Below are positions 1 through 64,000 of a stretch of DNA of 64,000 nucleotides, one piece after another. The notes beneath the pieces are model-generated. The model worked only from the letters and a program-made list of their open reading frames with translations, searched no databases and was not told where the DNA came from. This DNA is from Streptomyces sp. NRRL WC-3626 (GTDB lineage: Bacteria; Actinomycetota; Actinomycetes; Streptomycetales; Streptomycetaceae): NCBI RefSeq assembly GCF_000718785.1, contig NZ_JOCA01000009.1:315215-379214 (forward strand), in the 5' to 3' direction. The stretch's first letter is position 1; the number at the start of each line of letters is the position of its first letter. Position numbers and translations under genes: made by a program.

Positions 1-1313
1 CCGCCGTCATGACCGGCGCGGGCCTGCGGGCGGCCGTGCTCAGCCGCCCGCTCCCCACCCCCGTCCTGGCCTTCGCCATACGGCACCTCGGCGCCGTGGC
101 CGGTGTGGAGGTCACCGCCAGCCACAACCCGCCCCGTGACAACGGCTACAAGGTGTACCTCGGCGACGGCTCCCAGATCGTCCCCCCGGCCGACGCGGAG
201 ATCGCCGCCGAGATCGAGGCCGTGGCGTCCCTGGCCACGGTCCCCCGCCCCGCCGAGGGCTGGGAGATCCTCGACGAGACCGTCCTGGACGCCTACCTCG
301 CCCGCACGGACGCGGTCCTGGCCAAGGACTCCCCCCGCACCGCCCGCACCGTCTACACGGCGATGCACGGCGTCGGCAAGGACGTCCTCCTCGCCGCCTT
401 CGCCCGGGCCGGCTTCCCGGAGCCCGTCCTCGTCGCCGAGCAGGCCGAACCGGACCCGGAGTTCCCGACCGTCGCGTTCCCCAACCCGGAGGAGCCCGGC
501 GCGATGGACCTCGCCTTCGCGCAGGCCCGCGCCACCGGCCCCGACCTGGTCATCGCCAACGACCCCGACGCCGACCGCTGCGCCGCCGCCGTCAAGGACG
601 GCACCGACTGGCGCATGCTGCGCGGCGACGAGGTCGGTGCGCTGCTCGCCGCCCATCTGGTCCGGCGCGGGGCACGGGGCACATTCGCGGAGTCGATCGT
701 CTCCTCCTCCCTCCTCGGCCGTATCGCCCGGAAGGCGGGGCTGCGCCACACCGAGACCCTGACCGGTTTCAAGTGGATCGCCCGCGCCGAGGGCCTGCGC
801 TACGGCTACGAGGAGGCCCTCGGCTACTGCGTGGACCCGGACGGCGTACGGGACAAGGACGGCATCACGGCGGCGCTCGTCCTCACGGAGCTGGCGTCCG
901 TCCTCAAGGAGGAGGGCCTCACTCTCCTCGACCTCCTGGACGACCTCGCCGTGGAGCACGGGCTGCACGCCACCGACCAGCTCTCGGTGCGCGTCCAGGA
1001 CCTCGGCCTGATCGCCGACGCGATGCGCCGCCTGCGCGGGCAACCGCCCACGGAGCTGGCCGGACTGCGCGTCACCCGGGCCGAGGACCTGACCGAGGGC
1101 ACGGAGACGCTCCCGCCCACGGACGGCCTGCGCTACACCCTCGACGGCGCCCGCGTCATCGTCCGCCCCAGCGGCACGGAGCCGAAGCTGAAGTGCTACC
1201 TGGAGGTGGTGATCCCGGTCGCCTCGAAGACGGACCTCCCCCGGGCCCGCGGCGCGGCGGCCGAGCTGCTCACCCGGATCAAGCGGGAGCTGTCCGAGGC
1301 AGCCGGCATCTGA
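1..1313 (+). CDS. Phosphohexomutase (phosphoglucomutase/phosphomannomutase family), 5' end outside the window
   Basis: Interconverts hexose 1- and 6-phosphates in the cytoplasm. The frame is open to the left edge, so roughly the first 100 residues of a family member of about 550 are missing. Visible signatures, in order: the active-site phosphoserine loop TASHNPP (about 114-134), the metal-binding loop NDPDADRC (about 559-582), the sugar-binding stretch with TGFKW and GYEEALGY (about 760-830), and the C-terminal phosphate-binding loop RPSGTEPK (about 1165-1188). The gene reads toward deoC, but a perfect hairpin and an opposing gene separate them, so it is not cotranscribed with deoC. The family is certain. 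Glucose versus mannose preference cannot be read from the sequence. Confidence 0.93.
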   Translation, partial: AVMTGAGLRAAVLSRPLPTPVLAFAIRHLGAVAGVEVTASHNPPRDNGYKVYLGDGSQIVPPADAEIAAEIEAVASLATVPRPAEGWEILDETVLDAYLARTDAVLAKDSPRTARTVYTAMHGVGKDVLLAAFARAGFPEPVLVAEQAEPDPEFPTVAFPNPEEPGAMDLAFAQARATGPDLVIANDPDADRCAAAVKDGTDWRMLRGDEVGALLAAHLVRRGARGTFAESIVSSSLLGRIARKAGLRHTETLTGFKWIARAEGLRYGYEEALGYCVDPDGVRDKDGITAALVLTELASVLKEEGLTLLDLLDDLAVEHGLHATDQLSVRVQDLGLIADAMRRLRGQPPTELAGLRVTRAEDLTEGTETLPPTDGLRYTLDGARVIVRPSGTEPKLKCYLEVVIPVASKTDLPRARGAAAELLTRIKRELSEAAGI

Positions 1314-1324
1314 TCGGTGCCCAC

Positions 1325-1348
1325 GCGGGGCGAGCACGCTCGCCCCGC
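1325..1348 (+). terminator. Rho-independent-type hairpin after the phosphohexomutase
   Basis: A perfect 10-bp inverted repeat (arms 1325-1334 and 1339-1348, 4-nt loop) starts 12 bases after the stop codon. It has no U-tract, as is common in Streptomyces. It lies between convergent genes and could serve both. Confidence 0.7.
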
Positions 1349-1355
1349 ACCGCGC

Positions 1356-2057
1356 TCACGCCACGGCCAGCAGCACCGCCAGCAGCACCGCCCCCGCGGC
1401 GACCGGCCCGGCGATCTCGTACGACCAGCGCACGGTCACCTCACCCTGGGCCGCCTCGGCGTCCTGGCGCCGCTCGTGGGTCTCACGCATCTCCGCCATC
1501 GCCCGGTCGCTCTCGTGCCGCCGGTCCGCCTCGGTGGCGCCCTCCGTGTCGCCGCCCTCGCGCGCGGCCCTCGCGGCCGCCCGCGACTCCTGCCGGGCTG
1601 CCTTGTTGCGGGCCCGCAGTGAGACCGGGAGCGCCCACAGCTGGTACTTCGCGCCGGCCTCGGTGAAGACCTCGTTGGAGAAACCGGACCGCAGCGAGGC
1701 GACCTGTCCCCACGGCAGCACGATCACGCGGAACGGGTTGCGCACGCGCAGCCGGTCGTCGTTCACGAAGACGGCGGGGCGCAGGGTGTAGGCGATGATC
1801 AGGGGCACGAGCAGGAGCATCGTGGCGAGGGCGAGCCACGGTGTGCGGCCCTCCCCGGTGACCACCGCGTCCACGCCGAGCCAGCCGATGATGCCGAGCA
1901 GCAGCACCCCGCCGACGAGGCCCGCGGGCGAGCGGTAGATCCGGTCCTGGTACGGGGATGTCGCAGTCCCGGAAGCGGGCGCGGAAGCAGGCCGGGCAGC
2001 GGCCCCGGACGGCTTCGCGGGCTCCGGGTCGGGCGACTGGTGCTCGGGGGAGGTCAT
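1356..2057 (-). CDS. PH-domain membrane protein
   Basis: A 233-residue protein with a Pro/Ala/Ser-rich cytoplasmic N-terminus (about 1-45), two adjacent transmembrane helices (about 48-66 and 74-92), a bacterial PH-like beta domain (about 95-150, with VRNPFRVIVLPW), an Arg/Glu/Ala-rich helix of about 50 residues that is probably a coiled coil, and a third hydrophobic segment at the C-terminus. This is the common actinobacterial DUF2581/PH layout; the function is unknown. The ATG start is divergent from deoC, whose operator lies about 80 bp upstream. Confidence 0.8.
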   Translation of the reverse strand: MTSPEHQSPDPEPAKPSGAAARPASAPASGTATSPYQDRIYRSPAGLVGGVLLLGIIGWLGVDAVVTGEGRTPWLALATMLLLVPLIIAYTLRPAVFVNDDRLRVRNPFRVIVLPWGQVASLRSGFSNEVFTEAGAKYQLWALPVSLRARNKAARQESRAAARAAREGGDTEGATEADRRHESDRAMAEMRETHERRQDAEAAQGEVTVRWSYEIAGPVAAGAVLLAVLLAVA

Positions 2058-2138
2058 GCTCCCGATTCTGCACGACGCCCGGGAGCACGCCGTATGCGGT
2101 GGAGGCCGGACGGGATTCCCGACGGGGCTGTACAGCCG

Positions 2139-2150
2139 CTACGCGCGTAG
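2139..2150 (+). promoter_or_regulatory. CTACGCGCGTAG operator of deoC, overlapping the predicted -10
   Basis: A perfect 12-bp palindrome. Its last bases form TAGATA, a good -10 element (about 2148-2153). That places transcription start near 2160-2164, at the in-frame GTG at 2164, so deoC may be leaderless. The same palindrome occurs upstream of add and of the nucleoside transporter ATPase gene, and with one changed edge upstream of both BMP lipoprotein genes. Confidence 0.75.
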
Positions 2151-2169
2151 ATATGCTCGTCTGGTGACC

Positions 2170-3123
2170 ATGCCCACCACTGCACCACACGCTCTCAGCG
2201 ACGTCACCGCGTCCGACGGCACGCTGCGCCGCTTCCTCCACGGGCTGCCCGGCGTCGACGCGGTCGGCCTGGAGGCGCGCGCCGCCTCCCTCGGCACCCG
2301 TTCGATCAAGACGACCTCGAAGGCGTACGCCATCGACCTCGCCATCTCGATGGTCGACCTGACGACGCTGGAAGGCGCGGACACCCCCGGCAAGGTCCGG
2401 GCGCTCGGCGCGAAGGCGGTCCGCCCCGACCCGACCGACCGCACCACGCCCGCCACGGCCGCGGTCTGCGTCTACCCCGACATGGTGGCCACGGCGAAGG
2501 AGGCCGTCGCCGGCTCCGCCGTCAAGGTCGCCTCCGTCGCCACCGCGTTCCCGGCCGGACGCGCCCCGATCGCCGTGAAGCTGGCGGACGTCCGCGAGGC
2601 CGTCGCCGCGGGTGCGGACGAGATCGACATGGTCATCGACCGCGGGGCGTTCCTCGCGGGGAACTACCTGAAGGTGTACGACGAGATCACCGCCGTGAAG
2701 GAGGCCTGCGGGACGAGCGCCCGCCTCAAGGTCATCTTCGAGACCGGCGAGCTGTCGACGTACGACAACATCCGCCGCGCCAGCTGGCTCGGCATGCTGG
2801 CCGGGGCGGACTTCATCAAGACCTCGACCGGCAAGGTCGCCGTGAACGCGACCCCCGCGAACACCCTCCTCATGCTGGAGGCGGTGCGCGACTTCCGCGC
2901 GCAGACCGGCGTGCAGATCGGCGTGAAGCCGGCCGGCGGCATCCGTACGACGAAGGACGCCATCAAGTTCCTGGTCCTGGTCAACGAGACCGCGGGCGAG
3001 GACTGGCTGGACAACCACTGGTTCCGCTTCGGCGCCTCCTCGCTGCTGAACGACCTGCTGATGCAGCGTCAGAAGCTGGCCACCGGCCGTTACTCCGGCC
3101 CCGACTACGTGACGGTGGACTGA
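2170..3123 (+). CDS. deoC: Deoxyribose-phosphate aldolase
   Basis: Cleaves 2-deoxyribose 5-phosphate to glyceraldehyde 3-phosphate and acetaldehyde in deoxynucleoside catabolism. From the ATG at 2170 it has 317 residues. The Schiff-base lysine is Lys217 in DFIKTSTGK and the second active-site lysine is Lys253 in GVKPAGG. No Shine-Dalgarno is visible before 2170 or before the alternative GTG at 2164, which fits leaderless expression from the promoter under the operator. The aldehyde dehydrogenase gene 5 bp downstream is well placed to oxidise the acetaldehyde. Confidence 0.95.
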   Translation: MPTTAPHALSDVTASDGTLRRFLHGLPGVDAVGLEARAASLGTRSIKTTSKAYAIDLAISMVDLTTLEGADTPGKVRALGAKAVRPDPTDRTTPATAAVCVYPDMVATAKEAVAGSAVKVASVATAFPAGRAPIAVKLADVREAVAAGADEIDMVIDRGAFLAGNYLKVYDEITAVKEACGTSARLKVIFETGELSTYDNIRRASWLGMLAGADFIKTSTGKVAVNATPANTLLMLEAVRDFRAQTGVQIGVKPAGGIRTTKDAIKFLVLVNETAGEDWLDNHWFRFGASSLLNDLLMQRQKLATGRYSGPDYVTVD

Positions 3124-3128
3124 TCACC

Positions 3129-4565
3129 ATGGCATCCGCATTCGAGTACGCACCGGCGCCCGAGTCCCGCTCGATCGTCGATCTGGCCCCGTCCTACGGC
3201 CTGTTCATCGACGGCGAGTTCACGGACGCGGCCGACGGCAAGGTCTTCAAGACGGTCTCCCCCTCCACGGAGGAGGTCCTCTCCGAGGTCGCCGAGGCCG
3301 GTGAGGCGGACGTCGACCGCGCGGTGAAGGCCGCCCGCAAGGCGTTCGAGAAGTGGTCGGCGCTGCCCGGCTCCGAGCGTGCGAAGTACCTGTTCCGTAT
3401 CGCCCGCGTCATCCAGGAGCGCAGCCGCGAACTGGCCGTCCTCGAGACGCTGGACAACGGCAAGCCGATCAAGGAGACCCGCGACGCGGACCTCCCCCTG
3501 GTCGCCGCGCACTTCTTCTACTACGCGGGCTGGGCCGACAAGCTCGACCACGCGGGCTACGGCGCGAGCCCGCGCCCCCTGGGCGTGGCCGGCCAGGTCA
3601 TCCCGTGGAACTTCCCCCTCCTCATGCTGGCGTGGAAGATCGCCCCGGCGCTCGCGACGGGCAACACGGTGGTGCTGAAGCCCGCCGAGACGACCCCGCT
3701 GTCCGCCCTGTTCTTCGCGGACATCTGCCGTCAGGCCGGTCTCCCCAAGGGCGTCGTCAACATCATCACCGGTGACGGCCGTGCCGGAGCCGCGCTGATC
3801 GCCCACCCGGACGTGAACAAGGTCGCCTTCACGGGCTCCACGGCCGTGGGCAAGCAGATCGCGCGCACGGTCGCGGGCACCCGTAAGAAGGTCACCCTCG
3901 AACTGGGCGGCAAGGGCGCCAACATCGTCTTCGACGACGCCCCGATCGACCAGGCCGTCGAGGGCATCGTCAACGGCATCTTCTTCAACCAGGGCCAGGT
4001 CTGCTGCGCGGGCTCCCGTCTGCTGGTCCAGGAGTCGATCCACGACGAGCTGCTCGACTCCCTCAAGCGCCGCCTGTCCACGCTCCGCCTCGGCGACCCG
4101 CTGGACAAGAACACGGACATCGGCGCGATCAACTCCGCCGAGCAGCTGGCCCGGATCACCGCGCTGGCCGACCAGGGCGAGGCGGAGGGCGCGGAGCGCT
4201 GGTCCCCGGCCTGCGAACTCCCGGAGAACGGCTACTGGTTCGCCCCGACGCTGTTCACGAACGTCACCCAGGCGCACACGGTGGCCCGCGACGAGATCTT
4301 CGGCCCGGTGCTCTCGGTGCTGACCTTCCGTACGCCGGACGAGGCGGTCGCCAAGGCCAACAACACGCCGTACGGCCTGTCGGCGGGCATCTGGACGGAG
4401 AAGGGCTCGCGCATCCTCGCGGTCGCGAACAAGCTCCGTGCGGGCGTCATCTGGTCCAACACGTTCAACAAGTTCGACCCGACCTCGCCGTTCGGCGGTT
4501 ACAAGGAGTCGGGCTTCGGCCGCGAGGGCGGCCGCCACGGCCTGGAGGCGTACCTCGATGTCTGA
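3129..4565 (+). CDS. NAD(P)-dependent aldehyde dehydrogenase
   Basis: A full-length 478-residue aldehyde dehydrogenase. It has the NAD-binding region with PWNFPL, the general base Glu258 in LELGGKG, the catalytic cysteine at Cys292/293 in GQVCCAGSR, and the C-terminal PFGGYKESG motif. It starts 5 bp after the deoC stop and overlaps the next gene by 8 bp, so the three genes form one transcription unit. The likely role, inferred from context, is oxidation of acetaldehyde from deoxyribose phosphate to acetate; the substrate is not proved by the sequence. Confidence 0.93.
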
Positions 4566-5445
4566 CCGACTCAACGTGCTGAAGACCTACAAGCTGTACG
4601 TCGGCGGGAAGTTCCCGCGTTCCGAGAGCGGCCGGGTGTACGAGGTGACGGACTCCAAGGGCACGTGGCTGGCGAACGCGCCGCTCTCCTCCCGCAAGGA
4701 CGCCCGTGACGCGGTGGTCGCCGCGCGCAAGGCGTTCGGCGGCTGGTCCGGCGCGACGGCGTACAACCGCGGCCAGATCCTCTACCGCGTCGCGGAGATG
4801 CTGGAGGGCCGTCGCGACCAGTACGTCGCGGAGGTCGCCGACGCGGAGGGCCTGTCGAAGTCGAAGGCGGCGGCGCAGGTCGAGGCCGCGATCGACCGCT
4901 GGGTCTGGTACGCGGGCTGGACCGACAAGATCGCCCAGGTGGTCGGCGGCGGCAACCCGGTCGCGGGCCCCTTCTTCAACCTGTCCTCCCCGGAGCCGAC
5001 GGGCGTGGTCGCCGTACTGGCCCCCCAGAAGTCGTCGTTGCTGGGCCTGGTCTCCGTAGTGGCCCCCGTGATCGCGACGGGCAACACGGCGGTCGTGATC
5101 GCCTCGGAGAAGTCCCCCCTCCCCGCCCTCTCCCTCGGCGAGGTCCTGGCCACCTCCGACCTCCCCGGCGGCGTGGTCAACATCCTCTCCGGCCGCACGG
5201 CGGAACTCGCGACCCCGCTCGCCGCCCACCAGGACGTCAACGCGATCGACCTCGCGGGCGCGGACGAGACGCTGGCGAAGGAACTGGAGATCGCGGCGGC
5301 GGACAACCTGAAGCGCGTCCTTCGTCCACAGCCTGTGGACGACTGGTCGGCGACGCCCGGTACGGACCGCCTGACGGCGTTCCTGGAGACCAAGACGGTC
5401 TGGCACCCGACGGGTTCCCTGGGGGCGTCGGGCTCGGCGTACTGA
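4558..5445 (+). CDS. Truncated aldehyde dehydrogenase paralogue, probable pseudoenzyme
   Basis: A 295-residue protein whose first 230 residues align with the N-terminal and NAD-binding parts of aldehyde dehydrogenases (YVGGKFPRSESGR, then a 'GVVAVLAP' strand and GNTAVV). It lacks the ELGGK glutamate loop and the whole catalytic-cysteine domain, and ends in about 65 unrelated residues. The ATG start overlaps the end of the active dehydrogenase by 8 bp, so the two are translationally coupled. Codon bias is normal and the frame is intact, so this is not recent decay. A regulatory or structural subunit of the upstream enzyme is the simplest inference. Confidence 0.85.
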   Translation: MSDRLNVLKTYKLYVGGKFPRSESGRVYEVTDSKGTWLANAPLSSRKDARDAVVAARKAFGGWSGATAYNRGQILYRVAEMLEGRRDQYVAEVADAEGLSKSKAAAQVEAAIDRWVWYAGWTDKIAQVVGGGNPVAGPFFNLSSPEPTGVVAVLAPQKSSLLGLVSVVAPVIATGNTAVVIASEKSPLPALSLGEVLATSDLPGGVVNILSGRTAELATPLAAHQDVNAIDLAGADETLAKELEIAAADNLKRVLRPQPVDDWSATPGTDRLTAFLETKTVWHPTGSLGASGSAY

Positions 5446-5475
5446 CCAGTCGCATCACAGACCCCCACTCGAACC

Positions 5476-5513
5476 AGGCCGCGGCCCCTCTCCGTCCGGA
5501 GGAGCCGCGGCCT
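5476..5513 (+). terminator. Terminator of the deoC-aldehyde dehydrogenase operon
   Basis: Perfect 10-bp arms (5476-5485 and 5504-5513) flank an 18-nt loop that itself contains a short CTCCG/CGGAG stem. A T-rich stretch follows (TTCCTTT). Confidence 0.75.
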
Positions 5514-5632
5514 TCCTTTGCCACACGTCACCCATTCGAGTGAATCACTTGACAGTACCCCTTTTCCATGGCCACACCTTGATAAAGTCCAAAATTATAC
5601 AATATCGGACAGTCCAACAAAGGGTGAGCCTC

Positions 5633-6142
5633 ATGCCGACCGGGAACTCGCGGAATTCATCGGACAACCGAGCCGATCTTGGAGGGGCGCAAGCGGGGCG
5701 CGACATAAGTGTCACACAGAAGAGCTCCGTCAGAAACGTCTTCAAATCGAATAAACGGTCCATCGCCCTGGGTACGGCGACTCTGGCCGCTCTCCTCGCC
5801 GTCGTCGCCGGATACCTCAACGCCTCGCCGAACGACTCCGACGGAACGCAGGACGGGCCGTCGAAGCTGTCCGGAAACTGGGCTACAGCAAGCGGCGATG
5901 TACAGACATACAACACCAATGGCACATGCACGGGATTCTATTACACCCAAGGAAGGTTCTTGGATATCGGTGGCCCCATGCAGTGCACCATCTCCTCGAC
6001 CAAGAATGACAGTGACCGCTACACCCTCTCAGTGGTGCAATCGCCGAATCAGAACTCCTACGAATTAAAGTTCACCGGTGACGACAAGGCCTCTGTCTAT
6101 TCGCCGTCAGGGCAATTTCTCTACGAAATCACCCGCACTTGA
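5633..6142 (+). CDS. AT-rich, TTA-containing single-pass membrane protein, unknown function
   Basis: About 169 residues from the ATG at 5633, which has an AGGGTGAG ribosome site; the frame is open upstream to 5540. It has a polar N-terminus with an AGRDISV stretch resembling the 'QAGRD' motifs of small actinobacterial accessory proteins, a basic KSNKR segment, one hydrophobic helix (about residues 44-64), and an outside domain with two cysteines that probably form a disulfide (in NGTCTG and MQCTIS). Base composition is visibly far more A+T-rich than the neighbours. A leucine TTA codon lies at 6065-6067, so translation would depend on the bldA tRNA. It looks horizontally acquired. No homologous family is recognised. 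Confidence 0.6.
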   Translation: MPTGNSRNSSDNRADLGGAQAGRDISVTQKSSVRNVFKSNKRSIALGTATLAALLAVVAGYLNASPNDSDGTQDGPSKLSGNWATASGDVQTYNTNGTCTGFYYTQGRFLDIGGPMQCTISSTKNDSDRYTLSVVQSPNQNSYELKFTGDDKASVYSPSGQFLYEITRT

Positions 6143-6170
6143 GTCACTGCCGCTGAGGCACCGCAGCCCG

Positions 6171-6539
6171 TCAGTCGAACGCCGTTCTGGTCCCGCCTCC
6201 GTGCTTGGTGACCCGTGGGCGGCACTGGATCTTCACGGTTCCCTGGGTAAAGGCTTCGTCCGTGGCTTTGCTCGACCAGACGTAGGCCTCTCCGGGTTCC
6301 AGGGCCGCCATCTTCTGTGGGGTAAGGCCTCCCAGGGCGGTGTTCACCTTCTGCAGGTACTTGAGCCACGCCGGTGAGGTGAACTTGTGCAGCACGATGT
6401 GGCTGGACAGCTCGATCAGTGCCGTGGGGACGGACGGCGGGTCCTGACTGGCGACGATGACGGACATCCCCTTGTGCCGCATTTCGCGGACACTCGAAAC
6501 GAGCCCCGCCACCAGCCCGCCGCTGTCCGCGTACTTGTG
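6171..6539 (-). pseudogene. C-terminal fragment of a HerA/FtsK-like ATP-binding protein
   Basis: In-frame residues run from HKYADSGG through REMRHKGMSVIVASQDPPSVP to TDEAFTQGTVKI and a stop at 6171. This matches the end of P-loop ATPases after the Walker B box: sensor-like ASQDPPS, then an LRPGE-type loop read here as LEPGEAYVW. The Walker A half is missing, and the reading frame above 6540 turns into sequence from a different gene. It is therefore a 5'-truncated remnant. Such ATPases often sit in phage-defence operons beside NERD-domain proteins, and a NERD remnant is indeed adjacent. Confidence 0.65.
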
Positions 6540-6630
6540 CGCAGGTCCCGGGGGTCCCTTCCTTCCACCACCTGTGCGTCCTCACCGGTCTGTTCCCCGG
6601 TGATCGCCGCGAACAGGACGGCGCCGCCGG

Positions 6631-7086
6631 GCGGTACTGCTCGAGGAACGGCACGAGGTCGCGCAGACGCACCGTCTGCGGCCCGTCCAGACCCGCCGGG
6701 TCGCGCAGCACGGCGTCGTCGAAGGGCAGGACGACCAGCGGATCGCACCACACCGACAGCGCCGCACCGGACCGGGACCGCCGCAGCAGCCGCCCCAGCA
6801 CCTTGGCGTGCTCCCGGGACTTGCGCACCAGGCTCGGAAAGTACGACCCCCGGCTCAGGTACCAGCGGGCCCCGCGCACCTCGATCCGGCCCTGCGCCCC
6901 CTTGGTGTCGGCGAGCAGACACACATGCTCGGTGAGGATGGCCAGGTCGACCTCGAAGACCTGTCGGCCGCGCCCGCAGGACAGCTCGAAGTTGGACACC
7001 ACCGTCCAGTCGTCGGGGGCGTGGTCCCGCAGGTGCCGCAGCACCATCCGCTCGGCATCGTTGACCGGCTCACCCACCGGAATCAT
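6631..7086 (-). pseudogene. N-terminal NERD-domain (nuclease-related) remnant
   Basis: From an ATG at 7086 the frame encodes about 152 residues of a NERD domain: NDAERMVLRHLRD, then FEVDLAILTEHVCLLADTKG, which carries the acidic/lysine active-site pattern (E45, D47, D60, K62), and then the strand 'PLVVLPFDDAVLRD'. After FLEQYR near 6631 the frame runs into low-quality sequence and never reaches the kinase or helicase module that normally follows NERD. It meets the ATPase remnant head to tail on the same strand, so a deletion probably fused two genes of a former operon. Confidence 0.6.
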
Positions 7087-7211
7087 CCGCGCCACCGGCC
7101 GCAACCCCCTGTCCGCACCTGCACACTTCGAGTCACCGGCCACTCTATGCCCAGCCGTTGACAACCTGTGTGCCACTTGCGCAACGCCTGTTTCGGGGAG
7201 TGCACTTGCGG

Positions 7212-7565
7212 TCACAGCACCTCCCGCCTGCTGCGGGAGTTCGCCACGGCGACCCGGGACCGCAGGATGCCCTCGGGCAGATCGCCCCCGAGCACGGAGG
7301 CAGCCGGCTCGACCTCGTCCGGCCGCGCGGTCCACTCGGTTCCGCCGCCCTCCGGACGCAGCCAGACAAAGCCGTCGAGGTGATCCATGACGACACCCCG
7401 ACGTTCCCGCCGGGTGTCGTACGCGAGCTGCCCGACGGGCAGCCGCTGCGGTGCGCGTTCCTCCCGCGCAGCGCGTACGGCGGCCTCGTGCGCCTGTGCC
7501 GCGGCGGCGATGACGGAACGGCCGGGCTTGCGGCGGGGCAGGGCCGGCGGGGTGCGGGGGTCCAT
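7212..7565 (-). CDS. Small conserved Streptomyces protein, unknown function
   Basis: A 117-residue protein chosen from the ATG at 7565 because a strong GAGGAGG ribosome site precedes it. It has a charged N-terminal helix, then a beta-rich part with AYDTRRERRGVVMDHLDG and FVWLRPEGGGTEWTARPDE. This pattern is familiar from short Streptomyces proteins found near XRE regulators and phosphotransferases. No enzyme motif is visible. It lies just upstream of the NERD remnant on the same strand and is divergent from the DUF6879 operon. Confidence 0.6.
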   Translation of the reverse strand: MDPRTPPALPRRKPGRSVIAAAAQAHEAAVRAAREERAPQRLPVGQLAYDTRRERRGVVMDHLDGFVWLRPEGGGTEWTARPDEVEPAASVLGGDLPEGILRSRVAVANSRSRREVL

Positions 7566-7979
7566 GTGGTGCCTCCTCGTGCGGGAGCCGCGTCGGGGCA
7601 GCTCGGGGGTTTCACTGTTCGCACCCACAGAGTCACCGTCCGCGACGGCCGTGAACAGGGTGACGGCATTCCCCCCGGGGACGCGGAACAGTGCGTCCAC
7701 ACCACAGGGGAAGCGGGGACCACACAGTTGTCCGCGCCGTGCGGACGGGCGGACCAGGCACAGCCCCGGAACCGGCAGCTGGGTCCAACACCACACACGG
7801 CGATCTACAGGCTTTCCGGCCTGCCTGCGCGCCCGGCCGATCGCCATACCCCCGGTTTGGCGTCCGTTGCCGGCAATCAATGCGCCCGGAGCCACTCGGT
7901 GCAATCTCCCGCAATTCACGAGCAGCCTCTCGCGATCCGCAGCATCCTGGACGTCCGACAGCCAGAACGGAGAACCCCC
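7566..7979. other. 414-bp divergent intergenic region
   Basis: Lies between the small minus-strand gene and the DUF6879-XRE operon, so it should hold both promoters. Its right half carries GGCAATC and related GCAAT words (about 7871-7917), which recur before the 9727 gene and may be sites for the XRE protein encoded downstream. No convincing ORF or RNA gene was seen. Confidence 0.4.
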
Positions 7980-8216
7980 GTGACGCTCAGGTTCATCGGC
8001 ACCACTTCGGAGAACGGGAACTGCCCCACTCTCTACGAGATCGTCGAGACTGGCGAGATCCTCGTACAGGGTGACCGCGAGACCGCCCCCGAGCATCTGG
8101 CCCAGCTTCGGGACGTCAAGCCCTCGGAGACGTTCGTACGGATCCCGCGCGCGTTGCTGACGCGTTTCGTGCCCGACCTCGTCTCCCCGGCCACCGACAC
8201 ACCGCCGAAGGAGTAG
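7980..8216 (+). CDS. Small protein of the DUF6879-XRE cassette
   Basis: A 78-residue protein from a GTG at 7980. It has a short beta-rich domain with FIGTTSENGNCPTLYE and IVQGDRE-like strands, followed by an 'ETFVRIPRALL' helix. This type regularly precedes DUF6879 genes in Streptomyces. The gap to the next gene is only 5 bp, so the two are cotranscribed. The function is unknown; the context suggests a regulator or antitoxin-like partner. Confidence 0.65.
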   Translation: MTLRFIGTTSENGNCPTLYEIVETGEILVQGDRETAPEHLAQLRDVKPSETFVRIPRALLTRFVPDLVSPATDTPPKE

Positions 8217-8221
8217 ACCGC

Positions 8222-8758
8222 GTGCCGGACCTGGTCACGTTCGACGAGATCACCCACCTCTTCACCAGCTTCCAGCACACGGCTTGGCGCCTCGAAACCC
8301 GGCGCGGCTATGCCACTGACCGGGACAGCCCGAACTGGCCCCGCTTCCAGAGAGGCGAAACCTTCGGCTACGACCCGGCCAACCCTTGGCAGGCTGCCGT
8401 CCGTCGGCAGACACGGGCAGGGAAGCGGTACGAGCGAGTACGCCTCGTCGATGATCCGCCTACCGAGGGCCAGCGGTTCCTCCTCGCCACCGGACTCGGA
8501 AACGTGGCCGCCGGTGAGGACATCCGCAACCTCTGGCGTACCGACGCAGTACGTCTTGGGCTGCCGGACTACGACTTCTGGCTGTTCGACTCCCGCACCC
8601 TGGCGAAGTTCGTCATCGACGACCACGGCGTCACCCTCGGCCTCCGAGTCCTGGAGGACGCAGAGAGCGTCGTGCGTGCCTGCCAGGCTCGTGATGCCGC
8701 CTGGCATCACGCAGTGCCTACCGGCCGGTTCCAGGCACAGGTACCGTCGGCCAGGTGA
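8222..8758 (+). CDS. DUF6879 family protein
   Basis: A 178-residue protein from a GTG start. The family pattern is clear: FDEITHLFTSFQHTAWRLETR near the N-terminus, the central RRQTRAGKRYERVRLVDDPPTE block, and 'YDFWLFDSRTLAKFV' toward the end. DUF6879 proteins almost always lie next to an XRE/DUF5753 regulator, as here (4-bp GTGA overlap with the next gene). The biochemical role is unknown. No signal peptide or transmembrane segment is visible. Confidence 0.85.
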   Translation: MPDLVTFDEITHLFTSFQHTAWRLETRRGYATDRDSPNWPRFQRGETFGYDPANPWQAAVRRQTRAGKRYERVRLVDDPPTEGQRFLLATGLGNVAAGEDIRNLWRTDAVRLGLPDYDFWLFDSRTLAKFVIDDHGVTLGLRVLEDAESVVRACQARDAAWHHAVPTGRFQAQVPSAR

Positions 8759-9600
8759 GCGCCACCGACCACCAGTCCGGCCGCGAGGCCCTCGGCGCGC
8801 GACTGCGCGAGCTGCGCAGCGAGGCCGGCCTCCAGGGCAAGGAGCTCGCCGATCGGCTGGGCTGGCAGCGCTCGAAGGTGTCCCGCCTCGAGAATGGGAA
8901 GCAGACCGCGACGGCCGCCGACCTCCAGGCCTGGGCGCAGGCCCTCGGCGTCCCCGCAGAGTCCGCCGACCTCCTGAGCCGGCTGCGGGGCCTGGAGTCC
9001 CGGCAACGGTCATGGCGCCGTCAGCTCGCCACCGGGCACCGGGCCGTGCAGGACCGCTACGTCGCCGCCTACCGGCGCACCGCGACCGTCCGCGGCTACG
9101 AAGCCACCGTGATCCCCGGGCTGTTCCAAACCCCCGGTTACGCCCGGCACCTGCTGCTCCTCAACGCCGACCTCATGCAGTCACCGCGGGACACCGACGA
9201 AGCCGTGAGCGCCCGCATGAGACGGCAGGAGGTGCTGTACGAGGACGGCCACAGCTTCCGCGTCCTGATCTGGGAAGGCGCGCTGCATGCCCGCGTCGGG
9301 CCCGGTGAGGTGATGGCAGGCCAGCACGACCGGCTGATAGGGCTGATCGGCATGCCCCAGGTGACACTCGGGATCGTGCCGTTCGGGGCCCGGCTGAAGC
9401 TGTCTCCGAAGCACGGCTTCTGGATCTTCGACGAGGAGCGGGTGGTCGTCGAGACGATCAACTCGGAGTTCGTGCTGGAGTCCACCGAGGATCTCGCCCT
9501 GTACGGCCGCGTCTGGGACCGGCTCGACGCGACCGCGGTCTACGGGGAGCAGGCCCGCCGGCTGATCGGCCGGGCGCGCGCCTCCGTCGACCTGCGCTGA
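8755..9600 (+). CDS. XRE-family regulator with DUF5753 domain
   Basis: A 281-residue cytoplasmic DNA-binding protein. The N-terminal HTH (about residues 10-65, with GKELADRLGWQRSKVSRLENG) is followed by a DUF5753 domain (about 100-275, with YEATVIPGLFQTPGYAR and LIGLIGMPQVTLGIVPFGA). The GTG start overlaps the DUF6879 stop (GTGA), so the two are coupled. It belongs to the large Streptomyces group that includes BldB/WhiJ-type partners and probably controls its own operon. Confidence 0.9.
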   Translation: MSATDHQSGREALGARLRELRSEAGLQGKELADRLGWQRSKVSRLENGKQTATAADLQAWAQALGVPAESADLLSRLRGLESRQRSWRRQLATGHRAVQDRYVAAYRRTATVRGYEATVIPGLFQTPGYARHLLLLNADLMQSPRDTDEAVSARMRRQEVLYEDGHSFRVLIWEGALHARVGPGEVMAGQHDRLIGLIGMPQVTLGIVPFGARLKLSPKHGFWIFDEERVVVETINSEFVLESTEDLALYGRVWDRLDATAVYGEQARRLIGRARASVDLR

Positions 9601-9726
9601 ACAACCCGCCACAACTCGACAGTTCCTTCGGCAATCAGCGGCAATCGGCATACATACCCGCAGCCTGCCTCCGTACCGTCCTGGTCACGGCCCGAGTACC
9701 GCATCACTTCACCGCTGGAGGAAGAC

Positions 9727-10227
9727 GTGACCCTCGCCTTGGAACAGCTTGCCGCGACACGGACCCGCGACCCGCAGCAACTCCTCAACGCGGTCGCCCC
9801 GCACATCACCGAACTCACCGTCAACGTCTTCGACTCCGGCATGAACCTGTGGGACCGCGAGATCGCCCTGCTCCTGCGTGACCACACCATGGTCCGCGAC
9901 ATGGCCGAACGCATCCTCGGCAACGCCGTCATGTACGTCATGGGCTCCATCGAGAACCCCGGCGTCCACCTCGGTGTCGGCCGGCTCGTCGACATCGGCG
10001 TCCACCAGCTCATCCTCGACACACCTGTCTGGTGGGGAATCTGCCACCTGTACAACGGCGGCCGGTTCAAGCACCACGCCCCGTTCGTCAAGCGCCGCAG
10101 CGACGGCCTGTGCCTGCGCACCGGGGACTTCCTGCGAGACCAGGGCTGGGCGATCGACGAGGAACTGTGGGCCGTCGACGGTGCGGACTGCTCACCGTGC
10201 GACGACAAGGTCCCCGACAGCCACTGA
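9727..10227 (+). CDS. Glycine-rich-domain-like (DUF1399-type) protein
   Basis: A 166-residue protein with a GTG start and a strong GGAGGAAG site. It is mostly helical. Its middle carries VDIGVHQLILDTPVWWG and a following GGRFKHH, which recalls the 'vDlgWH.fll.T..Y..fC...gRFiHH' signature of glycine-rich-domain proteins. Here the tryptophan-histidine pair is altered (GVHQ). Two cysteines sit at the C-terminus (CSPC). Such genes are frequent beside XRE regulators in Streptomyces. The function is unknown. Confidence 0.6.
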   Translation: MTLALEQLAATRTRDPQQLLNAVAPHITELTVNVFDSGMNLWDREIALLLRDHTMVRDMAERILGNAVMYVMGSIENPGVHLGVGRLVDIGVHQLILDTPVWWGICHLYNGGRFKHHAPFVKRRSDGLCLRTGDFLRDQGWAIDEELWAVDGADCSPCDDKVPDSH

Positions 10228-10244
10228 ACCGGCGCTACAGTCGC

Positions 10245-10274
10245 CCCCGCCCTCACGGCATCCCGAGGGCGGGG
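10245..10274 (+). terminator. Hairpin between the 9727 gene and the methyltransferase
   Basis: Perfect 10-bp arms (10245-10254 and 10265-10274) with a 10-nt loop start 17 bases after a stop codon. It probably limits read-through into the methyltransferase gene. Confidence 0.65.
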
Positions 10275-10308
10275 CTCCCGCATCCCGACAACTGGAGAAA
10301 CCACCGCT

Positions 10309-10962
10309 GTGCCCGTACCTCACAACATCGCTGCCGAGGCCGAACTGTGGGACACCTACGCCGAGTCCGCGTTCAAGGACGACGCCGAGCCGTCGTTCTG
10401 CTGGACCCAGTACACCGGCCACGGCCCCGGCACCGAACTCCTCGGCACGCCGGAGACGGTCCTGGAACTGGGCTGCGGCACCGGGAGGGCCCTCGCCCAC
10501 CTCGCGCGACAGGGCGTGAAGGCGACCGGCGTGGACCTGTCCCCGCGGATGGCGCGGCGCGCGGGCGAGAAGTGGGCACCGCTCGGGGTACGGATCGAGC
10601 AGGGAGAGGTCCTCGACTGGCTCGCCGCCGACCGGGACCGGTACGACGCCGTGTACTCCATCTTCGGCGCGGCCTGGTTCACCGATCCGTCCCGGCTGTT
10701 CCCGCTCGTCCGCCGGCACCTGGCTCCGGGAGGCGTGTTCGCGTTCTCCCAACCGCCCGCCATCCCCGGCGCCTACGGGCCGCAAGGCATGTACAAGGGC
10801 GGCTTCGCGGGCAAGGCGATGTTCACCTACCGCTACAGCTACAAGCCCACGGTGTGGGAGAGACACCTGCTCCGGGCCGGATTCTCCTCGGTCGAGGCAT
10901 CGGTCGTGGACGCACCCAGGCCGGGACACATCGGGACCTTGATCGTGCGCGCCCGCCCTTGA
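10309..10962 (+). CDS. Class I SAM-dependent methyltransferase
   Basis: A 217-residue soluble enzyme of the Methyltransf_25/11 type. SAM motif I is VLELGCGTGRALAHLA (about residues 47-62); an acidic loop with TGVDLSPRMA, the YDAVYSIFGA strand and a 'LAPGGVFAFSQPP' segment follow. The substrate is unknown. The GTG start is preceded by a GGAG-like site. It stands alone in the accessory island behind a terminator, so its job is not indicated by context. Confidence 0.88.
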   Translation: MPVPHNIAAEAELWDTYAESAFKDDAEPSFCWTQYTGHGPGTELLGTPETVLELGCGTGRALAHLARQGVKATGVDLSPRMARRAGEKWAPLGVRIEQGEVLDWLAADRDRYDAVYSIFGAAWFTDPSRLFPLVRRHLAPGGVFAFSQPPAIPGAYGPQGMYKGGFAGKAMFTYRYSYKPTVWERHLLRAGFSSVEASVVDAPRPGHIGTLIVRARP

Positions 10963-11100
10963 TCGGCCGCCCAGCCCTCCTGCCGGTCGTCCGGCGCCGG
11001 GCAGTCGTGCCGACCTGGCCGGTACATCAGATCCGACGCTGGTAGTACGCAAGCCCCTCGGGATGGGTCGGCTTCCGCAGTTACCTCGGAGACGGCTCCA

Positions 11101-11175
11101 GAATTTCACCGTACACTCCGGAACTTCACCGTTCGCATCCGCTACGCCACTGTCCGCAACTACCGTGGACAGTGG
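11101..11175 (+). promoter_or_regulatory. Repeat-rich control region upstream of the XRE gene
   Basis: Two direct repeats GAA(T/C)TTCACCGT begin at 11101 and 11121, exactly 20 bp apart (two helical turns). Downstream is a perfect 9-bp inverted repeat, CCACTGTCC at 11147-11155 and GGACAGTGG at 11167-11175. All lie within 125 bp of the XRE start and look like operators, most simply for autoregulation. Confidence 0.45.
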
Positions 11176-11224
11176 CGGCCTCCCGCTCGGGGATCGCTGA
11201 ACAGCACGGCACCAGGGGAAGCAC

Positions 11225-12073
11225 ATGGCCTCCGAGACCCAGAAGCTCGACCCGGCCCGCTCGGCGCGGGAGCTCTACGGCACGGAACTGCGGCGTCAGC
11301 GACAGCTTGCCGGGGTGTCCCTGGACCGGCTGTCCGACATCGTGAACTACAGCAAGACCCAGCTCCACGGCGTCGAGACCGCCGAGCGTCTGCCGCTGCC
11401 CCCGCTCTCGTCCAAGCTCGACGCCGCGTTCGGCACGGGCGGGCTGTTCGAGGGCCTGTGGAGCATCATTCAGCGGGAGCGCTACCCCGACCGCTACCGC
11501 CGCTTCATGGAACTCGCCGACCAGGCCACCGACATCCACGAATACGCCGGCCACCTGGTACCGGGGCTGCTCCAGACACCGGCGTACGCGCGGGCGCTGC
11601 TGCGGGTGGGGGACCCGGAGGCATCGGGGGAGGAGATCGAGCGGAAGGTGGGGCTTCGGGTGGGGAGGCAGGGGCGGTTGGGGGAGGGGGAGGGGCCCCG
11701 CTTGTGGGCACTCCTGGAGGAGGGCGTTCTGCGGCGTCCCGTTGGAGGGCCAGCCATCGCGCGTGAGCAGCTCCGGGCCCTGTTGTCGTTCGCCGAGTCA
11801 CCGCGCATTGAGGTGCAGGTCATCCCGTACGCGCATGGGGAACACGCACTGCTCGACAGCACCCTGACGCTCCTGACCCTGCCGAACACCACGGCAGTTG
11901 CCTACGTGGAGAGCAACTACTCCGGCCAACTCATCGAGGATCCGGCCGAGGCCATGAAGCGACGTCGGGCTTACGATCTACTCAGGGCCAACGCCCTGTC
12001 GCCGCGGGAGTCCGCCGCGATGATCGAAGCAGCGATGGAAGGCTTCAACCCATGCGAGCAGCAACCGAACTGA
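11225..12073 (+). CDS. XRE-family regulator with DUF5753 domain
   Basis: A 282-residue DNA-binding protein with an N-terminal HTH (about residues 18-70, with LSDIVNYSKTQLHGVETAERL) and a DUF5753 domain (YAGHLVPGLLQTPAYARALL, then IEVQVIPYAHGEHALLDST). The ATG is preceded by AGGGGAAG. The DUF397 gene begins inside its last codons, making the common XRE-DUF397 pair. A G-run-rich stretch at about 11640-11700 lies inside the coding sequence. Confidence 0.92.
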   Translation: MASETQKLDPARSARELYGTELRRQRQLAGVSLDRLSDIVNYSKTQLHGVETAERLPLPPLSSKLDAAFGTGGLFEGLWSIIQRERYPDRYRRFMELADQATDIHEYAGHLVPGLLQTPAYARALLRVGDPEASGEEIERKVGLRVGRQGRLGEGEGPRLWALLEEGVLRRPVGGPAIAREQLRALLSFAESPRIEVQVIPYAHGEHALLDSTLTLLTLPNTTAVAYVESNYSGQLIEDPAEAMKRRRAYDLLRANALSPRESAAMIEAAMEGFNPCEQQPN

Positions 12074-12258
12074 GCCCCATACGGTGGCGCAAGTCGAGCT
12101 ACAGCAATGTGGACGGGGGCAACTGCCTTGAAGTCGCCGACGGCTTCCCCGGCGCTGTGCCCGTCCGGGACAGCAAGGACGTAGAGGGCCCCGTTCTGAT
12201 GATCCCGCGTCCAGCCTGGGCGCAGTTCGTTGGAAGCATCAAGCAGGCTTCAAAGTAG
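12052..12258 (+). CDS. DUF397 domain protein
   Basis: A 68-residue protein with the diagnostic WRKSSYSNVDGGNCLEVA start and a 'VPVRDSKDVEGPVL' middle, which is a complete DUF397 domain. Its ATG overlaps the end of the XRE gene by 22 bp, so the two are translationally coupled. DUF397 proteins accompany XRE/DUF5753 regulators across Streptomyces, sometimes as toxin-antitoxin-like or developmental pairs. No catalytic residues are apparent. Confidence 0.92.
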   Translation: MRAATELSPIRWRKSSYSNVDGGNCLEVADGFPGAVPVRDSKDVEGPVLMIPRPAWAQFVGSIKQASK

Positions 12259-12267
12259 GGGCAGCAA

Positions 12268-12297
12268 CGGGCCGTGGCAAGCCCCGGCCACGGCCCG
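12268..12297 (+). terminator. Terminator after the XRE-DUF397 pair
   Basis: Perfect 10-bp arms (12268-12277 and 12288-12297) with a 10-nt loop begin 9 bases after the DUF397 stop. Confidence 0.75.
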
Positions 12298-12318
12298 CCG
12301 GGAGCGGGCGTCCTCTGC

Positions 12319-12951
12319 TCAACCGGTTACACCCGCGTGCTGAGCCATAGCCTCTTCCAGTCGGGTCAGGACCTGGTCTTCCTTGCGATCGGCTTTGTCG
12401 CGCTGCGAAGCGATCAAAACCGTCTCGTCCTCCGCCAACACCTCCTTCGAAGTGTGCGCCTTATTGATCCATCGCCCTTCCGGCCGGAGCCAGAATGCCT
12501 GACGTCGGCCCACCAGTCGGTAGCTGTATGTATCGCCAGGCTCGCCGTCGACGCGCGGAAAGCGCAGGCCGCGGCTCATCTGGCCACCCTGGCAGACCTC
12601 CCCCAACGTCACATGCTCAACCGCCCCCATCCGCCGCAGTATCGTCCGCGCTCGTGGCTGGAAGTTCAGCGCCCGCAGCGTCGTCGTATCCACCCCGCGC
12701 TGCGCGAACCCCAGGTCCCGCCCCTGCTCATGCCACCGCAGGTCGAGCAGATCCCCGAGCCCCGCAGTCTCGAACAGGTCCCGTGTCGCCTGATTCACGC
12801 CGCTACTGAAGTACCAGAAGTGCTGGGGCTCGCTGAGCAGCGTGGCCTGGATCTTGGGGTTGACGTCGGAGACGTCCAGGGCGTCCCGAAGGTTGCGTGA
12901 GAACAGGTGGGCCCGGTTGTCGCCCCCGACCCACTTGGACGACGCACTCGT
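12319..12951 (-). pseudogene. Truncated remnant with AIPR-like (abortive-infection) segment
   Basis: The frame is open from a TAG at 12952-12954 down to the stop at 12319, but has no start codon in its first 50 codons; the first is a GTG at 12798 with no clear ribosome site. The upstream part reads NRAHLFSRNLRDAL, then VNPKIQATLLSEPQHFWYFSSG. This matches the 'lfdRNvRdyLg..VN..I..TL...P..FW..NnGi' core of AIPR proteins, which are phage-resistance-associated. The remaining 160 residues contain FWLRPEGRWINK and are not recognised. The N-terminal half of an AIPR protein is missing, so this is probably a decayed defence gene. Confidence 0.5.
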
Positions 12952-13011
12952 CTACCGGGCGACGGGCGGCATCCGCCCGCGCGGTGAACCGTCCCGCTCC
13001 CTGCCTCCCCG

Positions 13012-14604
13012 TCACCCCGAGGCCAGCTGTTCCGCTATCTCACTGATCCAGCCTGCGGTCTTCGCCGGGTCGTCGAGGGTCTGCGCCCATGCTTCAGGGT
13101 CCAGCCTGTGGTCGGTGGGGCCCGCTTTGAGGGCGATGAGGAGGGACCTCGCGGATTCCCTCATCTCGGGCGTCGTGTCGCCGCTGCCGGGGATGCCGGG
13201 GCCCGCCGCCAGAGCGTAGATCTCGCGCGCCATGGCCTGGCGTTCGCCCTTCGACACCTTCTTCCAGAACGTCAGGGCGTGCTTCAGCGAGTCACCTCGG
13301 GATGCGGCGTCCGCCGGGGTCTCGCCCTCCGGCGCCCAGCGTTCGGGGTGGCGTTTCTCCTCGTAGCGCTTCGTGGCGGCGCGGAGCGCCTTGTACAGGG
13401 TGACGCCGAGGACGAGGCCGGCGCCTGCCCCGGCGAGGCCCCACCCGACCGGGTTGCTCGCCAGCCCGGCCGTTCCCGCCGCGACCGCCGTCACCACGCC
13501 GGCCGCGGCCTTGGTGGACTCGCCCACCGCGCCGCCGATCGCCTCTTTGCCGATCTTGGTGAGCTGCTTCTTCTTCGCGTACTCCTGCGCCCTGGCCAGC
13601 CTGTCCGCCTCCCCCTCCCACCGTCTCTCCGTGCGGTGGATGGTCTCGGCGGTGTCACGGACCTCACCCATCGCCTCCCAGGCGGCGTCGATGGCCTCGG
13701 AGACGAGCTCCAGCCGTTCCTCGCCCTCGTGGTCCCAGTAGGCGTCCAGCGCGACGTACGCCTCCGCCGCGGCCCATTCGGCCTGCTCGTACGACTCGTT
13801 CAGCCGGGTCAGCGCGGCCGGCTGGACGAGGTGGGGGTCTCCGAGTTCCTTCACCCTCTTGTACTTGCGGGCCGCTCCCCCGACCCGGAAGGCCGCCCGC
13901 ATGCCCTTGATCGCGCCGACGGAAGCACTGGCGATACCGCTCGCCTCGGACGCCACCGCGGCGTCCGCCGCCTTCTGGACCTTGGTCACCTCCTTGGCGA
14001 TGGCCGCGCTGTAGCTTCCCGAACCGGCGGCGGCGATGACCGCGTCGGTCCCCTTGACCTTGGCCTTCTTCTGCGCCGTGTGGTGCTTGGCCCCGGTCTC
14101 GTGCGTCTTGGCGTCCTTCATGTTCTTGTACGCGTCCATGCCGCTGACCACGGCGCCGGAGGCCTCCGTGAGGAGGTTCCCCGACGCGGCGGAGGTCCCC
14201 GAGGCGGCGGCGGAGTGCTTGAGGCCCTCGTTGGCCGCGGCGGCGGCCTGCTGGGTGAAGCCCGCGTTGACGGGGGTCTGGACTCCCTTGATGAAGGTGT
14301 CGATGGGTTCGAGATTCTTCTTGAACCTGTCCAGGAGCCCGGCGATCCGGTCGCGATAGCTCTTCTTCTTCGCCCCGGCGGACGCGTCACCGTTCTCCGG
14401 CGCCTTCCCCTTGTCCGCGCTCCTGGCACGCTGCACCGCCGCGGCCGTGGCCCGGTTGCCGGCGCTGGACTGCATCTGGAGGAAGGCCTGCCCCACCGGG
14501 TTCCGGGACGGACTCCCGGCCCGGCTCCCTTCCTGACGCTGCCGGGCCGACGTCGGGACGGCCGCGGACTGCCGTGCCGAGGTATGGCGGGCCGGGATGC
14601 TCAT
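13012..14604 (-). CDS. Large helical protein with contractile-injection cargo signature
   Basis: 530 residues from the second ATG at 14604, which sits 7 nt after AAGAGG; ATG 14610 is closer. Residues 1-40 are disordered. Residues 42-61 (FLQMQSSAGNRATAAAVQRA) fit the 'Lqr.aGNaAv..llqR' motif found at the N-terminus of proteins associated with extracellular contractile injection systems. Then come a lysine-rich coiled region, long alanine-rich helices, and a glycine-rich hydrophobic hairpin around 'GTAGLASNPVGWGLAGAGAGL' (about residues 385-425) that could insert in membranes. No signal peptide is present. It is a candidate cargo or toxin; no catalytic site is recognised. Confidence 0.6.
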   Translation of the reverse strand: MSIPARHTSARQSAAVPTSARQRQEGSRAGSPSRNPVGQAFLQMQSSAGNRATAAAVQRARSADKGKAPENGDASAGAKKKSYRDRIAGLLDRFKKNLEPIDTFIKGVQTPVNAGFTQQAAAAANEGLKHSAAASGTSAASGNLLTEASGAVVSGMDAYKNMKDAKTHETGAKHHTAQKKAKVKGTDAVIAAAGSGSYSAAIAKEVTKVQKAADAAVASEASGIASASVGAIKGMRAAFRVGGAARKYKRVKELGDPHLVQPAALTRLNESYEQAEWAAAEAYVALDAYWDHEGEERLELVSEAIDAAWEAMGEVRDTAETIHRTERRWEGEADRLARAQEYAKKKQLTKIGKEAIGGAVGESTKAAAGVVTAVAAGTAGLASNPVGWGLAGAGAGLVLGVTLYKALRAATKRYEEKRHPERWAPEGETPADAASRGDSLKHALTFWKKVSKGERQAMAREIYALAAGPGIPGSGDTTPEMRESARSLLIALKAGPTDHRLDPEAWAQTLDDPAKTAGWISEIAEQLASG

Positions 14605-14823
14605 GGACATACCTCTTCTGCGGCCGGGCGGGGCGGGACAAAGGTAGCCAGGCACGGCCAACGGAAGAGGTACCGCGGGAAAACTCTTCGGGGATGCGCT
14701 GGAATGACATCACGGGAGAAACGGATGCCGGGACACGCGTCGCGCCGTGCGCACGTGCCCGCCCGTTCCGGCGCAAGGGGCGCCCTCCATCTCCCCGGGA
14801 ACGCGCCTCGTCCCGGTCGGCGG

Positions 14824-15162
14824 TCAGCGTCGCAGGGTGTCCGTCGCCCGGCCCGCCAGCGGGATGCTGTCGACCGACGGGGCCTGGGCGACGGGGCCCG
14901 TGACCGCTCGGGACTCGACCGGGGCGAAGTCGGCGACCTGGGTGCCCACGCCGTTGTCGAGGGGGTCGACGCCCGTGCCGGCCAGGGGGTTGGGCTGGAG
15001 GTCCGCGACCGCGCCGACGGAGCCGCGTGCGTCGTCGAGGAGTGTTCCGGAGTCCGCGGCCGCCGCCGTCGCCGCGCCCGCCCCGAGCGCCGCCGCGGCG
15101 GTCGCGAGAACGGCCAGGGCGCGTCGGGCGGTCGGCGTCTTGGGTGCCTTGTGTCGGGCCAT
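14824..15162 (-). CDS. Small secreted protein
   Basis: A 112-residue protein with an RRALAVLATAAAALGAGAA signal peptide cleaved after an Ala-rich stretch near residue 28, then a short polar, Pro/Val-rich mature part. It ends in arginines and has no cysteine or catalytic motif. The start at 15162 was chosen for the AGGTGGC site. It resembles the small secreted protein at 21096 in layout: Ala-rich signal, then an acidic VxxLxP-type tail. Such proteins are often annotated ATP-binding in Streptomyces without any visible nucleotide-binding motif. Confidence 0.7.
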   Translation of the reverse strand: MARHKAPKTPTARRALAVLATAAAALGAGAATAAAADSGTLLDDARGSVGAVADLQPNPLAGTGVDPLDNGVGTQVADFAPVESRAVTGPVAQAPSVDSIPLAGRATDTLRR

Positions 15163-15289
15163 CGCAGTGCCACCTGTCAGCTTCACTCGGTAATCGGGTC
15201 GACGCGAAGGGTAGTTGACGTGTGATGCGCGCTTCAAAGCCGTACCGCCGGGTCTACGCCGCCCGGATGATGCCTCAGACTGGTGTCCT

Positions 15290-15943
15290 GTGAGTTCCCA
15301 GTCGCCCCTCCCCGCGCGAGTCGTGCTGCTCTGCGGCCCCTCCGGCTCCGGCAAGTCCCTCATCGCGGCCCGTTCCGGTCTGCCCGTGCTGCGTCTCGAC
15401 GACTTCTACAAGGAGGGCGACGACCCGACCCTCCCCCTGGTGGCGGGGAGTTCCGACATCGACTGGGACCACCCCGGCTCCTGGGACGCGGACATCGCCG
15501 TCGCCGCGATCGAGCGGCTGTGCCGCTCCCGTCGTACGCCGGTGCCCGTCTACGACATCTCGCTGAGCGCCCGTACCGGGGAGACCACCGTCGACATCGG
15601 CGGGACCCCGCTGTTCATCGCCGAGGGCGTCTTCGCCGCCGAGATCGTCGAGCGCTGCCGTGAACGGGGGCTGCTGGCCGACGCGCTGTGTCTGAGCCGG
15701 GGGCCGGTGCGGACGTTCCGGCGGCGGTTCCTGCGGGATCTGCGGGAGGGCCGCAAGTCGGTGCCGTTCCTGTTGCGCCGGGGCTGGCGGCTGATGCGGC
15801 TGGAGCGGTCGATCGTGGCCCGTCAGACGGCGCTGGGCGCGTACGCCTGTGACCGCGACGAGGCGTTGGGCCGTCTCGCGAAGGCGGCCGTCGCCGGGCG
15901 TTCGGCGACGGCGGGCAGTACGAGTGCGGGTACGGCGGTGTAG
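15290..15943 (+). CDS. Uridine kinase-like P-loop protein
   Basis: 217 residues from the GTG at 15290. The Walker A loop is GPSGSGKS (about residues 15-22), followed by a substrate-binding strand LRLDDFYKEGDDP, then 'DWDHPGSWD' and the family's PVYDIS motif. This is the NTP-dependent uridine/cytidine kinase fold. The likely reaction is phosphorylation of uridine or a related nucleoside, which would fit the nucleoside salvage genes elsewhere in the window, although no shared operator is seen here. No Shine-Dalgarno is obvious; it may be leaderless. Confidence 0.85.
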   Translation: MSSQSPLPARVVLLCGPSGSGKSLIAARSGLPVLRLDDFYKEGDDPTLPLVAGSSDIDWDHPGSWDADIAVAAIERLCRSRRTPVPVYDISLSARTGETTVDIGGTPLFIAEGVFAAEIVERCRERGLLADALCLSRGPVRTFRRRFLRDLREGRKSVPFLLRRGWRLMRLERSIVARQTALGAYACDRDEALGRLAKAAVAGRSATAGSTSAGTAV

Positions 15944-15966
15944 CGGGCGCCCCGCGCACACGAAAG

Positions 15967-16004
15967 GCGGGACTGGGCGGGCCCCCCGGCCCTTCCAGTC
16001 CCGC
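15967..16004 (+). terminator. Terminator after the uridine-kinase-like gene
   Basis: Perfect 10-bp arms (15967-15976 and 15995-16004) are followed by TGTTT. The hairpin lies 24 bases after the stop. Confidence 0.75.
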
Positions 16005-16030
16005 TGTTTCGCACTCCCCCGTGCTCCCCC

Positions 16031-16200
16031 GCTTGCCACGGTGACGTCCCCCGACGCCCCCGCGTTTTCCCCCGATCGTCACGGCGACGTCCCCCGACAT
16101 CCCCGCGACCTCCCCCGCTTGCCACGGTGGCGTCCCCCGACATCCCCGTGGCCCCCCGATCGTCACGGAAGCGTCCCCCGACACCCCCGCGACTCCCCCG
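16031..16200. repeat. 43-bp tandem repeat, four copies, between convergent genes
   Basis: Units start at about 16031, 16074, 16117 and 16158 (steps 43, 43, 41). Each contains a (GCTTGCC or GATCGTC)ACGG half followed by GTCCCCCGAC and CCCCGCG. The two unit types alternate (A-B-A-B), so the larger period is about 86 bp. It is non-coding on both strands as far as can be judged. It sits between the converging uridine-kinase-like and sigQ genes. Confidence 0.7.
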
Positions 16201-16206
16201 TAACCC

Positions 16207-16944
16207 TCAGGCGACGAGCTCCCCGAAGGCGTTCTCCTCGTCACGGCCGAAGCTGAGGACCTCGTCCTCGCGCAGCCGGCGGAGCGACCGCCAGATGCTG
16301 GACTTCACCGTGCCGACACTGATGCCGAGGATGTCGGCGATCTCCGGGTCCGTGCGGCCCTCGTAGTAGCGCAGCACCAGCATCGTGCGCTGGAGCTCGG
16401 GCAGCCGGGCCAGGGCCTGCCACAGGACCGTACGCAGCTCGGTGCCGCGCATCGCGTCCGTGTCGCCGGCCGTCTCCGGCAGTTCCTCGGTCGGGTACTC
16501 GTTCAGCTTGCGGCGGCGCCACGCGCTGATGTGCAGGTTGGTCATGGTGCGGCGGAGGTATCCGCCGACCGCGGCCTTGTCGCTGATCCGGTCCCACGCC
16601 CGGTAGGTCGAGAACAGCGCGCTCTGCAGCAGGTCCTCGGCCTCGAAACGGTCGCCGGTCAGGTGGTAGGCGGTGGCGTACAGGGAGGCGCGGCGCTCCT
16701 GGACGTAGGCGGTGAACTCCGCCTCCGACAGCGAGCGGCGCTCCCCCGAGCCCTCCCCGTACGCGCTTCCCCCGTTCGTCTCCCCCGTGGGTGCGTCAAC
16801 CACCGCCATGATCGTGGTGTGCTGGCGCCCGGTGCCGCGGGCGCACCCCCGCATGCCCGCCGCACCGGACTTCTCGGAACCCCGGTGCACGTCGTGCAGT
16901 CGCGTGATCACTGCGCTGGAGCTGGTGCCGTGCAGCGTGTTCAT
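16207..16944 (-). CDS. sigQ: SigQ, ECF (SigE-subfamily) sigma factor
   Basis: A 245-residue sigma-70 protein. Region 2 is at about residues 75-140 (SEAEFTAYVQERRASLYATA, then FEAEDLLQSALFSTYRAW); region 4 is at about 170-225 (LPELQRTMLVLRYYEGRTD, HTH with ISVGTVKSSIWRSLRRLRE). The first 70 residues are a polar extension; internal starts are possible. It is divergent from afsQ1. In S. coelicolor this three-gene arrangement (sigQ, afsQ1, afsQ2) controls antibiotic production and nutrient response, and SigQ is itself an AfsQ1 target. An AfsQ1-type box lies in the shared intergenic region. Confidence 0.9.
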   Translation of the reverse strand: MNTLHGTSSSAVITRLHDVHRGSEKSGAAGMRGCARGTGRQHTTIMAVVDAPTGETNGGSAYGEGSGERRSLSEAEFTAYVQERRASLYATAYHLTGDRFEAEDLLQSALFSTYRAWDRISDKAAVGGYLRRTMTNLHISAWRRRKLNEYPTEELPETAGDTDAMRGTELRTVLWQALARLPELQRTMLVLRYYEGRTDPEIADILGISVGTVKSSIWRSLRRLREDEVLSFGRDEENAFGELVA

Positions 16945-17041
16945 CTCGCGCCCCCCGTCGTGGACTTCCGGTGTTCTGCTCCGCTGTTGTGCTTGTGCCG
17001 AGAAGCTTGCCGGTGGACCTTCATGGCCGTGTCAGCCGACT

Positions 17042-17057
17042 GTCACAGACGTGTCAC
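17042..17057 (+). promoter_or_regulatory. AfsQ1 binding box (GTnAC-n6-GTnAC)
   Basis: GTCAC at 17042-17046 and GTCAC at 17053-17057 are separated by exactly six bases. They match the published 16-bp AfsQ1 consensus as I recall it. The box is 98 bp before sigQ's start and 113 bp before afsQ1, as expected for control of both. Confidence 0.7.
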
Positions 17058-17169
17058 AGGGGTCGGCCACCGTGGCACCACAGATCCTTCACACGCGTCC
17101 GTGCATGAATCGGCATGTATGGGGTCCCCATGGGCATCTGTCGCCCACGGGTCGAACAGGGAGGCCTTC

Positions 17170-17865
17170 ATGGGCCAGAATGAGTGCGTGCCTTCCCTGT
17201 TGCTGATCGAGGACGACGACGCCATCCGCACGGCCCTGGAGCTCTCACTGACGCGCCAGGGCCATCGGGTGGCGACCGCTGCCAGTGGTGAGGACGGTCT
17301 GAAGCTGCTGCGTGAGCAGCGGCCGGATCTGATCGTGCTGGATGTGATGCTGCCCGGCATCGACGGTTTCGAGGTGTGCCGTCGCATCCGGCGCACGGAC
17401 CAGTTGCCGATCATCCTGCTGACCGCGCGCACCGACGACATCGACGTGGTGGTCGGGCTGGAGTCCGGCGCCGACGACTATGTCGTCAAACCGGTGCAGG
17501 GGCGGGTGCTGGACGCCCGGATCCGGGCGGTGCTGCGGCGCGGGGAGCGCGAGTCCAGTGACTCGGCGACCTTCGGCAGCCTCGTCATCGACCGTTCCGC
17601 GATGACGGTGACGAAGAACGGCGAGGATCTGCAGCTCACCCCGACCGAGCTGCGGCTGCTGCTCGAGCTGAGCCGGCGGCCGGGGCAGGCACTGTCCCGG
17701 CAGCAGTTGCTGCGGCTGGTGTGGGAGCACGACTACCTGGGCGACTCCCGTCTGGTGGACGCGTGTGTGCAGCGGCTGCGCGCCAAGGTCGAGGACGTGC
17801 CGTCGTCCCCGACGCTGATCCGTACCGTGCGCGGTGTCGGTTACCGGCTGGACCCGCCTCAGTGA
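17170..17865 (+). CDS. afsQ1: AfsQ1, OmpR/PhoB-type response regulator
   Basis: The receiver domain has the phosphoacceptor aspartate in LIVLDVMLPGIDG, the acidic pair in LLIEDDDA and the conserved lysine in YVVKPV. The winged-helix domain follows (PTELRLLLELSRRPGQALSR, then 'RLVDACVQRLRAKVE' and VRGVGYRL). The ATG at 17170 has an AGGGAGG site 6 nt away. A GTG at 17188 gives the 225-residue length familiar from S. coelicolor but has a weaker site. It overlaps afsQ2 by 4 bp. It activates antibiotic regulators and sigQ in the model species. Confidence 0.93.
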   Translation: MGQNECVPSLLLIEDDDAIRTALELSLTRQGHRVATAASGEDGLKLLREQRPDLIVLDVMLPGIDGFEVCRRIRRTDQLPIILLTARTDDIDVVVGLESGADDYVVKPVQGRVLDARIRAVLRRGERESSDSATFGSLVIDRSAMTVTKNGEDLQLTPTELRLLLELSRRPGQALSRQQLLRLVWEHDYLGDSRLVDACVQRLRAKVEDVPSSPTLIRTVRGVGYRLDPPQ

Positions 17866-19460
17866 CACAGGAGCACCAGGGGGGAAGCCGCGGCTGGTCC
17901 GCGGCGCGCAAGGGAGTCTGGTCACGGCTGCGCTTCACCAGCCTGCGGCTGCGCCTGGTCGTGGTGTTCGGGCTGGTCGCGCTCACGGCGGCGGTGTCCG
18001 CGTCCGGTATCGCGTACTGGCTGAACCGCGAGTCGGTGCTGACACGTACCCAGGACGCGGTGCTGCGCGACTTCGAGCAGGAGATGCGCAACCGGGCGGG
18101 CACGCTGTCCGAGCGTCCGACCCAGGACGAACTGCAGCGTACGGCGGGCCAGATGGCCACCAGCAGCCAGCGCTTCACCGTGCTGCTGGTCGCCGAGAAC
18201 CCGGACGGGCGGACGGTGTACGGCAGTTCGGGCGGGCTGAACGGCTTCTCGCTGGAGGACGTGCCGGTCTCGCTGCGTGAGGCGGTGACCGAGCGGCAGG
18301 AGATCACGTCGACGAACAAGTATCCGCACCATCTGTACTGGCAGCGGATCGTCGACGACGGCACCCCGTATCTGGTGGCGGGGACGCGGCTGATCGGCGG
18401 CGGGCCGACCGGCTACATGCTGAAGTCGCTGGAGCCGGAGGCGAAGGACCTCAACTCGCTGGCCTGGTCGCTGGGGATCGCCACCGGTCTGGCGCTGATA
18501 GGTTCCGCGCTGCTCGCGCACGCGGCGGCCACGACGGTGCTGAAGCCGGTGCAGCGGCTCGGGGTGGCCGCGCGGCGGCTCGGCGAGGGGAAGCTGGACA
18601 CCCGGCTCAGAGTGTCCGGCACGGATGAACTCGCGGATCTGTCACGGACGTTCAACAAGGCGGCCGAGGCGCTGGAGAAGCGGGTGGCGGACATGGCCGG
18701 CCGTGACGAGGCGTCCCGGCGGTTCGTGGCCGACATGAGCCACGAGCTGCGTACGCCACTGACCGCGATCACGGCCGTGACCGAAGTGCTGGAAGAGGAG
18801 CTGGAGTTCGAGAACGGCGGATTCGATCCGATGATCGAGCCCGCGGTACGGCTGGTGGTGAGCGAGACCCGGCGGCTGAACGACCTGGTGGAGAACCTGA
18901 TGGAGGTCACCCGCTTCGACGCGGGCACCGCCCGGCTGGTCCTCGACGACGTCGACATCGCCGACCAGATCACCGCCTGCATCGACGCGCGTGCCTGGCT
19001 GGACGCGGTCGACCTGGACGCCGAACGCGGCATCCACGCACGGATCGACCCGCGCAGGCTCGATGTGATCCTCGCGAACCTCATCGGCAACGCGCTCAAG
19101 CACGGCGGGTCGCCGGTACGGGTGGCGGTACGGGTCGACGACACGGACGGCACCGGGGACGGGGACGCGTTGGTCATCGAGGTGCGGGACCACGGGCCGG
19201 GCATCCCGGAGGAGGTCCTGCCGCACGTCTTCGACCGCTTCTACAAGGCGAGTGCCTCCCGGCCGCGTTCGGAGGGCAGCGGTCTGGGTCTGTCCATCGC
19301 GCTGGAGAACGCCCATATCCACGGCGGTGAGATCACCGCGGCCAACTCCCCGGAGGGCGGCGCGGTGTTCACGCTGCGACTGCCCCGGGACGTGTCCGCG
19401 CGGGACGCTTCGGAGAAGACCGGCGACGTCGGGGACGAGGGCGCCGAGGGGGACGCCTGA
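17862..19460 (+). CDS. afsQ2: AfsQ2, sensor histidine kinase
   Basis: A 532-residue membrane kinase that starts at a GTG overlapping the afsQ1 stop (GTGA). TM1 is at about residues 22-45, an extracytoplasmic sensor loop spans about 46-190, and TM2 is at about 192-215. HAMP follows, then a dimerisation domain with SHELRTPLTAI (phospho-histidine), then an ATPase domain with ILANLIGNALKHG (N box), RDHGPGIP (G1) and GSGLGLSIA (G2). It ends in an acidic tail and a TGATG overlap with the lipoprotein gene. It phosphorylates AfsQ1; the ligand is not known from the sequence. Confidence 0.94.
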   Translation: MTQEHQGGSRGWSAARKGVWSRLRFTSLRLRLVVVFGLVALTAAVSASGIAYWLNRESVLTRTQDAVLRDFEQEMRNRAGTLSERPTQDELQRTAGQMATSSQRFTVLLVAENPDGRTVYGSSGGLNGFSLEDVPVSLREAVTERQEITSTNKYPHHLYWQRIVDDGTPYLVAGTRLIGGGPTGYMLKSLEPEAKDLNSLAWSLGIATGLALIGSALLAHAAATTVLKPVQRLGVAARRLGEGKLDTRLRVSGTDELADLSRTFNKAAEALEKRVADMAGRDEASRRFVADMSHELRTPLTAITAVTEVLEEELEFENGGFDPMIEPAVRLVVSETRRLNDLVENLMEVTRFDAGTARLVLDDVDIADQITACIDARAWLDAVDLDAERGIHARIDPRRLDVILANLIGNALKHGGSPVRVAVRVDDTDGTGDGDALVIEVRDHGPGIPEEVLPHVFDRFYKASASRPRSEGSGLGLSIALENAHIHGGEITAANSPEGGAVFTLRLPRDVSARDASEKTGDVGDEGAEGDA

Positions 19461-20083
19461 TGAACGTAGGGACTGCTGTACGGCGTGCGCGCGGACCGCT
19501 CGCGGTGGGGGCGCTGGCGGCGCTGCTCGCCGGGTGCGGGATACGGGCCACGGAGGTGCCGACCGACTTCGGTCCGGCACCGTCACGGGCCCGCTGCTCA
19601 CCGGCCACGCCGGAGGTGACGACGCAGGCGCAGCGGGGGCTGCCGGTTCAGGTGTTCCTGCTGTGCGGGTCCTCGCTGGTGGCCGTCGACCGGACGGTGC
19701 GGGTGCCGGAGGGGGCGGCGGACTCGCGGCGGGCCGTGGTGGCGCAGGGGCTGCTGGACGAGCTGTCGCAGAAGCCGTCGGCCGCCGAGGAGCAGGCCGG
19801 GTACAGCACGCGGGTGCGCAGCGGGACGGCCGTGAGCGGTCCGCGCTCCGGTGATCCGGAGGACACGCTGCGGCTGAGCACCGCGCCGGGGAGCCTCACG
19901 CCCGCCGGGCTGGCGCAGATCGTGTGCACGTTCTCCGACTCGGCGGCGGCGGAGGGGGACGGCTCGGTGATCCTGGGCGGCCCCGACGACACCCGGCCGC
20001 GCCGCTACCGGTGCACGGACGAGGTCCGGTCGGGTCCGGACGACGCCGGGGAGCCGCCGTCCTCCGAGGTCACCGACGAGTGA
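19460..20083 (+). CDS. Lipoprotein of the afsQ operon, GerMN-like
   Basis: A 207-residue secreted lipoprotein. Basic N-terminus, hydrophobic stretch, then lipobox LLAGC with the lipid-modified cysteine near residue 29. The mature part has a GerMN-like pattern (LPVQVFLLCGSSLVAVDRTV, then AQGLLDELSQKP, then 'GSLTPAGLAQIVCTF'), with paired cysteines. The ATG shares its A with the afsQ2 stop. Cotranscription with the kinase suggests that it modulates sensing at the membrane surface; this is inference. Confidence 0.88.
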   Translation: MNVGTAVRRARGPLAVGALAALLAGCGIRATEVPTDFGPAPSRARCSPATPEVTTQAQRGLPVQVFLLCGSSLVAVDRTVRVPEGAADSRRAVVAQGLLDELSQKPSAAEEQAGYSTRVRSGTAVSGPRSGDPEDTLRLSTAPGSLTPAGLAQIVCTFSDSAAAEGDGSVILGGPDDTRPRRYRCTDEVRSGPDDAGEPPSSEVTDE

Positions 20084-20165
20084 GCGCCCGCTGTGGCGCA
20101 TGCCTCATACGGTGAACGGGTGACATCCCGGAACCGATCGTGCCGAACGCCGCGTCTAGGGGGTC

Positions 20166-20744
20166 GTGCAGCGTCAAGGCTTCATCGGCGGATCCGCCGC
20201 GACCCGTATCCATGTGGCAGGAGGTGTCCTCCTGGCCGTGTATCTCGCGTTCGTCGCCTGGTACACGCTGCGCCCCCTGGACGTCCCCTGGGTGATGCCC
20301 GCCAGTCTGCGGCCGCTGGACGGCATCCGCGGCGACTTCGCGCAGGGCTGGCGGACGGGGGTCCGCCGGCTCGGTGAGGGGCTGGTGCTGCTCGCGCCGC
20401 TGGGCGTGCTGCTGCCGATGGCCGGGGGCCGGCTGACCGTGTCGCGGCTGGGTTCGCTGATCCGCACCGTGACGGCGACCGCGCTGGTGTCGCTGGCGAT
20501 CGAGATGCTGCAGACGGCGGTGCCGGGGCAGGTCGTGGACGTCGACTCGCTGCTGCTGAACACGGCGGGCGCGGCGCTGGCGCACGCGGCGGTGGTGCCC
20601 GCGGGCCGTGCCTGGCTGCGCCGGGCGGTACGGCGGTCCGGTACGGCCCTTCTTCCGGAGGAGCCGGCTCAGGGTAGGACCCCGACGATTCCCAGGGTCG
20701 GGATCGCCCCATGGAGCGACGCTTTGCCCCCTTCGTCTCCGTAA
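20166..20744 (+). CDS. VanZ-family membrane protein
   Basis: A 192-residue protein from a GTG with an AGGGGG site. It has four hydrophobic segments and VanZ-like features: 'FVAWYTLRPLD' after TM1, VRRLGEGLVLLAPLGVLLP, and SLAIEMLQTAVPGQVVDVDS, the typical 'E..Q...pgR..DidDl..N..Ga' region ending in LLNTAGAALAHA. VanZ relatives confer low-level teicoplanin resistance in enterococci. In Streptomyces they are common membrane proteins of unknown role. Confidence 0.82.
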   Translation: MQRQGFIGGSAATRIHVAGGVLLAVYLAFVAWYTLRPLDVPWVMPASLRPLDGIRGDFAQGWRTGVRRLGEGLVLLAPLGVLLPMAGGRLTVSRLGSLIRTVTATALVSLAIEMLQTAVPGQVVDVDSLLLNTAGAALAHAAVVPAGRAWLRRAVRRSGTALLPEEPAQGRTPTIPRVGIAPWSDALPPSSP

Positions 20745-20803
20745 CGTGGAGGGTAGAGAGGCAGCCGGTCGGGAGGCCTCGCACCGTCCATCAGGGAGCA
20801 GTC

Positions 20804-21007
20804 ATGAGCAGCCTCGCACGCCCCACCCACGACCGCATGATCGGCGGAGTGTGCGCCGCGCTGGCCCGGCGCTTCGGCACCTCCGCGTCCACGATGCGGG
20901 TGATCTTCCTGCTGTCGTGTCTGCTGCCCGGGCCGCAGTTCCTGCTGTACATAGCGCTGTGGATCCTCTTGCCCTCGGAGGACAAGACACGGGCGGCCGC
21001 CTGGTGA
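20804..21007 (+). CDS. PspC-domain protein
   Basis: A 67-residue protein whose ATG follows CAGGGAG. It is almost entirely one PspC domain: RPTHDRMIGGVCAALARRFG, then STMRVIFLLSCLLPG and LYIALWILLPSE. One transmembrane helix is predicted. PspC proteins take part in envelope-stress responses in other bacteria; in Streptomyces this stand-alone form is frequent and uncharacterised. Confidence 0.9.
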   Translation: MSSLARPTHDRMIGGVCAALARRFGTSASTMRVIFLLSCLLPGPQFLLYIALWILLPSEDKTRAAAW

Positions 21008-21035
21008 CGCCGTAGCACCGTCCCCGGCGCGTACG

Positions 21036-21076
21036 CCGACGGGGCGCGGCCCGGTTTCCGGGTCGCGCCCCGTCGG
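21036..21076. terminator. Strong bidirectional-type hairpin
   Basis: 19-bp arms (21036-21054 and 21058-21076) with a single G-T pair and a 3-nt TTT loop. It lies between the converging PspC and small secreted protein genes and can serve both. Confidence 0.85.
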
Positions 21077-21095
21077 TGCGGTGCGGTGCGGCGGG

Positions 21096-21401
21096 TCAGG
21101 CGCCGAGCGGGGCCCCGTTGAGGGTGACGCCCTGGGTGGGCAGGTTCTGCAGCGGCAGGCCGCCGAGCAGACCGGTGGCCGGGGCGGCGGGGCTCGCCAG
21201 CTCCTGGCCCGTCGCCAGCGCGTTCTCCGACTCGGGCAGCGCGGTGGTCACCTTCTCCGCCGGTACGGCCTGGGTGACGGTGTCCAGCGCCGGGGCGGCG
21301 TCCGGGAGGGCCGGGGCGGCGCTGGCGGCGCCGGCGCCGGCGGCGGCGAAGGCGGCACCCAGAGCGGCGACACCGAGGGTCTTGGCAGCAGACTGCTTCA
21401 T
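21096..21401 (-). CDS. Small secreted protein, Ala/Pro-rich
   Basis: A 101-residue protein. The signal peptide MKQSAAKTLGVAALGAAFAA is followed by an AxA cleavage region near residue 29 and a mature part of about 72 residues (VTQAVPAEKVTTALPE, then a GLLGGLPLQNLP tail). No cysteines and no motif are visible. The layout matches the 14824 gene. It is a probable cell-wall-zone protein; the function is unknown. Confidence 0.75.
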   Translation of the reverse strand: MKQSAAKTLGVAALGAAFAAAGAGAASAAPALPDAAPALDTVTQAVPAEKVTTALPESENALATGQELASPAAPATGLLGGLPLQNLPTQGVTLNGAPLGA

Positions 21402-21540
21402 GTAAACGCGTCCTCGACATGGGATACGGGGATGTGAGCGGTGCTGAGACCGTAATCACCGCCGCCCTCCGCCGCAAACAGCGAAATGGGGACGACATGT
21501 GAACGGCGACCGCTCTCCCGTTTTCCCGTGAACGCCGTTC

Positions 21541-22698
21541 TCAGCCCTCCGTCTCCGTAGAGTCGCTGGTGGAGACGGTCTGACGGAACAGCCATTCGGA
21601 TTTCAGCTCGGCATAACCGGGCTTGACGACGTCATTGATCATGGCCAGTCGTTCATCGAAAGGAATGAACGCTGATTTCATCGCATTGACGGAGAACCAC
21701 TGCATGTCGTCGAGCGTGTAACCGAATGCGTCGACCAGGTGCTCGAATTCCCGGCTCATGGTGGTGTGGGACATCAGCCGGTTGTCCGTGTTCACCGTCG
21801 CCCGGAAGTGCAGCCGGCGCAGCAGCCCGATGGGATGCTCGGCGTACGAGGCCGCCGCCCCGGTCTGCAGATTGGAACTGGGGCACAGTTCCAGCGGGAT
21901 GCGCTTGTCCCGGACGTAGGAGGCGAGCCGGCCGAGTTCCACCGTGCCGTCGTCGCGGACCCGGATGTCGTCGATGATGCGCACCCCGTGCCCCAGCCGG
22001 TCGGCGCCGCACCACTGCAGGGCCTGCCAGATGGACGGCAGTCCGAACGCCTCACCGGCGTGGATCGTGAAGTGGTTGTTCTGGCGCTTCAGATACTCGA
22101 AGGCGTCGAGGTGCCGGGTGGGCGGATAACCGGCCTCGGCGCCCGCGATGTCGAAGCCGACGACGCCCAGATCCCGGTACCGGTTGGCGAGTTCGGCGAT
22201 CTCCAGGGCGCGGGCGGCGTGCCGCATCGCGGTGAGCAGGGCGCCGACCCGGATGCGGCGGCCGTCCTCCCTCGCGCGCCGCTCCCCCAGCCGGAAGCCC
22301 TCGTTGACCGCCTCGACGACCTCTTCGAGGGTGAGCCCGCCCGTGAGGTGCTGCTCGGGTGCGTAGCGCACCTCGGCGTAGACGACACCGTCCTCGGCGA
22401 GGTCCTCGGCGCACTCGGCGGCGACCCGGACGAGCGCGTCGCGGGTCTGCATGACCCCGACGGTGTGCGAGAACGTCTCCAGATACCGCTCCAGGGAGCC
22501 CGAGTCGGCGGCCTCCCTGAACCACAGGCCCAGCTTGTCGGGATCGGTCTCGGGAAGCTGGGCGTACCCGCACTCGCGGGCCAGGTCGACGACGGTGCCG
22601 GGACGCAGACCGCCGTCGAGATGGTCGTGCAGCAGAACCTTGGGCGCCCGGCGGATCTGCTCCGTGGTCGGGGTGTTCGCGATGGTCTGGCTCGTCAT
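21541..22698 (-). CDS. add: Adenosine deaminase
   Basis: Deaminates adenosine and deoxyadenosine to inosine forms. 385 residues with the family zinc and catalytic residues in order: LLHDHLDG (two histidines), HAGEAFG (third zinc histidine and catalytic glutamate), DRLGHG, ELCPSSN, and [10 protein letters not shown] (zinc aspartate). The ATG follows a weak GCGGAA site. The palindromic operator at 22715 lies 17 bp upstream and overlaps the promoter, tying this gene to the nucleoside regulon. It is transcribed alone. Confidence 0.95.
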
Positions 22699-22714
22699 TT
22701 CCGCACTCTAACTC

Positions 22715-22726
22715 CTACGCGCGTAG
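22715..22726 (-). promoter_or_regulatory. CTACGCGCGTAG operator of add
   Basis: A perfect 12-bp palindrome reading toward add. The edge TAGGAGT can serve as -10, giving a very short leader. It is identical to the deoC and transporter operators. Confidence 0.75.
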
Positions 22727-22811
22727 ATCACCGGGTGGGCGCGGGCGCCGATACGTAACAGTGATCGCACGGCCGGGTGGAGTACACCCGCACTTCTGAG
22801 AATGTTCTGTC

Positions 22812-23573
22812 ATGGCACAGGAAGCGATGCCGGTTCGCACGGCCCGGCTGGGGAGGGCGCACGGCCCGGAGCCGTTGGCGGTGAGCGGAGTGGTTCTGCT
22901 GCTCCCGAGCGGTGAGGAGGTCTCCGGCCGCAGACCGTCGGCCATGCTGGCGGCCGCCTCCGTACGCGCCCTCGGACGCCGGCTCACCCGCGCGGGCCGG
23001 GACCAGAGCCTGGCGGCCCATGCCGTCCACTACCGCTACCGGGGCTGGAACGGCAGCGAGGCGCATCTCGCGCGCGATGCCGCGTGGGCCGCCGACGAGG
23101 CCGTACGACGCTACGGCGACGTCCCCGTCTGCCTCGCCGGAATCGGCATGGGCGGCCGGGCGGCGCTCCGCGCGGCGGGCCACGAGGCCGTCAACACCGT
23201 GCTGGCGCTGGCCCCCTGGCTGCCGGAGGAGGACGTGGCGGCGCCACCCGAACCGGTGAAGCAGCTCGCGGGGCGGCGGGTCATGATCGTGCACGGTACG
23301 AACGACGCGCGCAGTGACCCTGAACTGTCGTTCCGGCTGGCGGCTCGGGCGAAGAAGGCGAACCGGGAGGTGTGCCGGTTCGAAGTCCATGCGGACGGGC
23401 ACGGGTTGAGTCAGTACCGGGGTGAAGTGCTGGCGCTGGCGGAGGACTTCGTGATGGGGGCGCTGTTCGGGCGGGCGTTCTCCCGGCCGGTGCAGGATGC
23501 TCTGGCCGCGCCTCCGCCGTTGGGGTTGCGGATGCCGCTCGCTGCCGGGTTCGGGGAGTCTTTGCGGCGCTAG
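22812..23573 (+). CDS. Alpha/beta-hydrolase-fold protein with altered nucleophile
   Basis: A 253-residue soluble protein. The fold is indicated by VSGVVLLLPSGEE, the nucleophile-elbow segment LAGIGMGGRAALRAAG, the acid loop VMIVHGTNDARSDPELS and the histidine segment EVHADGHGLSQY. The elbow reads G-I-G-M-G, so the serine of GxSxG is replaced by glycine, while the Asp and His remain. It may be non-catalytic or use another residue. It is divergent from add but has no nucleoside operator of its own. An 18-bp perfect palindrome (23565-23582) spans its stop codon. Confidence 0.8.
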   Translation: MAQEAMPVRTARLGRAHGPEPLAVSGVVLLLPSGEEVSGRRPSAMLAAASVRALGRRLTRAGRDQSLAAHAVHYRYRGWNGSEAHLARDAAWAADEAVRRYGDVPVCLAGIGMGGRAALRAAGHEAVNTVLALAPWLPEEDVAAPPEPVKQLAGRRVMIVHGTNDARSDPELSFRLAARAKKANREVCRFEVHADGHGLSQYRGEVLALAEDFVMGALFGRAFSRPVQDALAAPPPLGLRMPLAAGFGESLRR

Positions 23574-23635
23574 CTAGCGCCGGCGGGGTCGTGTCGTCGC
23601 GCGGCTGCGGGTCGTCGGGGGCCGGTTGCCGCTTC

Positions 23636-24532
23636 TCACGTAGGCAGCAGGGTGCCCCTCTTGCTCAGCAGGAACTTCTTGAAGGCCGCCACCGGGGGTG
23701 TGTCCGGGTGGCCGGCCAGCCATGCCACGCCGATCTCCCTCGCTGCCCTGGGGGCCGTGACCGTCAGTTCCGCCACTCCTGGGCGGGGGAAGGCCGGCGG
23801 GGGGAGGAGGGCCACTCCCAGGCCTGCCGCCACCAGGCCGCGGAGGGTTTCGGCTTCCTCGCCCTCGAAGGCGATACGGGGTTTGAAGCCGGCCTGGGCG
23901 CAGAGGTCGTCGGTGATGCGGCGGAGGCCGTAGCCGGGTTCCAGGGTCACGAAGGTCTCGTCCGCGGCCTCGGCGAGGCGGATACGGCGGCGGGCGGCGA
24001 GGCGGTGGTCGACGGGGACGACCAGGCGCAGCTTCTGCTCGTCGAGGCGGCGGGCGACGAGGTCCGGGGCGTCGGGCACCGGGGAGGTCAGGCACAGGTC
24101 GAGTTCGCCCGCGCGGAGGCGTTCCAGCATGGCCTCGCCGTAGTTCTGGACGAGGCTGAAGCGGATGCGCGGATGGTCGGCGCGGAAGGCGTGCAGCAGG
24201 CCGGGTACGGTCTCGGCGCCCATGGTGTGCAGAAAGCCGAAGGCGACCTTGCCGGTGGCGGGGTCGGCGTCGGCTCGGACCTCGTCGGCGGCCCGCTCGA
24301 TCTCCGCGAGGGCGCGTTCGACGGAGGTGAGGAAGGTGCGGCCGGCCGGGGTGAGGGAGACCGTGCGGCCGTGGCGGGCGAACAGTTCGACACCCAGGTC
24401 CTGTTCGAGGCGGACCATCGCGCGGGACAGGGTGGACTGCGGGACCTGCATCTCCTGGGCGGCTCGGGTGACGTGCTCGGTGCGGGCGACACCGGCGAAG
24501 TAGGCGAGGCGGGGTGCGAGCAGCCTCGACAT
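23636..24532 (-). CDS. LysR-family transcriptional regulator
   Basis: 298 residues from the ATG at 24532; a start at about 24598 would add a polar leader. The N-terminal winged HTH (residues 1-60, with VTRAAQEMQVPQSTLSRAMVRLEQDLG) is followed by a LysR substrate-binding domain (about 90-290). It is divergent from the MFS gene, the classic arrangement in which the LysR protein controls the transporter. The inducer is unknown. Confidence 0.93.
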   Translation of the reverse strand: MSRLLAPRLAYFAGVARTEHVTRAAQEMQVPQSTLSRAMVRLEQDLGVELFARHGRTVSLTPAGRTFLTSVERALAEIERAADEVRADADPATGKVAFGFLHTMGAETVPGLLHAFRADHPRIRFSLVQNYGEAMLERLRAGELDLCLTSPVPDAPDLVARRLDEQKLRLVVPVDHRLAARRRIRLAEAADETFVTLEPGYGLRRITDDLCAQAGFKPRIAFEGEEAETLRGLVAAGLGVALLPPPAFPRPGVAELTVTAPRAAREIGVAWLAGHPDTPPVAAFKKFLLSKRGTLLPT

Positions 24533-24661
24533 GTCGTCCGTGTCTTGTGTGTCACCGGTCTGTGACAGCCGGCTCTGTGACCTCCGCTGATGCACCATGG
24601 GAACGATTATGGCAATTCCATGCATTGGACGGATCAGCCGGGGCGTACGTAACTTCGAGGC

Positions 24662-25957
24662 ATGACTCCCGCCAGTACCGGGGCGTCCACCAGCGTGGAC
24701 GCCGTCACAGCCGTTCCCCCGACCTCTTCTGCCCCGTCCGTCTCCGAGACCCGGATGTCCCCGGGCGGGCCCGGTTACCGCCGGATGAGTCTGGCCCTTT
24801 TCCTCGCGGGCGTCGCGACCTTCGCGCTCCTGTACTCCACCCAGGCCCTGCTGCCGCTGATCTCCGGCGACTTCGCGGTGAGCGCGAGTGACGCGAGCTG
24901 GACGGTGGCGGCAGCCACGGGTGGGCTGGCGCTGTTCGTCCTGCCGATGAGCGCCCTGTCGGAACGTTTTGGACGGCGTACGGTCATGACGGCGTCCCTG
25001 GCCGTCGCGGTCACCCTCGGACTGCTGGTGCCGTTCGCTCCGTCGCTGGGCGCGCTGGTGGTACTGCGGGCACTGCAGGGTGCGGCGCTGGCCGGGCTTC
25101 CGGCGTCGGCGACGGCGTATCTCGCGGAGGAGGTCACGCCGAAGGCGCTGGTGACGGCGATCGGGCTGTTCGTCGCCGGTAACAGTGTCGGCGGCATGAG
25201 CGGCCGGGTGATCACCGGCTGGGTGGCGCAGGAGTGGGGCTGGCGGGTCGCCGTCGGGGTGATCGGTGTGGTCGCGGTGGCGTGCGCGGTCGCCTTCCGG
25301 CTGCTGCTGCCGGCGCCGCGGCACTTCCGGGCGGGGTCGCTGCGGCCGGGTGTGCTGGTGCGGACCGTGCGGGAGCATCTCTCCAATCCGCTGCTGCGGC
25401 GGCTGTACGCGATCGGCGCGCTGTTCATGACGGTGTTCGGCGGGGTGTACACGGTGATCGGGTACCGGCTGACGTCGGCGCCGTTCTCGTTGCCGCAGGG
25501 GATCGTCGGTTCGATCTTCCTGGTGTATCTGGTGGGGACGGTCTCGGCGTCGGCCGCCGGGCGGCTGGTGGGGCGGCTGGGGCGCCGGGGTGCGCTGTAC
25601 GCGGGCGGTGGGACGACCGCGGCGGGGCTGGTGCTGTCGCTGGCGGACTCCTTGCCGGTGGTGCTGCTGGGGCTGGTGCTGATCACCGGGGGGTTCTTCG
25701 CGGGGCATGCGGTGGCGTCGTCGGCGGTGGGGAAGACGGCGACGGTGGGGCGGGCGCAGGCGTCCGCGCTGTACCAGTCGGCGTATTACGTGGGGTCGAG
25801 TGTGGGGAGCACGGTGGGGGCGGTCGCGTTCCACGCGGGGGGTTGGGGCGGGACGGTGGCTGTCGGGCTGGTGGCCGTGGCGGGGGTTGCGGGGATCACT
25901 CTGGCGGGGACGCGGGCTGCTGCGCGGGCGGGTGGTGTGGTGCGGGCGGCGGCCTGA
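24662..25957 (+). CDS. MFS transporter
   Basis: A 431-residue integral membrane protein with a disordered, Ser/Thr/Pro-rich N-terminus of about 45 residues, then 12 hydrophobic helices. The MFS loop 2-3 motif reads LSERFGRRTVM and the TM5 segment contains 'GNSVGGMSGRV', typical of the YnfM/arabinose-efflux branch. It probably exports a small molecule. The divergent LysR gene is the likely regulator. Confidence 0.92.
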   Translation: MTPASTGASTSVDAVTAVPPTSSAPSVSETRMSPGGPGYRRMSLALFLAGVATFALLYSTQALLPLISGDFAVSASDASWTVAAATGGLALFVLPMSALSERFGRRTVMTASLAVAVTLGLLVPFAPSLGALVVLRALQGAALAGLPASATAYLAEEVTPKALVTAIGLFVAGNSVGGMSGRVITGWVAQEWGWRVAVGVIGVVAVACAVAFRLLLPAPRHFRAGSLRPGVLVRTVREHLSNPLLRRLYAIGALFMTVFGGVYTVIGYRLTSAPFSLPQGIVGSIFLVYLVGTVSASAAGRLVGRLGRRGALYAGGGTTAAGLVLSLADSLPVVLLGLVLITGGFFAGHAVASSAVGKTATVGRAQASALYQSAYYVGSSVGSTVGAVAFHAGGWGGTVAVGLVAVAGVAGITLAGTRAAARAGGVVRAAA

Positions 25958-25965
25958 GTCATTTC

Positions 25966-26044
25966 TTCGCCCCCGCCGCCCCTTCCCGTCCCGACCCTGG
26001 GGCTCCGCCCCAGACCCCGCTCCTCAAACGCCGGAGGGGCTGAT
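25966..26044. repeat. Dispersed Streptomyces repeat, copy A
   Basis: A roughly 78-bp element with TTCGCCCCCGCCGCCCCTTC, an inner GGGGCTCCGCCCC stem and the end ACGCCGGAGGGGCTGA. Near-identical copies are at 37735 and 46801. This element is common between Streptomyces genes and may act as a terminator or transcript-end structure. Confidence 0.75.
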
Positions 26045-26144
26045 TCCCACCCGCACGTTCTCTTTCGCGGCGGGCCGTTGTCAGTGGGCTGTTGTAGCTT
26101 CCGGAGTGGTGGACCGCTACGACACCACATGGGGTGGGTGGACG

Positions 26145-27149
26145 ATGACGACCGAGACCGACCTGGACACCAGGCTCGAGCAGTACCGGGTCGAACTGAC
26201 CGGGTACTGCTACCGCATGCTCGGCTCCTCCTTCGAGGCGGAGGACGCGGTACAGGACACGATGATCCGCGCCTGGCGCAGCTACGACAGGTTCGAGGGC
26301 CGCTCCAGCCTCCGCTCCTGGCTCTACCGCATCGCGACCAACGTATGCCTCGACATGCTGACGGCGGGCAACAAGCGGGCCCGCCCGATGGACCTGACCG
26401 AGTCCACCCCGCTGGCGCGCGCCGCGCTGTCCCCCCGCCCGGACCACACCTGGCTGGAGCCGATGCCCGACGCCCGCGTGCTGCCCGCCCCCGCCGACCC
26501 GGCGGAGGCGGCGGTCGCCAAGGAGTCGGTACGGCTGGCGTTCATGGCCGCGCTGCAGCAGCTGCCGGCCAAGCAGCGGGCGGTACTGATCCTCCGGGAG
26601 GTGCTGGCCTGGAAGGCGAGCGAGGTCGCCGAACTGCTCGGCACCTCGGTCGCGTCGGTGAACAGCGCGCTCCAGCGGGCCCGGGCGACGCTGGCGGAGC
26701 GGCGGCAGCCGGGCGAGGACGCGTCGGTCTCCGACCCGCTGGACGAGGAGCAGCAGAAGCTGCTGGAGCGCTACGTGGCGGCGTTCGAGGGGTACGACAT
26801 GTCGGCGCTGACCACGCTGCTGCACGAGGACGCCATCATGACGATGCCGCCGTTCGACCTGTGGCTGACCGGCGTCGACGACATCACGGGCTTCATGACG
26901 ACGCTGGGCGCGCCCTGCGCGAACTCCCGGCTGATACCGGTGGAGGTCAACGGGCTGCCGGGGTTCGCCCAGTACAAGCCCGACCCGGAGGCCGGCGGCT
27001 ATCTGCCCTGGGCGGTCCAGGTGCTGGAGATCTCAGACGGCCGGATCACCGGGTTCCACTGCTTCCTCGACACCAAGCGGTGGTTCCCGCTGTTCGGGCT
27101 GCCCCTCCATCTCGAAGCGGAGGCCGACCAGGTCGAGCAGGGCGCATAG
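26145..27149 (+). CDS. ECF sigma factor with C-terminal SnoaL-like domain (SigG/SigJ type)
   Basis: 334 residues. Region 2 is at about 8-75 (YRVELTGYCYRMLGSSFEAE, then DAVQDTMIRAWRSYDRFEGR); region 4 is at about 145-200 (LPAKQRAVLILREVLAWKAS, then SVASVNSALQRARATL). A C-terminal SnoaL/NTF2-like domain follows (about 210-330, starting ERYVAAFEGYDMSALTTLLH), as in ECF families that carry a built-in regulatory domain instead of an anti-sigma factor. The last 117 bases overlap the opposing STAS gene. Confidence 0.9.
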   Translation: MTTETDLDTRLEQYRVELTGYCYRMLGSSFEAEDAVQDTMIRAWRSYDRFEGRSSLRSWLYRIATNVCLDMLTAGNKRARPMDLTESTPLARAALSPRPDHTWLEPMPDARVLPAPADPAEAAVAKESVRLAFMAALQQLPAKQRAVLILREVLAWKASEVAELLGTSVASVNSALQRARATLAERRQPGEDASVSDPLDEEQQKLLERYVAAFEGYDMSALTTLLHEDAIMTMPPFDLWLTGVDDITGFMTTLGAPCANSRLIPVEVNGLPGFAQYKPDPEAGGYLPWAVQVLEISDGRITGFHCFLDTKRWFPLFGLPLHLEAEADQVEQGA

Positions 27150-27431
27150 CGCCGGGGAGGGGTCCCGCAGCCGTATCCGGCCGCCGGCCCGGCGGGCGGT
27201 GAGCTGGAGCCGGGCGAGCAGGTTCACGGCGGCGAGGCCGGCCGGGCCCAGCCCGGCCACATCGCACACGACGACACCCCCCGAGCCCCCGCCGCCGGCG
27301 TCCAGCAGTGCCCGCAGAGCGTCGCAGGGCCCGCTCACCTCGTCCCGGGAGACAAGGGGGCCGTCGAGCACGAGTACGGGCGGTGTCATGGCATCCACGA
27401 CCGGTAGACCCGGCGGCAGCGCGTAACTCAT
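27033..27431 (-). CDS. STAS-domain protein
   Basis: A 132-residue protein with an anti-sigma-antagonist-like STAS fold: the VLVLDGPL strand, the conserved 'VVVCDVAGLGPAGLAAVNLL' loop and helix, then GGRIRLRDPSPALCALLDLVGL. The usual phosphoacceptor Ser/Thr in D-(S/T)-S-G is replaced (DVAGLG), so it may not be switched by an RsbW-type kinase. It overlaps the end of the sigma factor gene by 117 bp on the other strand. The start could also be the ATG at 27389. Confidence 0.65.
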   Translation of the reverse strand: MSYALPPGLPVVDAMTPPVLVLDGPLVSRDEVSGPCDALRALLDAGGGGSGGVVVCDVAGLGPAGLAAVNLLARLQLTARRAGGRIRLRDPSPALCALLDLVGLRFEMEGQPEQREPPLGVEEAVEPGDPAV

Positions 27432-27559
27432 CGCGAACGGCCGGGGCCGTAAGGATCACATTGACCTGGGCACGGCCCTCCCCGGAGGGTTGGCTGTATG
27501 TGCCATAGATCATCCCCGCCCACGGTGTTCGATGCTCTGCGCGTCCGTGAGGAGCCGCC

Positions 27560-28480
27560 GTGCAGGGGGTGCTGAGCGGGTTCCTGGTGATCGCCGTCGT
27601 CATCGGCGTCGGCTATGTCATCGGCCGTCGGGGGCATCTCGGCGCGCAGGGCCGTGAGGTCCTGACGAAACTGGCGTTCCATGTGGCGTCCCCGGCGCTG
27701 CTGTTCACCACGCTCGCCCGGGCCGACCTGTCGGTGGTCTTCTCCAGCCGCCTCCTGGTCACCGCGCTGAGCACGGCGGCGGTGGCGGGCGTGTTCGTCG
27801 CGGTGGGTGTCGTACGCCGCTGGGGCGTGGGCCGCACCACCATCGGCGCCCTGTGCTCCAGCTACGTCAACTCCGGCAACCTGGGCATCCCGATCGCCGT
27901 GTACGTGCTGGGCGACGCCTCGCTGGTGGCGCCGGTACTGCTGTTCCAGCTGGTCGGGGTCACGCCGGTCGCGCTGACGATCCTCGACCTGGCGACGGCG
28001 GGCGAGAAGCAACCGCTGTGGCGGCGGCTGCTCACCCCGTTGCGCAATCCGATCGCGGTGGGGTCGCTGGCGGGGGTGGCGGTGTCGGCGGCCGGGATCG
28101 GGATACCGGGGCCGGTCTGGGATCCGGTGAACCTGATCGGCAACATGGCGGTTCCGGCCGTGCTGCTCGCGTTCGGCATCTCGCTGCGCGGCAGCACGCT
28201 GCCCCTGCGGGGCGGTGACCGCGGGGCGGTGCTGCTCGCCGTGGGGCTGAAGGCGGTGGGCCAGCCCCTGGCCGCCTGGGCCCTGGCGGTGGGCGTCTTC
28301 GGGCTGCGCGGTGCGCATCTGCTGGACGTGGTGGTGACCTCGGCCCTGCCGGCCGCCCAGAACCTCTTCACCTACGCGAGCAGCTACCGCGTCGGCGAGA
28401 AGCTGGCCCGCGAGGCGATCCTGGTGTCGACGGTCCTGTCGGTGCCGGTGCTCGTGGTGGTGGCGGCGCTGCTGGGGTGA
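27560..28480 (+). CDS. AEC-family (auxin efflux carrier) transporter
   Basis: A 306-residue membrane protein from a GTG, with about ten hydrophobic helices arranged as two five-helix repeats. Family features are GFLVIAVVIGVGYVIGRRG at the start, a central 'SSYVNSGNLGIPIAVYVLGD' (the N-x-G-N/LGIP pattern) and a final SALPAAQNLFTYASSY. AEC proteins move small organic anions or related solutes. The substrate is unknown. It is convergent with the Uma2 gene, with one base between the stop codons. Confidence 0.9.
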   Translation: MQGVLSGFLVIAVVIGVGYVIGRRGHLGAQGREVLTKLAFHVASPALLFTTLARADLSVVFSSRLLVTALSTAAVAGVFVAVGVVRRWGVGRTTIGALCSSYVNSGNLGIPIAVYVLGDASLVAPVLLFQLVGVTPVALTILDLATAGEKQPLWRRLLTPLRNPIAVGSLAGVAVSAAGIGIPGPVWDPVNLIGNMAVPAVLLAFGISLRGSTLPLRGGDRGAVLLAVGLKAVGQPLAAWALAVGVFGLRGAHLLDVVVTSALPAAQNLFTYASSYRVGEKLAREAILVSTVLSVPVLVVVAALLG

Positions 28481-28481
28481 G

Positions 28482-29066
28482 TCAGGCTCCCGGGAACTCC
28501 GAGGTGTCGATCACGAGGTCGAAGGGGGCGGGGAGCTTGATCGGCTCGCCGAACTTGGCGGTGCTCAGCGGTCGGTAGACGGCACCCTTCGGTTCACCGT
28601 AGAGGGTCACAGTCGGGCCGTCGGGGGCCCATCTGTCGACGAGGAGATACAGCGGAATGCCTGCGGTGGCATATGCGGCGGGCTTGCTGACGCGGTCGTG
28701 CCGCGCGTTGGACTTCGAGGTGACCTCGACGACCAGCTCGGCGAGGGCTGCGGGCATGTGGGAGTCCGATTCCATGTCGTCTCGCAACGGGGCCACGACA
28801 AGATCGGGGATGAGCATCCCCAAACGCGAGGGTACGGCGATGGCCAGCGTCTGGAAGATTTCCCAGTCCTCGGGGATCACGGAGTAGAGCCGACGCTGGA
28901 TGCGGACCGCGATCACGTTGTGACGGTAAGCGGGAGCAGGTGACACGGTGACGATCCCCTCGATGATCTCCACCTTGCTGCCCTCGGGCCATTCCATCTC
29001 CTCCCAGAACCGGACGAGGTCGTCCCAGCTCTGCTCGGGGTCCTGGCTCACGGTGAGTGCGCTCAT
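28482..29066 (-). CDS. Uma2-family endonuclease-like protein
   Basis: A 194-residue member of the restriction-endonuclease-fold Uma2/DUF820 family. The active-site pattern is present: KVEIIEGIVTVSP, then LIPDLVVAP (catalytic Asp), then ELVVEVTSKSN (E-x-K-like), then KPAAYATAGIPLYLLVD. Such proteins are abundant in Streptomyces. Nuclease activity is presumed from the fold, and the target is unknown. A second member lies at 57344. Confidence 0.9.
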   Translation of the reverse strand: MSALTVSQDPEQSWDDLVRFWEEMEWPEGSKVEIIEGIVTVSPAPAYRHNVIAVRIQRRLYSVIPEDWEIFQTLAIAVPSRLGMLIPDLVVAPLRDDMESDSHMPAALAELVVEVTSKSNARHDRVSKPAAYATAGIPLYLLVDRWAPDGPTVTLYGEPKGAVYRPLSTAKFGEPIKLPAPFDLVIDTSEFPGA

Positions 29067-29160
29067 GGCGGTCTCCTTCGGTGCGTCACCGAGTACAGCA
29101 TGCCGAACGGGACCGGCGGCGGTCCACCGGTCCCGTTCACCCGATCGGGGAAAGTGCTGG

Positions 29161-30444
29161 TCAGGCGATACGTTCCAGCACGACCGGCGTGGCGGAGAAG
29201 TCCGTGCCGGGGGCCGCGATGTCGTAGCAGCCCTCGATCGACTGGAGGGCGTAGTCGAAGCGTTCCGGGGTGTCCGTGTGCAGGGTGAGGAGGGGCTGGC
29301 CCTCCTGGACCGGGTCGCCGGGCCTGGCGTGGAGTTCCACGCCCGCGCCCGCCTGGACCGGGTCCTCCTTGCGGGCGCGGCCCGCGCCGAGGCGCCAGGC
29401 GGCGACGCCGATGTCGTAGGCGTCCACGCGGGTCAGGACGCCCGAGGCCGGGGCCTTGACGACGTGCTGTTCCTTCGACGTGGGCAGCGGCGCGTCCGGG
29501 TCGCCGCCCTGGGCCGAGATCATGCGGCGCCAGACGTCCATCGCGGAGCCGTCGGCGAGCGTCTTCGCCGGGTCGGCGTCCTTCAGGCCGGCCGCGTCCA
29601 GCATCTCGCGGGCGAGGGCGAGGGTCAGTTCGACGACGTCCGCCGGGCCGCCGCCCGCCAGGACCTCGACCGACTCGCGGACCTCGAGGGCGTTGCCGGC
29701 GGTCAGGCCGAGCGGGGTGGACATGTCGGTGAGGAGGGCGACCGTCTTCACGCCGGAGTCCGTGCCGAGGCCGACCATCGTGCGGGCGAGTTCGCGGGCG
29801 TCGTCGAGGGTCTTCATGAAGGCGCCGGTGCCGACCTTCACGTCCAGGACCAGGGAGCCGGTGCCCTCGGCGATCTTCTTCGACATGATCGAGGAGGCGA
29901 TCAGCGGGATCGCCTCGACGGTGCCCGTGACGTCCCGGAGGGCGTAGAGCTTCTTGTCGGCGGGCGCGAGGCCGTCACCGGCCGCGCAGATGACCGCGCC
30001 GGTGCCGTCGAGGACGCTCAGCATCTCCTCGTTGGAGAGCAGCGCGCGCCAGCCGGGGATGGACTCCAGCTTGTCGAGGGTGCCGCCGGTGTGGCCGAGG
30101 CCGCGGCCGGAGAGCTGGGGGACGGCCGCGCCGCAGGCCGCCACCAGGGGGGCCAGCGGGAGGGTGATCTTGTCGCCGACGCCGCCCGTGGAGTGCTTGT
30201 CGGCGGTGGGGCGGGACAGGGACGAGAAGTCCATGCGCTCGCCGGAGGCGATCATCGCGGCGGTCCAGCGGGCGATCTCGCCCCGGTTCATGCCGTTGAG
30301 GAGGATCGCCATAGCGAGGGCCGACATCTGCTCGTCGGCCACCTCCCCGCGGGTGTACGCGTCGATGACCCAGTCGATCTGCTCGTCGCTGAGTTCGCCG
30401 CGGTCCCGCTTGGTGCGGATGACGGAGATGACGTCCATGGCCAT
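29161..30444 (-). CDS. deoA: Thymidine phosphorylase (pyrimidine-nucleoside phosphorylase)
   Basis: Phosphorolyses thymidine/deoxyuridine to base plus deoxyribose 1-phosphate. 427 residues. The glycosyltransferase family 3 N-terminal helices are followed by the phosphate loop TADKHSTGGVGDK, the family signature SGRGLGHTGGTLDKLESIPG, and a C-terminal beta domain. It is last in the transporter-cdd-deoA operon, 84 bp after cdd with a hairpin between. Its product feeds deoC after mutase action. Confidence 0.95.
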   Translation of the reverse strand: MAMDVISVIRTKRDRGELSDEQIDWVIDAYTRGEVADEQMSALAMAILLNGMNRGEIARWTAAMIASGERMDFSSLSRPTADKHSTGGVGDKITLPLAPLVAACGAAVPQLSGRGLGHTGGTLDKLESIPGWRALLSNEEMLSVLDGTGAVICAAGDGLAPADKKLYALRDVTGTVEAIPLIASSIMSKKIAEGTGSLVLDVKVGTGAFMKTLDDARELARTMVGLGTDSGVKTVALLTDMSTPLGLTAGNALEVRESVEVLAGGGPADVVELTLALAREMLDAAGLKDADPAKTLADGSAMDVWRRMISAQGGDPDAPLPTSKEQHVVKAPASGVLTRVDAYDIGVAAWRLGAGRARKEDPVQAGAGVELHARPGDPVQEGQPLLTLHTDTPERFDYALQSIEGCYDIAAPGTDFSATPVVLERIA

Positions 30445-30475
30445 GGCTGGCGTTCCTTCCGGAGGTGCGAAGGGT

Positions 30476-30521
30476 GCGGCCCCTCCGGCCGACGGTAACG
30501 GCCGTCGGGCGAAGGGGCCGC
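30476..30521 (-). terminator. Long hairpin between cdd and deoA
   Basis: Nearly complete complementarity between GCGGCCCCTCCGGCCGACGG (from 30476) and CCGTCGGGCGAAGGGGCCGC (ending 30521) around a 6-nt loop. It could be a partial terminator that lowers deoA relative to the upstream genes, or an mRNA-stabilising structure. Confidence 0.6.
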
Positions 30522-30528
30522 GGAGGCA

Positions 30529-30927
30529 TTACTTGGTGAGGTGCTGCGGCCCGAAGGCCTGCGGCAGCATCTCCGACAGCGGCAGGATTCCCGCCGGTGT
30601 CTCGAGCAGCAGGCCGGGGCCGCCGAACTCGTACAGCAGCTGGCGGCAGCGGCCGCACGGGACGAGGATCTCGCCGGCGCCGTCCACGCAGGTGAAGTGC
30701 GTGAGCCGGCCGCCCCCGGTGCGCTGCAGCTCCGAGACCAGTCCGCACTCGGCACACAGGCCGAGTCCGTACGAGGCGTTCTCGACGTTGCAGCCGGAGA
30801 CCGTGCGTCCGTCGTCGACCAGGGCCGCGACGCCGACCGGGTACCCCGAGTAGGGGGCGTAGGCGTGGGACATGGCGTCCCGGGCCACGGCGCGCAGCGC
30901 CTCCCAGTCGGCGTCGGCGGCGGTCAC
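30529..30927 (-). CDS. cdd: Cytidine deaminase
   Basis: Converts cytidine and deoxycytidine to uridine forms. 132 residues, the usual size of the tetrameric zinc enzyme. It has the substrate segment CNVENASYGLGL, the zinc/catalytic Cys-Ala-Glu in LCAECGLV, and the second zinc pair in VPCGRCRQLL. The GTG start overlaps the permease stop by 4 bp (GTGA), so cdd is translationally coupled to the transporter. Imported pyrimidine nucleosides would be deaminated here and then cleaved by DeoA. Confidence 0.95.
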   Translation of the reverse strand: MTAADADWEALRAVARDAMSHAYAPYSGYPVGVAALVDDGRTVSGCNVENASYGLGLCAECGLVSELQRTGGGRLTHFTCVDGAGEILVPCGRCRQLLYEFGGPGLLLETPAGILPLSEMLPQAFGPQHLTK

Positions 30928-32198
30928 TTGCCCTGTCCCTTCCGGTACGGCATGCCGTCCGCCTTCGGCATCCGCAGCCGTTGCGCGGAGAGGGCGAGGA
31001 CGACGAGGGTGACGACGTACGGGGTGGCGGAGACGACCTGGTTGGGAACCTCGTTGGTGGCGGCGTACCAGGCCCAGACGAGGATGCCGATGACCAGGGT
31101 GATCACGGCCTGGACGTACTTCTTGCGGATCACCAGCCAGATGGCGCCGATGACGAGGAGCAGCGCGCCGAGGAGCAGCAGCGCGTGCACGTTCGCCGAG
31201 CCGCCGCGGAGGTTGAGGCTGTCGGTGTAGCCGAAGAGGCCGGCGCCGATGGCGAGGCCGCCGGGCATCCAGTTGCCGAAGATCATCGCGGCGAGGCCGA
31301 TGTAGCCGCGGCCCGAGGTCTGGCCCTCCAGGTAGAACGGGTTGGCCACGATGGAGAGGAAGACGCCGCCGAGGCCGGCCAGACCGCCGGAGATGATCAC
31401 GGCGAGGTACTTGTACTTGTAGACGTTCACGCCGAGGGACTCGGCGGCGATCGGGTTCTCGCCGCAGGAGCGCAGCCGGAGACCGAAGGCCGTGCGCCAC
31501 AGGATCCACCAGGTCGCGGGGATGAGCGCGATGGCGATCAGGGTCAGCCAGGAGACGTTGGTGACCAGTCCGCCGAGCAGGCCCGCGACGTCGGAGACGA
31601 AGAACCAGCCCTTGTCGTTGAGGTCGCTCAGCCCGTCGGAGAGTCCCGGCACGGTGAAGTGGCCGAGGGAGTCGACCGCCGGGGACTGCTTGGCGGAGCC
31701 GCCCTGGTGGCCCTCGAAGGCCAGCGGGGCGAGGTAGCGGGTGGCGCCGAGGGCGAGGATGTTGATGGCCACACCGGAGACGATGTGGTTGACGTTGAAG
31801 GTGACCGTGACGACGGCGTGCAGCAGTCCGCCGAGGCAGCCGCCGATGATGCCGACGAGGACGCCGGTCCACGGGCCCCACTGGAATCCGGCCCAGGCGC
31901 CGAACCAGGTGCCCAGGATCATCATGCCTTCGAGGCCGATGTTGACGACGCCCGCGCGCTCGGCCCACAGACCGCCGAGGCCGGCGAGGCCGATCGGGAC
32001 GGCGAGCTGGAGCGCGGTGGACATCTGGCTGACGTTGGTGATGCCGTCCGCGCCGGTGACGAGGCGGACGATCGACGTCAGCGCGAGGGCTCCGGCGATG
32101 ACCAGGAGCAGGACGGGCCACGACATCCGGCGGCCGGTCGGCGGGGCGTGTTCCAGCGACGGCTGGTTGACGTCGGTCGCTGTGGTCGGAGCGGTCAT
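30924..32198 (-). CDS. Nucleoside ABC transporter permease (NupQ/YufQ type)
   Basis: A 424-residue BPD_transp_2 permease with about ten transmembrane helices. Conserved features include RAGVVNIGLEGMMILGTW early in the protein, 'SGVAINILALGATRYL' and RSCGENPIAAESLGVNV near the ATPase-coupling loop. The extended hydrophobic C-terminus adds about 60 residues over typical members. It overlaps the second permease gene by 4 bp. With the ATPase and BMP lipoproteins it forms a BmpA-type purine/pyrimidine nucleoside importer. Confidence 0.93.
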   Translation of the reverse strand: MTAPTTATDVNQPSLEHAPPTGRRMSWPVLLLVIAGALALTSIVRLVTGADGITNVSQMSTALQLAVPIGLAGLGGLWAERAGVVNIGLEGMMILGTWFGAWAGFQWGPWTGVLVGIIGGCLGGLLHAVVTVTFNVNHIVSGVAINILALGATRYLAPLAFEGHQGGSAKQSPAVDSLGHFTVPGLSDGLSDLNDKGWFFVSDVAGLLGGLVTNVSWLTLIAIALIPATWWILWRTAFGLRLRSCGENPIAAESLGVNVYKYKYLAVIISGGLAGLGGVFLSIVANPFYLEGQTSGRGYIGLAAMIFGNWMPGGLAIGAGLFGYTDSLNLRGGSANVHALLLLGALLLVIGAIWLVIRKKYVQAVITLVIGILVWAWYAATNEVPNQVVSATPYVVTLVVLALSAQRLRMPKADGMPYRKGQGK

Positions 32199-33316
32199 CG
32201 GCCGGCCACCTCCTTCGTGGTGTTGTTGGCGCCGAGGACGTTGCCGGCGGCGAGCTCGGCACCGACCCGGCGCTGCTGGCGGCGCAGGCCCCACTCGCGG
32301 ACGGCCTCGTAGGAGACGACGACCGAGAGGACGATCAGGCCCTGCATGATGACCGCGATCTCCTTGTCGTAGCCGTGGAAGTCCAGCTCGGGGCTGGCCT
32401 TGTCGAGCCACGCCCACAGGAGGGCCGCGAAGGCGATGCCGACCGGGCTGTTGCGGCCGAGCAGGGCGATGCCGATGCCGAGGAAGCCGATCCCGGTGGG
32501 GAAGTTGAGGTTGTACGTGTGGGAGTCGCCGAGGAGGATCGGCAGGCCCGCGAGACCGGCGATGGCACCGGAGATCAGCATGGCGGTGAGGACCATGCGC
32601 CGGGGGTCGACGCCGCTGGCGGAGGCGGCCGACTCGGAGGCGCCGGAGGCACGCAGGTCGAAGCCGAAGCGGGTGCGGTTGAGGGTGACCCAGTAGCCGA
32701 TGCCGAGCAGGGCGGCGAGGACCACCAGGCCGTAGATCTCGCCGGCGTCGCCCATGTCGATGCCGGGAATCCAGCCGGACTCGTGCATCTCGCCGGTGGT
32801 GCTGTTGTTGCCGACCTTGACGCCGAAGACGTCCGGCTTCCACATGTAGACGATGAGCGAGGTGGCGATCGCGTTGAGCATGATCGTGGCGACGACCTCG
32901 CTGACGCCGCGGGTGACCTTGAGGACACCGGCGATGCCGGCCCAGAAGGCGCCGGTGAAGACGGCGGTGAGCAGCAGCAGCGGGACCTGGAGGAACGCCG
33001 GCAGGTTCGCGTGGGCGCCGACGACGGCGGCCATGAAGGCGCCGAGCTGGTACTGGCCGTCGACACCGATGTTGAACAGGTTCATGCGGAAGCCGATGGC
33101 GACCGCGAGGGCGGCGATGTAGTACATCGAGGCCTGGTTGATGATCAGGACCTGGATGTCGGAGAAACCGGCCTGCTCGAACATCAGGGCGAACGGCTCG
33201 ACCGGGTTCTTGCCGGAGGCGATCAGGACGATCGCGCTGAGCACGAAGGCCACGGCGAGCGCGATGACCGGTCCGGCCACCGCGAGGAGCACGCGCTCCT
33301 TGTCGAACTTCTTCAT
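32195..33316 (-). CDS. Nucleoside ABC transporter permease (NupP/YufP type)
   Basis: A 373-residue permease with eight to ten helices and the BPD_transp_2 hallmarks: GFRMNLFNIGVDGQYQLGAF, VSEVVATIMLNAIA, and the LRASGASESAASASGVDP coupling loop. Its ATG shares a base with the ATPase stop (TGATG) and its stop overlaps the next permease start. It pairs with that permease as a heterodimeric channel. Confidence 0.93.
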   Translation of the reverse strand: MKKFDKERVLLAVAGPVIALAVAFVLSAIVLIASGKNPVEPFALMFEQAGFSDIQVLIINQASMYYIAALAVAIGFRMNLFNIGVDGQYQLGAFMAAVVGAHANLPAFLQVPLLLLTAVFTGAFWAGIAGVLKVTRGVSEVVATIMLNAIATSLIVYMWKPDVFGVKVGNNSTTGEMHESGWIPGIDMGDAGEIYGLVVLAALLGIGYWVTLNRTRFGFDLRASGASESAASASGVDPRRMVLTAMLISGAIAGLAGLPILLGDSHTYNLNFPTGIGFLGIGIALLGRNSPVGIAFAALLWAWLDKASPELDFHGYDKEIAVIMQGLIVLSVVVSYEAVREWGLRRQQRRVGAELAAGNVLGANNTTKEVAGR

Positions 33317-34863
33317 CAGCGGGCCTCGTCTTCCGGAGACTCGGGGTTCTCGTCGTGCTCCAGGTGGCCGGTCGCGGCGCCGGTCATGGCCGTGCCGAGT
33401 TCCTCCGGGGTGACGGTGGCCGGGTCGGCGTCCGCGACCAGCCTGCCGTCGTAGATCACCCGCAGGGTGTCGGACAGACCGATGAGCTCGTCCAGGTCGG
33501 CGGAGATCAGCAGCACGGCCAGGCCCTCTCGGCGGGCCTCGCGGATGTGGTCCCAGATGGCGGCCTGCGCGCCGACGTCCACACCGCGGGTGGGGTGGGC
33601 GGCGATCAGGAAGCGCGGCTTGTGGCTCATCTCGCGGCCGACGATCAGCTTCTGCTGGTTGCCGCCGGAGAGGGAGGCCGCGGTGACGTCGATGCCGGGG
33701 GTGCGGACGTCGTACTCCGTCACGATCCGGCGGGTGTCCTCCTGGGCGGCCTTGAGGTCCAGCCATACGCCCTTGGCGTTGGGCGTCTCGGTGACGTGGC
33801 CGAGGATGCGGTTCTCCCAGAGGGGGGCCTCCAGGAGCAGGCCGTGGCGGTGGCGGTCCTCGGGGATGTAGCCGATGCCCTGCTCGCGGCGCTTTCGGGT
33901 GGGGACGGCGGTGATGTCCTCGTCGGCGAGCCGGATCACACCGGAGTCGGCGTGCCGCAGTCCGATCAGGGCGTCGACCAGCTCGGTCTGGCCGTTGCCT
34001 TCCACGCCGGCGATGCCCAGGACCTCGCCGGCGTGGATGGTGAAGGTGATGTCGTCGAGCAGGGCCTTGCCGCCGGGGGCCGCCAGACGCAGCTTCTCGA
34101 CGGTGATGACGGGGCGGTCGGTGACCGTGGACTCCGCGGTCTGGGGCGTCGGCAGCTCGCTGCCGACCATCAGCTCGGCGAGCTGGCGCGGGGTCGTCTC
34201 GGCGGGGACGGCCGTGCCGACCGTCGTACCGCGGCGGATGACGGTGATGTCGTCCGCGACGGAGAGCACCTCGCCCAGCTTGTGGGAGATGAAGATGACC
34301 GACAGGCCCTCGGCCTTCAGCTCGCGCAGGTTGTCGAAGAGCGCGTCGACCTCCTGCGGGACGAGGACGGCGGTGGGCTCGTCGAGGATCAGGGTGGTGG
34401 CGCCGCGGTAGAGGACCTTGAGGATCTCCACGCGCTGGCGGGCGGCGACCCCGAGCTCCTCGACCAGGACGTCGGGGCGTACACCGAGGCCGTAGCGCTC
34501 GGAGAGCTCCTTGATCCTGCGGCGGGCCTTCGCGCCGATCCCGTGGAGCTTCTCGCTGCCGAGGACGACGTTCTCGAGGACGGTCAGGTTGTCGGCGAGC
34601 ATGAAGTGCTGGTGCACCATGCCGATGCCGCGGACGATGGCGTCGGCGGGCGAGGAGAAGGTGACCTGCTCGCCGTGGATCGCGATGGTGCCCTCGTCCG
34701 GCTTCTGCATGCCGTAGAGGATCTTCATCAGGGTCGACTTGCCGGCCCCGTTCTCACCGACCAGGGCATGGACGGTGCCCTTGCGGACGGTGAGGTGGAT
34801 GTCGTGGTTGGCGACGACACCGGGGAAGCGCTTGGTGATGCCGGCGAGTTCGACGGCGGTCAC
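33316..34863 (-). CDS. Nucleoside ABC transporter ATPase with tandem ATP-binding domains
   Basis: A 515-residue protein of the RbsA/NupO type. The first nucleotide-binding domain has Walker A GENGAGKSTLMK and Walker B LILDEPTAVL. The second domain lacks a standard Walker A (GVEGNGQTE) and has signature LSGGNQQK and ending AAHPTRGVDVG. The only in-frame start in the region is the GTG at 34863, about 70 bp after the predicted transcription start. It is the first gene of the operon ATPase-permease-permease-cdd-deoA. Confidence 0.94.
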   Translation of the reverse strand: MTAVELAGITKRFPGVVANHDIHLTVRKGTVHALVGENGAGKSTLMKILYGMQKPDEGTIAIHGEQVTFSSPADAIVRGIGMVHQHFMLADNLTVLENVVLGSEKLHGIGAKARRRIKELSERYGLGVRPDVLVEELGVAARQRVEILKVLYRGATTLILDEPTAVLVPQEVDALFDNLRELKAEGLSVIFISHKLGEVLSVADDITVIRRGTTVGTAVPAETTPRQLAELMVGSELPTPQTAESTVTDRPVITVEKLRLAAPGGKALLDDITFTIHAGEVLGIAGVEGNGQTELVDALIGLRHADSGVIRLADEDITAVPTRKRREQGIGYIPEDRHRHGLLLEAPLWENRILGHVTETPNAKGVWLDLKAAQEDTRRIVTEYDVRTPGIDVTAASLSGGNQQKLIVGREMSHKPRFLIAAHPTRGVDVGAQAAIWDHIREARREGLAVLLISADLDELIGLSDTLRVIYDGRLVADADPATVTPEELGTAMTGAATGHLEHDENPESPEDEAR

Positions 34864-34939
34864 CGAATCGTTGACCGCCGCTCCGGCCGGAGGGCTGCTG
34901 GACGCGTTGATGACGCACTCTCCTGGGGACGGGGGCCAT

Positions 34940-34951
34940 CTACGCGCGTAG
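34940..34951 (-). promoter_or_regulatory. CTACGCGCGTAG operator of the transporter operon
   Basis: A perfect 12-bp palindrome reading toward the ATPase gene, with TAGATG as possible -10. It follows the terminator of the upstream lipoprotein gene, so the operon has its own regulated promoter. Confidence 0.75.
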
Positions 34952-34988
34952 CGCCCCTACGGCATACAAAGGGGCGGCGCACCGAACC

Positions 34989-35025
34989 GACGGGGTACGA
35001 GGAGCCGGGCTCCTCGTACCCCGTC
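34989..35025 (-). terminator. Very strong terminator after the first BMP lipoprotein gene
   Basis: A perfect 18-bp inverted repeat (34989-35006 and 35008-35025) around one central base. It lies 41 bp after the lipoprotein stop and insulates that monocistronic gene from the transporter operon. Confidence 0.85.
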
Positions 35026-35066
35026 GAGCGGAAACGCGACCCCGGGTTGTTCGGGGGTGACGTGCC

Positions 35067-36116
35067 TCAGCTCGACTTGACCTTGATCTCGCCGCCGATG
35101 ATCTTCTCCTTGGCCGTCTCGATGGCTTTCTGGAGCTCGGCGTCGTCCGCGAACTTCGGGTTGGAGTTCGCCAGGCTCACCTCACCCGTCTTCAGATCGC
35201 CCTTGACGATACCGGTCGCGGGCGTGCCGTCCTCGACCGACTTCGCCAGGTTGTACACCGCCTTGGCGACGTCCTTCATCGCCGAGGTGAGGATCGAGTC
35301 CTTGTACTTGGCGAGGGCTTCCTGCTGGTACTGGTCGGAGTCGACACCGATCGCCCACACCTTGTTGGCGGCGGCGGCCTCGATGACACCCTGGCCGGAC
35401 AGGCCCGCGGCCGCGTAGACGACGTCGGCCTTCTTCTCGATCTGGCCCTCGGCGGCGCTCTTGCCCTTGTCGGGGCTGGAGAAGCCGCCCTCCTCCGCGG
35501 TCTGGGTCAGGAACTGCGAGATGACCTTGACCTTGGGGTCGGTGTCCTTCACGCCCTGCTCGAAGCCCGCGCGGAACTTGTGGATGAGCGGGATGTTCAC
35601 ACCGCCCACGAAGCCGACGACGTCGGTCTTGGTGGACTTGGCGGCGGCGACACCGGCGAGGTAGGAGGCCTGCTCCTCGGAGAAGACCAGGTCGGCGACG
35701 TTCTTCGCCTCGATCGTGGCGTCGTCGACGATGCCGAAGGTGGTGTCCGGGAACTTCTCCGCGGCACCCTTCACGGCGGCGGCGTACGCGTAGCCGACAC
35801 CGACGACCGGGTTGTAGCCCTGCTTCGCCAGCGAGACCAGGCGCTGCTCCTTGTCGGCGTCGGTCTCGCCGTCGGTGGGCTCGACGTCGGCCGTCTCGTA
35901 CTTGAATTCCTTCTTCGCCTGCTCGAGGCCCGCGTACGCGGCGTCGTTGAAGGACTGGTCGCCCTTGCCGCCGACGTCGTAGGCGATGGCGAGGCCCTTG
36001 TCCGCCTTGGACTCCGAGGAGCCCGAGGAGGTCGAGGTGCCGCCGCAGGCGGAGAGCGCGAGGGCCAGGGAGGCGGTCGCTGCGCCTGCGACCGTGATCC
36101 GGGAAATCCGGCGCAT
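35067..36116 (-). CDS. BMP-family nucleoside-binding lipoprotein 1
   Basis: A 349-residue extracytoplasmic binding protein. Signal peptide with lipobox LALSAC (lipid cysteine near residue 24), then a Ser/Thr/Gly linker, then a BMP domain starting KGLAIAYDVGGKGDQSFNDA and containing TFGIVDD, 'VGFVGGVNIPLIHKF' and SGQGVIEAA. The ATG is preceded by AGGAG. It captures nucleosides for the ABC transporter encoded downstream. It is monocistronic with its own operator and terminator, allowing binding protein in excess over the membrane complex. Confidence 0.94.
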   Translation of the reverse strand: MRRISRITVAGAATASLALALSACGGTSTSSGSSESKADKGLAIAYDVGGKGDQSFNDAAYAGLEQAKKEFKYETADVEPTDGETDADKEQRLVSLAKQGYNPVVGVGYAYAAAVKGAAEKFPDTTFGIVDDATIEAKNVADLVFSEEQASYLAGVAAAKSTKTDVVGFVGGVNIPLIHKFRAGFEQGVKDTDPKVKVISQFLTQTAEEGGFSSPDKGKSAAEGQIEKKADVVYAAAGLSGQGVIEAAAANKVWAIGVDSDQYQQEALAKYKDSILTSAMKDVAKAVYNLAKSVEDGTPATGIVKGDLKTGEVSLANSNPKFADDAELQKAIETAKEKIIGGEIKVKSS

Positions 36117-36182
36117 GTGTGGTGCTCCTAGTCGTACAAGCGCCGGGACGTGTTCAGCTGCGGCGCTGGCTTTGCCGCAGAT

Positions 36183-36194
36183 TAACGCGCGTAG
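36183..36194 (-). promoter_or_regulatory. Variant operator of BMP lipoprotein 1 (CTACGCGCGTTA)
   Basis: On the coding strand it reads CTACGCGCGTTAAT. The left half equals the regulon palindrome, but the right edge becomes TTAATC, a -10 element. It lies 67 bp upstream of the start codon. Confidence 0.65.
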
Positions 36195-36325
36195 ACCTGC
36201 CTGAAAACCCCTTCTGTCCACCTTGTTATGCGGCCGTGGCCTAGTCGGGGGCGGGCGGGGGCCGGGGGTTGCCGGGTGCGAGTGCGGGGTGGCGGTGGGT
36301 GAGCGGGAAGGGGTGGAGACGGCGG

Positions 36326-36357
36326 AGCGGGCGGGCGTTCCCGGACGCCCGCCCGCT
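36326..36357 (-). terminator. Terminator after BMP lipoprotein 2
   Basis: Perfect 13-bp arms (36326-36338 and 36345-36357) with a 6-nt loop, starting 33 bp after the stop. Confidence 0.8.
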
Positions 36358-36389
36358 CTGTCGTGTACGGCTCCGTGTGCGGCCCGGTG

Positions 36390-37442
36390 CTACTCCGTCT
36401 TCACCGTGATCGAGCCGCCGATGATGCCTTCCTTGGCCTTCGCCACGGCATCCGTCAGGCCCGCGATCTCGGCCATCTTCGGGTTGCTGTCGGACAGGCC
36501 GACGCCGTTCACCTTGAGGTCGAAGACCTGGGTGCCGGCCAGCGGCTTGCCGTCGTGGACCGACTTCGCCAGCGTGTACACCGCGCCGCCGACGTCCTTG
36601 AGAGCGGAGGTGAGGATGTAGTCCTTGTACGCGGCGAGGGCTTCCTGCTGGTACTGGTCGGAGTCCACCCCGATGGCCCAGACCTTGGCCTTGGCGGCGG
36701 CCTCGATGACACCCTGCCCGGAGAGACCGGCCGCCTGGTAGATGACGTCGGCGTTCTTCTCGATCTGGCCCTCGGCGGCGGCCTTGCCCTTGTCGGGGCT
36801 GGAGAAGCCGCCCTCCTCCGCGGTCTGCGTCAGGTACTGCGGGATGACCTTGACCTTGGGGTCGGTCGCCTTGACGCCCTGCTCGTAGCCGGCCTGGAAC
36901 TTGTGGATCAGCGGTACGTCCACACCGCCCACGAAGCCGACGGTCTTGGTCTTCGTGGCCTTGGCGGCGGCGACTCCGGCGAGGTAGGAGGCCTGCTCCT
37001 CGGCGAAGACGAGGGAGGCGACGTTGTCGCCCTCGACCACGGAGTCGACGATGCCGAAGGTGGTCTTGGGGTACTTGGCGGCTACGGCCTTCATCGCGGG
37101 GCCGTAGGCGAAGCCGACACCGATGACCGGGTTGTAGCCCTGGCGGGCCAGCGAGATCAGCCGCTGCTCCTTGTCCGCGTCGGTCTCGCCCTCGGTGGGC
37201 TCGACGTCGGCGGTCTGGTAGCCGAACTCGTCCTTGGCCTTGGTGAGGCCCGCGTACGCGGCGTCGTTGAAGGACTGGTCGCCCTTGCCGCCGATGTCGT
37301 AGGCGATGGCGAGGCCCTTGTTCCCCTTGGAACTGTCGCTGTCGCCACCGCTGTCGCTGCTGGTGCCGCCGCAGGCGGTCGCGGCGAGGGCGAGCGAGGC
37401 GACGCCCACCGCGACGCGGATCAGTTTGGATGTCCGACGCAT
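36390..37442 (-). CDS. BMP-family nucleoside-binding lipoprotein 2
   Basis: A 350-residue paralogue of the neighbouring protein, with lipobox LAATAC, a Ser/Gly/Asp linker, and then a BMP domain (KGLAIAYDIGGKGDQSFNDA). The two sequences are alike throughout, including GQIEK and WAIGVDSDQYQQEALA, but differ in several binding-cleft regions (for example PAMKAVAAKYP here versus AVKGAAEKFP). That could mean different nucleoside preferences. It has its own operator and terminator. Confidence 0.94.
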   Translation of the reverse strand: MRRTSKLIRVAVGVASLALAATACGGTSSDSGGDSDSSKGNKGLAIAYDIGGKGDQSFNDAAYAGLTKAKDEFGYQTADVEPTEGETDADKEQRLISLARQGYNPVIGVGFAYGPAMKAVAAKYPKTTFGIVDSVVEGDNVASLVFAEEQASYLAGVAAAKATKTKTVGFVGGVDVPLIHKFQAGYEQGVKATDPKVKVIPQYLTQTAEEGGFSSPDKGKAAAEGQIEKNADVIYQAAGLSGQGVIEAAAKAKVWAIGVDSDQYQQEALAAYKDYILTSALKDVGGAVYTLAKSVHDGKPLAGTQVFDLKVNGVGLSDSNPKMAEIAGLTDAVAKAKEGIIGGSITVKTE

Positions 37443-37498
37443 CTGAAGTTCCCCATTCTCCAAAGCCCCGCAGTGGGCGCTGGGTTCGGCGCGCACAT

Positions 37499-37510
37499 TA
37501 ACGCGCGTAG
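37499..37510 (-). promoter_or_regulatory. Variant operator of BMP lipoprotein 2 (CTACGCGCGTTA)
   Basis: The coding strand reads CTACGCGCGTTAATG, the same variant as at 36183. TTAATG can serve as -10. It lies 57 bp upstream of the start codon. Confidence 0.65.
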
Positions 37511-37734
37511 ACACTCCTGGGAACGGGGTTTGGCGGGGCCGTTATCCATTCGTGCCGGTGGCTGGTTACGTCCCTGTGAACCAGGGGGGCGTACGGGTTC
37601 GAACCTGGCGGTGTGGTGTGGGGCGCGGGGGTGTACGAGGCCACGGTGCCTCTGGTGTGCGCGGTGCGCAAGCGGGGGGGGTGGGGGGGTGGGTGGGGTG
37701 GACCAGTTGGCGGCTCGGTGGGGCGGGGGGGGTT

Positions 37735-37812
37735 TTCGCCCCCGCCGCCCCTTCCCGTCCCGACCCCGGGGCTCCGCCCCGGACCCCGCTCCTCAAACGC
37801 CGGAGGGGCTGG
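37735..37812. repeat. Dispersed Streptomyces repeat, copy B
   Basis: The same element as at 25966 and 46801, with GGGGCTCCGCCCC in the centre. The end grades into the 19-bp tandem repeat. Confidence 0.75.
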
Positions 37813-37857
37813 ATTTTGCCGGAGGGGCTGGATTTTGCCGGAGGGGCTGGATTTAGC
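37801..37857. repeat. 19-bp tandem repeat, three copies
   Basis: Units at 37801-37819, 37820-37838 and 37839-37857, each CGGAGGGGCTGGATTTTGC; the last unit ends TTAGC. It appears to have grown from the last bases of the dispersed repeat. The third copy contains the stop codon of the M20 gene. Confidence 0.8.
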
Positions 37858-39094
37858 GCAGGGCGTCCAATAGTGCTGCCGCTGTGAAGAGTTCGACTCC
37901 TACCGTGATCGCGTGTTCGTCCACGTCGAAGTTGCCCTGGTGGAGGTCTCGGACCGTGCGTTCGCCCGGGGGGCGGACGCCGAGGCGGGCCATGGCGCCG
38001 GGGACTCGTTCCAGGTACCAGGAGAAGTCCTCGCCGCCGAGGCTCTGTTCGGTGCCCTCCACGGCGTCCGCGCCGCGGCGGGCGGTCATCGCGTCGCGGA
38101 GCAGCTCCGTGGCGCCTGCCTCGTTGACGACCGGCGGGACGCCGCGCACGTAGGTGATCTCCGACTTGGCGCGGTGCAGGTTGGCCACCTCGTCGATGGC
38201 GGCGACCACGACGTCGGGGGCCTGCCGCCAGGTCTCCAGGTCCAGGCAGCGCACGGTGCCGGACAGTTCGGCGTGCTGCGGGATGACGTTGGGGGCGTGG
38301 CCCGACTCGACCCTGCCCCAGGTGACCGCCAGTCCGCTGCGGCTGTCCACACGCCGGCCGACCAGGGCGGGCACGTCGGTGACGACCCGGGCGGCGGCGG
38401 TGACCAGGTCGGTGGTCAGATGCGGGCGGGCGGTGTGGCCGCCGGGGCCGTCGAGGGCGATCTCCAGCCGGTCGCAGGCGGAGGTGATGGGGCCCTGGCG
38501 GAGTCCGATCCGGCCGGCGTCGACGCGGGGGTCGCAGTGCACGGCGAGGATGCGGCCGACGCCGTCGAGTCCGCCGTCCTCGATGACCTCGTTCGCGCCG
38601 CCGGGCAACACCTCCTCGGCGGGCTGGAAGACCAGCCGCACGGGGCGGGGCAGCAGGCCCTGGCGGTGCAGTTCGGCGAGGACCAGTCCGGCGCCGAGTA
38701 CGACGGTGGTGTGCACGTCGTGGCCGCAGGCGTGGGCGCGGTCGGGCACGGTGGAGCGGTAGGCGCAGTCGGCCTTCATGTCGGGGATGGGCAGGGCGTC
38801 GATGTCGGCGCGCAGGGCGAGCAGCGCCGCGTCCGTGCCGGCCTCGCCGTCGGTTCCGATGTCACAGATCAGCCCGGTGCCGCCGGAGAGGACGCGCGGC
38901 CGCAGACCGGCCCGCTCCAGACGCTCCTTGATCGCCGCGGTGGTGCGGAACTCCTGGTGACCGAGCTCCGGGTGCATGTGCAGATCGCGTCGGAAGGCCA
39001 CGAGTTCGGCGCGGAGGGTCTCGGGCAGGGCGCCGGGGAGCACCGCTCCCCCGGGCAGATCGATCTCGGACTCCAGTGACATCAGTGGTTTCAC
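37853..39094 (-). CDS. M20-family amidohydrolase (peptidase)
   Basis: A 413-residue cytoplasmic metal hydrolase of the IAA-amino-acid hydrolase/hippuricase type: RRDLHMHPELG, ALRADIDALP, the metal ligands in HACGHDVHT, FQPAEE (catalytic glutamate), and the dimerisation-domain motif GPGGHTARP. It removes acyl groups from N-acyl amino acids. The GTG at 39094 overlaps the TGA of a possible 39-residue upstream ORF; the ATG at 39082 is an alternative start. The stop codon lies inside a tandem repeat. Confidence 0.92.
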   Translation of the reverse strand: MKPLMSLESEIDLPGGAVLPGALPETLRAELVAFRRDLHMHPELGHQEFRTTAAIKERLERAGLRPRVLSGGTGLICDIGTDGEAGTDAALLALRADIDALPIPDMKADCAYRSTVPDRAHACGHDVHTTVVLGAGLVLAELHRQGLLPRPVRLVFQPAEEVLPGGANEVIEDGGLDGVGRILAVHCDPRVDAGRIGLRQGPITSACDRLEIALDGPGGHTARPHLTTDLVTAAARVVTDVPALVGRRVDSRSGLAVTWGRVESGHAPNVIPQHAELSGTVRCLDLETWRQAPDVVVAAIDEVANLHRAKSEITYVRGVPPVVNEAGATELLRDAMTARRGADAVEGTEQSLGGEDFSWYLERVPGAMARLGVRPPGERTVRDLHQGNFDVDEHAITVGVELFTAAALLDALR

Positions 39095-39210
39095 CCTTTG
39101 AAGGGTAGGGCGCCGGAGCCGTCCACTGACCCCCGATCAAGAAAAATCAGCCCGTTGGAGGGAGATAATCTGGCTGCCCTACGCATAGCCGTATGACGAG
39201 GTGGGTACAC
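39091..39210 (-). CDS. Possible 39-residue upstream ORF coupled to the M20 gene
   Basis: A very strong ribosome site (AAGGAGGTGA on the coding strand, 39211-39220) is followed by a GTG at 39210. The frame runs 39 codons and its TGA overlaps the GTG start of the M20 amidohydrolase (GTGA), as in coupled genes. The peptide is basic in its first half (MYPPRHTAMRRAARLSP) with no known motif. It could be a leader peptide or chance. Confidence 0.3.
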   Translation of the reverse strand: MYPPRHTAMRRAARLSPSNGLIFLDRGSVDGSGALPFKG

Positions 39211-39399
39211 TCACCTCCTTTTTATGAGGGTATAGGCCGTTGGCCTGCCGGTACATGAGCTCGATCACACTCCGGCCCGTGATTCCGGCACCCGTCCACT
39301 CCTCACGGTTACCACGATCGGCACAAGCCACGCGGACCGGTTCATTCGGCGGAACCCGGGGGGCGCGGGTGGCCCGCCGTCGTCGGGGCCACCCGCGGC
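39211..39399. other. Leader/intergenic region upstream of the M20 gene
   Basis: Together with the short ORF this is a 305-bp stretch lacking established genes. It has local A+T-rich promoter-like words (TATACC and CATAAAAA on the minus strand near 39220-39235), an imperfect inverted repeat GAGGTGGGTA/CACTCACCTC at about 39199-39218 that covers the ribosome site, and the terminator of the next gene at its right end. Confidence 0.4.
39364..39397 (-). terminator. Terminator of the nonulosonate operon
   Basis: Perfect 12-bp arms (39364-39375 and 39386-39397) with a 10-nt loop, directly after the stop of the gene ending at 39400. Confidence 0.8.
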
Positions 39400-40464
39400 T
39401 CAGACCGCCGGGGCCGACCGGAGATGGTGGGCGGATCTGGCGGTGTCGGTGACGTTGGAGAGGAAGCCCTGGGCTCGGGGGGAGGCGTTCCTGGTGAGCC
39501 AGCTGGGGTCTATGTCGCACACGGCGACGCGTACACCCGTGCCGGCGAGGGCGAGGGGCAGGGTGTGGACGACCGTGGAGGGGAAGCTGAGGACGGTGGC
39601 GCCGATGGGGCCGCGCCGGGCGATCAGCTCCAGCGGCAGCTCGGGGCGGACGATCTCCAGACCCGTCTCGACGGCGAGCCGGTGGAGTTTCTCCGTGCTC
39701 TCGCGGCGGTGGGCGAAGTAGCGCTTCGCGCCGTGCGTGGTGACCAGGGCGCGTACGGCCTCCAAGTAGGCGTCGGCGTCCACCACGCCGGTCTCCACCA
39801 GTGAGGTGCCGACCATGTCGGCGCCCCGGGTGACGCGGGGCGGGCCGAAGCGTTCGCGGGTCCACGCGAAGGTGTGGGGGGTGACGGTGACGCCGGGCGG
39901 GGTGTCCTCCATGGGCATGGAGGTGAAGACCTCCACCGTGCGCTTGGCACCGGGGGTGAGCCGGCGCCGGGCGGCGGCGGACACGGGGGCGAGGACGAGT
40001 TCGCGGGGGCCCGGGCGGCCGCCCTTGCGGTGCCAGCGCACCAGGCGTTCGCCCCGGGCCAGCTGGCCGACGAACTCCATGGTCGCGGTGCCGTCGTCGA
40101 CGACGACGACCTCACGGGCCCGGGTGATCGTCAGCAGCAGCTGGACGTAGCGGGAGAAGGGGTCGCCGAGGACGACCCGGGTGGCGCGGCGCAGCGGGCC
40201 GGTCAGTCCGCCGACCGTCTGGAACGGCGCGCCGGCTCCGCCCCGCGCCTCCTCCCAGCGGACCTCGTGGCCCTCGTCGCGGGCCAGTTCGGCCATGCGG
40301 CGCAGCTGACCGCGGGTCATGGGGTCGAGGGGGGACAGCACCACGAGGGTGAGCCCCACGCCGGGCGCATGCGCGTGCGCCCACTCCAGCACGTTGAGCA
40401 GTTGTACCGGGCTCTCGACGAAGGCGAGAGTGTGGGGACCGGGCAGGCCGGCGCGGGGGCTCAT
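39400..40464 (-). CDS. Polysialyltransferase/GT52-like glycosyltransferase
   Basis: A 354-residue soluble protein. The start (FVESPVQLLNVLEWAH) has the 'eSPlQllnalE' pattern of bacterial sialyltransferase-like families, followed by Rossmann strands (LTLVVLSPLD, then REVVVVDDGTATM). A second half (GATVLSFPSTVVHTLPLALA) is like the CMP-donor side of these GT-B enzymes. It is the last gene of the operon 44264-39400, after the synthase and the CMP-transferase. Transfer of a CMP-activated nonulosonate is the likely activity. Confidence 0.7.
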   Translation of the reverse strand: MSPRAGLPGPHTLAFVESPVQLLNVLEWAHAHAPGVGLTLVVLSPLDPMTRGQLRRMAELARDEGHEVRWEEARGGAGAPFQTVGGLTGPLRRATRVVLGDPFSRYVQLLLTITRAREVVVVDDGTATMEFVGQLARGERLVRWHRKGGRPGPRELVLAPVSAAARRRLTPGAKRTVEVFTSMPMEDTPPGVTVTPHTFAWTRERFGPPRVTRGADMVGTSLVETGVVDADAYLEAVRALVTTHGAKRYFAHRRESTEKLHRLAVETGLEIVRPELPLELIARRGPIGATVLSFPSTVVHTLPLALAGTGVRVAVCDIDPSWLTRNASPRAQGFLSNVTDTARSAHHLRSAPAV

Positions 40465-40516
40465 CGACGTACGACCGTTCCCGTCGTCGTAAGGGTGGGT
40501 GGGGGTGCGGAGCGGT

Positions 40517-41455
40517 TCAGACGCCGACGGGCTCGCCGGCGGCGGTGGCGATCTCCTGCTCGGCGACGACGCCGGCCACGCGGCGCAGCTTCTTCATCGG
40601 GCCGAGCTCGGAGTCGTAGACCTTCTTGACGCCGTCGCCGAGGGAGGCCTCGATGGTGCGGATGTCGCGGACCAGGCGGGTCAGGCCCTGCGGCTCGACG
40701 GAGGCGGCCTGGTCGGAGCCCCACATGGCGCGGTCGAGGGTGATGTGGCGCTCGACGAAGACGGCGCCGAGGGCGACGGCGGCCAGCGTGGTCTGCAGGC
40801 CGGTCTCGTGGCCGGAGTAGCCGATCGGGACGTTCGGGTACTCCTGCTGGAGGGTGTTGATGACGCGGAGGTTGAGCTCCTCGGCCTGCGCCGGGTAGGT
40901 CGACGTGGCGTGGCACATGAGGATGTTGTCGCTGCCGAGGACCTCGACCGCGTGGCGGATCTGCTTCGGGGTGGACATGCCGGTGGAGAGGATGACCGTC
41001 TTGCCCGTGGAGCGCAGGGCGCGCAGCAGCTCGTCGTCGGTCAGCGAGGCGGAGGCGACCTTGTGGGCGGGGACGTCGAACTTCTCCAAGAAGGCGACGG
41101 CCTCGGTGTCCCACGGGGAGGCGAACCAGTCGATGTTCTTGGACGTGCAGTACTCGTCGATCTGCCGGTACTCGTCCTCGCCGAACTCGACGCGGTGGCG
41201 GTAGTCGATGTACGTCATCCGGCCCCAGGGGGTGTCGCGCTCGATGTCCCACTGGTCGCGCGGGGTGCAGATCTCCGGGGTGCGCTTCTGGAACTTGACC
41301 GCGTCGCAGCCGGCCTCGGCGGCGGCGTCGATCAGCTTGAACGCGTTCTCGAGGTCGCCGTTGTGGTTGATGCCGATCTCACCGGTGACGTAGACGGGGC
41401 GGCCGGGGCCGGCCTCGCGGGTGCCGAAGGTGCGGATGCGGGAGTTGGTGCTCAT
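40517..41455 (-). CDS. Nonulosonate (NeuB-family) synthase
   Basis: A 312-residue TIM-barrel enzyme that condenses phosphoenolpyruvate with a six-carbon sugar (or its phosphate) to a nine-carbon sugar acid. Family motifs: YVTGEIGINHNGDLENAFKL, DAVKFQKRTPE, 'DWFASPWDTEAVAFLEKF', ILSTGMSTPKQI, GYSGHETGL and FVERHITLDRAMWGSDQAAS. It ends about 40-60 residues earlier than NeuB enzymes that carry a C-terminal SAF antifreeze-like domain, which is absent. With the HAD-fused CMP-transferase next door, a Kdn- or sialic-acid-like product is inferred. Confidence 0.92.
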   Translation of the reverse strand: MSTNSRIRTFGTREAGPGRPVYVTGEIGINHNGDLENAFKLIDAAAEAGCDAVKFQKRTPEICTPRDQWDIERDTPWGRMTYIDYRHRVEFGEDEYRQIDEYCTSKNIDWFASPWDTEAVAFLEKFDVPAHKVASASLTDDELLRALRSTGKTVILSTGMSTPKQIRHAVEVLGSDNILMCHATSTYPAQAEELNLRVINTLQQEYPNVPIGYSGHETGLQTTLAAVALGAVFVERHITLDRAMWGSDQAASVEPQGLTRLVRDIRTIEASLGDGVKKVYDSELGPMKKLRRVAGVVAEQEIATAAGEPVGV

Positions 41456-41469
41456 GATCTGGCGTTTCC

Positions 41470-42900
41470 TTACTTGGGGAGGGAGTCGAGAGAGGGACCG
41501 AGGATCCAGCCGGCGATCTCTCGGATCGCGCCGTCGCCGCCGGGGAGGGTGGTGACCGCGCGTGCGGCGCCGCGTACGACGTCGTGGGCGCTCGCGACCG
41601 CCACGGGCCAGCCCACGAGGGCGAAGCACGGGAGGTCATTGACGTCGTTGCCGACGTAGAGCACGCGCTCGGGCGCGATGCCCTGTTCCTCGCACCACTG
41701 CTTGAGGGCGAGGTCCTTGCGGTCGATGCCGTGCAGCACGGGGAGCTTGAGCTTGCGTGCGCGGGCGGCGACGACCGGGTTCTGTTCCGTGGACAGGATC
41801 AGCAGCTTGAGGCCGCTGCGGCGCAGGGCCGCGATACCGAGTCCGTCGCCGCGGTGCACGGAGACGAACTCCCGTCCGTCGGAGTCGATCAGCACCCGGT
41901 CGTCGGTCTGGGTGCCGTCGAAGTCGAGGACGACCGCGTCGATGTCCTGCGCGGTCGGGAGGGCGCCGGGCCGCTCCGCGTCGAAGAGCGGGGCGAGGGC
42001 GCGGGCCCGGGCGAGCTCGTGCGGGTCGTCGATCTCCAGCACCCGGGCCGGGTCGGTGCGCACGAGTTCGGTACGCCCGAAGAACCGGTGCCGGTGCGTC
42101 CGGAAACCGGCCGCGTCCATGGCGTAGGCGGCACCGGTCTCCAGGAAGTCCTGGGGCCGGTCCTGCCGGCGGGGGCGGAACGCCTTGTCGTGGTTGACGC
42201 CCTGGCCTCCGGCGGAGGCCGCCGGAGATGTGTGCCGGGTGTCCACGGCCGCGACCGGAGCGGCGCCGGGCGCGGCCCCGCTGCCCGCGAAGGTGCCGGG
42301 CGCGGGCGCCGGGGCGACGTCCGCGGCCGGGCTGCTCACCGGCTCGGCGGAAACGGCCGCCGTGGCGGCCGGTGCGGTGCCGGGCGCGGGCTCGGCCGAC
42401 GCCCCGGTGCCGGTGAACGGCGTGGGGACGGGATCGTCCCCCGTGTCGCGCCAGATGAAGCCGTGGAACGGGGCGACCGTCACCGCCGTGTCGGCGGTTC
42501 GCGTGGCCACCGCGGCCGCTACCGCGTCGATGTCCTCGCGGATCAGGAAGGGGCTGGTGCACTGGACGAGGAGGACGACGTCGACCGGGGCGCCGTGCAG
42601 CGCCTCGTGGGTGTCCATGGCGTGCAGGACCGCGGCCTCGGAGGTGGCGGTGTCGCCGGCGATGGCGGCGGGCCGCAGGACGACCTCGGCGCCGGCCTGC
42701 CGGGCGGCGGCCGCGATGGCCTGGTCGTCGGTGGAGACGACGACGTCGGTGACGTACCGGGCGGCCCGGCACTCGCGCACGGCGCGCGCCACCAGGGGGA
42801 CACCGCCGACGGGGGCGAGGTTCTTCGCGGGAACGCCCTTGGAGCCGCCGCGCGCGGGGATCACGGCGAGCACTCGGCGCACCGTCGGCGGTCGGGACAT
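41470..42900 (-). CDS. CMP-nonulosonate cytidylyltransferase fused to HAD phosphatase
   Basis: A 476-residue bifunctional protein. Residues 8-150 begin an acylneuraminate cytidylyltransferase domain (LAVIPARGGSKGVPAKN nucleotide loop; QCTSPF); the rest of this domain returns at 240-300 (RRQDRPQDFLETGAAYAMDA). Between them lies an unusual 75-80 residue Ala/Pro linker (about 155-232). Residues 320-476 are a KdsC-like HAD phosphatase (DFDGTQTDD nucleophile pair at D326/D328, late GNDVND). It probably dephosphorylates the 9-phosphate and activates the sugar as CMP-nonulosonate. It lies 14 bp upstream of the synthase gene. Confidence 0.9.
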   Translation of the reverse strand: MSRPPTVRRVLAVIPARGGSKGVPAKNLAPVGGVPLVARAVRECRAARYVTDVVVSTDDQAIAAAARQAGAEVVLRPAAIAGDTATSEAAVLHAMDTHEALHGAPVDVVLLVQCTSPFLIREDIDAVAAAVATRTADTAVTVAPFHGFIWRDTGDDPVPTPFTGTGASAEPAPGTAPAATAAVSAEPVSSPAADVAPAPAPGTFAGSGAAPGAAPVAAVDTRHTSPAASAGGQGVNHDKAFRPRRQDRPQDFLETGAAYAMDAAGFRTHRHRFFGRTELVRTDPARVLEIDDPHELARARALAPLFDAERPGALPTAQDIDAVVLDFDGTQTDDRVLIDSDGREFVSVHRGDGLGIAALRRSGLKLLILSTEQNPVVAARARKLKLPVLHGIDRKDLALKQWCEEQGIAPERVLYVGNDVNDLPCFALVGWPVAVASAHDVVRGAARAVTTLPGGDGAIREIAGWILGPSLDSLPK

Positions 42901-42932
42901 GGGATCAGCTCCTTGAGCAGGGGTCGGGCCGG

Positions 42933-44264
42933 TCACAGTTCGCCCATGCGGCGGATCACCGGGGCGACGCGCTGCACTCCGTGCCGGTAGGCGCCGCGCG
43001 CCGCCCGGCGCACGATCTGCCGGACCGGTCCGGGTTCCTTGTCGGCGGCGGGCGCGCCGGGCAGCGGGGTGCCGTCGGGGCCGAGGTGATGGCGGGCGAG
43101 GAGGCCGGGCAGATAGCCGGGCGCGGTGACGGGCGTGTAGTACGGGGCGAGCGGCGGCAGTCCGCCGGGGCGTTCGAGCAGTTCGGTGATGCGTGCGCGG
43201 GCGGCGTCGAAGGCGGTCTCGTACGAGCCCTCCGCGGCGACGCCCTGCCGGGCCACCCACCGCGGGTCGGGCTCGGGGCGGTGTCCGGCGTCGAGCTGGT
43301 CCCAGGAGGCGAGGCAGCCGGAGCCCACGAAGTGGTGGTTGCCGAGCGCTTCCCGGATACCGAGATCGGTCAGGACGACCGTGGGGATACGGCGGTGCAG
43401 CGACTCCAGGGCGGCCGTGGAGCTGACCGTGACGAGGAGGTCGGTGCGGTCGAGGATCTCGCCCATGTGCCCGTACACCAGGCGGAAGTTGGGCGGCGGG
43501 TCCAGCCGCTGGGCGAGCTTCTGGTAGGGCAGTTCCTCGATGTGGGTGGTGTGTTCGCCGGGCTTGGAGCGCAGCTTCAGCAGCCCCTCGCGTCGGGGGT
43601 GCGGGGGGGCGTGCCCGAGGAGCCGGTCCAGCAGGTACGTACGGTCCCCGCGGCTGTCCGGCACGGAGGGCTGGGCGGCGAACACCACGGTGTAGGGCCT
43701 GTGCCCTTGCTTCGCAGACGGCTCGTGTTCACCGGTGTAGGCGGCTCCGCCGAGGAACGGCAGGGCGACCTCGGTCACCGACGAGGAGTCGGCGCCCACT
43801 CCGTCGTACACGGCGCGGAAACGATCCGCGTCCTGGCGGGAGTTGGCGAGCACCAGATCGGCGCCGTGCCGCAGCAGGAGGCCGTCGGCGAGCTTCTCGT
43901 AGACGACACCGACGTATCCGGTGACGACGACGGGCCGGTTCGGCCGGTCCTCCCAGACCCGCCCCAGTCCGTGCAGCATCGCCTGCGCACCGCCGCCGAC
44001 CAGGGCGAGCACGAGGACGTCGTACGACTCCTCGCGCATCGCGCGCAGGAACTCGACGGCGGTGACCTCGCGGAGCGAGTCCGCGTGGACGCCGACCTCG
44101 CCGAGCTGGCGGGCGGTGGGGGTGGCGCGTCCCCGGAGCAGGAATCCGTCCAGGTGGATGTCACGCGGCGCGACCCGGTCTGCGGTGAGCGCGCCCCATT
44201 TCCACCGGGTGTCGGAATCCGCGAGGACCGCGACCCTGAGGGGTTTCGTTGCACTTGCTGGCAC
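42933..44264 (-). CDS. DUF6716 putative glycosyltransferase
   Basis: A 443-residue GT-B-like protein and the first gene of the four-gene operon. RVAVLADSDTRWKWGALTAD opens the N-terminal Rossmann fold. 'PVVVTGYVGVVYEKLADGLL' and the LRSKPGEHTTHIEELPY segment mark the interdomain region. TDLLVTVSSTAALESLHRRI, followed by PTVVLTDLGIREALGNHHFV, forms the likely nucleotide-sugar pocket. DUF6716 proteins accompany nonulosonate genes in actinobacteria. It is divergent from the GT2 gene at 44463; the 198-bp gap should hold both promoters. Confidence 0.82.
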   Translation of the reverse strand: MPASATKPLRVAVLADSDTRWKWGALTADRVAPRDIHLDGFLLRGRATPTARQLGEVGVHADSLREVTAVEFLRAMREESYDVLVLALVGGGAQAMLHGLGRVWEDRPNRPVVVTGYVGVVYEKLADGLLLRHGADLVLANSRQDADRFRAVYDGVGADSSSVTEVALPFLGGAAYTGEHEPSAKQGHRPYTVVFAAQPSVPDSRGDRTYLLDRLLGHAPPHPRREGLLKLRSKPGEHTTHIEELPYQKLAQRLDPPPNFRLVYGHMGEILDRTDLLVTVSSTAALESLHRRIPTVVLTDLGIREALGNHHFVGSGCLASWDQLDAGHRPEPDPRWVARQGVAAEGSYETAFDAARARITELLERPGGLPPLAPYYTPVTAPGYLPGLLARHHLGPDGTPLPGAPAADKEPGPVRQIVRRAARGAYRHGVQRVAPVIRRMGEL

Positions 44265-44462
44265 GCCGAAGACGCTAGGAAGCGAATTCTAGGTACGGCC
44301 CAACCGTGAATCAACGAAAAGTTAACAACACCCCACCGGAAGCCGAACCAGCCTCCGAGAACGTGCCGCGTAGGCCTGATACACCGTACCGACACACGGA
44401 GTTCACCCTCTGGACGATCACCGGAAAGTCGGCGCGCCGGGCGGCCTTCTAGTGTTTCCCGG

Positions 44463-45449
44463 GTGCCCAAGCTTTCCGTGATCGTCCCGTTCTACAACGT
44501 TCGGCAATTCGCCCCCGACACCGTCAGAAGTCTGCGCGCGAACGCCCGGCCGGATTTCGAGTTCGTTCTGGTCGACGACCATTCCGACGACGGGACGGCG
44601 GCCGTTCTCGAACGGGCCGCCGAGGACCTGTCGGGTGTCGCGCGGGTGCGCCACATCCGCCGTGACAGGAATGGCGGGATCGCCGCCGCGCGCAACACCG
44701 GACTGGACGCCGCGCAGGGCGAGTTCCTGGCGTTCCTGGACGGCGACGACTGGCTCGCCCCCGGATATCTGTCGGAACTGGTGGCCGCCGCGGAACGGCT
44801 GGACTGCGACTTCGTCCGTACCGACCATGTGCGGGTCACCGACCGGGCCAGGACCGTACGGCGGGTCCCGGTCGGTCTGCGCGACGAGGTGCTGGACCCG
44901 CGCGACGCGATCCTGCCCGCGGACCGGACGACATCGGTGGACTATGTGTCCGTCTGGGCCGGCGCCTACCGGCGGCGGCTGCTGGAGCGGGGGCTGCTGC
45001 ACTTCACCGAGGGGCTGCACACCGCCGAGGACCGGCCGTGGACGTGGAGACTGCACCGCGAGGCGGAGTCGTTCGCCGTGGTGAATCCGCTGGGCGTGTT
45101 CTACCGGCGCGGAGTCCCCACCTCGCTCACCCGGATCGGCGACGTCCGCCGGCTGGACTTCATCCGCGCCTTCGACCGGATCGTCGAGGAGACGGCCGCG
45201 GACCGGGACGCCGGCCGGCTGCTGCCCAAGGCGGTACGCCAGTACTGCGCGATCATGGCCCACCATCTCGCCGAGGAGGACAGGTTCGAGCCGGCCGTGG
45301 CGGGACGGCTGCGGACGATGAGCGCGGCGGCGCTCCGCCGGCTGCCGCAGGACCTGCTCACGGAGGTGCTGGAGACCATGGACATGGACCGTGCCGCCCG
45401 GCTGCGGCGGCTGAGGCGCCGCGCCGGCTCGGGGAAGGGGACCGCGTGA
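44463..45449 (+). CDS. GT2 glycosyltransferase, copy 1
   Basis: A 328-residue GT-A enzyme. The N-terminal domain has KLSVIVPFYNV, FEFVLVDDHSDDGT and the DxD-like FLDGDDW metal site, followed by an 'RTDHVRV' acceptor region. The C-terminal half is helical and basic. No membrane span is seen. The GTG start has no clear ribosome site and may be leaderless. The stop overlaps the next gene (TGATG). It is paralogous to the GT2 gene at 50411 along its whole length. Confidence 0.9.
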   Translation: MPKLSVIVPFYNVRQFAPDTVRSLRANARPDFEFVLVDDHSDDGTAAVLERAAEDLSGVARVRHIRRDRNGGIAAARNTGLDAAQGEFLAFLDGDDWLAPGYLSELVAAAERLDCDFVRTDHVRVTDRARTVRRVPVGLRDEVLDPRDAILPADRTTSVDYVSVWAGAYRRRLLERGLLHFTEGLHTAEDRPWTWRLHREAESFAVVNPLGVFYRRGVPTSLTRIGDVRRLDFIRAFDRIVEETAADRDAGRLLPKAVRQYCAIMAHHLAEEDRFEPAVAGRLRTMSAAALRRLPQDLLTEVLETMDMDRAARLRRLRRRAGSGKGTA

Positions 45450-46762
45450 TGGCAGGTACCACTCAGATCTTCTGCGTCTCGTCGCTGTACGGCGTCGCCA
45501 CGCTGGCGGCCGCGATCGAGTCGGACTGCTTCGCGGAGGCGGAGCGGCGGGTGCTGCTGGTCTGCGACGTCTCCGCGGTGCCGGAGGCCGGCCCGGCGCC
45601 GGACGCGATACCGGGCTTCGCGCCGCTGCGCGACCACTTCGACGAGGTGCTGTCGTGGAACGAGGCGATCCGTCCGTTCCACCCGGCGGCGTGGACGCCC
45701 CGGGCGGAGGATGTCCCGCTGCTGGAGCGGCATCTGCGGCGGCTGTGGCGGCTCGGGGACGACCGGGTGGAGCTGGTCCTGGAGTCCCTCGCGGTGCCGC
45801 CCGCTCTCGCGATCGCGCAGGTGTTCACGGGGGCACCGGTCCATGTGTACGCGGACGGGGTGCGGAGTTACGGGCCCACCCGCAAGAAGCTCGATCCGTT
45901 GGTGGGGACCCGGGTGCGGCAGGTGCTGCATCCGGACCTGGTGCCGGGCCTGACGCCGTTGGTGCTGCGTGAGTTCGATGTGCCGGTGCGGGTGGTGGCG
46001 GCCGATGCCTTCCGGCGGGCGGTCGGGGAACTGGCGGAAGCGGGGCCGGAGTTGCCCTCGCCCGGCGCCGACTCGGCGTTGCTGCTGGGGCAGTGCCTGT
46101 CGGCGCAGGGGGTCCTCTCCTTCGGGGAGGAGGAGGACCTGTATGTGCGCATGCTGCGGGAGGCCGTCGAGCGGGGGCACCGTACGGTCGTCTTCAAGCC
46201 GCATCCCGCCGCGCCGGTCCGGCACAGCCGTGCTCTGACGGGGGAGGCGGAGCGGCTGGGAGTGTCGTTCCGTGTGCTCGATGTGCCCGTGCCGGCCGAG
46301 GTGCTGTACGAGCGGTGGCGGCCGGGGGTGGTCGTCGGGTGCTTCTCCACCGGGTTGTTCACCGCTTCCGCGCTGTACGAGTTGCCCGTCGCCTGTGTCG
46401 GGACCGGGCGGGTGCTGGAGCGGTTGACGCCCTATCAGCACGGTGACCGGGTGCCGGCCGTGCTGGCGGAGGCGGTGCTGTCGGGGGCGGGGGGTGTCGC
46501 GGGGGATGAGCTGGACGAACTGGTCGGGGCGCTGGGGTTCACCATGCAGCCGCAGATTCTGCCGCGGCTGCGTCCGGTTGCCGAGCGGTATCTCGGGCGG
46601 CACTTCGGGGTGGGTACGCGGCACTGGTTCCGGCGGAAGCGGCTGACGTCGCTGGGGTTGCCGGGGGGTATCCCGAAGCGGCTGGCGTTTCTGCCGCGCA
46701 ACGCCACGGCGCGGCGGGTGGTGCGGCGGGCGCGGGCGCTGCGGAAGGTGGTGCGGGGGTGA
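45449..46762 (+). CDS. Polysialyltransferase-family glycosyltransferase, copy 1
   Basis: A 437-residue soluble GT-B protein. Conserved parts: TQIFCVSSLYGVATLAAAIE, HVYADGVRSYGPTRKKLD, TVVFKPHPAAP and VVGCFSTGLFTASALYELP. The last two match the donor-binding HP and SS motifs of the bacterial alpha-2,8-polysialyltransferase family. It is coupled to the upstream GT2. The C-terminus is highly basic (RRVVRRARALRK), suitable for membrane-surface binding. It probably elongates the nonulosonate chain. Confidence 0.82.
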   Translation: MAGTTQIFCVSSLYGVATLAAAIESDCFAEAERRVLLVCDVSAVPEAGPAPDAIPGFAPLRDHFDEVLSWNEAIRPFHPAAWTPRAEDVPLLERHLRRLWRLGDDRVELVLESLAVPPALAIAQVFTGAPVHVYADGVRSYGPTRKKLDPLVGTRVRQVLHPDLVPGLTPLVLREFDVPVRVVAADAFRRAVGELAEAGPELPSPGADSALLLGQCLSAQGVLSFGEEEDLYVRMLREAVERGHRTVVFKPHPAAPVRHSRALTGEAERLGVSFRVLDVPVPAEVLYERWRPGVVVGCFSTGLFTASALYELPVACVGTGRVLERLTPYQHGDRVPAVLAEAVLSGAGGVAGDELDELVGALGFTMQPQILPRLRPVAERYLGRHFGVGTRHWFRRKRLTSLGLPGGIPKRLAFLPRNATARRVVRRARALRKVVRG

Positions 46763-46800
46763 GGGGGTTTCTCGCCCCGGGAGTTCTCGCCCCGGGGTTT

Positions 46801-46880
46801 TTCGCCCCCGCCGCCCCTTCCCGTTCCCGACCCCGGGGCTCCGCCCCGGACCCCGCTCCTCAAACGCCGGAGGGGCTGAT
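46801..46880. repeat. Dispersed Streptomyces repeat, copy C
   Basis: The same element as at 25966 and 37735. It is preceded by two TTCTCGCCCCGGGG-like short repeats (46767-46800). It separates the first GT2-polysialyltransferase module from the GT29 gene. Confidence 0.75.
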
Positions 46881-46991
46881 TACTCGCATACGGACCGGGC
46901 AGCCCACTGTTCACCCCCCGTACACCCCGACGCCACCGGCCGACCGCCGCGCTGCGGCACGCTCGGCCTCCGATCGGAGGACGGTGGAAGC

Positions 46992-48188
46992 ATGACGAAC
47001 CCCCTGGCGGGATTGTTCACGGCACGGCAGAAGGAGTCCGCCAGACGGGACCTGTACGCCCGGGGCGTCCTCCTGTGCGGCGAGTACCTCGCCGCACACG
47101 ACAGCCGCCTCACCCAGGCGATCGGCACCCTCACCACCGCGCTCGACACCCCGGCCGCCGACCCCTTCGACGCCCTCCTCAAGGTCGGCGAACGTGCCCT
47201 CGAGACGGGCGAGCACACCCTCGCCCTCGGCATCGCCGAGACCTCGACGGAGATACGGCAGCGCTCCAAGGGCGCCTGGCGCCTGCGCGCAAGGGCCCTG
47301 GACGGCCTCGGCCGCGACGACGAGGCCATGGAGTCCTACGAACGCCACCTCACCCTCCTGGGCGACGGCGAGCCCGCCGACGAGGTGACCCGCGGGATCG
47401 ACACCCTGCGCCGCCGCCGCGCCTGTCTGGCGGAGGCCTCCACCCTGTTCCCCGGCAACGGCACCCCGGTCACGGCACCGGAGTTCGCCGCCCACGTGCG
47501 GGCACGCGTGGCCGAACACGGCCCCGCCGACCCCGCCGTACGCCGCCTGCTGCGGCTGTACGCCACCCACCGCCGCCTGGTCGAACGCTCCGGCATGCCC
47601 GACCCCCTGCTCGGCGGGACCACCCCGATCGGCGTCGGCGGCCTGCGCGCCCTGCTCACCGGGCGCACGGTGTGCCTGGTGTCGAACGCCGCCGAGGTCG
47701 CCGGCAGCGGCCTCGGCGCCGAGATCGACGGCTACGACCTGGTCGTACGCTGCGACACCTTCCGTATCAACAAGGGCGGCACCGGCGAACGCACCGACCT
47801 GCACGCCGTCTCACTGCGCGGCACCACCCCGTGGGACGGGCCCGCGTGGACACAACCGGCCGGTGTCCGGCTGGTGTTCGGCGACCCGGCCGGGGCGTGG
47901 CGGCGTGCCGCACGGCAGCGGCTCACCGCCGGGGCGCAGGAGCACACCGGCGACGCGTCCCTGCGCCGGCCGCTGTCCGACCCGGCACTGCTCGGCGAGG
48001 ACCGGTGGGGCACGAAGGCCGGTACCGCGTTCACCGTGCTGCGACTGCTGGACTTCCTGGACGTCAGCCCCCGCCTGGACCTCATCGGCTTCGACAAGCC
48101 CGGCCGGCTGCGGCCGGAGGAGGCCAAGTGGGTCATGGACCGCGCGACGCACGTCGACGACAGCAAGATGAGGATCGCCCTCCGATGA
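46992..48188 (+). CDS. GT29 sialyltransferase-like protein with helical N-terminal domain
   Basis: A 398-residue soluble protein. Residues 20-145 form TPR-like helices. Residues 224-270 fit the GT29 sialylmotif L: CLVSNAAEVAGSGLGAEID, then YDLVVRCDTFRINKGGTGER. Residues 340-368 resemble sialylmotif S (GTKAGTAFTVLRLLDFLDVS, then LDLIGFD), and a late His387 (ATHVDDSK) fits the catalytic histidine. GT29 is best known from animal Golgi sialyltransferases. Here it would use CMP-nonulosonate made at 40517-42900. The ATG has a GGTGGAAG site; the stop overlaps the next gene. Confidence 0.78.
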   Translation: MTNPLAGLFTARQKESARRDLYARGVLLCGEYLAAHDSRLTQAIGTLTTALDTPAADPFDALLKVGERALETGEHTLALGIAETSTEIRQRSKGAWRLRARALDGLGRDDEAMESYERHLTLLGDGEPADEVTRGIDTLRRRRACLAEASTLFPGNGTPVTAPEFAAHVRARVAEHGPADPAVRRLLRLYATHRRLVERSGMPDPLLGGTTPIGVGGLRALLTGRTVCLVSNAAEVAGSGLGAEIDGYDLVVRCDTFRINKGGTGERTDLHAVSLRGTTPWDGPAWTQPAGVRLVFGDPAGAWRRAARQRLTAGAQEHTGDASLRRPLSDPALLGEDRWGTKAGTAFTVLRLLDFLDVSPRLDLIGFDKPGRLRPEEAKWVMDRATHVDDSKMRIALR

Positions 48189-50365
48189 CCCCCACCGCCC
48201 CCTCCTCCGCCGACGACCGGAGCACCGTCACCGGCAGACGCCGGATCGCCTTCGCCGTCCACACGGACACCGCCGGGCTGCCCGCCCTGCCCACGCTGCT
48301 GCGCAGCCTCGCGCTCACCAACCCGGGGGTGTGCGAGGACTTCGTGGTGCTGCACCCGGGGCTGCCGGACTCGTCGTTCGACGGGCTGCGCCGGCTGCAT
48401 CCGCGTGTGGTGACGCGCCGGGCGGACGGCCGCGGGGACGTCTTCCGGCTGGACGGCTACGACACCGTCGTCGCCTTCACCCCGGCCATGGTCGTCCTCG
48501 GCGACATCGGCGCACTGCTGCGGCTGCGGCACGGGGTCGGCGCCGTACGGCAGCTGGTCTGCGACGCGGAGGGACGGGAGCGGCGTACGGTGCTCCCGGA
48601 CGGGCTGCTGGTCGTCCAGCGGGCGGACGCGGACGGGATGTCCGAGGACGTCCTGACGCCGGTCGACGCCCGGTACGACTTCCTCACCCGACGCCTCCAC
48701 GACGACACGCCCGTGCCCGCGCATGTCGCCGTGCTCCACTTCACCGGCCCGTTCGACGAGCACGGGTACGGTCCGGCCGCCGAGGCCCGCCGCCGTTTCG
48801 AGCTGGACGACGAGGAGTTCCGGGCCGCCTACTGCGCCCTGCCGGGTGAGAAGCACCCCGACCTGCTGGCGCATCTCGCACCGCCCCTGCTCCGGGCCCG
48901 CCCCTCCCTGGACCTGGCCCGTACGGTCGCCGACGTGTACCGCAGACAGGGACGTCACGACGAGGCCGTGGACGTGCTCGCCCCTGTCGTCGGCGACCGG
49001 CTGGACGCGCCGCGCTGCCAGGAGACGCTCGGCGTCTGTCTGATGGCGCTGTCGCGCTACGACGAGGCCGAGGCCCGTCTCCTCCTCGCGACGGCCTCCC
49101 CCGATAGCGCCCCGCGCGCCTTCGCCCAGCTCGCCCGCCTCGCCTGGCTGTGCGGCCGGGAGGAGGACGCGCACGCCTACGCCCGTGACGGGCTGGAGGC
49201 CGACCCCACCGACGCCGGCTGCCACGCCTGGTACGTCCGTACCCGCGCGGACGGACCGGAGCCGGAGGCGCTGCCCGCGGCCGAGCAGCTGGCGCATGTG
49301 GCGTTGTTCGCCGAGGGCCAGGAGAACGCGGGCGACAAGGTGCTGCCCGAGGCCGTCCGCACGTGCTTCGGCCCCGACACCGGGCCGCGCCACTGGTACC
49401 GGCAGCCGGTGCACCGGCTGGTCGACGAGGCCGCGCTGGAGGAGCTGAACGCGCGGCGCGGGGTGGTCGTGGGCGGCGGCGGGCTCTTCCTGCCGGACAC
49501 CTCCCCCAACGGCAACAGCCACTGGCAGTGGAACGTCCCCGACGGCCTGCTGTCCCGGCTGACCGCCCCGCTGGCCGTGTTCGCCGTCGGCTACAACGTG
49601 TTCGACGGTCAGCTCTACCGCCGGAGCCGGTTCGCGGAGAGCCTGCGCGTCCTGGTCGAGCGGTCGGCGTTCTTCGGGCTGCGCAACCACGGTTCGATCG
49701 AACGGGTCCGCGAACTGCTCCCCGCCCCACTGCGTGACCGTGTCCGCTACCAGCCCTGTCCGACCACGGTGTGGCGCCACCTCGTCCCCGGCCCGCTCGA
49801 CCCGGTGGAGCGGGACGACACCGTCCTGGTGAACTGTGCCTACGACCGCGCCGGCCTGCGCTTCGGCCACGACTACGGCCATTTCCTCGCCCAGACGGCC
49901 CTCGCCCTGAAGGGCCTGCGGGAGCGGGCCGACGTCCGGTACGCGGCCCATATGCCGGCCGATGAGAAGTTCGTGCACGACCTGCGGCGGGAGCACGGCG
50001 TCGCGCTGCCCGTGGAGCAGCTGTACGACATGACGAACGACGGGATCCGGGAGCTGTACGGCCGGTCGCGGCTGGTGATCGGGATGCGCGGGCACGCGGG
50101 GATGATCCCGTTCGGCTGCGGCACGCCGATCCTCAGTCTCGTCTCCCATCCGAAGCTCGCCTACTTCCTGTCCGACATCGGACGGGAGGAGTGGGGGCTG
50201 TCCGTGCACGACCGGGAGCTCGGTCCCCGGCTCCTGGAGCGGGCGACGGCCGTCCTGGACGACCACGCGGCCGCCGTGGCGGACGTGCACGGCGCGCAGA
50301 AGCTCCTGTGGGAGACCACACGGTCGAACCTCGACGAACTCGGGAAGACATTCGGCCGGACCTGA
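48185..50365 (+). CDS. Fusion of degenerate GT8-like domain, TPRs and polysaccharide pyruvyltransferase
   Basis: 726 residues. Residues 19-210 resemble GT8 enzymes (IAFAVHTDTAGLPALPTLLR, VVAFTPAMVVLGDI, VAVLHFTGPF), but the metal-binding DxD is replaced by TPAM near residue 99. Residues 240-385 are TPR-like (YRRQGRHDEAVDVLAPVV). Residues 405-690 are a polysaccharide pyruvyl transferase domain (VVVGGGGLFLPDTSPNGNS, FFGLRNHGSIERV, VIGMRGHAGMIPFGCGTPI). It probably adds pyruvate ketals to the polymer. The ATGA overlap couples it to the GT29 gene, with which it shares the helical-repeat theme. Confidence 0.85.
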   Translation: MTPTAPSSADDRSTVTGRRRIAFAVHTDTAGLPALPTLLRSLALTNPGVCEDFVVLHPGLPDSSFDGLRRLHPRVVTRRADGRGDVFRLDGYDTVVAFTPAMVVLGDIGALLRLRHGVGAVRQLVCDAEGRERRTVLPDGLLVVQRADADGMSEDVLTPVDARYDFLTRRLHDDTPVPAHVAVLHFTGPFDEHGYGPAAEARRRFELDDEEFRAAYCALPGEKHPDLLAHLAPPLLRARPSLDLARTVADVYRRQGRHDEAVDVLAPVVGDRLDAPRCQETLGVCLMALSRYDEAEARLLLATASPDSAPRAFAQLARLAWLCGREEDAHAYARDGLEADPTDAGCHAWYVRTRADGPEPEALPAAEQLAHVALFAEGQENAGDKVLPEAVRTCFGPDTGPRHWYRQPVHRLVDEAALEELNARRGVVVGGGGLFLPDTSPNGNSHWQWNVPDGLLSRLTAPLAVFAVGYNVFDGQLYRRSRFAESLRVLVERSAFFGLRNHGSIERVRELLPAPLRDRVRYQPCPTTVWRHLVPGPLDPVERDDTVLVNCAYDRAGLRFGHDYGHFLAQTALALKGLRERADVRYAAHMPADEKFVHDLRREHGVALPVEQLYDMTNDGIRELYGRSRLVIGMRGHAGMIPFGCGTPILSLVSHPKLAYFLSDIGREEWGLSVHDRELGPRLLERATAVLDDHAAAVADVHGAQKLLWETTRSNLDELGKTFGRT

Positions 50366-50410
50366 GCCCCTCGCACCAACGCCGCCTCGAGCCCCGAAAG
50401 AGAGATCCAC

Positions 50411-51376
50411 GTGCCGAAACTGTCCGTCGTCGTCCCGATGCACAATGTGGAGGTGTTCGCCGAGAGCACGCTGCGCAGTCTCGCCGCCAACGCGCATCCG
50501 GACTTCGAGTTCCTGCTCGTCGACGACTGCTCCACGGACGCCACGCCCTGGGTGATCGACCGCTGGGCGGAGAAGCTCCCGGGCGCGCGCGTGATCCGGC
50601 ACGAGACGAACAAGGGGATCGCGCAGGCCCGCAACAGCGGTATCGACGCGGCGGAGGGCGACCTCGTCACGTTCCTCGACGGCGACGACTGGTACGGGCC
50701 GCGTCATCTCGCGGGCATGGTGCGGGCGATGGAGGAGCTGGGCTGCGACTTCGCCCGCACCGACCACGTCCAGGCGACCGGTACCGAGCGGGTGATCCGG
50801 CGGCCCCCGGCACGGGTGCGCAACGCGGTGATGGACCCGCGGGACGGGATCGCGCCCGCCGACATGGAGACGATGGTCGACTACCCCTTCGTCTGGGCCG
50901 GGATCTACCGCCGGCACCTCTTCGACGACGGCGGGATGCGTTTCGCGACGGAACTGCGCACGGCCGAGGACCGGTTGTGGATCTGGCGGCTGCATCTGAA
51001 GGCCCGTACGTACGCCTCCCTGGGGCTGCACGGGGTGTTCTACCGGCGGGGCGTGGCGACCTCGCTCACCCAGATCAAGGACGACCGCCAGCTGGACTTC
51101 ATCCCGGCGTACGACGCGCTGCTGCGGGACGTCCGGGAGGACCGGGAGGCGGACCGTTTCCTCCTCAAGGCCGTCCGGACGTACTGCGCCATGATCGCGT
51201 TCCATATCGGCAAGGCGGACGCGTACGAGCCGGCCGCGGCCCAGCGGCTGCGGCGCGAGACGCGGGCCGCACTCCAGCGGATGCCGGAGCAGGCGCTGGA
51301 GGAGACCCTCAGGACCATCGACAGCACACGGAGCAGGTTGCTCAGCCGCCTGCGTGACGGGCGGAAGGCTGCCTGA
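50411..51376 (+). CDS. GT2 glycosyltransferase, copy 2
   Basis: A 321-residue paralogue of the GT2 at 44463: KLSVVVPMHNV, FEFLLVDDCSTDAT, FLDGDDWYGP, 'ARTDHVQATG', and the same LHGVFYRRGVATSLTQI ending. GTG start with a GAAAGAGAG site. It is followed after 3 bp by the second polysialyltransferase-like gene, so the pair repeats the order seen at 44463-46762. Confidence 0.9.
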   Translation: MPKLSVVVPMHNVEVFAESTLRSLAANAHPDFEFLLVDDCSTDATPWVIDRWAEKLPGARVIRHETNKGIAQARNSGIDAAEGDLVTFLDGDDWYGPRHLAGMVRAMEELGCDFARTDHVQATGTERVIRRPPARVRNAVMDPRDGIAPADMETMVDYPFVWAGIYRRHLFDDGGMRFATELRTAEDRLWIWRLHLKARTYASLGLHGVFYRRGVATSLTQIKDDRQLDFIPAYDALLRDVREDREADRFLLKAVRTYCAMIAFHIGKADAYEPAAAQRLRRETRAALQRMPEQALEETLRTIDSTRSRLLSRLRDGRKAA

Positions 51377-51379
51377 TCC

Positions 51380-52735
51380 ATGCCCCACACGACCCAGATC
51401 TTCCAGGTCTCGACGCTCTACGGAGCGGCCACCCTCGCCGCGGCGCTGGACGCGGGCCTGTACGGACCGCGCGGCGGGGCCCGGCGCGTGCTGCTGGTCT
51501 CCAACAACGCGGCGATCCCGGAGACCGCGCTGCGCGTCGACGAGATGTACGGCTACGGTCCGATCGCCGCCCGCTTCGACTCGGTGGTCAGCTGGAACGA
51601 GGCGATCAGCCCCTACCACCCGAGCACCTGGGGTCCGCGCGGGCACGACACGGTGCTGTGGCAGCGGGCGTTCCGGCTGCGGTGGGACATCGACGAGCGG
51701 GACATGATCGAGCTCGCCGTGGAGTCGATCCAGGCCAACCCGGCCCGTGCGCTGGCGGCGATCTTCTCCGAGGCCGCCGTCGACGTGTACGCCGACGGGC
51801 TGATGAGCTACGGCCCGACGCGGGAGAAGCTGCCGCTGACCATCGCGCGCCGTGTCCGCCGGCTGCTGCACCTCGATCTGATCCCCGGTCTGACACCGCT
51901 GCTGCTGTCGGAGTACGGCGTCGAGCCCGGGATCGTGCCGGACGAGGCGTTCCGCGGTGTGCTCGACGAGATCTCCCGGGAGGCGGCGGACGATCCGCGG
52001 CTGGCGCCGGTCCTGGAGGAGGCGCCGACGGCCGTGCTCCTCGGCCAGTACCTCGCGGCGATCAACATCCTGAGCGCGCGGGAGGAGGAGGACCTCCATG
52101 TCCGTATGCTCGCCGGGGCGGTGCGGGCCGGGCACCGGTCCATCGTCTTCAAGCCGCATCCGACGGCCCCCGCGGGCTACTCGGCGGCGCTGAGCAAGGC
52201 GGCGGCGGACGCGGGCGTACGGCTGACCGTGCTGGACGCTCCGCTGCTGGCGGAGACGCTGTACGAGCACTGCCGTCCCGAGCTCGTCGTCGGCTGCTTC
52301 TCGACGGCGATGGTGACCGCGTCCGCCTACTACGACGTGCCCGTCGCCCGGGTCGGGACGGCGCTGGTGATGCGGCGGCTCCGGCCCTACCCGAACAGCA
52401 ACCGGGTCCCGCTGGCCGTGATCGACCACGTGGTCCCCGACCTGGAGCGCGAGGACACCCCGGCCCTGGTGGGCCGGGCCCCGGACACCCTCTCCCCCCT
52501 GATCCGCGCGATCGGCTTCTGCATGCAGCCGAAGACGTACCCGGGGCTCCGCGCGGAGACGACGAGCTGGCTGGAGTCGCACCTCGCCACCACGCCCGAC
52601 TACTACTTCCCGGACCTCCGCCTGGCCGAACTCACCCTCCCGGGCAGCACCCCCCGGACCCGGGCGAAGATCCAGGCAGCCCGGGCAAAGCGGGTAGTAG
52701 GCCGAGCCGTCCGCCGAACCACCAAGAGAAAGTGA
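51380..52735 (+). CDS. Polysialyltransferase-family glycosyltransferase, copy 2
   Basis: A 451-residue paralogue of the 45449 protein: TQIFQVSTLYGAATLAAALD, DVYADGLMSYGPTREKLP, IVFKPHPTAPAGYSAAL, and VVGCFSTAMVTASAYYDVP. The shared HP and CFSTA motifs form the CMP-donor site. The C-terminus is basic (RAKRVVGRAVRRTTKRK). It may make a different linkage from copy 1, or the two may act as initiating and elongating enzymes. Confidence 0.82.
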   Translation: MPHTTQIFQVSTLYGAATLAAALDAGLYGPRGGARRVLLVSNNAAIPETALRVDEMYGYGPIAARFDSVVSWNEAISPYHPSTWGPRGHDTVLWQRAFRLRWDIDERDMIELAVESIQANPARALAAIFSEAAVDVYADGLMSYGPTREKLPLTIARRVRRLLHLDLIPGLTPLLLSEYGVEPGIVPDEAFRGVLDEISREAADDPRLAPVLEEAPTAVLLGQYLAAINILSAREEEDLHVRMLAGAVRAGHRSIVFKPHPTAPAGYSAALSKAAADAGVRLTVLDAPLLAETLYEHCRPELVVGCFSTAMVTASAYYDVPVARVGTALVMRRLRPYPNSNRVPLAVIDHVVPDLEREDTPALVGRAPDTLSPLIRAIGFCMQPKTYPGLRAETTSWLESHLATTPDYYFPDLRLAELTLPGSTPRTRAKIQAARAKRVVGRAVRRTTKRK

Positions 52736-52764
52736 CCTCCCCTGGCCCGTAGCTGCGGGCAGTC

Positions 52765-52782
52765 GTGCCGCTGGGGCGGCAC
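52765..52782. terminator. Hairpin in a Streptomyces palindromic element after the second module
   Basis: GTGCCGC (52765-52771) pairs with GCGGCAC (52776-52782) around TGGG, 30 bp after the stop. The surrounding sequence is a widespread Streptomyces intergenic element. Confidence 0.6.
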
Positions 52783-52795
52783 GGGTGGGCGCAGC

Positions 52796-52889
52796 GGCAC
52801 CCCGCAATCGCCGGGCCGCGCAACACCCCCCGCCCACCCCAGCACACGGCACCCCGCAAACGCCGGGCCGCGCAACACCCCCCGCCCAC
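52796..52889. repeat. Two 42-bp direct repeats
   Basis: Units 52796-52837 and 52848-52889 differ at one base (GCAATCGCC versus GCAAACGCC) and are separated by 10 bp. They lie in the 263-bp gap before the acyltransferase gene, which otherwise shows only C-rich sequence. Confidence 0.8.
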
Positions 52890-52998
52890 ATCCCACCCCG
52901 CACGAAACAAACCCCACCCGGCCAACCGAGACGCACCGGCCACACCCCCTCCACCCGCCCGACAACTCCCGTACACCGCACCCCCCGAAAGTGACGCG

Positions 52999-54090
52999 GT
53001 GCCGAACGACATCGCCGTACACCGCCTGCCGCAGCAACCGGGCAGCCCCGCCCAGGAACAGACCCCCGCCCCCGCGAGGGAGCACCGCTACGACATCGAC
53101 CTGATGCGGCTGATCTGCTCCGCCACGATCATGCTGGGCCATGTGGGCGCCCAGTTCATCCGCGCCACCGGCAACGACCCGTCGAACGGCCCGGGTTCGT
53201 ACTGGGCGGGCCACATCGCCGAGGCGATCAACCCCTTCGCCGTCCCGATGTACTTCGCCATAGCCGGCTGGGCCGTCCTCGTCGGCGCACCCCCACGGGA
53301 CAGCGCCCGCATGTGGCAGCGGATCGTCCGCAACATCGTCCCGCTCTTCGCGTGGACGGCGGTCTACCTGGTCTGGACCTGGCTGCGGAACCGCAACGAC
53401 CGCCCGATGACGGAGCTCGCGGAGTACTCCCTCTTCGGCTCCGTGGAGCCCGCGTACCACCTGTGGTTCATGTACACGTACATCCCGATCATCATGCTGC
53501 TCGCCTTCGCGATGCTGATCAAGGCGGGCAAGCGCCCGTACGGTCTCGGCGCGGCACTGCTCGGCATGGCGGTCCTGCCCAGCGTGCTGACCACGGCCAC
53601 CGAGGTCACGGGCCGTGAGATGGCCCCGGTGGCCTGGGGGTTCGGCACCTACTCCCTGGTGTACGCGGTCGGCGGCGCGCTCCTTTTCGCCCTCCCCGCC
53701 GGGATCGTGCGCAAGCGCCGGCCGCTGTACTTCCTCCTGCCGCTCACCATGGCCGGCGCGCTCTGGTACAACACGCAGATCCACTACGTGATGCCCAACG
53801 CGCACCTCTTCGTCGCCGCGATGAGCATCTGCGTGCTGCTCCTGATCAGCAGGATCCGCGTCCCCGAGAAGCGGCGCCCGCTGCTGCGGCGGCTCGCCGA
53901 CGCCGCGCTCGGCGCGTACATGGTGCATGTGCTGTTCGTCGAGGAGATCGTCACCCCGCTGGTCTCGCCGGACCTGAGCGCGCCGGTGGCGGGGGCGCTG
54001 CTGGTCGGCCTGGTGGCCCTGGTGATGGCGCTGTCGTTCGCCACCAGTCTGCTGTGGGGGAAGCTGAACCTGCGCAGGCTCCTCGGCTGA
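52999..54090 (+). CDS. Acyltransferase family 3 membrane protein
   Basis: 363 residues from the GTG at 52999; the preceding frame is repeat-derived. About ten hydrophobic helices. RYDIDLMRLICSATIMLGHV at the start carries the aspartate-arginine pair of the family, but the histidine is in GHVG rather than the usual position. 'FAVPMYFAIAGWAVLVG' and YHLWFMYTYIPIIMLL are conserved helices, and GAYMVHVLFVEEIVTPLV closes the family pattern. It probably O-acetylates the surface polymer. Confidence 0.85.
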   Translation: MPNDIAVHRLPQQPGSPAQEQTPAPAREHRYDIDLMRLICSATIMLGHVGAQFIRATGNDPSNGPGSYWAGHIAEAINPFAVPMYFAIAGWAVLVGAPPRDSARMWQRIVRNIVPLFAWTAVYLVWTWLRNRNDRPMTELAEYSLFGSVEPAYHLWFMYTYIPIIMLLAFAMLIKAGKRPYGLGAALLGMAVLPSVLTTATEVTGREMAPVAWGFGTYSLVYAVGGALLFALPAGIVRKRRPLYFLLPLTMAGALWYNTQIHYVMPNAHLFVAAMSICVLLLISRIRVPEKRRPLLRRLADAALGAYMVHVLFVEEIVTPLVSPDLSAPVAGALLVGLVALVMALSFATSLLWGKLNLRRLLG

Positions 54091-54254
54091 CCCGTCCGGC
54101 GCCGGTGTCCCGTACGCGCCATCCGCTGTTCGCCAATTGTTCGCCCGCCGCTCCCCCCGCCACCCTGGCGCACGGCGACCGCACACCTAGCCTGGTCCAC
54201 ACCGCGAACCGCACCACACTCGCCCCGCTTCCGACGGATTGAGGCTTCCGGTTC

Positions 54255-55181
54255 ATGAACAGCCGCGCTCTGCTGACCAGTTCCGCTTCCCGGCGTCTGC
54301 TGCGCCCGGTCGCCGATCTCATCGACCAGCGCATCGACCGGCGGCTGCGGGCGGCGGCCGCCGCCGACGCGGCGGACAGGGAGGCGCTGCGGGACGCGGC
54401 GGAGACGGTGCGGCACCGGCAGCTCACCCTCGATCTGCTGCTCGGCCCGTCGGGGCGCGGACTGTCCCGGATCGTGAGCCCCGGCCCGCTGAACCGGCTG
54501 CACTCCGAGGTGGCGGAGCTGACCGGTGACCGGGACGCGGCCGTGCGCAACGTCGCCGCCGCGTACCGGCTGCTGGTCGCGCTGGAGTCGCTCGGGGCGG
54601 GACGGATCGCGGGCGGCACCATGAACATCTGCGGCAAGCTCGGCACGATCCCGCTGCTCGGTCCGCCGAACGACGAGGTCCTGGAGATCGGCACCCTGTA
54701 CGGCATGTTCTCCGCCGGGCTGATCCGGATGCTGGAGCGCGACGGCCGGGAGCCGAGCGTGACGATCGTCGACCCGTTCGCCGGTGTACAGCTCCAGCCC
54801 GGCACCCCACGGCGTTCCGACCCCTCCGGCACCCCGGTCGACGAGGCCGCCGTACGCACCAATCTCGCCCTGGCCGGTCCGGCGGGTGTGGCGGCCCGGA
54901 TCCGGAAGGGCTTCTCCGAGGACCCGGACACCCGTGCCGCCGTCTCGGACCGCCGTTACGGCGTGATCGTCGTCGACGGCGACCACTCGGCGGAGGGGGT
55001 CGCGAAGGACCTCCAGTGGGCGGAGGAGATCGCCGCGCCGGGCGGCATCGTCGTACTCGACGACTTCGGCGACCCCAAGTGGCCCGGCATCGAGGAAGCC
55101 CTGGACAAGCACCTCACCGGCGCCACCCGCTTCACCTACCTCGGCAAGGCCTCCCTCTCGGCGTTCCTGCGCGCCGCCTGA
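54255..55181 (+). CDS. Class I SAM-dependent methyltransferase, polymer-associated
   Basis: 308 residues with a long N-terminal helical part (about 1-125, Arg/Ala-rich with coiled-coil tendency), then a Methyltransf_24-type domain: DEVLEIGTLYGMFSAGLIRM (SAM loop), VTIVDPFAG (acidic loop), 'YGVIVVDGDHSAEGVAKDL' and GGIVVLDDFGDPKWPGIEEA. The acidic VDGDH and DDFGD residues fit metal-dependent sugar O-methyltransferases. It lies at the end of the surface-polymer cluster and is likely to add O-methyl decoration. Convergent with the TetR gene. Confidence 0.88.
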   Translation: MNSRALLTSSASRRLLRPVADLIDQRIDRRLRAAAAADAADREALRDAAETVRHRQLTLDLLLGPSGRGLSRIVSPGPLNRLHSEVAELTGDRDAAVRNVAAAYRLLVALESLGAGRIAGGTMNICGKLGTIPLLGPPNDEVLEIGTLYGMFSAGLIRMLERDGREPSVTIVDPFAGVQLQPGTPRRSDPSGTPVDEAAVRTNLALAGPAGVAARIRKGFSEDPDTRAAVSDRRYGVIVVDGDHSAEGVAKDLQWAEEIAAPGGIVVLDDFGDPKWPGIEEALDKHLTGATRFTYLGKASLSAFLRAA

Positions 55182-55184
55182 ACC

Positions 55185-55835
55185 TCAGCGCTCCCCGTGG
55201 AGGGCCTCGATTCCTGTGACGATCAGGGTGAGGCCCTCCTCGAAGTTGCGGTCGAAGTTCTCGAAGATCTCCGGGCCGGCCTGGGCCGTCAGGGGATGAT
55301 CGGCCATCATGCGGGCGCGTTCGTCCAGGTCGTAGCCCTCCCGGCGCTCCCCGGGCAGCGGGACGACGCCCTGTTCCTCGGTGACGAACCCGAGCGTGTA
55401 CAGGTAGGTCGTGTTGAGCGCGCGGGCGGCGCGGGCGAGGGTGAAACCGGCGGAGATGAGCAGCCGCAGCATGCCCTCCATGTGCTCGGCGTGCTCGATC
55501 CCGGTGAAGCGTGAGCCGCTGAACACCTTCGCGCCGTCGCGGTAGGCGAGCAGCGCCGTACGCAGGCCGCGGTTGGCCTTCAGCAGCCGCTCCTGCCAGG
55601 TGTCGTCCGGGTCGGGTGCGCCCTCGGCGACCATCCGGCGGTACATCTCCGTCGCCATCTCGTCGAGCAGGGCCTGTTTGTCCTTGAAGTGCCAGTAGAG
55701 GGCGGGTGCCTTGACGTCCAGTTCCCTGGCGATGGCGCGCAGGCTCAGGCCGTCCAGGCCCACCTCGTTCAGCAGTTCCAGTGCCGTGTCGGCGACCCGT
55801 CGGCGGTCCAGGGGGGCGCGTCGTTCCGTGCTCAC
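55185..55835 (-). CDS. TetR-family repressor (TetR_C type)
   Basis: 216 residues from a GTG. The HTH (about 10-55) contains VGLDGLSLRAIARELDVKAP and ALYWHFKDKQALLDEMA, very close to class TetR. The C-terminal ligand domain (about 75-215) carries HAEHMEGMLRLLISAGFTL and 'YLYTLGFVTEEQGV'. It is divergent from the FAD monooxygenase; two palindromic TTAACnnCGTTA-type sites lie between them. It probably represses both genes until an aromatic or antibiotic-like ligand binds. Confidence 0.92.
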   Translation of the reverse strand: MSTERRAPLDRRRVADTALELLNEVGLDGLSLRAIARELDVKAPALYWHFKDKQALLDEMATEMYRRMVAEGAPDPDDTWQERLLKANRGLRTALLAYRDGAKVFSGSRFTGIEHAEHMEGMLRLLISAGFTLARAARALNTTYLYTLGFVTEEQGVVPLPGERREGYDLDERARMMADHPLTAQAGPEIFENFDRNFEEGLTLIVTGIEALHGER

Positions 55836-55844
55836 GCTTGACAA

Positions 55845-55896
55845 TTTAACACCGTTAGGGACACGCTCTGAATACGCACCACTTAACGACGTTAAG
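55845..55896. promoter_or_regulatory. Two TetR operator sites
   Basis: Site 1 (55845-55859) reads TTTAACACCGTTAGG. Site 2 (55882-55896) reads CTTAACGACGTTAAG, a near-perfect 15-bp palindrome. They are 37 bp apart in the 72-bp divergent gap and would cover both promoters. Confidence 0.7.
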
Positions 55897-55907
55897 GAGA
55901 GTGGATC

Positions 55908-57311
55908 ATGAGTGACACCCATGTGCTGATCGTGGGCGCCGGACCGACCGGACTCGCCCTGGGCATCGACCTGGCCCGGCGCGGGGTCCCCGCGCTGGTG
56001 GTGGAGCGGGGCGAGTCGCTGTTCCCCGGTTCGCGCGGCAAGGGGATGCAGCCGCGCACCATGGAGGTCTTCGACGACCTGGGCGTGCTGGACGCGATCC
56101 ACGCGGCGGGCGGCGGCTACCCGGTCGGGATGATCTGGCGCGACGGCGAGCGGGTCGGCGAGCACCACATGTTCGAGCCGGCCGAGCCGACGGAGGACGC
56201 GCCGTACAACGCCCCCTGGATGGTCCCGCAGTGGCGCACCCAGCGGATCCTGCTGGAGCGGCTGGAGGAACTCGGCGGCAAGGTCTCCTACGGCCGTGAG
56301 GTCACCGGTGTCACGCAGGACGAGGACGGGGTGACCGCGCACTTCACGTCCGGCGGGCCGGTGCGCGCCCGGTATCTGGTCGCGGCGGACGGCGGCCGTT
56401 CCGTGGTGCGCCGGGCGGTGGGCGTCGGGATGACCGGGGAGGACGTCGACCCGCTTCCCAGCCTGGTGGCGGACGTGCGGATCACCGGCCTGGACCGGGA
56501 CAACTGGCACTTCTTCCCGCAGGGCGAGGGCACCGAGGACCTGCTGGCCCTCTGCCCGCTGGCCGGGACGGAGGACTTCCAGCTGGTGGCCCGGTTCGCG
56601 GAGGGCACGGAGGTGGACCTCTCCCTCGACGGCATACGGCAGGTCGTCGCCGCTCGCTCGCATCTCGCCGCGGAGGCCGTCACGGAGGTCCGCTGGGCCT
56701 CGGACTTCCGGCCGCGCGCCGCGCTGGCGGACCGGTTCCGGGTGGGCCGGGTCTTCCTCGCCGGCGACGCGGCGCACGTGCACTCCCCGGCCGGCGGGCA
56801 GGGCCTCAACACCAGCGTGCAGGACGCCTACAACCTGGGCTGGAAGCTGGGCGCGGTGCTGGGCGACGGGGCGGACGCCGCACTGCTGGAGACGTACGAG
56901 GAGGAGCGTCGCCCGATCGCCGGGCAGATGCTGGGCCTGTCCACGAGCGTCCACCGGGGCGAGACCCGGCGGGGCGGCGCCACCCGGCAGCTGGGCATCG
57001 GCTATGCCGGGTCGGCGCTCACCACGGAGGCGCGGACGGCGCCCGGCCCGGTGCGCGCGGGTGACCGGGCCCCGGACGCCACGGTGGACGGCGTACGGCT
57101 CTTCGACGCGTTCCGGGGACCGCACTGGACCCTGCTGGCGCTGGGCGTCGCCGCCCCCGAGCCGCCCGCCGCGGTACGGCTGGTGCGGGGCCCGGCGCAC
57201 GCCACGTACGGCACCGGGCTGTTCCTCGTCCGGCCGGACGGTTATGTGGGCTGGGCGGGCGACACCCCGGCCGGTCTCACCGGGTACCTGGCCCGCTTCA
57301 GCCGCGGCTGA
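55908..57311 (+). CDS. FAD-dependent aromatic monooxygenase
   Basis: A 467-residue class A flavoprotein hydroxylase. The GxGxxG dinucleotide motif is at the start (VLIVGAGPTGLALGIDLARR), the DG motif is at 'YLVAADGGRSVVRRAVG', and the GD motif is at FLAGDAAHVHSPAGGQGLNT, followed by VQDAYNLGWKLGAVL. The C-terminal thioredoxin-like tail (from about 375) is of the phenol-hydroxylase kind. It has an AAGGAGAG ribosome site overlapping operator 2. The TetR partner suggests inducible detoxification or modification of an aromatic compound; the substrate is unknown. Confidence 0.9.
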   Translation: MSDTHVLIVGAGPTGLALGIDLARRGVPALVVERGESLFPGSRGKGMQPRTMEVFDDLGVLDAIHAAGGGYPVGMIWRDGERVGEHHMFEPAEPTEDAPYNAPWMVPQWRTQRILLERLEELGGKVSYGREVTGVTQDEDGVTAHFTSGGPVRARYLVAADGGRSVVRRAVGVGMTGEDVDPLPSLVADVRITGLDRDNWHFFPQGEGTEDLLALCPLAGTEDFQLVARFAEGTEVDLSLDGIRQVVAARSHLAAEAVTEVRWASDFRPRAALADRFRVGRVFLAGDAAHVHSPAGGQGLNTSVQDAYNLGWKLGAVLGDGADAALLETYEEERRPIAGQMLGLSTSVHRGETRRGGATRQLGIGYAGSALTTEARTAPGPVRAGDRAPDATVDGVRLFDAFRGPHWTLLALGVAAPEPPAAVRLVRGPAHATYGTGLFLVRPDGYVGWAGDTPAGLTGYLARFSRG

Positions 57312-57343
57312 GGGCCTACGCCGCCCTTGCCGGGCCGGGTGTC

Positions 57344-57919
57344 TCAGCCGTCGAGAAGGGTATCCACCGGGATCTCGGCACTCACACCGACCGACCCCGG
57401 TACGACGACGTCCTGACCCCGCTTGAAGTACTGGGGATCGGGGTACCTGCCGTCGGCCGGTTCGGTGTAGAGCACGACCTCGTCGTGTTTGCGGTCCACG
57501 ATCAGGTAGACCGGGATACCGGCCTGGGCATAGCACTCGACCTTGGGTCCAAGGTCGTCGGACCAGTTCGACGACGTGACCTCGACGACCATGCGGAAGA
57601 CGTTCGGCGCGTAGTAGTTCTTCGTGACATGGGCGTCCCGGAAGTCCACGTCGACGATGGAGAGGTCGGGGATGGCGAAGTCCGAGGGCAGAGTGGGCAG
57701 CCACAGCCCGATGCCCTGTACGTACTCGTACCCGGCCTCGACGAGCCCTGCCCGGTCAAGGGCCCTGCCCAGCTTCGTCAGCGACAGAGCATGCGAGCCG
57801 TCCGGCGGCGGTGTCACAGTGAGCCTCCCCTGGAGAATCTCCACGCGGTGGCCCGGCAGTGCACGGGTGAGCTGGTCGGCAGCCTCGCCCAGGGTCAGCT
57901 CCTGCTGCAGTACGGCCAT
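57344..57919 (-). CDS. Uma2-family endonuclease-like protein
   Basis: 191 residues from the ATG at 57919, chosen because AAAGGAGG lies 6 nt upstream (a longer reading from 57943 lacks this). Features: HRVEILQGRLTVTPPPDGSH, the catalytic-type 'AIPDLSIVDVDFRD', MVVEVTSSNWSDDLGPKVEC and AGIPVYLIVDRKHDEVVLY. It is the second Uma2 member in the window and only distantly similar to the one at 28482. It is convergent with the FAD monooxygenase gene. Confidence 0.9.
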   Translation of the reverse strand: MAVLQQELTLGEAADQLTRALPGHRVEILQGRLTVTPPPDGSHALSLTKLGRALDRAGLVEAGYEYVQGIGLWLPTLPSDFAIPDLSIVDVDFRDAHVTKNYYAPNVFRMVVEVTSSNWSDDLGPKVECYAQAGIPVYLIVDRKHDEVVLYTEPADGRYPDPQYFKRGQDVVVPGSVGVSAEIPVDTLLDG

Positions 57920-58011
57920 GGCGTCCTCCTTTTCGGGGCCCACTCTCCACGAGAGTAACCGGGGACGGACGGCTTCCGCCCGTGATCACTCATACGGAGT
58001 ATCCGACCAGG

Positions 58012-59610
<1,599 letters not shown>

Positions 59611-59905
59611 GGTGTGATGCCTCCCGCTGAGCGGCGTTGCTCGACTTGCTCGCCCTGTACCCGTCAGTACGGCCGACCCTTCGACGGACTGTAGCGGTGC
59701 GTGTGCGGCCCGGTGGAGGGGCGCAGGCTGGGACCTTCCTCACAGCCTCGGTGGGACCCCGCTCACAGCCCCGCCTCGGCGGTCGTCGTCCTCGTCGTCT
59801 TCCGGTCACTCACCACCATGCCCCCTTGTTCGCCGGCGGTCACGTCCGGGGAACATCTCAGGTGACGGCCGGCGGCGCCCGGCCGATGAGACGACGGGGG
59901 CCGGT

Positions 59906-60775
59906 GTGCGTAGTACGGGCATGGGGCGGAAGCCGATGGCGGGTCTCGTGGCGCTGGCCGCCCTGACGGCGGGTGCCGCCGGCTGCACGGTGCAGCCGGC
60001 GGGGGCCGACGGGAAGGGCGGGTCGCCGGTACGGATCGAGGTGCCGAGCCGGACGCCGTCCGCGCCGGCACCAAAGTCCCCGCCGTCGAGGGCGCCGGCT
60101 CCGGTCAGCCCCGGGAAGTCCTCTCCTCCCAGGGCCCCGGCACCGCGTGTGCTGTGGTCGCCCGGGGACTCCGGGCGGGACATACGCGAACTCCAGGCCC
60201 GGCTGCGGCAGGTCGCCTGGATCTTCGAGGGGCCGACGGGAACGTACGACGACGCGACGGCGAAGGCGGTCCGGGGCTTCCAGGGCAAGCGCGGACTGCC
60301 GGGTACCGGGGTGACGGACTCCGTCACCTGGCAGCGACTGCTCGGCATGACGCGTGAACCGGGCACGTGGGAGCTGTATCTGATGGGCGGCCAGCCGGCC
60401 GACGCACCCGACCCGCGCTGCCGGACCGGCCGTGTGCTGTGCATCAGCAAGTCGAGCCGCACCCTGCGCTGGATGATCGACGGGCGGACGGTGGACACGA
60501 TGCCGGTCCGCTTCGGCTCCGAGTACACACCGACCCGTGAAGGTGTGTTCCAGGTCTACTGGAAGTCCCGCCACCATGTGTCCACGCTCTACGACTCGCC
60601 GATGCCGTACGCCATGTTCTTCAGCGGCGGCCAAGCCGTGCACTTCTCGGCCGACTTCGCCGCGCGGGGCTACGGCGGTGCCTCGCACGGCTGCGTCAAC
60701 GTACGGGACGAGGGCGCGATCGCCCGGCTGTACGGACAGGTGCGCAACGGCGACAAGGTCGTCGTGCACTGGTGA
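59906..60775 (+). CDS. L,D-transpeptidase lipoprotein with peptidoglycan-binding domain
   Basis: 289 residues from a GTG with a GGGGGCC-like site (ATGs at 59921 and 59936 are alternatives). Signal sequence ending in AAGC (lipid cysteine), a Pro/Ser/Ala-rich wall-spanning linker, a PG_binding_1 domain (SPGDSGRDIRELQARLRQVA, then TAKAVRGFQGKRGLPGTG), and a YkuD catalytic domain with HFSADFAARGYGGASHGCVN, where the SHGC cysteine is the nucleophile. It forms 3-3 crosslinks or attaches proteins in the cell wall. Confidence 0.93.
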   Translation: MRSTGMGRKPMAGLVALAALTAGAAGCTVQPAGADGKGGSPVRIEVPSRTPSAPAPKSPPSRAPAPVSPGKSSPPRAPAPRVLWSPGDSGRDIRELQARLRQVAWIFEGPTGTYDDATAKAVRGFQGKRGLPGTGVTDSVTWQRLLGMTREPGTWELYLMGGQPADAPDPRCRTGRVLCISKSSRTLRWMIDGRTVDTMPVRFGSEYTPTREGVFQVYWKSRHHVSTLYDSPMPYAMFFSGGQAVHFSADFAARGYGGASHGCVNVRDEGAIARLYGQVRNGDKVVVHW

Positions 60776-60780
60776 GAGAG

Positions 60781-60819
60781 GGCGCGGGCGGGACCGGGGG
60801 AACGTGTCCCGCCCGCGCC
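60781..60819. terminator. Terminator between convergent L,D-transpeptidase and anti-sigma-like genes
   Basis: A perfect 14-bp inverted repeat (60781-60794 and 60806-60819), 11-nt loop, starting 5 bp after the stop. Confidence 0.85.
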
Positions 60820-60976
60820 GAGGTGCACGAGCCGTGGGTACGGGGGGAACCCCGGCTCCGTGCGACAGCCGATGACCAGTCGGCTCACTCAGTACTGCGC
60901 CACACGCGCCGAAAGTGTCACACCCGGCGGGGAGGAAACTTCAGAGGGTTGGCAAAGACGCAGGTCAGAGGCGGTT

Positions 60977-62107
60977 TCATTGGCTGTCGTCATTGCCGTT
61001 GCCGTTGTCGCCACCGTTGCCGTTGCCGTTGTCGCTCTCGTCGCCCTGGTCCCGGTCCTCGTCCTCGCTGTCGTCGTAGTCGCCCTTCTTCGGGCTGTTG
61101 CCGCCGTTGCCCTGGTCGGGGCCATTGGACTGGCCCTGGCCCTTCCGGCCCTTGTTCTTGCCGTTGCCGTTGCCGTTGCCCTGTCCGCCGCCGTTGGCGT
61201 TGCTGTTGCCGCCGCCGTTGCCGTTGCCGTTGCCCGGGTGGGCGTCCTCCTCGGCGCCGGAGGTGCCCGACGTGCCCGACGTGCCCGACGTGCCCGAACC
61301 GCCGGACGGGTCCGTCGTGGACAGCACACCCTCGCAGTACGTGCCGATGTGGGAGGAGCCGCCCGCCGCGTTCTCGAGGAGGTGCCGGCGCTCGCCGTTC
61401 AGCTTCTCGCCGTCGCGCCAGGCGCGGCAGGACGCGGCGAGCTGCTTCCAGCCGCGCCCGGAACGGGCCGCGTTCTCCCCCGTGTCCCGGTCGTTCCCGC
61501 CCGGCGCACCCGTTCCGCCGGCGTCCGTCCCGCTCTCGGCCGTACCGGCGGCGCCGTCCGGATGCTCCCCCTCGGGGGTCGGCCCGCCCTTCGGCGGAGA
61601 GGAGATCGGGGGCCGCTCGCGGTGCGTACCGGAGGCGGAGGCGGCCGGGTCGGCCCCGGAGCCGCCGGACGGCCCGGACAGGACTCCGGTACCGGCCAGG
61701 ACGGCCGCGCCGCCGACCATGCCGACGACCAGCGCGGCGGCCAGTCCGAGGCGCAGGGGGCGGGGCCCGCGGGGTCCGTCCGGGGTTCCGGAACGATCTC
61801 CGCGCGGGATGTCGATACGGAAGAGGCCGACGTCGGAGGGTCGCGTTCCGGCCGGCCCGGCCGTGTCGGGGGCCGCCTCCGTCCGTCCCTCCTTCTCCTC
61901 CCGGACCTTGCGAAAGGCGGCCAGGGCGGCCGCCTCTCCGGGGAGTTCCTCGCCGTCCGCCGGGGGTGGGGCGGAGAGCGCGCGCAGTGTTCCGGCGAGC
62001 CGTCGGGCCTGGTCACGGGCAGCGGGGTCGACGGCTTCGGGGGACTCTCCGCTCAGTAAGCGCTCCGCTGTCGCGCGGTCCAGCCACCTGTACTGCTCGT
62101 CGGCCAT
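60977..62107 (-). CDS. Anti-sigma-like single-pass membrane protein with Gly/Asn-rich tail
   Basis: 376 residues from the ATG at 62107; a GTG sits 3 bp further up. Residues 1-75 are a short cytoplasmic helical part (RWLDRATAERLLSGESPEAV), then an acidic region, one transmembrane helix (about 118-142, LGLAAALVVGMVGGAAVLAG), and an outside part with two cysteines (SCRAW and TYCEG). The last 110 residues are low complexity: GTSGTSGTSG, then Gly-Asn repeats, then an acidic Asp/Gly/Asn end. Overlap with the sigma gene suggests that it restrains that sigma factor. No zinc anti-sigma HxxxCxxC motif is present. Confidence 0.8.
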   Translation of the reverse strand: MADEQYRWLDRATAERLLSGESPEAVDPAARDQARRLAGTLRALSAPPPADGEELPGEAAALAAFRKVREEKEGRTEAAPDTAGPAGTRPSDVGLFRIDIPRGDRSGTPDGPRGPRPLRLGLAAALVVGMVGGAAVLAGTGVLSGPSGGSGADPAASASGTHRERPPISSPPKGGPTPEGEHPDGAAGTAESGTDAGGTGAPGGNDRDTGENAARSGRGWKQLAASCRAWRDGEKLNGERRHLLENAAGGSSHIGTYCEGVLSTTDPSGGSGTSGTSGTSGTSGAEEDAHPGNGNGNGGGNSNANGGGQGNGNGNGKNKGRKGQGQSNGPDQGNGGNSPKKGDYDDSEDEDRDQGDESDNGNGNGGDNGNGNDDSQ

Positions 62108-62781
62108 CACATGTCCTTCTGCGTCCGCGCTCGCATCTGCGTCACACTCGCGGACGTCACCGTACGACGGCGGGGTGCTCGCTGGGGAGGAAGGGCGCCG
62201 AGCCCGCCGCCGGATTCCGGATGGCCCTCCGGAACGCCGCCGAGCAACTCCCCCAGCCGTTTCAGACCCCGGTGCGCGGCCGTACGTACGGCACCCGGAC
62301 GCTTGCCCAGCGTCTCGGCGGCCGACTTGGCGTCGAGACCCACCACCACCCGCAGGACGACGGCCTCGGCCTGGTCCTGCGGCAGCCGGGAGATGAGGGA
62401 GAACGCCCCGTCGGTGGCCAGCGCCTCGATGGCCTCCCCCGCGGTGTCGGACTCGGCGGCCCGCCCGGTCAGCTCGGTCTCGTCGCCGCCGATCGCGGGC
62501 CGGCGCCCGCGCATCCTGATGTGGTCCAGCGCCCGGTTGCGGGCGATCCGGGCCGCCCAGCCGCGGAACCGGTCCGCGTCCCCGGTGAAACGATCCAGGT
62601 CACGGGCGATCTGCAGCCACGCCTCGGACGTCACGTCCTCGGCGTCGGGCTCGCCCACCAGTGTCCGCACATAACCCAGCAGCCGCGGATGCACCGCGCG
62701 GTACACGGTCCGGAACGCGGTCTCGTCCCCGTCCTGGGCCGCACGCACCGCGGCGGTCAGCTCCACGTCGTCCCCCAGCAC
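62107..62781 (-). CDS. ECF RNA polymerase sigma factor
   Basis: 224 residues from a GTG. Region 2 (about 10-85) includes YRAVHPRLLGYVRTLVGEPD, then AEDVTSEAWLQIARDLDRF and FRGWAARIARNRALDHIR. Region 4 (about 130-185) includes SRLPQDQAEAVVLRVVVGLD and the HTH with KRPGAVRTAAHRGLKRLGEL. A basic, disordered tail of about 40 residues follows. It overlaps the membrane anti-sigma-like gene and forms an operon with it. Confidence 0.9.
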   Translation of the reverse strand: MLGDDVELTAAVRAAQDGDETAFRTVYRAVHPRLLGYVRTLVGEPDAEDVTSEAWLQIARDLDRFTGDADRFRGWAARIARNRALDHIRMRGRRPAIGGDETELTGRAAESDTAGEAIEALATDGAFSLISRLPQDQAEAVVLRVVVGLDAKSAAETLGKRPGAVRTAAHRGLKRLGELLGGVPEGHPESGGGLGALPPQRAPRRRTVTSASVTQMRARTQKDM

Positions 62782-63183
62782 ACGCGCGCGCCCTTCTGCG
62801 CCTAAGCCGGCGCCGCTCTCGCGGACCGGGTTGCTCGCCGTCGTGGTTGCTCAATTCGTGGTTGCGGTTACCGGCCGCGGGCGGTTCGTGGTCAAGTGTC
62901 CGTCGTGGCCTGGCGCGAAAGGCACGTTACGGCCTGAATCCTCTCCCCGTCCATGTTCGTCCAAGATGCAATTAACCCGTGACACAGGGGGTGTGACAGA
63001 AACCGCACTCATGGCGCTGTAGGGAGTACGGGCCGCCGCGCGGCCCGTGCCGCGCGACGGCCGGGGCCTCTCCTGTGGGGGGTGGCGGCCCCGGCCGTTG
63101 CTTCGCGGTCCTCCCGCGGGCGCCGGCGTCGCGTTCGACGGTGCCAAAGAGGGCGTACGGCCGGGCGTCCGCACGCCGTGCCG
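62782..63183. other. 402-bp intergenic region with two hairpins
   Basis: The left part is the promoter region of the sigma factor operon and has modestly A+T-rich sequence (about 62860-62975). Direct GTGAC words 14 bp apart occur near 62980. The right part holds a hairpin with 8-bp arms (63028-63035 and 63041-63048) and a second C/G-rich stem around 63058-63098, which probably end nearby transcripts. No ORF or tRNA is supported. Confidence 0.5.
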
Positions 63184-64000
63184 TCAACTTCGCTGGAAGA
63201 ACTCCACCTCCGCCAGGGCCAGATGACCTCCCTCCGTGAGGCCGGCGGGTGAACCCAGCACCAGCCGTACCGACTTCACGTCACTGATGCCGGTGGGGAT
63301 CGTCTGAGGACCGGGCTTGTCGCTGAGGGTGATCTCCTTGCGGTGCTCGGTGCCGTCCTCGGCGGTCACCTCCAGGTCCACCTGGAGGGCGCGGCCCTGA
63401 CGGGCGTACGCCTCCGGGGACGCGGACGCGCCGTTGGTGATGATCAGGTCGACGAGACGGAACGGCTTGCGGAAGGTGTAGGTCACGGAGGCGCCGGGTC
63501 CGGGCGCGCCCCAGTAGCGGTCGCTGAGTCCGTCCGTGGTGTCCGCGGCCGGATGGCCGCGCACGGCCGCGCTCGCCTCCACACCGGCCGGGGTGATGGG
63601 CGTGGCCTTGCCGAGCTTGTCGCGGGTGTCCTCGATCAGGGCCCGTCCGGCGGGCAGCAGCAGGAAACCCGCCGCGCACAGGGCCAGCACCACGGCCAGG
63701 ATCACGGCGAACCGGAACCCCGATCCCGACCCGGTCCGCCTGCGCCGCCGGAACGGCCACACCGTCCGCCACCACGGGAGGGGGGCGGGCTTCTCGGCGG
63801 GGCTGAGTTCGGCGGCACAGCGCCGGCAGAAGCGGCGCTCGGGCCGGTTGACCGTCCCGCAGACCGGACACGCCCGGCCCACCACATCGCCTTCCTCGAC
63901 GACCGTGGGCCGGATCACGGGGCGGGGGGCCACTGGTTTCGCGGGGAGGACGGGGCCGACGGGGCCGGACGCGGGGGCGGGGGGCGACACGGCCGGGGAG
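63184..64000 (-). CDS. Zinc-ribbon membrane protein with discoidin-like domain, 5' end outside the window
   Basis: The frame is open to the right edge, so the N-terminus is incomplete; a GTG at 63990 is not clearly the start. Visible order: a Pro-rich segment, a zinc ribbon (CPVCGTVNRPERRFCRRC), a basic linker RRRRRTG, one transmembrane helix (about FAVILAVVLALCAAGFLLL), and an outside beta domain with DGLSDRYWGAPGPGASVTYT and 'FRLVDLIITNGAS' that fits an F5/8-type (discoidin, NADase-like) carbohydrate-binding fold. The order suggests sensing or binding at the cell surface. Confidence 0.82.
   Translation of the reverse strand, partial: SPAVSPPAPASGPVGPVLPAKPVAPRPVIRPTVVEEGDVVGRACPVCGTVNRPERRFCRRCAAELSPAEKPAPLPWWRTVWPFRRRRRTGSGSGFRFAVILAVVLALCAAGFLLLPAGRALIEDTRDKLGKATPITPAGVEASAAVRGHPAADTTDGLSDRYWGAPGPGASVTYTFRKPFRLVDLIITNGASASPEAYARQGRALQVDLEVTAEDGTEHRKEITLSDKPGPQTIPTGISDVKSVRLVLGSPAGLTEGGHLALAEVEFFQRS

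Follow-up and report, generated by a model that had tools for sequence, protein, structure and literature searches.

A GT29-derived protein with a degenerate active site in a putative nonulosonate wall-polymer locus of Streptomyces

Gene content of the locus

We analysed a stretch of 64,000 nucleotides from Streptomyces sp. NRRL WC-3626, referred to here as the window, and within it a gene for a protein with a tetratricopeptide repeat (TPR)-like N-terminus and a GT29-fold C-terminus (Table 1). The open reading frame shows the codon usage expected of a genuine gene (GC of 0.74/0.55/0.93 at the three codon positions). It has a GGAGG motif 5' of its start codon, and its stop codon and the start codon of the following gene overlap in ATGA. 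The original prediction, made from the sequence, had placed it in a locus for CMP-nonulosonate synthesis with polysialyltransferase-like (polyST) enzymes nearby, and both points were borne out by a neuB gene, a neuA-HAD fusion and two PF07388-type genes. The phosphatase part of the fusion scores 72.8 of 180 bits against the KDN-9-phosphatase model, which is below the cut-off.

The two GT2-polyST pairs (44463-46762 and 50411-52735) resemble a duplication, with polySTa and polySTb being 48% identical. Further out, a conserved ORF (39400-40464, minus strand) has the N-terminus FVESPVQLLN, a pattern reminiscent of other bacterial sialyltransferases, and a relative at positions 6319-7299 of a fetched stretch of Demequina oxidasica (L069). 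We rejected a GT52- or polyST-like assignment of this ORF, which gave no noteworthy Pfam match and, in the PDB, a single match at E 0.41.

Table 1. Features of the locus, in window coordinates.
Feature	Coordinates	Strand	Remarks
neuB-type nonulosonate synthase	40517..41629	-	True start probably further in
neuA-type cytidylyltransferase fused to HAD phosphatase	41470..42882	-	Start approximate
DUF6716 putative glycosyltransferase	42933..44264	-	
GT2a	44463..45449	+	
polySTa	45449..46762	+	PF07388, 88 bits
PHO-box-like direct repeat	46909..46926	+	83 bases upstream of the GT29-type start; 1 mismatch
TPR + GT29-fold protein, active site degenerate	46992..48188	+	398 aa, ATG start
TPR-like region	47058..47567	+	Residues 23-192; weak Pfam TPR and TPR structure matches
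GT29-fold domain	47574..48185	+	Residues 195-398
Sialylmotif L region	47664..47807	+	Residues 225-272; N232 kept, RxN Asn is D255
Gap site	48090..48131	+	Residues 367-380; about 17 residues with the VS His missing; E377 and W380 remain
His387	48150..48152	+	Originally proposed candidate; downstream of the true VS position; His in 91/117
Partner: degenerate GT8 domain, TPR, polysaccharide pyruvyl transferase domain	48185..50365	+	726 aa
FTPAM at the position of the GT8 DxD	48476..48490	+	LDTDM in intact partners
PS_pyruv_trans domain of partner	49388..50143	+	Residues 402-653; motifs nearly alike in both groups
GT2b	50411..51376	+	First gene of the second GT2-polyST pair
polySTb (A-2_8-polyST)	51380..52735	+	PF07388, 99 bits
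Acyltransferase family 3	52765..54090	+	
Methyltransferase (Methyltransf_24)	54255..55181	+	

Relatives and fold of the protein

A phmmer search with the window protein gave 301 related proteins. Among the best 120 of these, the matches that name an organism come nearly all from Streptomyces, with two from Actinacidiphila, and a small number are automatically annotated as 'glycosyltransferase family 29 protein'. The resulting alignment (A2, the window group) holds 117 of 121 sequences, that is, the query and the best 120 of 301, with P0043, P0048, P0080 and P0083 excluded. A sister group, called intact for reasons given below, is represented by 88 aligned sequences (A5) from the 120 listed among 362 phmmer matches, mostly from Streptomyces where the organism is named. 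Scanning 396 genomes of the phylum with the intact profile, four candidates being scored per genome, gave a match in 16 genomes: the genome of the window itself and one of the same genus, a strong match (4.9e-233); one of another family in the class, with a weak match (1.1e-11) to the L-motif part; and 13 genomes matched at TPR positions only. No relative was matched in plasmids, and in viral contigs 55 stretches fit the search pattern, none of which was confirmed.

The domain architecture originally proposed, a TPR-like domain joined to an animal-type GT29 domain, agrees with these data. First, the Pfam TPR matches at the N-terminus are weak, every one under the cut-off, and about the first 200 residues of the structure model match TPR structures. 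Second, structure comparison of the model assigns residues 195-398 to the GT29 fold. GT29 entries rank top for both models searched. GT42 (Cst-I, Cst-II), another near system, is absent among the 50 structure matches listed for the window model but may nevertheless resemble it. Third, a profile of the C-terminal domain alone retrieved seven PDB sequences up to E 10, all seven of them GT29 (best E 0.01); the domain alignment (A3) includes 10 of 14 sequences. The HMM check proposed for PF00777 came out mixed, since the model does match residues 229-275 but with 18.6 bits, under the 23-bit cut-off. At E 6e-5, approximately this cut-off, PF00777 recognises seven of the 117 window-group sequences versus 72 of the 88 intact homologues.

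A GT29 protein in bacteria is not in itself new: Petit et al. (2018) reported bacterial GT29 in Proteobacteria (PMC5811610). The main text of that paper mentions neither Streptomyces nor Actino-, and what its sequences share with our protein is the description as bacterial GT29-type. A 2014 review places bacterial sialyltransferases outside GT29 (PMC4202792). Among the literature on GT29 or family 29 that we searched, with most subscription journals out of scope, no title treats this Streptomyces family.

Loss of active-site residues

Residue counts in this section follow the numbering of P0203, an intact-group protein, unless window numbering is stated. In the intact group, N310, S311, N333, H353, N358, P416, G419, N421, H462 and E467 each occur in 88/88 sequences, so that the CMP-binding Asn-Ser, the RxN Asn, P-T-x-G and H-x4-E are all kept throughout. 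The picture in the window group is very different. Position 310 is Asn in only 42/117, including the window protein (N232, window numbering). The RxN Asn, N333, corresponds to N170 of human ST3Gal1 and is Asp in 116/117 (D255 in the window protein) and Asn in one. Neither H353 nor N358 is retained in any sequence (0/117 each). The S-motif Gly, G419, is Gly in four and Ala in 113 sequences, and N421 is Asn in one. Finally, the segment that carries H462, the VS His of H-x4-E, is absent in 117/117, the window protein included, where 17 residues are gone between F367 and E377. On the other hand, H349, E467 and W470 are kept in 117/117. Motif III His, the catalytic acid, could be placed in neither group; in the intact group F-Y comes after the S motif.

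For the sialylmotifs read from the window sequence, the L motif holds in part, with the PF00777 match and N232 on one side and the sub-threshold score and D255 on the other, while the S motif proved incomplete, with A343-G344-T345-A346 (window numbering) in place of P-T-T-G and Ala346 at the Gly of P-x-x-G. His387, whose mutation had been suggested as a test, lies outside the VS motif; no residue of the intact group corresponds to it, and 26/117 relatives lack it. Because the window protein fails the defining active-site tests of GT29, we do not classify it among the GT29 sialyltransferases; the working sialyltransferase originally envisaged is not supported, given the loss of the His segment, of the RxN Asn and of the S-motif Gly in all or nearly all of the group. 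Compared with animal GT29 enzymes (ST6Gal1, ST3Gal1, ST8Sia3; PF00777), the fold and the L-motif match are shared, but the VS His, RxN Asn and S-motif Gly are missing, the TPR region is additional and the PF00777 score stays below the cut-off. In contrast, the intact actinobacterial TPR-GT29 proteins (for example P0167 and P0203), which NCBI names 'glycosyltransferase family 29 protein', have the same domain order, partner and Streptomyces neighbours as the window protein, and keep the L, S and VS residues. Taken together, fold and residue comparisons show, at the level of sequence, that the window gene descends from the GT29 family and has lost the residues of the sialyltransferase active site. 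The intact state is probably the ancestral one, because its motifs are shared with animal GT29.

A sialyltransferase that is still active through a rearranged catalytic site, using for instance His387 or His271 (window numbering) as base, would be compatible with the GT29 fold, with the conservation of these histidines (91/117 and 117/117, respectively), with purifying selection and with the CMP-nonulosonate genes of the locus. Sequence is no proof of a dead enzyme, and N232, H271 and E377 are still present in the window protein. However, the features of His387 given above and the loss of three motif elements in nearly the whole group weigh against it, and in human ST3Gal1 the base is H316 of H-x4-E and its H316A mutant is inactive (PMC6884586). 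We therefore regard an active sialyltransferase as quite unlikely.

The partner gene loses its metal site

The next gene encodes a GT8-TPR-pyruvyltransferase partner, found within reach in 89/92 distinct loci; of the remaining three, L016 lies at a contig edge and L119 and L120 are without it. The latter two are degenerate GT29-type genes in genomes with a single polyST. Genome-wide (E 1e-30), the partner occurs in 28 of 121 genomes of the genus, every one of which belongs to the 30 that have a GT29-type gene. After removal of duplicates, every readable intact-type locus (18/18) keeps the GT8 DxD and no readable degenerate-type locus (0/67) does; the totals are 20 partners of the intact type, of which L069 and L116 are unreadable, and 70 of the degenerate type, of which L059, L121 and L122 are unreadable. 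Consistently, PF01501 gives 60-71 bits in the five intact-type partners scanned singly (L066, L104, L112, L115 and L069, the longer partner ORF of L069 passing the model), gives no match in the degenerate-type partners scanned (window, L029 and L036), and in an alignment of 15 partners matches seven members, the number of intact-type members. The pyruvyltransferase motif GGGGLF is kept in 20/20 intact-type and 73/75 degenerate-type partners, duplicates still included. In Demequina oxidasica (L069, 9365-13170) the GT29 and GT8-pyruvyltransferase genes pass the Pfam cut-offs and adjoin neuA and neuB; the fetched stretch contains no polyST match.

With the catalytic His lost from one protein and the metal site from the other, the pair probably acts as a scaffold and not in sialic acid transfer. 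A transferase that has acquired another donor or acceptor would account for positions fixed in the window group in its own way, such as G277 and P280 (117/117 each, window numbering; His in 85/88 and Asn in 88/88 of the intact group) and D255, and for a constraint equal to that of the intact group. Yet we recognised no new catalytic motif, and the loss of the partner's DxD in the same group of loci points to a shared loss of catalysis, so a new transferase activity is unlikely.

Selection and upstream sequence

The median dN/dS of the GT29-type genes is 0.353 in the degenerate group (35 usable of 400 sampled pairs) and 0.349 in the intact group (16 of 136), and that of the partners is 0.317 (70 of 400) and 0.286 (84 of 190), respectively, values obtained by NG86, which is biased in GC-rich genes, and therefore meaningful as a comparison between groups only; pairs more than 98.5% identical were excluded and duplicate loci are still included. 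The loss of most catalytic motif residues might suggest a decaying pseudogene. This is hardly credible, however, as the 117 relatives align at length, dN/dS equals that of the intact group, and the GT29-type gene and its partner overlap in ATGA in 47/69 loci, with mechanically placed starts.

A PHO-box-like site at about -83 is also found in L002, L003 and L021. Counting related loci with duplicates included, such a site with at most three mismatches lies upstream of 34/76 degenerate-type genes versus 51/1900 control pieces, and of 4/19 intact-type genes. In the whole window, two sites have at most two mismatches versus 0.45 expected (9/100 shuffles reach two); at three or fewer mismatches there are nine sites versus 5.7 expected, with no enrichment. 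In Streptomyces, the teichulosonic-acid cluster SCO4873-SCO4882 / SLI_5146-5156 is described as making a phosphate-free Gal-Kdn wall polymer (PMC13011467, PMC8003754, PMC7831098; for its Gal-Kdn nature, PMC11481543, PMC7831098) and as being controlled by PhoP (PMC13011467). This cluster is among the closest known systems to the window locus, which may make a Gal-Kdn polymer of the teichulosonic type.

The upstream repeat, together with the partly kept L motif, would also fit a non-catalytic sensor or regulator of chain assembly that binds either CMP-nonulosonate or the polymer itself. This is very unlikely, given that in human ST3Gal1, where CMP is bound by N147, S148 and N170, it is N170 that contacts the CMP phosphate (PMC6884586), and the equivalent residue is the one replaced by Asp in 116/117.

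A second GT2-polyST pair accompanies the degenerate type

Intact-type and griseus-type loci share the order GT29-type gene, partner, polySTa, GT2a, DUF6716, neuA, neuB, and in the subgroup of the window the GT29-partner block is inverted next to polySTa. Among loci flanked by 6 kb or more to left and right, 40/40 distinct degenerate-type loci beside neuA/neuB contain both GT2b and polySTb (44/44 before five duplicate loci were removed), versus 0/12 intact-type loci beside neuA/neuB and 0/2 other intact-type loci; none of these 14 intact-type loci has either gene. A further 17 distinct degenerate-type loci with this much flank lie away from neuA/neuB; nine of them carry the GT2b-polySTb pair alone, eight no polyST and none two. 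Streptomyces shenzhenensis has two degenerate GT29-type copies (L007 and L028), the stretch of L028 being without neuA/neuB.

Among the 121 genomes of the genus, the intact type occurs in 18 and the degenerate type in 12 (the window's own genome included), and no genome has both, a distribution short of significance (p 0.13). For each of the 29 fetched loci (18 + 11), the assignment to a type matches the outcome of the H-x4-E test. Over whole genomes, a single polyST is present in 17 of the intact type and none in the remaining one, whereas ten of the degenerate type contain two polySTs and the other two a single one (Fisher p 2e-6, kinship ignored). Two of the 12 degenerate-type genomes have one polyST and lack the partner. 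At least two polyST matches occur in 0/18 intact-type genomes versus 37/103 of all others (p 0.0014, kinship ignored). They also occur in 27/91 genomes without a GT29-type gene, some matches perhaps being fragments, and therefore a second polyST needs no GT29 loss. In an unrooted tree of 93 of 98 proteins, a single branch with support of 100/100 separates the degenerate group from the rest. Thus, active-site loss may be one event, and the association of the second pair with this loss may rest on one event.

Discussion

Based on these results, we consider it probable that the second GT2-polyST pair replaced a GT8-GT29 pair whose degenerate subunits persist as TPR scaffolds. The ancestor would be an intact actinobacterial TPR-GT29, related to the window protein and presumably active, paired with a GT8-TPR-pyruvyltransferase in nonulosonate wall-polymer loci. 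In the lineage of the window, both the GT29 and the GT8 domains have lost their catalytic residues. Beside neuA/neuB, the co-occurring second GT2-polysialyltransferase pair probably takes over the transfer of nonulosonate and hexose. Purifying selection maintains both old proteins, whose most likely role is that of TPR scaffolds for the pyruvyltransferase-like domain, itself conserved. More tentatively, a matched GT8 and GT29 pair may have been displaced by the second GT2-polyST pair, with both subunits losing their active sites in one lineage and being kept under undiminished constraint as scaffold parts of the polymer-making complex around the pyruvyltransferase domain.

As an automatic annotation in Streptomyces, 'glycosyltransferase family 29' spans intact as well as degenerate proteins. 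Those with an intact TPR-GT29 would stand as counterparts of animal sialyltransferases in Actinobacteria, beyond Proteobacteria. If the scaffold reading is true, a Kdn-type wall polymer of Streptomyces would be built by a machine with two once-catalytic transferases as structural parts, a natural pseudo-glycosyltransferase pair that could be compared with intact relatives from its own genus.
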